IMG/VR virus record: IMGVR_UViG_3300043568_000424
Location: 1 to 21,223 of that record
DNA: 21,223 bases
Direction: 5' to 3' (one strand)
DNA from: a virus
The notes under the pieces were generated by a model. That model had not been told where the DNA came from. It was given only the letters and a program-made list of their open reading frames with translations, and ran no database searches. The number at the start of each line of letters is the position of its first letter. The stretch's first letter is position 1. Both the position numbers and the translations under genes were made by a program. Shown in pieces: positions 1 through 21,223 of the stretch.

Positions 1-1218
1 ATAACGTGTCTTGAAGCCAATTTTTGGCTGGAAGGTGTTAGTGTCAACTGCGCGAACCATTTGCAAAGGAACGTATGGGCAGTAGAACATACCTGCGTCA
101 TATGCGTTAGAACCTTTGTAGCCAACAACTGCGAACTCAGATGTGGATGCTGTTGGGAAGTATGGATCAATATAGACCTTGATACGACCGAACATTGTAC
201 CAGCAAATGTGTTGCCTGTATCGTCAACTTGCAAGCTAACTTGGCTAGCCAATGCAGATTGATAATCCAACAGACCTGCCATTGCAAATGCGGAAGCAAC
301 ATCAGAAGAGCAGATTAGGGTGTTACCCTTACCGCGACGAGTCAACTTAGCAATTTGGTTAGCTTCGCGTTCGATTTGGAATGCCAAACCTTTAACTTTT
401 TCAACCATCCAACGACCGTTAGAGTCTGTGTCCAAGTCAAAAGTACCAGCTGTTGTAGTACCAACCAATGCGCCTGGCTTAGCAACTGTGTAAACAGTAC
501 GCAGAACTTCGCGGTTGATTTCAGCAAGAATTTCGCTAGAAAGGATGTTGCTCAATTCAGTTTCAGCGTCAAGACCATGAACGGCTTTCAAGTCTTGTGC
601 CAATTCCATTGAGTACTCAGCCTTCAATGCGCGAGTCTTAGCTGTAACGGTAACTTTCTCGATAGAGAAGCCCATTTCAACTGGAGTCAAGCCTTCAGCA
701 GTAGCTGTAGGCATTGCAGTAGCTGTGTTAGCGTTAAAAATCTGGAATGGACCGTCAGAAGTTGTGGACTTCATCGTCAATGCTTGCTGCGCACCTTCAC
801 CGGAGAAGCTAGTGTTAGCTTCGTTGTAAAAAGCCTCAGCGCCGCTTGATGCTGCACGGTCAGTACCATACATAGAACGCATTGCGAAAATCATGCCAGT
901 AGGTCCAGTCATTGGCTGAACACCGCAGATATCGTAAGCGATCAAGTTAGGTAGCGAACGGCGAACCAAGCTGATCAAGATTGGATCAAAACCGGCTACT
1001 GGACCAGCAGCAGTTGCACCACCACCAAAACCACCTGTACCGGCAGAGTTAGTTGGAGCAGTCTCGTTTAGAATGCCAGCGTCTTTTTGCATCGCTTGAA
1101 TTTGGTTCTCAAGAACGACCGCAGTAACGGCGCGCTTGTATGGATCTGTGATCTTTGGAAGATCAGCATGTTCTAGGACCGGAGCCCATTTTTGTTGTAG
1201 TTGTTCGGAAAGAAACAT
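1..1218 (-). CDS. 23: Major capsid protein gp23 (C-terminus cut by window edge)
   Basis: T4 gp23 family, the main hexamer-forming capsid subunit assembled on the gp22 scaffold and matured by the gp21 protease. The visible 406 codons begin MFLSEQLQQKW and contain the family's conserved stretches: the DPYKRAVTAVVLENQ segment near residue 25, LVRRSLPNLIAYDICGVQPM around residue 80, and GPTGMIFAMRSMYG just after it. The reading frame stays open to base 1, where it reads KTRY, so an estimated 50 or so C-terminal residues lie outside the window. The ATG at 1218-1216 is preceded by a strong ribosome site, AAGGAGATATT. The N-terminal propeptide contains LNE at residues 50-52, close to where T4 gp23 is cut after Glu65, but the next residue is Thr rather than the usual Ala or Gly. 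The gene lies 22 nt downstream of gene 22, as in T4. No close late-promoter match is seen in that gap, so read-through from the promoter before gene 22 is likely. Identification is very secure. Confidence 0.97.
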   Translation of the reverse strand, partial: MFLSEQLQQKWAPVLEHADLPKITDPYKRAVTAVVLENQIQAMQKDAGILNETAPTNSAGTGGFGGGATAAGPVAGFDPILISLVRRSLPNLIAYDICGVQPMTGPTGMIFAMRSMYGTDRAASSGAEAFYNEANTSFSGEGAQQALTMKSTTSDGPFQIFNANTATAMPTATAEGLTPVEMGFSIEKVTVTAKTRALKAEYSMELAQDLKAVHGLDAETELSNILSSEILAEINREVLRTVYTVAKPGALVGTTTAGTFDLDTDSNGRWMVEKVKGLAFQIEREANQIAKLTRRGKGNTLICSSDVASAFAMAGLLDYQSALASQVSLQVDDTGNTFAGTMFGRIKVYIDPYFPTASTSEFAVVGYKGSNAYDAGMFYCPYVPLQMVRAVDTNTFQPKIGFKTRY

Positions 1219-1240
1219 CTAATATCTCCTTGTTATATGA

Positions 1241-2230
1241 TTAGATTCGGGTTGTTTTTGAAATTGACTGAACGATAGAATTCATGAATGCATCAGAAAC
1301 TATTTTCTTTTCTGCAACATCTTCTACTTGTTCTTGAAGTGCTGTGGCATCAGCTTTTTTTACACCGGAAGGGAAATAGTTTTCACGGATTGTATCAAGT
1401 TTAGTTCTGTACTCTTCCTCTGTGGAATAGTCTACACTCTCTGCAAGTGCTTTGATCTTCTCAACTTGTGTCGCGGCCAAACCTTCACATACTTCGCGGG
1501 TTACTTCAGCTTTATGAGCTTCAAAGAGTGCATTACGGTACTCAATAGAACGCTCAACTTCTTCGTCCAACTTGCCGCTTAGTTCTTCAACTTTAGCTGC
1601 TAGTTCGTCAACGAGGTCAACTTTTTCAGCAGGAACATCAATGTAGTGTTCTGCAAATAGATTCTTCAAGCCATTGATGAAGTCTTCGGCCAACTCTGAG
1701 CGAATACCATTGTCAATAGCGATTTGATTTTCTTCCATCCATTGCTCAACAACGTATGAAAGGTAATCATTTACTTTGTCTGTTAGTTCTTCTTTGACAG
1801 ATTCAACAGCTTCTTCTAACATGGAAGCATAGTGTGTCTCAATCTGTTCTTCAATCTGAGCAACGCGATCTAGTACGCGAGCTTCAAAGATTGTGGAAAC
1901 TTTTGTTCTGAATTCTTCAGAGATGGTTGAGTCATCAGCAAAGATCGCATCAATATCTTCCGATACGAAATTGCTTTCTTCTTGCTCAACTTCTTCACTC
2001 TTCATAGAATCCATTTTACTAGATGCAGCAGAAGGCTTAGTTGTTGGTGCAGTTGCACTCTTGGATGTGAAACTCATCTTATGTGAGTTGTCATCTGGTT
2101 TAGCGTTTTCTGGTGTTGGACCACCAGCATCTGTAATTTCGCCTTCCAGCTTTTGTGGAGGCATTGCATTCTTTCCCTTGCCTGAAGCAAGGATTTCAGC
2201 AGCAGCCTCAAAAAGTTTATTAGTAGCCAT
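1241..2230 (-). CDS. 22: Prohead core scaffolding protein gp22
   Basis: Scaffolding protein of T4-like proheads. It forms the internal core around which gp23 assembles and is then degraded by the gp21 protease. The 329-aa protein starts MATNKLFEAAAEIL. It has a low-complexity Ser/Thr/Pro/Lys-rich stretch at about residues 35-85, then a long acidic, heptad-rich coiled-coil-like region at about 100-285 with many Glu, Lys and Leu residues. The C-terminus (VSDAFMNSIVQSISKTTR) is of the gp22 type. Several sites match the known gp21 consensus (I/L)-x-E before A, G or S: LFE-A at 6-9, IFE-A at 114-117, LFE-A at 235-238 and LAE-S at 262-265. This fits a core protein that is shredded during maturation. 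The start has a good ribosome site (AAAGGAG), and a perfect TATAAATA late promoter lies 22 nt upstream. Position between 21 and 23 is canonical. Confidence 0.95.
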   Translation of the reverse strand: MATNKLFEAAAEILASGKGKNAMPPQKLEGEITDAGGPTPENAKPDDNSHKMSFTSKSATAPTTKPSAASSKMDSMKSEEVEQEESNFVSEDIDAIFADDSTISEEFRTKVSTIFEARVLDRVAQIEEQIETHYASMLEEAVESVKEELTDKVNDYLSYVVEQWMEENQIAIDNGIRSELAEDFINGLKNLFAEHYIDVPAEKVDLVDELAAKVEELSGKLDEEVERSIEYRNALFEAHKAEVTREVCEGLAATQVEKIKALAESVDYSTEEEYRTKLDTIRENYFPSGVKKADATALQEQVEDVAEKKIVSDAFMNSIVQSISKTTRI

Positions 2231-2252
2231 TTAGGAATCTCCTTTGTTTGTT

Positions 2253-2260
2253 TATTTATA
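2253..2260 (-). promoter_or_regulatory. T4-type late promoter upstream of gene 22
   Basis: Read on the minus strand, this is a perfect TATAAATA, the T4 late promoter -10 element recognised by the gp55 late sigma factor. It sits in the 34-nt gap between the gene 21 stop and the gene 22 start, 22 nt before the ATG, and should drive genes 22 and 23. The motif and its position are seen directly. Promoter function is inferred. Confidence 0.75.
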
Positions 2261-2264
2261 TAAT

Positions 2265-2918
2265 TTACAGTTTCGTTAGAAAATTTTCAAAGAGGCGAGC
2301 AGCCACTTTTTCAATGTCTTTTCTTGAGGCACTTTGTATTGCTTGTTTCGTTCTATCAATATCCATTTCAACGAAACGACCTTCAATGAACAACCACTCT
2401 TTGTTTTCCATAATACCATTGACGAATGCGCCTGGTGCAGATGGATCAGCAACAACGTCAGCAGCAGTAGCTAGTCTGAAGTCATCGGAAACAATATTGA
2501 TACCGTCACGTCCTTGGACAAGTGAGCCCATACCTCTTGACGATACGCCTAGACTAACACCAGAATCAATAAAGTTTCTTACGATATTACCGTAAGGTGT
2601 ATCCAAAACCTTAGCTCTGCCGATAAATCTATTCTGATCATCTTCAGTTAGCGATTCAATCTTGATACATACACGCTCAAGGTTGATTGATGGTGTGTCA
2701 GGATGTCCTAGTTCACCCAATGCGCGGTTTGTTGTGATGTACTCTTGTGTGTAACGCCCAACTTCTTCACGCAATGTGCCGATCTTATACATTCTGCGAT
2801 TACGGTTAGCTTGTTCACCAACCAGAAATACGCCTTGAATGTATAGATTCTTTTTGCCGTCTTCAGCACTTTCAGTCAAGTACTGTACGTCTTCAATTGT
2901 TTCTGTAATTAGTTTCAT
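2265..2918 (-). CDS. 21: Prohead maturation protease gp21
   Basis: Serine protease of the T4 prohead (peptidase family S77 type). It is built into the core as a zymogen and cleaves gp22, gp23 and other prohead proteins before DNA packaging. The 217-aa length matches T4 gp21 (about 212 aa). The family's catalytic signatures are visible: the GELGHP motif with His72, and the GVSLGVSSRGMG motif around Ser126/Ser127. The GKKNLYIQGVFLVGEQANRN stretch at 21-40 is also of this family. The ATG at 2918 overlaps the TGA of the upstream 120-aa gene by 4 nt (ATGA), suggesting coupled translation. Position immediately upstream of scaffold gene 22 is canonical. The C-terminus (FENFLTKL) is complete. Confidence 0.95.
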   Translation of the reverse strand: MKLITETIEDVQYLTESAEDGKKNLYIQGVFLVGEQANRNRRMYKIGTLREEVGRYTQEYITTNRALGELGHPDTPSINLERVCIKIESLTEDDQNRFIGRAKVLDTPYGNIVRNFIDSGVSLGVSSRGMGSLVQGRDGINIVSDDFRLATAADVVADPSAPGAFVNGIMENKEWLFIEGRFVEMDIDRTKQAIQSASRKDIEKVAARLFENFLTKL

Positions 2919-3277
2919 AGGTCTATACTGTATGTTGCTGTTTTGCTCATAACCATAATCAATGTGCCACCAGTTCCATCATTTGTTGCGAATACATTCG
3001 ATGTTGCTGCATTAGCAATTGCACCGATGCCCATATCTTCTAAGTTGATCGTGTGATTCTTATTCAACTCAAGAACAAGTGTTCCTGTTGCATCATTACC
3101 GCGATAAACTCTCCACGTGCCATCACTGCTTGATGAAACGTGTGCAATTGCTGCTGCGGATACAGTTTCAAGCTGTGTGTTAGATGACAGTTGTGCCAAC
3201 GTAACCAACGTGTTTGTATTTCCTGTTACACGGATCGTAGACTTCGATCTTAGTGTGTTATTAATTTCTTTTGGCAT
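2915..3277 (-). CDS. Hypothetical small protein, beta-rich, between the core genes and gp21
   Basis: A 120-aa protein of unknown function. It is rich in Thr, Ser, Ala, Asn and Val and shows alternating short strand-like segments (STIRVTGNTN, GTWRVYRG, GTLVLELN, GGTLIMVMSKTATYSIDL) with no helix-rich part, signal peptide or membrane segment. That looks like a small all-beta protein, perhaps a decoration, head-associated or internal head component. The ATG directly abuts the TAA of the upstream basic protein with no gap. Its own stop overlaps the gp21 start (ATGA), so its output is probably tied to prohead gene expression. From memory, aquatic T4-like phages carry comparable small proteins at this place; T4 itself does not. 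The coding call is supported by the tight packing on both sides; the role is not known. Confidence 0.8.
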   Translation of the reverse strand: MPKEINNTLRSKSTIRVTGNTNTLVTLAQLSSNTQLETVSAAAIAHVSSSSDGTWRVYRGNDATGTLVLELNKNHTINLEDMGIGAIANAATSNVFATNDGTGGTLIMVMSKTATYSIDL

Positions 3278-3709
3278 TTATCGTATTCCCATTGATTTGC
3301 GGCGGCGCATTGACATTTTTCTTTTCAACAATGTTCTATTCATTCTAGCGCGACCTTTTGTTTTCCAGTATCTCTTTAGCTTTCTAGCTTTTTGTATTCT
3401 TGCTGTTGCGGGTATTCTCTTAACAGTATTGCCGGAAATTCTGTAGCCTTTGATTGCAGAACGTCTAACGTTTCGTTGTACAACGATTCTTCCTTTAGCG
3501 TTTCTACGAATTCTTCTACGAATCTTTTGGATTCTACCCTGCTTCACGATATTAGATTCATCTAAATCTTCCACAACATCATATATATCTACCGCAATAG
3601 CTCGCTTTTCTTCCTCAAGCCTTTTTGCAACAACAGAGTTCATGTGAGCAAAGATAAAATCTCTTGCTTCACTGAGTTTATTCTGTGATATAAGTTCTAT
3701 AAAATTCAT
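3278..3709 (-). CDS. Highly basic prohead core-like protein (gp68 candidate)
   Basis: A 143-aa protein with two parts. Residues 1-53 are helical and mixed in charge (ELISQNKLSEARDFIF, then RLEEEKRAIAVDIYDVVED). Residues 54-143 contain 36 Arg or Lys and no Asp or Glu, ending KRKMSMRRRKSMGIR. The gene lies in the 67/68 position between portal 20 and protease 21, so a prohead core protein is the best guess; T4 gene 68 sits here. The N-terminal 45 residues also resemble the 69-aa gp67-like protein encoded just upstream. LSE-A at residues 12-15 fits the gp21 cleavage consensus, so it may be processed in the prohead. The basic tail could bind packaged DNA or the acidic core proteins. The ATG overlaps the upstream gene's TGA (ATGA). 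Function is inferred from position and composition. Confidence 0.8.
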   Translation of the reverse strand: MNFIELISQNKLSEARDFIFAHMNSVVAKRLEEEKRAIAVDIYDVVEDLDESNIVKQGRIQKIRRRIRRNAKGRIVVQRNVRRSAIKGYRISGNTVKRIPATARIQKARKLKRYWKTKGRARMNRTLLKRKMSMRRRKSMGIR

Positions 3710-4416
3710 TGTACTTTACTAAGTGCAAATTCTCTAGCTTGTTCAAATGTTTCCGGTGATGTGTGTATCAAATCTACAAACTTTTCTTGATTTTCTTCTG
3801 TCAAACTGAGGTACACAGCTTGAAATGCTTCTAAAGTTTCCTCATCAAGCTCAACAATATCACCTGTATCAAGTTCAATTTGTTCAGCTTGAATCATACC
3901 AGCATCATCTTGAGTAAAGGGAATAGCAAAATCTTTATCCAATCTATCGTTATGATAAACAGCAACTTTCATACCATTGGGATATAAGCGAATCGCTTTT
4001 CTTTTTAGTATTAGTATGAATGGAGGATCTTTTGCGATACTCTCATCTAAGATAATCTCTTCTTTTACTTCTTCCGCATCATCAAATTCAATACGGTGTG
4101 CTCTGACTTTTTTACCAGATGCGGATAATTTGAAATCGCTAGTGTCAACAACAGATTCTTTTACAGACTTACGTGCTTGACGATGGATCTGTGGATTATT
4201 TGTAATGAGATCAACCATCTTCATAAAAATGTTTTGAATAATTGATCTATCTGCTTGACTGAAATTAGGACGTTCTTCTTCCATCTTAGCTAGAATCTGG
4301 TGCATACGTTGAATCTGTGCTTTGTTGCCTAATCCGGCACGAACCAAAGCATCAAACTTTGAAAAGTCTTGTTTCTCTTCTTCAACCACACGCTTGAATT
4401 CTTGCAGTGACTTCAT
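3706..4416 (-). CDS. Conserved hypothetical protein in the prohead core cluster
   Basis: A 236-aa protein not assigned with certainty. The N-terminal 100 residues look helical, with a charged FSKFDALVRAGLGNKAQIQR segment followed by ERPNFSQADRSIIQNIFMKM. The C-terminal half is acidic and mixed alpha/beta (PPFILILKRKAIRLYPNGMK, then DTGDIVELDEETLEAF). There is no signal peptide, membrane segment or enzyme motif that I recognise. It lies between the 67-like gene and the basic core gene. Its ATG overlaps the 67-like stop by one base (TAATG) and its TGA overlaps the next start (ATGA), so it is expressed with the prohead genes. Position makes it an alternative gp68 candidate, or a core protein specific to aquatic T4-like phages. 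Confidence 0.75.
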   Translation of the reverse strand: MKSLQEFKRVVEEEKQDFSKFDALVRAGLGNKAQIQRMHQILAKMEEERPNFSQADRSIIQNIFMKMVDLITNNPQIHRQARKSVKESVVDTSDFKLSASGKKVRAHRIEFDDAEEVKEEIILDESIAKDPPFILILKRKAIRLYPNGMKVAVYHNDRLDKDFAIPFTQDDAGMIQAEQIELDTGDIVELDEETLEAFQAVYLSLTEENQEKFVDLIHTSPETFEQAREFALSKVQ

Positions 4417-4625
4417 TACTCGCCTTGTGTTTCTTCTTCAGATTCAACTTGTTCTTCAGACTCTGGCTGTTCCTCAGTTCTGCCGTTGAACAATGTTGAA
4501 GCAACGTCTTGTTTTTTAGCTTCTAATGCATCAAATGCTTTTGCAGATAGCAACTCTTCTAGAGCACTTTTTGCTTCTGCATTTTGACCTGCACCTAACA
4601 TATCAATTACTTGTCTTGCATCCAT
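4416..4625 (-). CDS. 67: Prohead core protein gp67-like
   Basis: A 69-aa protein directly after the portal gene, the place of T4 gene 67. Like T4 gp67 (80 aa) it has a short helical N-terminal part (MDARQVIDMLGAGQNAEAKS, then a Leu/Ala/Lys-rich helix) and a strongly acidic tail (residues 52-69, mostly Glu with Gln and Ser). In T4, gp67 is an abundant core component cut by gp21 and needed for correct head shape. The start has a strong ribosome site (AAGGAG) and lies 10 nt after the gene 20 stop. The stop overlaps the next start (TAATG). Assignment rests on position, size, charge pattern and the N-terminal motif. No clear gp21 site is visible in it. Confidence 0.82.
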   Translation of the reverse strand: MDARQVIDMLGAGQNAEAKSALEELLSAKAFDALEAKKQDVASTLFNGRTEEQPESEEQVESEEETQGE

Positions 4626-4635
4626 AATTATCTCC

Positions 4636-6315
4636 TTATTTTCTATTTAGCACTCTACTGAATCTCGATACAACCGCATCGTGCTCTGGTGTATCGGATT
4701 CATTTGATCCGCGATCTGATATGTTATCCTCAGGTGGAAAATCAGCAGGATCAACTTGTTCCTGATCTTGTTCTTGACCTTGATCTGGTGGCAATGGTCT
4801 TCCATCTGGTCCAAGTGGAGTAGGTTCAGGTTCTTTAGAAATTTGTTTATCCATCGCCTTGATATCATCGTCAGTCAATTGAAGAATATTTTTCTTGACC
4901 CACTCTTGTGAGAAATATCTTCCAACATATGGATCAACCATACCCAACATTTGCAATCTATTTTGCCACAATTCAGCATCACGCAACTCGGTGAAGTTGT
5001 TATCTTTCTTGTAGTCGTAATAAATCTTATCTCTAAATTCTTCCCATTCATCTGAAGTACATATTCCTTTTAGAACCAATTGTGTCTTCAATGCATGATC
5101 AAAAATCTGTGAGAACTTGTTGCGAATCTTCGTGATGAACTTATTAAACTTCAATTCATCTCTAGTAACTTCAGTTGATCTACCTAGACCAACCATTCCA
5201 CCACTTTGTTGTTCCATACGTGAATAAGGAACATTCATGGATTGAAGTAACTTCTTCTGGAAATACTGTACGTCTTCCATCTGACCTAAGTTTTGGCCGG
5301 CAGGAAGTGTTGTGATTTCTGTACCTTTACCACCTTCGCGTCTAGGCAACCAGAAGTCTTCTAGCATTGACATATGCTTGCGATCATCACGCAACTCACC
5401 TGTGTTTGCGTCATAGACCATTTTGTTTTTGTACTTGACCATCACATCACGCAAGTACTGTTCAGCTTTACCTTTTGGTAAATTGCCTACGTCAATATAG
5501 AAAATTCTACGTTCAGGCGCACGGCTAATTCTATAGATAACAACAGCATCTTCAATCATGCGCAACTGATTTAGTGGCTTGATTGCTTTGTGTAGATGGG
5601 AAATGACAAATGTGTTCTTTGCGTCCATCATGCCAGAATTGACATTGATGACTGCTTCTGGCGCAATTCTTAGGCCAGCATTAGCTGCCGCTGTGAATGC
5701 TTGTGTGGTTGTACCACGATCATTGTAAAGATAGTATTCAGCAACAGACTTGATAATATCTGCGCCAGTTTTTGCATCGCGACCTTTTTGAACCTCACGA
5801 ACTTTTCTAATTTTTCGTGGATCAATGTATCTTAGTTCCTGAATACCCTCTTTAGGGTTTTGTTCGTTGACGATAACATGATAGTAAATTCTACCATCAA
5901 TGTACCATCTTCGGAAAATATCGTCAGCTAAATTTGAAAAGTTCAACATCTTGACAACTGTTTCAAACTCTTCGGTAATCTTTTTCTTAATTGATTCTGG
6001 TTGCTTTAGATCATCAAGTATGATATCAACAACTCTTCCATCTTTGTCATGTGTGATGGCTTCATCAACAATTTCAGTAATTGCTTGGTCACACTCAGGA
6101 TGATTAGACATTTCGCGATATCTTGTGATCAACTCAAGTTCATTACGAACTGAGCCTTCCAAGTCTACGTATGTGCCGTAGTGTGCGTTCTGTGTTATCG
6201 TTACTGCGCCATCATCCAACGCTTCGGTTGGAAGCGCAAACGAGGACTGTTTAGGGTCCTCTTTTTTGATAATGTCTTTATCACCTAACGTGAAACCGAA
6301 TAATTTTATTGCCAT
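4636..6315 (-). CDS. 20: Portal protein gp20
   Basis: T4 gp20 family portal. Twelve copies form the unique vertex that starts prohead assembly, docks the gp17 terminase and later joins the neck. The 559-aa length is in the family range (T4 524 aa). Typical stretches are the N-terminal GTYVDLEGSVRNELELITRY with YREMSNHPECDQAITEIVDEAI, the central LRYIDPRKIRKVREV segment, ISRAPERRIFYIDVGNLPKGKAEQYLRD, and EDFWLPRREGGKGTEITTLP followed by YFQKKLLQSMNVPYSRME. The C-terminal 60 residues are Pro/Gln/Asp-rich and probably disordered. The gene follows a terminator-like hairpin after gene 19, and no NATAAATA promoter is seen in the gap. The ribosome site is weak (AAAGAAAA). The identification is secure. 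Confidence 0.97.
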   Translation of the reverse strand: MAIKLFGFTLGDKDIIKKEDPKQSSFALPTEALDDGAVTITQNAHYGTYVDLEGSVRNELELITRYREMSNHPECDQAITEIVDEAITHDKDGRVVDIILDDLKQPESIKKKITEEFETVVKMLNFSNLADDIFRRWYIDGRIYYHVIVNEQNPKEGIQELRYIDPRKIRKVREVQKGRDAKTGADIIKSVAEYYLYNDRGTTTQAFTAAANAGLRIAPEAVINVNSGMMDAKNTFVISHLHKAIKPLNQLRMIEDAVVIYRISRAPERRIFYIDVGNLPKGKAEQYLRDVMVKYKNKMVYDANTGELRDDRKHMSMLEDFWLPRREGGKGTEITTLPAGQNLGQMEDVQYFQKKLLQSMNVPYSRMEQQSGGMVGLGRSTEVTRDELKFNKFITKIRNKFSQIFDHALKTQLVLKGICTSDEWEEFRDKIYYDYKKDNNFTELRDAELWQNRLQMLGMVDPYVGRYFSQEWVKKNILQLTDDDIKAMDKQISKEPEPTPLGPDGRPLPPDQGQEQDQEQVDPADFPPEDNISDRGSNESDTPEHDAVVSRFSRVLNRK

Positions 6316-6338
6316 TCGTATTTTCTTTTCATTATGAA

Positions 6339-6364
6339 AAGATAGGAGCGAGTGCCCCTATCTT
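6339..6364 (-). terminator. Terminator-like hairpin between genes 19 and 20
   Basis: Directly after the gene 19 stop, the minus strand reads AAGATAGG, a 10-nt loop, then CCTATCTT followed by two more T and CAT. That gives a perfect 8-bp stem whose 3' arm runs into a TTTT tract. The shape is that of a rho-independent terminator, though the T tract is short and the stem has only three G-C pairs, so it may be partial or act as an mRNA-stabilising hairpin. It separates the tail-tube gene from the portal gene. Confidence 0.55.
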
Positions 6365-6365
6365 A

Positions 6366-6911
6366 TTAGACTACTAGGTCCTCTACTGCTTCCCACCACT
6401 GATAGGTCAAGTTCACAGTAAATTCTTCAATAGTATCGTTAGAACCCCAATCAACATCAATCGCTGATAGGTCTGTTGGAAATAATCCCACAAATTTATA
6501 TTTCTTGATCACTTCTCCAGCTTTGCTGTATTGGCGAACTTCACCATCAGTGCTATAACCCAGTGCAGTTGCTGCGGCTGGATTACGGATGTTGGTTGCA
6601 TGTCCATTGATACCATTCATCCAACGCTCAAAAGCGTTACGGATTATAAAGTCTTCATCATTGATGATTGTGATAGACCAATCTTGGAAGGTTCTGTTAC
6701 CAGCAAACTTCAATTCACGACCAAAATATTGGACAGGAACCGAGTTAACTGTAGAGCCTGGCAATTGAGCAGTCTTACACATGAAGCTCGTTTTTTGTTG
6801 TGCGTTTCCTGGCAAAGCGAATGCTGGAAATGGTAGCGTAACCTCAAATAAATTTGGGCGGGCTCCATCTCCCTGCATTTGAGAGCGGAATTCGTTGATG
6901 TTAAATGCCAT
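6366..6911 (-). CDS. 19: Tail tube protein gp19
   Basis: Major tail tube subunit of T4-like phages. It stacks as hexameric rings inside the gp18 sheath. The 181-aa length is near T4 gp19 (163 aa). Family features include the N-terminal FNINEFRSQMQGDGARPNLFEV, the FMCKTAQLPGSTVNSVPVQYFGRELKFAGNRTF segment (residues 43-75), and FQDWSITIINDEDFIIRNAFERWMNGIN. The C-terminal NLTYQWWEAVEDL is also typical. The start carries a good ribosome site (GATAGGAG), and an AATAAATA late-promoter variant lies 17 nt upstream, overlapping the end of gene 18. A hairpin follows the stop. Secure. Confidence 0.97.
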   Translation of the reverse strand: MAFNINEFRSQMQGDGARPNLFEVTLPFPAFALPGNAQQKTSFMCKTAQLPGSTVNSVPVQYFGRELKFAGNRTFQDWSITIINDEDFIIRNAFERWMNGINGHATNIRNPAAATALGYSTDGEVRQYSKAGEVIKKYKFVGLFPTDLSAIDVDWGSNDTIEEFTVNLTYQWWEAVEDLVV

Positions 6912-6928
6912 TTAGTTTCTCCTATCTC

Positions 6929-6936
6929 TATTTATT
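6929..6936 (-). promoter_or_regulatory. Probable late promoter for tail tube gene 19
   Basis: The minus strand reads AATAAATA, one base off T4 TATAAATA and an exact match to the relaxed NATAAATA form described for marine T4-like phages. It lies 17 nt before the gene 19 ATG and overlaps the gene 18 stop codon. The separate promoter fits the need for high levels of tube protein. Function is inferred. Confidence 0.55.
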
Positions 6937-8602
6937 AAAACTTGCCAACAACTTCTTCAAATGCTACACCAGTACGTACAGCAACGAAGTTTAGTTGGAT
7001 AAAGTTTATTGAACGAGCAGGCTTGATGTATATGTCACCGACAAATTCGTTACGGTCAATTACTTCACCTGTGTTGTTTGTGGTATCACATACAACTCTG
7101 TAATCATACACACCACGGCGACCTTTTACATCACGTAGATATGGCTCAACCAAGTTTACAAATGCTGCGCGTGTGAAGTCATCATTGAATTCAAACAATG
7201 AAGAACGTGCTGCTCTAGCAATTGACTTTTCTAGTACGATGAACAATCTACGAACGTTGATGCGATCAAATGCGCTTATGCTTGGGCGATTTAAGAAAGT
7301 CTTGTCACCATATAGTATAGTGCCTTCACCTGGGAATGTAACAACTGAGTTTACGCCTTTTTGATACAAAGAATCTCGTTCAGCTTTATTTGGATTCCAT
7401 GCCAACTTGACAACGTTCTTGATAACTCCGCGAGTTGTTCCGGCTGGTGAGAACCATGGATCACGTTCATTGTCTGTGCGAACACACAGGCCAGCAATAT
7501 CGCCATTCAACGGTACCCAACGATATACGTCATTGTACTTGTCGTACTGATATTTCCATCCACTATCCACAACTGCATATGAAGATGTTGTGAATGTTGC
7601 TACTGTTGCTGCAATGTTAGCTGATTCAGTCCCCGCATTATCAACAACGTCTGCTTTGTTTGGTGAAATGAATACCATACAATCTTTACGTGACTCAGCT
7701 AATGTAACTAGCTTGTTTGGTATATCGTTGCCGTTAGTGGCACCAGCCATTAACAACGAAACATCAATTGAATCTGCGTTTGCAAACAAGTCTAATGCTG
7801 TGTTAGTATTAGCTGCAACTGGTGAGGCATCTACGCCGTTACCTAGGATTGCAGTGAATGCTGTTGCTAATCTTGCATATGAAACTGCATCTGCTGCTGG
7901 CAAACCCCAGTTTCCTAGTCTATGACCACCAAACCACAAGTACTTTGAGCGATTGTTGATAACATCTTTGTAGTAATTGCTTGAACCATCGGATGATTTC
8001 GCATCAGATGCCTTTGAAACGTAACCAAATCTTTCAAGAATAGTGTTTGCTGTTCCTGAAATTTGACCTATAATGTCCACAACAATAATGTGCATTTCGT
8101 CATTAGCTGATGAACGTCTTGTTGCAAAGTCGGATGTTGCGGGTGCAGAATCAAAATTGTCTGCGTATGTCCAGCCGGTGTATGTGTTTGAATCCACCAT
8201 TGAAACACGGATCGAGTTACCTAGTGTGCCTGGATATTTTGCGTAAAATGTTTCGCCTGCTGTGTTTGCGCTGTGATTTTGTTGATAATCGGTTTCATTT
8301 TCTATCAGAACCGCTGTACCCGTTGCTGCATTACGTGCACCTGCGCCAACTGCACGAACAACGCGCAAATCGCTACCGTAAGATAGGAAGTTGGCTGCTG
8401 TGAAGAAAGTTTCGTAGGTGTTGGCGTTTGGTTTACCGAATCTATTTGCAAGTTGAAGTTCGTCAGTAATGATTGTTATCTCATTGACTGGACCCCATGC
8501 AAAATCTCCAGCTAAACCACCAATAGTAGTTGCAACAGAGGGAACAACTGTTGTCAAATCTACTTCGGAGGCTTGAACTCCTGGTGACAATTGAAAAGCC
8601 AT
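6935..8602 (-). CDS. 18: Contractile tail sheath protein gp18
   Basis: Sheath subunit that contracts to drive the tail tube through the host envelope. The 555-aa protein (T4 659 aa, so the variable outer domains are smaller) starts MAFQLSPGVQASEVDLTTVV, the standard sheath opening, with FAWGPVNEITIITDELQLANRFG next. The conserved C-terminal core contains GVNSVVTFPGEGTILYGDKT, then RINVRRLFIVLEKSIARAAR, the segment used for sheath-to-sheath contact, and the closing DIYIKPARSINFIQLNFVAVRTGVAFEEVVG. Residues 85-290 form the variable, more surface-exposed part. The start has a strong ribosome site (AATAAGGAG). Two late-promoter-like motifs lie 20-55 nt upstream. Secure. Confidence 0.97.
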   Translation of the reverse strand: MAFQLSPGVQASEVDLTTVVPSVATTIGGLAGDFAWGPVNEITIITDELQLANRFGKPNANTYETFFTAANFLSYGSDLRVVRAVGAGARNAATGTAVLIENETDYQQNHSANTAGETFYAKYPGTLGNSIRVSMVDSNTYTGWTYADNFDSAPATSDFATRRSSANDEMHIIVVDIIGQISGTANTILERFGYVSKASDAKSSDGSSNYYKDVINNRSKYLWFGGHRLGNWGLPAADAVSYARLATAFTAILGNGVDASPVAANTNTALDLFANADSIDVSLLMAGATNGNDIPNKLVTLAESRKDCMVFISPNKADVVDNAGTESANIAATVATFTTSSYAVVDSGWKYQYDKYNDVYRWVPLNGDIAGLCVRTDNERDPWFSPAGTTRGVIKNVVKLAWNPNKAERDSLYQKGVNSVVTFPGEGTILYGDKTFLNRPSISAFDRINVRRLFIVLEKSIARAARSSLFEFNDDFTRAAFVNLVEPYLRDVKGRRGVYDYRVVCDTTNNTGEVIDRNEFVGDIYIKPARSINFIQLNFVAVRTGVAFEEVVGKF

Positions 8603-8620
8603 ATTTTGTTCTCCTTATTA

Positions 8621-8655
8621 TTTTTATAGAACTGAATCGTATTATTCTATTTATG
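8621..8655 (-). promoter_or_regulatory. Late promoter region for tail sheath gene 18
   Basis: The 56-nt gap between genes 17 and 18 holds two minus-strand motifs near the late consensus: CATAAATA at 8648-8655 (an exact NATAAATA match) and TATAAAAA at 8621-8628 (7 of 8). The first lies just after the gene 17 stop and is the better candidate; the second is only about 19 nt from the ATG. A strong dedicated promoter is expected for this very abundant protein. Which motif is used is not known. Confidence 0.55.
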
Positions 8656-8658
8656 TTT

Positions 8659-10296
8659 TTATAAACTTGAGGCCATGTAGCCTCTTTGACCCATATTTGT
8701 CCACAAGTCGGTGCCATCAAACTCTTTTTGTTCTTGTAGACCATCATCCAGCTCACCAACAGGCAACATCTCATCGTCCATCTGTAGGTTTCTTTCATCC
8801 AACAGTCTCTGTCTAACGTCAGAGTCTGTGATTTCTTTGAAGTATGATTGTGCAGTCAACCAAGAAAATAGCACCAGAGTCATAACAATATCATCATTAT
8901 TACCCTCTTCAGCTTCATAAGACTCTTTTACCCTGACGAATGTGTTGAGTTCGGCGATGGCATCAAAGTCATTCGTGATGAGTTTATCTGTCTCAATCAG
9001 CGTCTTCAAGTTGGCACAGCCAATCTTTTTTACTGTCTTTGATGTTTTTACGCCATATGCAGCACCTTTTTTGAAGCCTGATGATATGTGCTGACCCTTT
9101 ATCTCATGATGTTCAATCCTGAAGATGTTTTCATACTCAAGGTCGTAGTGAAGAATGTCCACAACCTGTTGACCAACACTGTTTGTTTCCACTAGAACCC
9201 AAGCTCTGTTATATCTATTCACCAAATTATAGACATACGTTGGAAATATCATAGGAGATAGTTTATTATCTCTGAATTTAGCAACATGTTTGTATGGCAA
9301 CTCAGTAACATCAATGACTGAACATACTGAATAGTCTAAACCAACACCTTCAGCACAATCAACTACCGCAATATATGTGTGCCCAGCTTTAGGAAGCTCA
9401 AATATTTGTAGATATTCTTCCGTTGATATAGGATAGTTGAACGTTAGCGTTTTAAGTTTTGATCCTGGAATCAAAGTTGCTGATGAACCTAAAAACTCAG
9501 TTTCAAATTCTTGCCTGAACTGCTCTTCACTTGTGTTTCTGATTGTCTCATCTCGCCACTTTGCATCTCTACCTGGTACCATGGACCAGTGAACCTCCAA
9601 TGGAACGTACAAAGAACGCTTTTCAACAGCATCGGTCCACATTTTATAGAACATATTCAGTCCATGTGGCGTTGAGACAATAATAACTTTGGTAGTTTTA
9701 CCGGATGAAATAACAGGATAGGTGGACGTAAAGAATTCAACTGCCATGTTTTGTGGAACGAAAGCAAATTCATCCAAAAAAACTAAGTTATATGATCCAC
9801 CACGAACACCAGCCGCACTTGTTGCATATGCAGAAATTTCTGATCCGTTCTCAAGAACAATGTTTCCTTTGTTCCATTCAACAATGCCTTGCTGCATCCA
9901 AAGAGGAAGATATTCAAATGCATACTTGATTCTTCCTAGAATATCTCTAGCTAGATCACCCTTGTTTGCGAGAATAGCAATCTTATAATCATCCGTAAAC
10001 AGCACACACCATAACATGTAACCGGCAGCGGTGGTTGTTTTACCCACCTGTCGAGGCATCTTTGCTATAGAGAATCTGTTTGCATGAAACCCCTTGACCA
10101 TTTCCACTTGGAAAGGCCACATATTGAACGGTACTAAACCCTCATCAACGTTGACGATCTTGACATACTTCGTGATGAAGTACACAGGATCTTTGATACA
10201 TTTGGTAATCTCAATTAGTTGATCGCGGGTGTATTCTATTTCAACACCCGCCCTCTTCAGACTTGAGTTACCGTTATAACCACCAGCATATGCCAT
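8659..10296 (-). CDS. 17: Terminase large subunit gp17 (packaging ATPase/nuclease)
   Basis: DNA-packaging motor. An N-terminal ATPase translocates DNA through the gp20 portal and a C-terminal RNase H-like nuclease makes headful cuts. The 545-aa length compares with 610 aa in T4. Visible motifs: Walker A KMPRQVGKTTT (Lys86), Walker B LVFLDEF (Asp175, Glu176), coupling motif VIIVSTP at 204-210. The nuclease carries VVDCAEGVGLDYS (Asp313, Asp321), VLVETNSVGQQ (Glu370), and a late acidic NNDDIVMT site that would give the third metal ligand. The C-terminal 50 residues are acidic and variable. The ATG overlaps the gene 16 stop by one base (TAATG), so the two terminase subunits are translationally coupled. 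Secure. Confidence 0.98.
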   Translation of the reverse strand: MAYAGGYNGNSSLKRAGVEIEYTRDQLIEITKCIKDPVYFITKYVKIVNVDEGLVPFNMWPFQVEMVKGFHANRFSIAKMPRQVGKTTTAAGYMLWCVLFTDDYKIAILANKGDLARDILGRIKYAFEYLPLWMQQGIVEWNKGNIVLENGSEISAYATSAAGVRGGSYNLVFLDEFAFVPQNMAVEFFTSTYPVISSGKTTKVIIVSTPHGLNMFYKMWTDAVEKRSLYVPLEVHWSMVPGRDAKWRDETIRNTSEEQFRQEFETEFLGSSATLIPGSKLKTLTFNYPISTEEYLQIFELPKAGHTYIAVVDCAEGVGLDYSVCSVIDVTELPYKHVAKFRDNKLSPMIFPTYVYNLVNRYNRAWVLVETNSVGQQVVDILHYDLEYENIFRIEHHEIKGQHISSGFKKGAAYGVKTSKTVKKIGCANLKTLIETDKLITNDFDAIAELNTFVRVKESYEAEEGNNDDIVMTLVLFSWLTAQSYFKEITDSDVRQRLLDERNLQMDDEMLPVGELDDGLQEQKEFDGTDLWTNMGQRGYMASSL

Positions 10297-10679
10297 TAGT
10301 TAATCTGCTTTATTTGTTTTATCAAATCTGAGGTTGAACCGATAAACACAGCTTTATCTACCGTAATTTGTGGCTGTTCTTTCTGAGGCATCAGATCGCG
10401 TTTCTTCTTTTGTAATTCAATCAAGTCTTTATTGATATCGGACATACTCTTCAGTAAGTTTGCTGCAACTTCATATGCTCTTGGATGATCCGTTGCTGAC
10501 GCAACTTGTAGGATATTGTCAACAGCAAATTTACCTTTTTCCGCAAGCTCACGAATGTTGTTTCTAGCAAACTCAAAGTCTGAATCAATGTCGCTTTGAA
10601 CGACAATTGGTGCTGGTAGACTTTGTGTTCCAATAGGATTGATATCAAATATGTCAGCCAATGATTTATCTGTTTTCAT
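10296..10679 (-). CDS. 16: Terminase small subunit gp16
   Basis: Small terminase that regulates gp17 and recognises concatemeric DNA. The 127-aa protein (T4 164 aa) is largely helical. Its central segment (DSDFEFARNNIRELAEKGKF, then AVDNILQVASATDHPRAYEVAANLLKSMSDINKDLIELQKKK) is typical of small terminases of this family. That helical hairpin drives ring assembly. The N-terminus is a short variable arm and the C-terminus (TVDKAVFIGSTSDLIKQIKQ) is the conserved tail. It sits between 15 and 17, overlapping gene 15's stop by 4 nt (ATGA) and gene 17's start by 1 nt. Position plus sequence make this assignment firm. Confidence 0.93.
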   Translation of the reverse strand: MKTDKSLADIFDINPIGTQSLPAPIVVQSDIDSDFEFARNNIRELAEKGKFAVDNILQVASATDHPRAYEVAANLLKSMSDINKDLIELQKKKRDLMPQKEQPQITVDKAVFIGSTSDLIKQIKQIN

Positions 10680-11680
10680 AATGTGTCTGGAAATTCAGTA
10701 ATTGTTGTAGTAAATCCATAATCATCATCTGCATTAGCTGTTGATGGATTTGGTGTTACAATGATGGATATATTTTTGATGGGATTCAAATCTACGGTGT
10801 CTACTGTATAAGTTGCATGTGAGTAATCTCCAACAACAATATCATTCTCTTCCAACAAACTAGACATATCAGAAACAACTAATGTTCCTAAACTGTTGTT
10901 TGCGAAGTAAACAACTGATCCTGTTTTCTCTGAGCCGACTGTACGAATCGTTTCACCTGTAGTGAATACACCATTACCGGATGCCATGTCCACATACACT
11001 TTTTGTGGACCACCAGATAACCTACTGTCAATAAAGATATTTGTATTTGCCTGCCTGATGAGACCACCGACAGTGGAAGTTGCGGGAAATATGTAGCCCT
11101 TAACAGTGAATGTCAAATTCCAAATGATCAATCGTGTTGTGGACATGTCTCCTTCATAGTCTATCTGTGGTGTCACAGAATTCAACATGATTGGAATGTC
11201 GTATTTTCTACCTAATGTGGGTATCAAATCTACAGTGACTGTAAAATCTGGTGTAAATAGAGGCAAAATTTGCTCAAGAATTTGTGTGCCATCTTCATGA
11301 TTGCGCACATAAATGTTCAGGTCAAATTCAAAGTTGTATGGAACAGGTGCATACTGCGCAGAAACTCTACCTGATGTGTCATCAACTGCAAAGTTTCTAT
11401 TCAGTGTATTAATTTTTCTGGAAGAATCATAAGTTAGACCAACCAAATCAAATGAGATTCTTGGCACATATGCATTAATGGACTTTGTTAGATTAGGATC
11501 ACTTGTCAATCGAGTTAGATATTTTTCTTTAGCGCCGAATGATAGTGGCACTCTTGTTTGCTCATACTCTTGTGTGCCAGATTTATTGTATCTGACCAAA
11601 ACAAGATCGTTGAAAAGTGTGCCGAAAGCCACAACCATCTTTCTTATTGTTCTATTGTAAAAATGATTATTCTTTAGCAT
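10676..11680 (-). CDS. 15: Proximal tail sheath stabiliser / tail completion protein gp15
   Basis: T4 gp15 caps the tail and joins it to the head neck. Residues 5-200 follow the family: NHFYNRTIRKMVVAFGTLFND, RVPLSFGAKEKYLTRL, PRISFDLVGLTYDSSRKINT, PYNFEFDLNIYVRNHEDGTQ with LEQILPLFTPDFTVTV, and LIIWNLTFTVKGYIFPA. I place the start at the ATG at 11680, giving 334 aa and a TGATG overlap with the gene 14 stop; a TTG one codon earlier is possible but unneeded. The protein is longer than T4 gp15 (272 aa). The extra part is a beta-type module at about residues 227-300 (GNGVFTTGETIRTVG onward) before a short tail. The stop overlaps the gene 16 start. Confidence 0.94.
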   Translation of the reverse strand: MLKNNHFYNRTIRKMVVAFGTLFNDLVLVRYNKSGTQEYEQTRVPLSFGAKEKYLTRLTSDPNLTKSINAYVPRISFDLVGLTYDSSRKINTLNRNFAVDDTSGRVSAQYAPVPYNFEFDLNIYVRNHEDGTQILEQILPLFTPDFTVTVDLIPTLGRKYDIPIMLNSVTPQIDYEGDMSTTRLIIWNLTFTVKGYIFPATSTVGGLIRQANTNIFIDSRLSGGPQKVYVDMASGNGVFTTGETIRTVGSEKTGSVVYFANNSLGTLVVSDMSSLLEENDIVVGDYSHATYTVDTVDLNPIKNISIIVTPNPSTANADDDYGFTTTITEFPDTL

Positions 11681-12585
11681 CAAAATTCACCAAATGGATT
11701 ATTCTCTGTGAAATCGATAATACCGTCTGCTTCAGACTGTATCCTCAAGTTATCGTTTATATCCTCGAAAATATCATTTCCGACTTGAGTGTCTGTGTTT
11801 GTTGCAATCGCGCTTCTATTAGCAGAACTTGTATTGCCTTTTATTGTGCCTGTGCCAAATGTTCCCTGAACGCGAATAACTGTAACTTTTGAATGAGGTG
11901 TGTATGAGTATACAATGGCTTCAGCATTTGCTGTTGCAACTGAATTGCCCTGATAGATAATTTCGCCAGGAATAAATGAGCCTGTACCTGCTGGATAAAC
12001 CACATTATTAGCTAGTGCAATATCTGTTCTCTTGTATTCACCAAATGCTTGGTCATCAATTTCTTGTACGCCTGTTGATATAATCTCTTCACTGAACACA
12101 AATTGTTTCATCTTCAATGCATATACGTACACGTTTCCACCACGCCCTCTACCTAGTGTGTAAAACATGGCTTGATCATTTTCATGCTCAACAAATGTAA
12201 TTTCAAAGAAATTCTGCACCAAGGGAATGTATACCAAGTCACCTTCTCTAGCTCTAGATAATGGTACAGACATTGCAAATCTGCGTCTTGCCACCAACAA
12301 TGTTACTTCATCACGTATCTCTAGACCAAACTTTGAAATGAAGTCACCTTCACCATCCATGCCAGTGACGTTCTCCATATACATCTCAATTGCATGTGCC
12401 GTGCGATATTCTTTGAGTGGATCCTCACCATAGAGCATATCAACTTCATCGCGACTTGTGCGTGGAAGATAGTATACGTCCATGCCATTTATTTGCATGG
12501 CCTCAATCACCAAATCTTCTACAAGTAATTGCTCACTTGTTACTTGGTGTTGAGGAAAATTATTGAAATAAAAGTTTGTGGACAT
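11680..12585 (-). CDS. 14: Neck protein gp14
   Basis: Head-completion/neck protein that, with gp13, closes the filled head and lets the tail attach. The N-terminal 180 residues match the family: FYFNNFPQHQVTSEQLLVED, MDVYYLPRTSRDEVDMLYGEDPLKEY, IEMYMENVTGMDGEGDFISKFG and VARRRFAM. The C-terminus ends ENNPFGEF, the usual gp14 finish. At 301 aa it is longer than T4 gp14 (256 aa). The excess fits a Gly/Thr/Ser/Val-rich beta insert at about residues 186-262 (GTGSFIPGEIIYQG onward). The ATG is 5 nt after the gene 13 stop; the stop overlaps the gene 15 ATG (TGATG). Confidence 0.95.
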   Translation of the reverse strand: MSTNFYFNNFPQHQVTSEQLLVEDLVIEAMQINGMDVYYLPRTSRDEVDMLYGEDPLKEYRTAHAIEMYMENVTGMDGEGDFISKFGLEIRDEVTLLVARRRFAMSVPLSRAREGDLVYIPLVQNFFEITFVEHENDQAMFYTLGRGRGGNVYVYALKMKQFVFSEEIISTGVQEIDDQAFGEYKRTDIALANNVVYPAGTGSFIPGEIIYQGNSVATANAEAIVYSYTPHSKVTVIRVQGTFGTGTIKGNTSSANRSAIATNTDTQVGNDIFEDINDNLRIQSEADGIIDFTENNPFGEF

Positions 12586-12590
12586 TTATT

Positions 12591-13544
12591 TTAGCCCATC
12601 ATTATCTCTGCTGGAAGCACATTTGTGTTTATCAAACCTTCTTCTAATTCCTTCATCTCTTCCGCAGCTTCTTGCATTATTCTGACACCATCAAGTGTAA
12701 CACCACCTGGCATCTGAATTCCTGCAAACTTGCTTAGGTTACTTCCCCACTGATATTTGATCTTTGCCGTTGCATATTGCTTCAAGAATCTATCGTTCCA
12801 CACATCGGAGAAGCCTGGGCGCGTCAATGTGGCTCCAGTTGCTGTTGCTGCAAATTGAGACTGAACGTTTAGTGACGCTGCTCCTGCAATAGAAACAATT
12901 TTCTTAGCCTCACCATTGATAATGATTTCATCATCAACAGATAGTTCACTGTTGAATGATGTGCCTGTTCCTATGACTGTGTTTGATGCTGCTGTAACAG
13001 ACACAGTGCCTGTTGAAATTCTAGAGTCTGGCTCTATTCTACGATAGCACTCAACAATAACCCAGCTACCAACATTAACATCTCTTGTCCAATCAATGTC
13101 GAGATACAGTCTATTCATTTTGCGATTGAATCTGACTTGTGGTGTTCCTGAGAACAATAGATTCAGTGTACGAATGTGTTGCATGGTAATTTCATATGAC
13201 ACATAAGACACGGAAGTAAAGTCATACAGATCATGCAATCTGAGTTGATATCTCAAGTCAAACATGTTGACTGATGAGTTTGACTGGTCAAAAGGCAAAA
13301 TTCCTGTCACAAAGTTGACTGCATCTGGGCAGAAAATGTATCTTCTGTCCATGTCCTCTTGCGTGATCTGATATTTCAAATACATTTGTTCCATGCCATC
13401 ATAGTGATAGTCATGATAGAATGCTAATGCATCGTCAACTCGGTCATCCAATTGATCGTCATCTATGTTGATTTGAATAACTGGATGACCAAGTCTGCGT
13501 AAGCAGTATTCTTTGAATTCAGTTCTTGTTCTAGGTGTTGCCAT
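12591..13544 (-). CDS. 13: Neck protein gp13
   Basis: Partner of gp14 in closing the packaged head. The 317-aa protein (T4 309 aa) shows the family's opening TRTEFKEYCLRRLGHPVIQI with DDRVDDALAFYHDYHYDG, then YLKYQITQEDMDRRYI, and later NDRFLKQYATAKIKYQWGSN with KFAGIQMPGGVTLDG. A Thr/Val/Ser/Gly-rich module at residues 177-243 (TGTVSVTAASNTVIGTGTSF onward) interrupts the conserved sequence and looks like an inserted small beta domain. The ribosome site is poor; only TGGG lies near the ATG. A perfect late promoter is 26 nt upstream and starts the neck-terminase block. Confidence 0.94.
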   Translation of the reverse strand: MATPRTRTEFKEYCLRRLGHPVIQINIDDDQLDDRVDDALAFYHDYHYDGMEQMYLKYQITQEDMDRRYIFCPDAVNFVTGILPFDQSNSSVNMFDLRYQLRLHDLYDFTSVSYVSYEITMQHIRTLNLLFSGTPQVRFNRKMNRLYLDIDWTRDVNVGSWVIVECYRRIEPDSRISTGTVSVTAASNTVIGTGTSFNSELSVDDEIIINGEAKKIVSIAGAASLNVQSQFAATATGATLTRPGFSDVWNDRFLKQYATAKIKYQWGSNLSKFAGIQMPGGVTLDGVRIMQEAAEEMKELEEGLINTNVLPAEIMMG

Positions 13545-13569
13545 ATAAAATGCCCATGTGTTTATGGCT

Positions 13570-13577
13570 TATTTATA
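13570..13577 (-). promoter_or_regulatory. T4-type late promoter upstream of gene 13
   Basis: The minus strand reads a perfect TATAAATA that contains the TAA stop of the upstream glycosyltransferase-methyltransferase gene. It lies 26 nt before the gene 13 ATG and should drive the block 13-14-15-16-17. It marks the boundary between the accessory island and the conserved virion genes. Motif seen directly; function inferred. Confidence 0.75.
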
Positions 13578-14844
13578 TCTTTAGTGGACCAGGTAATCTT
13601 GGCATACCGTCTTTGATCGCAACTAACCATGCGTCTGTGACACAAACATTCATATTTTTTAACCATTCGTTGGGAAAATACGTCTGTCTGCGATATTCTT
13701 GGAAGCGGATCTTCTTATTATCTATGAAATTTGCGAGATATGCGTCTGTGTAATATAGAAAACAGTTTTCATTCCAGTAGCTAACGTGTGTTGGATCCTG
13801 AAATGCGCCTCTTCCGTCGGTGCTAGGAACTTGAATGAATGCCCAACCACCTGGTGCCAAAACCCTATGTATTTCAGCCATAATTTTATTCTTATCATGT
13901 AAGTGTTCTAGTATGTGGCTGGCATTCAATACACCAACTGTGTTGTCTGGAAGTGGTATACCATCATTCAGATCATGAACAATATCTGCATCTTTACGCA
14001 AATCAATCGACATGTAGTTTGCATAAGGATTTAATCCACCACCAATATCAACGCACAACAAATTTCTATCTTTAGCATCTTTCTCAGCTAATTTTTGAGC
14101 ATATTGTGCGTGTAGCTCTTTAGTTTTTTCTTGTATCTCAGCATTTCTTTTGTTTATGGATGTATTGTTTCCTGTTATTCTGTAAATATACAGTGGCTCA
14201 GGAATCAAATGCATTTTAGTTGTCAAGTATGTTCTGATACACAATTCATGATCTTCACATACAAACATATCTGGATTATATCCACCAATCTCTTCATAGT
14301 GTGATCTTCTCCATGTTCTTACATGATCAGGTGAATACCAAATATACGATAGTGCTTGACTAGATGGACTAAACGAATCCATAACAATAAGTTCTTTGTC
14401 TTTCCATGTGAACGATTTGTGTGTCCATCCATGTGTGCTGTCGTATGGAATAAAATTCTTTTGCATATCCCACATCGCACAATTACTGTATACAAATCCA
14501 ATATCATCATCTTGATATGCCGTATTTAATTTTTCCAAACAAGTTGACACCAACATATCATCGTGATCCAATTCAACAAGAACATCTCCTGTTCCTAAAG
14601 AGAACGCAGCTTTCTTGATTGCACCTAAGTTTGGTGTATCGATATATGCATGATACACTTTGACTTTTGGATGTTCCTTGATTATCTTTGGCACAAGTTG
14701 TGGCAAAAATTTATTGTTTATAAACAGTATCCATTCCCAATTTACATAAGTTTGCGCACACAAACTTTCAAATGTTTCTAGAAGGAAAGGAATATTGTCT
14801 GGATCGTGTGTTGGTGTGATGACACTGAATTTCAAGTTGTTCAT
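13573..14844 (-). CDS. Two-domain GT2 glycosyltransferase-methyltransferase fusion
   Basis: Predicted bifunctional enzyme, 423 aa. Residues 1-225 are a GT-A (family 2) glycosyltransferase. The opening FSVITPTHDPDNIPFLLETFESLCAQTYVNWEWILFINN is the nucleotide-binding start, DHDD at 93-96 is the metal/nucleotide-sugar site, and CEDHELCIRTY near 196-206 is the catalytic acid region. A charged linker follows (about 235-258). Residues 260-410 are a class I SAM-dependent methyltransferase (Methyltransf_11-like): VDIGGG at 265-270, acidic SIDLRKDADIVHDL, HILEHL at 310-315 and LAPGGWAFIQVP at 329-340. It could add a sugar and methylate it, or cap a glycan. Acceptor and donor are unknown. The gene starts 4 nt after the stop of the preceding island gene, and its own stop lies in the gene 13 promoter. 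Confidence 0.9.
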   Translation of the reverse strand: MNNLKFSVITPTHDPDNIPFLLETFESLCAQTYVNWEWILFINNKFLPQLVPKIIKEHPKVKVYHAYIDTPNLGAIKKAAFSLGTGDVLVELDHDDMLVSTCLEKLNTAYQDDDIGFVYSNCAMWDMQKNFIPYDSTHGWTHKSFTWKDKELIVMDSFSPSSQALSYIWYSPDHVRTWRRSHYEEIGGYNPDMFVCEDHELCIRTYLTTKMHLIPEPLYIYRITGNNTSINKRNAEIQEKTKELHAQYAQKLAEKDAKDRNLLCVDIGGGLNPYANYMSIDLRKDADIVHDLNDGIPLPDNTVGVLNASHILEHLHDKNKIMAEIHRVLAPGGWAFIQVPSTDGRGAFQDPTHVSYWNENCFLYYTDAYLANFIDNKKIRFQEYRRQTYFPNEWLKNMNVCVTDAWLVAIKDGMPRLPGPLKI

Positions 14845-14847
14845 GAT

Positions 14848-16572
14848 TCAATCAAAAAAGAATAGGTGGACCAGGCGACCGTCATTGAAGTTCTGTCCAA
14901 AATATTGGCCAGCAGAGTGTATGCATCTCGCGTCCATAATAACGAGTCTATTGTATATATTACCCGCAGAATCGACCACATCAAATTTTGTTGAGTCTAA
15001 AAAACCACCCGTAAATGCACTATCAATATAAGCATCACTTGAATGTCTTACTCCGTTAATTTTTGAACGATGCAATCTTGTGCCGCTCTCTATTGGAGCG
15101 TCCGGCGTTAAATAAATCATCGCGGCCCAAGTTTGGTGATCATAGTGATAAACTTGAGGATCTTTTGCTGTTGTTATTTGAAAACATCCATTTATACCTC
15201 CATCAAATTTGGTAAGTTTCTGACCCATGATGGATTCAAATGCCTCTTTTATTCCTATTGGATGGAAGTGTGTCGTAGTTCTAGAGCCTTTGTAATATCT
15301 CAAATCTTCTTTGAATTCCATTGTTAGTGCATGTTGCCTGATCGAATCTGGATCTTCGTAAAAGTTATCAACTATGAACATTCTTTTGTTGAAGTTTCGA
15401 TTTATGTTAAATGGATTAACTAACATAGGCGCAATTTTTGTATTGTTTTGTTGCATAACAAGATTTAATGCTTCATTGTGTAGATTTTGAATTCTATTGC
15501 CGCCATCATGATACAAACTTTTATCGATATAGTTCATGTACTTCGGAAAAGGATTGGTTCTCTCAGGCTGCATCATGATGGTGGTATACTTCAACATTTC
15601 TTCAAATTTATCGGTATACTTATATTTCTCCGCTAAGAGATATAGATGATCATTTCTTTCTGGCGCAAATTGTCCAGCCAACTGATAACATTCTATAGCA
15701 GCATCTCTTTGCGATAAAAACCAATTCGCATCACCCATTAGTAGCAGTGTTAAATATGCTGTCTCATCTATACACAATGCTTTTTTTGTATTTGCAAAAT
15801 TGTGAGTGTGGTTTAGATATTCCTGGAAGTAGTAAATTGTTCTTCTAGCGTATTCTTGCTTCAGGGATTCACCTAGCGGAAAAGCATTACTGTGATATGA
15901 ATCATTGTAACTTTTACCAATATACCAGAAATGATACATGTCGGACAACATTGTGTTTTCACGGATCATCTTTTCCTCAAGAATTAGTGCATCACTAATA
16001 AATTTTGTAGGTACTGACCAGCTTTGTCCTTCAGTAGATCCAACTTGCCTAAACGATAATGGTAAATTAAATCTATTGAATGCTGCACCTATGCCTTCAA
16101 TCTCACAATAGCTGGTTTCATGACATGGGTCGTGATTAAAACGCCACGGCATATTTGCGTTCCACATCCACGCTCTATAGTACACACAATTATTTTGAAC
16201 TGCTGGTATGTGAAATGAATGTTGTGTCTTATCATCAAGTAAAGACCAATCAAAATCATCGTCCACTTCCAGAGTTTCATCACAGTCCATTTTCAAAATC
16301 CAATCGCATCCATGATTGATGCTTTGGCAAGTTCGCGTCAAGTGATCTCTGTTCCATCCAAATCCTACCCAGCCCTCTTCAACTTGATAGTAATAGCCTG
16401 GAATTTTCTTTTCTTCAAAAAAATCTTTAACTATTTTATCTGTGCCGTCAGTTGATCCATTGTCTTGCACTACCCAAAAATCTATATGTTTGTAACAAGA
16501 TTCAAGCATTCTCCTAACAACAGAAGCCTCATTCTTAAACATAGTCGTCATTACAATTTTACATTTTTTCAT
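14848..16572 (-). CDS. GT2 glycosyltransferase fused to helical repeats and a 2OG-Fe(II) oxygenase-like domain
   Basis: A 574-aa multidomain protein. Residues 1-235 are a GT2-type glycosyltransferase: IVMTTMFKNEASVVRRMLES, QDNGSTDGT at 37-44, and DCDET at 96-100 as the DxD metal site. Residues 240-375 are helical and TPR-like (WFLSQRDAAIECYQLAGQFA, DHLYLLAEKYKYTDKFEEML). Residues 390-574 resemble the DUF6445 2-oxoglutarate/Fe(II) oxygenase-like family: MFIVDNFYEDPDSIRQHAL at the start, His476-x-Asp478 in VYHYDHQTWAAMIYLTP, His552 in RCIHSAG, and Arg566 in NDGRLVHLFF. The likely facial triad is thus complete. It may glycosylate and hydroxylate the same target, or act on a glycan intermediate. 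The start overlaps the stop of the neighbouring oxygenase gene (ATGA), so the two are co-expressed. Domain names are firm; substrate is unknown. Confidence 0.87.
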   Translation of the reverse strand: MKKCKIVMTTMFKNEASVVRRMLESCYKHIDFWVVQDNGSTDGTDKIVKDFFEEKKIPGYYYQVEEGWVGFGWNRDHLTRTCQSINHGCDWILKMDCDETLEVDDDFDWSLLDDKTQHSFHIPAVQNNCVYYRAWMWNANMPWRFNHDPCHETSYCEIEGIGAAFNRFNLPLSFRQVGSTEGQSWSVPTKFISDALILEEKMIRENTMLSDMYHFWYIGKSYNDSYHSNAFPLGESLKQEYARRTIYYFQEYLNHTHNFANTKKALCIDETAYLTLLLMGDANWFLSQRDAAIECYQLAGQFAPERNDHLYLLAEKYKYTDKFEEMLKYTTIMMQPERTNPFPKYMNYIDKSLYHDGGNRIQNLHNEALNLVMQQNNTKIAPMLVNPFNINRNFNKRMFIVDNFYEDPDSIRQHALTMEFKEDLRYYKGSRTTTHFHPIGIKEAFESIMGQKLTKFDGGINGCFQITTAKDPQVYHYDHQTWAAMIYLTPDAPIESGTRLHRSKINGVRHSSDAYIDSAFTGGFLDSTKFDVVDSAGNIYNRLVIMDARCIHSAGQYFGQNFNDGRLVHLFFFD

Positions 16573-17276
16573 ATAGCTCTCTGCTCAATAAGTTTCATAA
16601 TTTCAGGATTACTTTTTTGTTCCTCAGTTGGTGCAAATAATGCACGACCTCGTTTAGCCGCATTTTCTGACGGCTCACAAAGATAGTACATTGCGATGCT
16701 CTTACGATAAACATCTTCTGGGCAGTTTATCGGCTGTGAAAACCCATGCCATGAATTATAGGTTGTATCAAAAATTACCGCGCGATTGAATTTGTTTTCT
16801 ACAGTTTTTATCAACTCTTTTGGTTGATTCGTTTCTGAATTATGTGACCACATCTCAAGATTACCACCCCATTTTGTGTTCCAGTTTGGTGTGAGATAGA
16901 ATATAAAGTTGAATCTGCGTTCAAGGCCTAACTTAGGATGAATGGAATAGTCTAAGTGTACATTCAGTTTGCCGCCAGTTGGTTGAATATGCCAGCCCGC
17001 GCCGTGTAGTCCGTGATCTGGTATAAGTTGTACACCTGTCATGTCTGATAGACTTTGTACAAACGCTGGTGAATTCAGATACTGAAAAAACTTATATGTT
17101 TCTTCGGGAAAATTGTACCAGTTGTTACTTGTTTTCTTTATCTCAATTTCATTGCCATAACTAAACCACTGCTCAGAGTCAAAGCTCATGAATTCATTTG
17201 ACAATTTGTGAGCAATTTCATCATCTACAAAATTATCTATTACATAATGTGGGTAAGGATCATTATAAAATTCCAT
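16569..17276 (-). CDS. 2OG-Fe(II) oxygenase (prolyl 4-hydroxylase-like)
   Basis: A 235-aa stand-alone 2-oxoglutarate- and iron-dependent dioxygenase of the P4Hc/2OG-FeII_Oxy type. It probably hydroxylates an amino-acid side chain or a sugar. The double-stranded beta-helix signatures are present: opening PYPHYVIDNFVDDEIAHKLS; His107-x-Asp109 in KLNVHLDYSIHP; FNFIFYLTPNWNTKWGGNLEMW; distal His177 in NSWHGFSQP; and Arg191 in YRKSIAMYYL, which would hold 2-oxoglutarate. All metal and cosubstrate residues appear intact. The closing 35 residues are charged. Its stop overlaps the start of the GT2-oxygenase fusion (ATGA). Such oxygenases are common in aquatic T4-like phages, often near tail-fibre or glycan genes; targets are not established. 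Confidence 0.9.
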   Translation of the reverse strand: MEFYNDPYPHYVIDNFVDDEIAHKLSNEFMSFDSEQWFSYGNEIEIKKTSNNWYNFPEETYKFFQYLNSPAFVQSLSDMTGVQLIPDHGLHGAGWHIQPTGGKLNVHLDYSIHPKLGLERRFNFIFYLTPNWNTKWGGNLEMWSHNSETNQPKELIKTVENKFNRAVIFDTTYNSWHGFSQPINCPEDVYRKSIAMYYLCEPSENAAKRGRALFAPTEEQKSNPEIMKLIEQRAI

Positions 17277-17308
17277 TTTTGTTCACATCATAAAAATTAA
17301 AATACGAA

Positions 17309-18166
17309 TCACTCAATTCCCATTTCCTTGCGAATTTTAGTTGCTGAAATTGAATGTACTTCTTCGGTAAAAACTTCTTGTTCTATCTTATAGCCAACGT
17401 CCCGACCATATGTAATATTTACGATATTAGGAACAACTTGAATTTCATATTGACCTTGATATACAGGATCCAAATCTCTTCGAATATAGTTCTTAACTTG
17501 CTCGATTGCAAATGGATTTGATCCGTTCCAACCTTGACAATCTCTAATCTGTATAACTACTTGTCCAGTCTTCATGATTGCTCTGTCAAACAATGCTCTG
17601 TGTCCTGGATGCCATGGTTGCCAACGACCTAGCATCTGCACAGTTTCTTTTTGCCAATCGAATCTTGGTCTGCGGCGATTTTCTAAAATGTGATTGCCGA
17701 TAAGCTCAACCCATTTTTCTGCGTTCTGTTCAGTAACTCTAAAGTCATAAACATCAGGCGGAACAAATGCTTTATTCGTATCATCATATCTGCCTGCATC
17801 AATTGTGTCCATCCAAATTGTCCAATCTGCTTTAAAATTGTGACGCATTTCTGGTAGAGGTGCAACAAAATCGCAAATAACGAAATCACCAGTACACCTC
17901 ATTGCAAATTCGAACATTCTTATACTTTGACGAATTCGACCTTCACGACTGAAATCCCAATCATTAAATCTTTTTCGCACTTCATCCGCATTAAACCAAT
18001 CTACAGAAACTTTTAGTGTTGTATGATCTGGAATACCCTCATAATTTAATAGTTTATCTGGATTTACTTTAAAAAGATCGCCGTTATCTTCGAGATATTT
18101 TTTAAGTTTTTCTGCGAGATATGTTTTTCCCGAACCAGGAAGACCCATTACTAGAATTTTTTTCAT
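17309..18166 (-). CDS. APS-kinase-like P-loop kinase fused to a HxGH nucleotidyltransferase
   Basis: A 285-aa two-domain protein. Residues 1-165 resemble adenylylsulfate (APS) kinase, which phosphorylates APS to the sulfate donor PAPS: P-loop GLPGSGKT at 8-15, FNADEVRKRFNDWDFSREGR at 58-77 (the family's D-x-x-R and FSR-x-x-R pattern), VICDFVAPLPEMR at 96-108, and DTNKAFVPPDVYDFRV at 129-144. Residues 27-55 are an unusual insert after the P-loop helix. Residues 176-285 are a small adenylyl/cytidylyltransferase of NadM-like shape: GRWQPWHPGH with HPGH at 186-189, NITYGRDVGYKIEQ, and ISATKIRK at 273-280. The second domain is too short for a complete ATP sulfurylase. The gene overlaps the nucleotidyltransferase-cupin gene by 4 nt (ATGA) and lies near a sulfotransferase. 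The kinase substrate is inferred; a sugar or other small molecule remains possible. Confidence 0.82.
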   Translation of the reverse strand: MKKILVMGLPGSGKTYLAEKLKKYLEDNGDLFKVNPDKLLNYEGIPDHTTLKVSVDWFNADEVRKRFNDWDFSREGRIRQSIRMFEFAMRCTGDFVICDFVAPLPEMRHNFKADWTIWMDTIDAGRYDDTNKAFVPPDVYDFRVTEQNAEKWVELIGNHILENRRRPRFDWQKETVQMLGRWQPWHPGHRALFDRAIMKTGQVVIQIRDCQGWNGSNPFAIEQVKNYIRRDLDPVYQGQYEIQVVPNIVNITYGRDVGYKIEQEVFTEEVHSISATKIRKEMGIE

Positions 18167-18924
18167 AATCTTACGATGTCCTTTTCTTCACATAATTTAC
18201 CATATTGAATTTCAATGATGCACAGCTTTTCGTCCGTATCTGCTTTGATCATGTGCCATTGACCAACTGAAACATGATGTGTTTCATGCTTATATATAGT
18301 CTTCAGTTTCATGATGTTTTCACCGTCTATTGTGTATATTGTTCCTGCACCAGATTCGATGAACCAAAATTCATTTCTTCTCAAGTGATATTGCATCGAA
18401 ATTGATTTACCGGGTTCGATCACCAATCTTTTGACCTTTGACTCTTTGGTGTCATAGTAGGTCTTTGAATCTCCCCAAATTCTTTTTTCAGTTGATTGAT
18501 TCCAATCATACAATAAAGAACTGGAACTATTTTTTTTATTTTGGCCGCCTATACCGAATTGAAATGATACTCTGGGGTGGTCACGAAAAACTTCCAGTTC
18601 GGGAATATTTCCTTCTGTTCTGTCGCCGCCATTGACAAAAATAATTTTGTTTTTAGGAAACAAATTCATAACCTGTCGAATGGCATCCGATGCTGTGTCA
18701 TCTGAGTCATCAAAATCAATTACACATAAAATGTCTTTAAACTCATCGAGAACGGCTTTACGCTCTTCGAAAGTTAAAAATGACTTACCTTTTTTACGTG
18801 CAAGCCATTCGTCCGAGTTTAAACCGATTACGACTCTACCCAGTTTTCTTGCTTCTTTAATGCAAGAAATGTGTCCACTGTGAATTGGATCAAAACCACC
18901 TGTAAAAATAACAATATTGTCCAT
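18163..18924 (-). CDS. HldE-like nucleotidyltransferase fused to a cupin (type II PMI-like) domain
   Basis: A 253-aa fusion. Residues 1-140 are a cytidylyltransferase-like nucleotidyltransferase related to the HldE/RfaE C-terminal domain and glycerol-3-phosphate cytidylyltransferases: FTGGFDPIHSGH with HSGH at 15-18, VVIGLNSDEWLARKKGKSF, and FVNGGDRTEGNIPELE. Such enzymes join a sugar- or polyol-phosphate to a nucleotide. Residues 158-253 are a cupin like the C-terminal part of type II mannose-6-phosphate isomerase: KRLVIEPGKSISMQYHLRRN with His180 and Glu185, GAGTIYTIDGE, then HHVSVGQWHMIKA with His224. It ends CEEKDIVRL, typical of that domain. It probably supplies an activated sugar for the island's glycosyltransferases. 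The 4-nt overlap with the kinase gene implies coupled expression. The exact sugar cannot be told. Confidence 0.88.
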   Translation of the reverse strand: MDNIVIFTGGFDPIHSGHISCIKEARKLGRVVIGLNSDEWLARKKGKSFLTFEERKAVLDEFKDILCVIDFDDSDDTASDAIRQVMNLFPKNKIIFVNGGDRTEGNIPELEVFRDHPRVSFQFGIGGQNKKNSSSSLLYDWNQSTEKRIWGDSKTYYDTKESKVKRLVIEPGKSISMQYHLRRNEFWFIESGAGTIYTIDGENIMKLKTIYKHETHHVSVGQWHMIKADTDEKLCIIEIQYGKLCEEKDIVRL

Positions 18925-18939
18925 AATATAAATCAGTTT

Positions 18940-19224
18940 TTAAACTGTGTTTTCGTCCGCAGGCCAAATATCTTCGGCAAGTTTTGCTTCACCAGTTGTA
19001 ATTGCTGCGGTGAGGTCAGCAATATCTTCACCAGAATCGATTATTTCCTGATCGGCAACAACCAGCTTTAGATGTGAAACGTTACGATCAATATTTCCTT
19101 TGGCATTTTTGTTTGGTGTTCCGCCGGCATTCAGTTTTTCGATTTCATCTGTAATGACCCAAACGCTGTCTCTAGCGGATCGAATAGTGCCTCGAATTTG
19201 TTCGATTGTGCGTGGTGTTTCCAT
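18940..19224 (-). CDS. Small hypothetical protein, helical
   Basis: A 94-aa protein of unknown function, without signal peptide, membrane segment or cysteines. It looks helical: TIEQIRGTIRSARDSVWVIT, then a short Gly/Asn/Lys-rich turn, SHLKLVVADQEIIDSGEDIA, and an Ala/Thr-rich end. The pattern of two amphipathic helices resembles small proteins found near tail or glycan genes in aquatic T4-like phages, but I cannot name it. The start has a ribosome site (ATAGGAG) and lies 2 nt after the sulfotransferase stop. A TATAAATA promoter motif is 89 nt upstream, inside the sulfotransferase gene. Confidence 0.7.
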   Translation of the reverse strand: METPRTIEQIRGTIRSARDSVWVITDEIEKLNAGGTPNKNAKGNIDRNVSHLKLVVADQEIIDSGEDIADLTAAITTGEAKLAEDIWPADENTV

Positions 19225-19226
19225 TT

Positions 19227-20195
19227 TTATGCTCCTATTAGTTTTTCATTATTTGTTGATGAGTTATTATCAACATCATCCGTTACAGATTCTTGATATG
19301 TTGTATCGCCGGTATTTATATCTTCTTCAATTGATCTCCAAAATTCAGAACCTTCACAGGCTTTAAGTATTGATTCTGGAAGAATTTCTTCTGGATTAAT
19401 TCCCGATTTTCCTACCGATTTGCGAATGTCGTGCATGTCTGAAAATCCATAAACTTCAGCATCATTTTCTTTATGCACATTTTCTAAATTTTCATAATCG
19501 TGTGCTTCGTAATATTCTTCACCAAGGAATTCATATAACTTTCGCATAGTTGCTTCAGTATTTGTAACTAGGTCCTCGTACTCCACAAAATGAAGGTTCT
19601 TTTGTTTGCCTTCCATCAATGCTTGTTTGAGACCAGTATAGCTCTGTCCAACAATTCCCATTTCGGACATAAGTAGTTGGCAACGATTTTCATCAGTGAG
19701 TGAAATATTCGACTTTACTAGCATCTCATCGAGAAAGTTTATTTTACCATTCACCTCATAAGGATTTCTCTTGTGCATTGCGATGAATGAAGATAAGATT
19801 TCAGAGGTGTTTCTTACTGGGCAAATAATTTTAGCTTCACGGCCGAAGTATCCTGGAATATAATGAATACGGTTGACCCATGACCGATTTTTGTCAAAGA
19901 TTACCGGCTTCTCAACATCACTATAATAGTGTTTAATCACATTTGCGATAATTTGTCCAGCTTGTTCATTTTTTGGAAATGCTCGGAAAAGTTCATCTTG
20001 AGATATTTGTTGTTCTAACATGATCATCAAACCAGTTACTGGAGAACTGGGACCAGAATAAAATCGTGGATTTTGATTCAAAATCGCAGAGAGCATTGTG
20101 CTACCTGAACGAGGTAGTCCTGCCATAAAGTAATAAGTCTTCTCTTGTGTGCGAGCCATTTCTTCACGGATAATTTCTTTAATCATTTCTTTCAT
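19227..20195 (-). CDS. PAPS-dependent sulfotransferase
   Basis: A 322-aa sulfotransferase-family protein, predicted to move a sulfuryl group from PAPS to a carbohydrate, protein tyrosine or other hydroxyl. The 5'-phosphosulfate loop is clear: FMAGLPRSGSTML at 23-35. The 3'-phosphate-binding segment follows at 125-137, CPVRNTSEILSSF, with Arg128 and Ser135 in the expected places. LHFVEYEDLVTNTEATMRKLYEFLGEE is the usual late helix of the family. The last 35 residues are acidic and Asn/Thr/Ser-rich and look disordered. There is no N-terminal membrane anchor, unlike Golgi enzymes. The start at 20195 has an AAAGGA ribosome site; later in-frame Met codons are less likely. It lies between a GT9-like gene and an unknown small gene, two genes from an APS-kinase-like gene that could supply its donor. 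Confidence 0.9.
   Translation of the reverse strand: MKEMIKEIIREEMARTQEKTYYFMAGLPRSGSTMLSAILNQNPRFYSGPSSPVTGLMIMLEQQISQDELFRAFPKNEQAGQIIANVIKHYYSDVEKPVIFDKNRSWVNRIHYIPGYFGREAKIICPVRNTSEILSSFIAMHKRNPYEVNGKINFLDEMLVKSNISLTDENRCQLLMSEMGIVGQSYTGLKQALMEGKQKNLHFVEYEDLVTNTEATMRKLYEFLGEEYYEAHDYENLENVHKENDAEVYGFSDMHDIRKSVGKSGINPEEILPESILKACEGSEFWRSIEEDINTGDTTYQESVTDDVDNNSSTNNEKLIGA
19313..19320 (-). promoter_or_regulatory. Possible internal late promoter in the sulfotransferase gene
   Basis: A perfect TATAAATA on the minus strand within the sulfotransferase C-terminal coding region (codons for DINTG), 89 nt before the 94-aa gene start. It could start a transcript for the 94-aa gene and the genes after it. 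Because it lies in coding DNA of an AT-rich genome, a chance match is possible. Confidence 0.4.
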
Positions 20196-20210
20196 TTCAC
20201 ATTGTCCTTT

Positions 20211-21116
20211 TCATTGTTTATCAACAGAATCTATGATCTTATTTATGTCGTATAGTTGAGTTGTTTCTGTGTATGGATACTCAACCTCATTCCCATTGAA
20301 ATCGAAGTCAAACAAATAGCTCCCTGGAAGTTTAAAATCATAAGGAACATCTGTTGTAATATTGTCGTGCAAGTCATAGCCGAATACTTTGGGACTTGTT
20401 CCGTTCCACAATACGGTAGACTTGCGATTCATTGCCGCAGCCGCATGTTGTAAACAGGAATCAATTAAGATCCTTTTTTTCGCATGAAGTAAAACACTAA
20501 AAAATTCCATAAGGCTGAGAACTTTTGTTGGTGTTCCATAGATGTGTTCTGCGCCGATCAACTTTACCGAATTCATTTTAGTTACTTGATAGATATGATA
20601 ATCATTCTTGTAGTGATCAACCAATTTTTGAGCAACATCTTCTGGCATATCACGGGTCCAAGAATGTGATTTTGCATCTGGTGACATTGGACCACCATTT
20701 GTCTGTATCAACATTATCGGTTTCTTACGATTCCAAAATTGTTTTGATACATCAAACTGGAGTTTATTAAATTTTAGCTCAGGCTTCTCACCTGAATAGG
20801 CGAGTCCATACAACTCACACCAGTTTGGTATAAGTGATTTTCTCTTATGAATATGATTCGTGGTATAGTAAGGCTCATGATGAAAAATTATCGAATCTTT
20901 TTCATGAATGTATTCTTGGTAAAAATATTGTGTTGCACCTATTTGATACACTCTATCAACGAACGGAAGGTTAATGAATATGTCTGTATATGCACAAACA
21001 ATAATCAGTTTACGATCTGGGTGGTTGTTTTTAATTGCTCTTGCAACTGCGGTTGCGGCGATATGTTTACCAATTCCACCTTGAATGTGAAATATACTGT
21101 ATTTTTGGTTGCTCAT
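20211..21116 (-). CDS. GT9-like (heptosyltransferase-type) glycosyltransferase
   Basis: A 301-aa GT-B-fold protein like the ADP-heptose:LPS heptosyltransferase group (GT9). The N-terminal SIFHIQGGIGKHIAATAVAR, with a Gly-rich loop and AIKNNHPDRKLIIVCAYTDIFINLPFVDRVYQIG, is the acceptor-domain opening. The C-terminal half holds LLHAKKRILIDSCLQHAAAAM, the donor-binding D-S-x-x-x-H-A-A pattern, followed by KSTVLWNGTSPKVFGYDLHDNI. It would transfer a sugar to a glycan or virion acceptor. HldE-like donor chemistry occurs downstream in the same island, but whether the donor is a heptose is not shown. The ATG overlaps the TGA of the upstream partial gene (ATGA). A CATAAATA motif lies near its 3' end. 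Confidence 0.85.
   Translation of the reverse strand: MSNQKYSIFHIQGGIGKHIAATAVARAIKNNHPDRKLIIVCAYTDIFINLPFVDRVYQIGATQYFYQEYIHEKDSIIFHHEPYYTTNHIHKRKSLIPNWCELYGLAYSGEKPELKFNKLQFDVSKQFWNRKKPIMLIQTNGGPMSPDAKSHSWTRDMPEDVAQKLVDHYKNDYHIYQVTKMNSVKLIGAEHIYGTPTKVLSLMEFFSVLLHAKKRILIDSCLQHAAAAMNRKSTVLWNGTSPKVFGYDLHDNITTDVPYDFKLPGSYLFDFDFNGNEVEYPYTETTQLYDINKIIDSVDKQ
20240..20247 (-). promoter_or_regulatory. Weak candidate late promoter before the sulfotransferase
   Basis: The minus strand reads CATAAATA, an exact match to the relaxed NATAAATA form, inside the GT9-like coding end (DINKI codons) and 44 nt before the sulfotransferase ATG. The short gap between these genes holds no other signal. A chance occurrence in AT-rich coding sequence is quite possible. 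Confidence 0.3.
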
Positions 21117-21223
21117 TTATTCATCACTCTTTCTAATACTGTAAAACCATTATTATTTGTTTTATATATCTTGAATTTCCAGTGCGGATTCTTGATAATA
21201 AACTCTATGATTGCCGATAAAAG
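21113..21223 (-). CDS. C-terminal fragment of an unidentified protein (5' end beyond window)
   Basis: The reading frame is open from the right edge and ends with TGA at 21115-21113, giving 36 residues: a helix-like LLSAIIEFIIKNPHWKFKIY followed by KTNNNGFTVLERVMNK. The stop overlaps the GT9-like gene start as ATGA, the same coupling seen elsewhere here, which supports a real gene. Too little is present to name it. The N-terminal and main part lie outside the window. Confidence 0.6.
   Translation of the reverse strand, partial: LLSAIIEFIIKNPHWKFKIYKTNNNGFTVLERVMNK

What the first reader, a model, noticed from the sequence alone, without database searches (positions are those of the whole stretch)
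14848..16572. Single protein joining a GT2 glycosyltransferase, helical repeats and a DUF6445-like oxygenase
The three parts are in one frame without interruption, and the oxygenase triad (His476-x-Asp478, His552) plus Arg566 appears intact. A glycosyltransferase tethered to a hydroxylase recalls hydroxylation followed by glycosylation of the new hydroxyl, as on hydroxylysine or hydroxyproline. The repeat region could hold a protein substrate.
Basis: partly seen in the sequence, partly recalled or inferred. Interest (0 to 1): 0.6.

Follow-up and report, generated by a model that had tools for sequence, protein, structure and literature searches.

The report
Phage hydroxylase-glycosyltransferase beside collagen-like tail fibres
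A T4-like aquatic phage carries one protein that joins a sugar-transferring enzyme to an iron-dependent, prolyl-hydroxylase-like enzyme, and in most related phages the gene sits beside collagen-like tail-fibre genes, which suggests that these phages hydroxylate and glycosylate their own fibres much as animals and mimivirus modify collagen.

Summary
Window 14848-16572 (minus strand) encodes one 574-aa protein: GT2 glycosyltransferase, TPR-like helical repeats, then a DUF6445 domain with an intact HxD...H...R motif. It is not an isolated chimera. More than 80 IMG/VR contigs carry the same fusion, and in 31 others the two halves are adjacent separate genes. The catalytic residues are invariant. 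The predicted GT-TPR part resembles the peptide glycosyltransferases SunS and ThuS; the DUF6445 part resembles prolyl hydroxylases (OGFOD1, PHD2, bacterial P4H).

In relatives the gene lies in a cassette [1-3 collagen-like (Gly-X-Y)n tail-fibre genes] - [one or two more 2OG oxygenases] - [this enzyme] - [GT2-methyltransferase] - gp13. Anchored on gp13, phages with the enzyme have a collagen-like gene in 9 of 9 dereplicated cases, against 7 of 44 without it. Best reading: a modifier of the phage's own collagen-like fibres. It works like LH3 or mimivirus L230, from unrelated domains. Lysine is almost absent from the repeats, so proline or threonine is the likelier target.

This window shows no collagen gene itself; its contig ends upstream. 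All function is inferred.

The parts
14848..16572 (-). 574-aa fusion protein: GT2 glycosyltransferase, TPR-like repeats, DUF6445 oxygenase
   Evidence: ORF and translation; Pfam/PHROG; 25-sequence alignment; AlphaFold model
16015..16572 (-). GT-A type GT2 glycosyltransferase domain (about residues 1-186)
   Evidence: PF00535 E 2e-7; folds with the TPR part like SunS/ThuS
16279..16287 (-). DxD motif, D96-C97-D98 (donor/metal binding in GT-A enzymes)
   Evidence: invariant in 25 homologues; codons checked
15445..16014 (-). TPR-like helical-repeat domain (about residues 187-376)
   Evidence: family profile vs TPR structures E 5e-9; helices in the model
15388..15444 (-). flexible linker (residues 377-395, pLDDT under 50); near the gene boundary in split homologues
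   Evidence: split genes in 31 loci
14851..15387 (-). DUF6445 Fe(II)/2-oxoglutarate-type double-stranded beta-helix domain (about residues 396-574)
   Evidence: phrog_1644 E 2e-25; domain model pLDDT 92.6; fold matches OGFOD1, PHD2, P4H Z 13-14
15139..15147 (-). iron ligands His476-x-Asp478
   Evidence: invariant; codons checked
14917..14919 (-). distal iron ligand His552
   Evidence: invariant
14875..14877 (-). Arg566, presumed 2-oxoglutarate-binding
   Evidence: invariant
16569..17276 (-). second 2OG-Fe(II) oxygenase (PF13640), overlapping the fusion gene's start by 4 nt; belongs to the same cassette in relatives
   Evidence: PF13640 E 4e-16; overlap and conserved neighbour c4; HxD present
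13573..14844 (-). GT2 + methyltransferase protein, in 85 of 87 loci with the fusion family
   Evidence: Pfam; neighbourhood
12591..13544 (-). gp13-like head-tail adaptor, downstream boundary of the cassette
   Evidence: phrog_211 E 6e-41

Best explanation
This is a phage enzyme, encoded in the structural module, that modifies the phage's own fibre proteins, most likely the collagen-like Gly-X-Y tail fibres encoded next to it in relatives. The C-terminal DUF6445 domain is an Fe(II)/2-oxoglutarate oxygenase of prolyl-hydroxylase type (fold and ligands shown by prediction; activity inferred). The N-terminal GT2-TPR unit is a SunS-like glycosyltransferase that takes a peptide acceptor (fold shown by prediction; acceptor inferred). 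Joining them lets one protein hydroxylate the repeats, probably at proline, and place a sugar on the new hydroxyl or on nearby threonine. The partner GT2-methyltransferase, and the extra methyltransferase or unassigned 230-aa modules fused in some relatives, would extend and cap the glycan. The decorated fibre would be stabilised or shielded, or have altered host binding.
For: Invariant HxD...H...R and DxD. GT-TPR matches SunS/ThuS peptide S-glycosyltransferases best: Foldseek E 5e-14; VIA Z 17, 278 residues, 4.4 A. DUF6445 alone, pLDDT 92.6, matches OGFOD1, Trichoplax PHD, PHD2, P. putida P4H: Z 13-14, about 146-160 residues, 2.5-3.0 A. Flanking genes c7 are Pfam Collagen (E 1e-57) plus S74 chaperone, 1-3 tandem copies. 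Anchored on gp13: enzyme present 21/22 with collagen, absent 9/78; dereplicated 9/9 vs 7/44, p 2.6e-6; 5.4 same way and 0 opposite of 7 independent pairs on a gp13 tree, median p 0.03. Unfused counterpart: collagen fibre - 2OG oxygenase - stand-alone DUF6445 - stand-alone GT2 - gp13 in L122 and L181. 31 loci have split adjacent GT-TPR and DUF6445 genes. Synechococcus phage DSL-LC02 has a DUF6445 gene near collagen-like genes. The 95%-identical relative L033 has a collagen-like gene 757 nt upstream of the enzyme.
Against: The window has no Gly-X-Y gene; its upstream side holds sugar-nucleotide and sulfotransferase genes and the record ends. 12 of 51 loci with at least 3 kb upstream show no collagen-like gene in the flank. 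Linked inheritance at one locus could raise the association. GT2 enzymes of similar fold act on polysaccharides (TarS, TarP, WrtF also match). Small-molecule oxygenases such as SnoN (Z 13.4) match DUF6445 about as well as prolyl hydroxylases, so fold does not fix the substrate. The orientation of the two halves is not confidently predicted (pTM 0.56). No biochemical or mass-spectrometric data exist.
Confidence: 0.5

Rival explanations
1. The protein helps remodel the host surface glycan (LPS O-chain) or builds a free polysaccharide, as published for glycosyltransferases in the host-recognition island of pelagimyophages; the oxygenase oxidises a sugar.
For: The same island in pelagimyophages was read this way (PMC7029224). 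Neighbouring window genes look like sugar-nucleotide, sulfotransferase and GT9 enzymes. The GT2 fold also matches polysaccharide enzymes TarS, TarP and WrtF.
Against: The best fold match over the whole GT-TPR part is a peptide GT. The strong link to collagen-like fibre genes is not expected for host-surface remodelling. The genes sit within the structural module next to gp13.
Confidence: 0.25
2. The halves act on the same fibre but at different residues: the oxygenase makes hydroxyproline for fibre stability, and the GT independently glycosylates Thr/Ser as in Bacillus BclA.
For: Thr is 15% of Y positions and about 50% in the unfused-type phages; glycosylation of BclA is known (PMC8968730). 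Two further 2OG oxygenases in the cassette could act alone.
Against: Fusion of exactly these two activities, and their adjacency when split, more simply suggest consecutive steps; this is not proof.
Confidence: 0.15
3. The DUF6445 domain is a structural or binding module carried in the virion (PHROG calls the family 'minor coat protein') without catalysis.
For: PHROG 1644 and RefSeq label it minor coat protein.
Against: All four predicted ligands are invariant even at 33-37% identity, and the domain model has the full oxygenase fold. I found no experimental basis for the label.
Confidence: 0.07

Closest known systems
Mimivirus L230 (collagen lysyl hydroxylase - glucosyltransferase) and animal LH3/PLOD3
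   Same: One chain with a glycosyltransferase and a C-terminal Fe(II)/2OG hydroxylase carrying HxD...H...R; collagen-like proteins encoded by the same virus (PMC5802723, PMC9546862). LH3 appears among Foldseek matches (E 5.5e-7).
   Different: No detectable sequence relation in PDB searches. The GT is GT2 with TPR repeats; the oxygenase is DUF6445; and the neighbouring collagen has almost no Lys, so hydroxylysine is unlikely. Host is a bacterium.
SunS/ThuS glycocin S-glycosyltransferases
   Same: GT2 domain plus helical domain; best fold match over residues 1-324 (Z 17).
   Different: About 14% identity; no fused oxygenase; their substrates are small bacteriocin peptides, mainly with Cys acceptors (own knowledge).
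OGFOD1, PHD2 and bacterial prolyl 4-hydroxylases
   Same: Fold and ligand pattern of the DUF6445 domain (Z 13-14).
   Different: Under 20% identity; DUF6445 is its own Pfam family; no tested substrate.
PBCV-1 prolyl 4-hydroxylase
   Same: A viral prolyl hydroxylase acting on viral proteins (Eriksson 1999, cited in PMC9301287).
   Different: Alone, not joined to a glycosyltransferase; virus of a eukaryotic alga.

Membership tests
GT2 glycosyltransferases (PF00535) | score above the curated Pfam cut-off | tested here: met
   31.6 bits vs 23.3
GT2 glycosyltransferases (PF00535) | conserved DxD motif | tested here: met
   D96-C97-D98 invariant in 25 homologues
DUF6445 (PF20043) | score above the curated Pfam cut-off | tested here: inconclusive
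   window protein 23.4 vs 24 bits; most close relatives and stand-alone homologues pass, up to 48.1 bits
Fe(II)/2OG-dependent oxygenases | double-stranded beta-helix fold with HxD...H and a basic 2OG-binding residue | tested here: met
   domain model pLDDT 92.6, Z 13-14 to solved oxygenases; ligands invariant
Fe(II)/2OG-dependent oxygenases | Fe(II)- and 2OG-dependent turnover | not testable with these tools
   needs purified protein
Lysyl hydroxylase (PLOD/LH, including L230) | sequence membership in the LH family | tested here: not met
   no LH chain in the sequence searches of all PDB chains at E up to 1
Lysyl hydroxylase (PLOD/LH, including L230) | acts on Lys of collagen-like repeats | tested here: inconclusive
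   candidate substrate repeats hold about 0% Lys at X and Y; no enzyme assay
SunS-type peptide S-glycosyltransferases | GT-A plus helical domain fold | tested here: met
   Z 17.1, 278 residues, 4.4 A
SunS-type peptide S-glycosyltransferases | glycosylates Cys (or Ser/Thr) of a glycocin precursor peptide | not tested
   acceptor unknown; no glycocin precursor was searched for

The most novel reading that the evidence does not exclude
A widespread lineage of T4-like phages carries a dedicated collagen-modification cassette, in which a single-chain prolyl-type hydroxylase/peptide glycosyltransferase decorates collagen-like tail fibres. It would be a bacterial-virus counterpart, built from unrelated domains, of animal LH3 and mimivirus L230, and would make hydroxyproline-linked or hydroxyproline-adjacent glycans on virions.
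Probability: 0.35. Interest if true: 0.85.

Novelty: new variant of a known kind. Interest (0 to 1): 0.62.

Why it matters
Collagen hydroxylation coupled to glycosylation is regarded as an animal trait shared with a few giant viruses, and a review of prokaryotic collagens (PMC8968730) says most bacterial collagen-like proteins are not hydroxylated or glycosylated. A phage cassette that does both would show a second origin of the idea, give a job to an unstudied oxygenase family (no paper in the library searched mentions DUF6445), and offer a reason why aquatic phages carry so many 2OG oxygenases and glycosyltransferases next to tail-fibre genes. Fibre glycosylation would also bear on host range and on shielding of the virion.

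Tried and rejected
Bacterial origin: no relative in one genome-contig scan. Chance fusion or frameshift artefact: rejected, since the fusion is in more than 80 contigs. N-terminal extension of relatives as the neighbouring 2OG oxygenase: rejected; it is a methyltransferase (PF13578) or a 230-aa domain without a Pfam match. Hydroxylysine route: disfavoured by about 0% Lys. Proline enrichment in enzyme-associated collagens (27.7% vs 8.1% at X) points to proline, but the control is small and heterogeneous (L270 and L271 are Pro-rich without the enzyme), so I give it little weight. The second oxygenase c5 against collagen was weaker on the tree (median p 0.125). Promoter and terminator scans gave no more than shuffles. 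Literature: no paper found on DUF6445; Luther 2011 on L230 is not held.

Full report
Observation. Window 14848-16572 on the minus strand is one open frame of 574 aa. Pfam finds GT2 at residues 12-103 and a sub-threshold DUF6445 match; PHROG 1644 covers 392-574 at E 2e-25. The window is the structural module of a T4-like phage: major head protein, protease, portal, tube, sheath, terminase, sheath stabiliser, head closure and gp13-like adaptor, all on the minus strand. The record is a 21,223-base virus contig that ends at the window's edge.

How common the fusion is. A first scan of IMG/VR gave 27 loci, nearly all carrying the whole fusion at 48-95% identity. A profile scan gave 307 relatives, of which the 80 kept match essentially the whole query. 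One scan of bacterial and archaeal genomes found none. In 25 aligned full-length sequences D96, D98, H476, D478, H552 and R566 never vary. Across DUF6445 domains down to 33-37% identity the four oxygenase residues still never vary.

Modularity. Some relatives add an N-terminal methyltransferase (PF13578), a 230-aa domain with no Pfam match, or both in either order, giving proteins of up to about 1020 aa. In 60 loci from a DUF6445-anchored scan, 19 have the fusion, 31 have a GT-TPR gene immediately next to a stand-alone DUF6445 gene, often overlapping by 4 nt, and 10 show no adjacent GT. Cyanophages instead join TPR and an FkbM-like methyltransferase to DUF6445 (S-SCSM2R), or encode an FkbM-radical SAM protein beside a separate DUF6445 gene (DSL-LC02). 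So GT-TPR and DUF6445 are partners, fused or not.

Structure. The full model has mean pLDDT 81 and pTM 0.56, so domains are credible but their arrangement is not. Residues 1-324 match SunS and ThuS, glycosyltransferases of small peptides, best (Foldseek E 5e-14; Z 17, 278 residues, 4.4 A), ahead of polysaccharide GT2 enzymes. DUF6445 alone gives pLDDT 92.6 and pTM 0.87. Its best matches are OGFOD1, Trichoplax and human HIF prolyl hydroxylases, a Shewanella oxygenase and P. putida P4H at Z 13-14, with 2.5-3.0 A over about 146-160 residues; small-molecule oxygenases such as SnoN score about as well. This supports an Fe(II)/2OG oxygenase and leans towards peptidyl substrates without proving them.

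Neighbourhood. In 87 loci the order is usually collagen-like fibre genes (one to three), a 2OG oxygenase (c5), a second 2OG oxygenase (c4, the window's 16569-17276), the fusion, a GT2-methyltransferase (85 of 87 loci), then gp13, gp14, gp15 and the terminase genes. The fibre genes are Pfam Collagen at E 1e-57 with a C-terminal S74 chaperone. Among loci with at least 3 kb upstream, 39 of 51 show a collagen-like ORF. In the window itself the space upstream of c4 is taken by other carbohydrate-type genes and no Gly-X-Y run exists in any frame, but the 95%-identical relative L033 has a collagen-like gene 757 nt upstream of the enzyme.

Control. To ask whether collagen-like genes are simply common at this site, I gathered loci by gp13 instead of the enzyme. 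With at least 6 kb upstream, 21 of 22 loci with the full fusion have a collagen-like gene and 9 of 78 without it do; after 90% dereplication on gp13, 9 of 9 vs 7 of 44, Fisher p 2.6e-6. On a gp13 tree, of 7 independent pairs differing in the enzyme, collagen goes the same way in 5.4 on average and the opposite way in 0, median p 0.03. Two gp13 lineages with collagen but no fusion (L122, L181) carry the unfused set: collagen fibre, 2OG oxygenase, stand-alone DUF6445, stand-alone GT2, then gp13. Two caveats: genes at one locus can travel together, and gp13-anchored sets favour relatives of the three query gp13 proteins.

Which residue. Over 11,476 triplets the X position is 26% Pro, 25% Ala and 18% Val; Y is 56% Gln, 15% Thr and 6% Pro; Lys is about 0% at both. 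Hydroxylysine is therefore unlikely. Proline at X or Y and threonine at Y are the candidates. B. anthracis P4H can hydroxylate both X and Y prolines in (PPG)n, and BclA is glycosylated (PMC8968730).

Known work. Mimivirus L230 and human LH3 couple a hydroxylase and a glycosyltransferase in one chain on collagen (PMC5802723, PMC9546862). Viral P4H genes were noted in aquatic viromes with the remark that collagen can be part of tail fibres and that their use remains cryptic (PMC9301287). Phage proteins resembling human EGLN3 are frequent in marine phages (PMC12774648). GTs in the corresponding island of pelagimyophages were attributed to host O-chain modification (PMC7029224). I found no description of this fusion or of DUF6445 function.

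Verdict. Shown: the fusion, its conservation, intact predicted active sites, the split and alternative architectures, and the association with collagen-like fibres. Inferred: catalysis, substrate, order of steps, and the role of the glycan.

Noticed in passing
17309-21116 (-): Upstream of the oxygenase the window carries a kinase/nucleotidyltransferase-like protein, a cytidylyltransferase-cupin fusion (CTP_transf_like + MannoseP_isomer), a 94-aa ORF, a sulfotransferase and a GT9-like protein, suggesting an unusual, possibly sulfated glycan.
   Followed up: partly
L063:2915-3628, also L059, L084, L087, L091, L105: A 230-aa N-terminal domain (MKIAIFYHLAQL...HSKG) with no Pfam match is fused to the enzyme family in several phages, before or after a methyltransferase; it may be an undescribed glycosyltransferase.
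   Followed up: partly
L002:5827-7980 and L001:6813-8678: Synechococcus phages DSL-LC02 and S-SCSM2R carry FkbM-type methyltransferase proteins (one with radical SAM and SPASM domains) next to a GH130-like gene and DUF6445.
   Followed up: no
13570-13577 (-): TATAAATA, the T4 late-promoter motif, lies just upstream of gp13; 3 in the window vs 1.26 expected, not significant.
   Followed up: no
L351, L352, L353, L354, L361, L379, L380: Some phages carry two DUF6445 genes near the GT-TPR gene.
   Followed up: no
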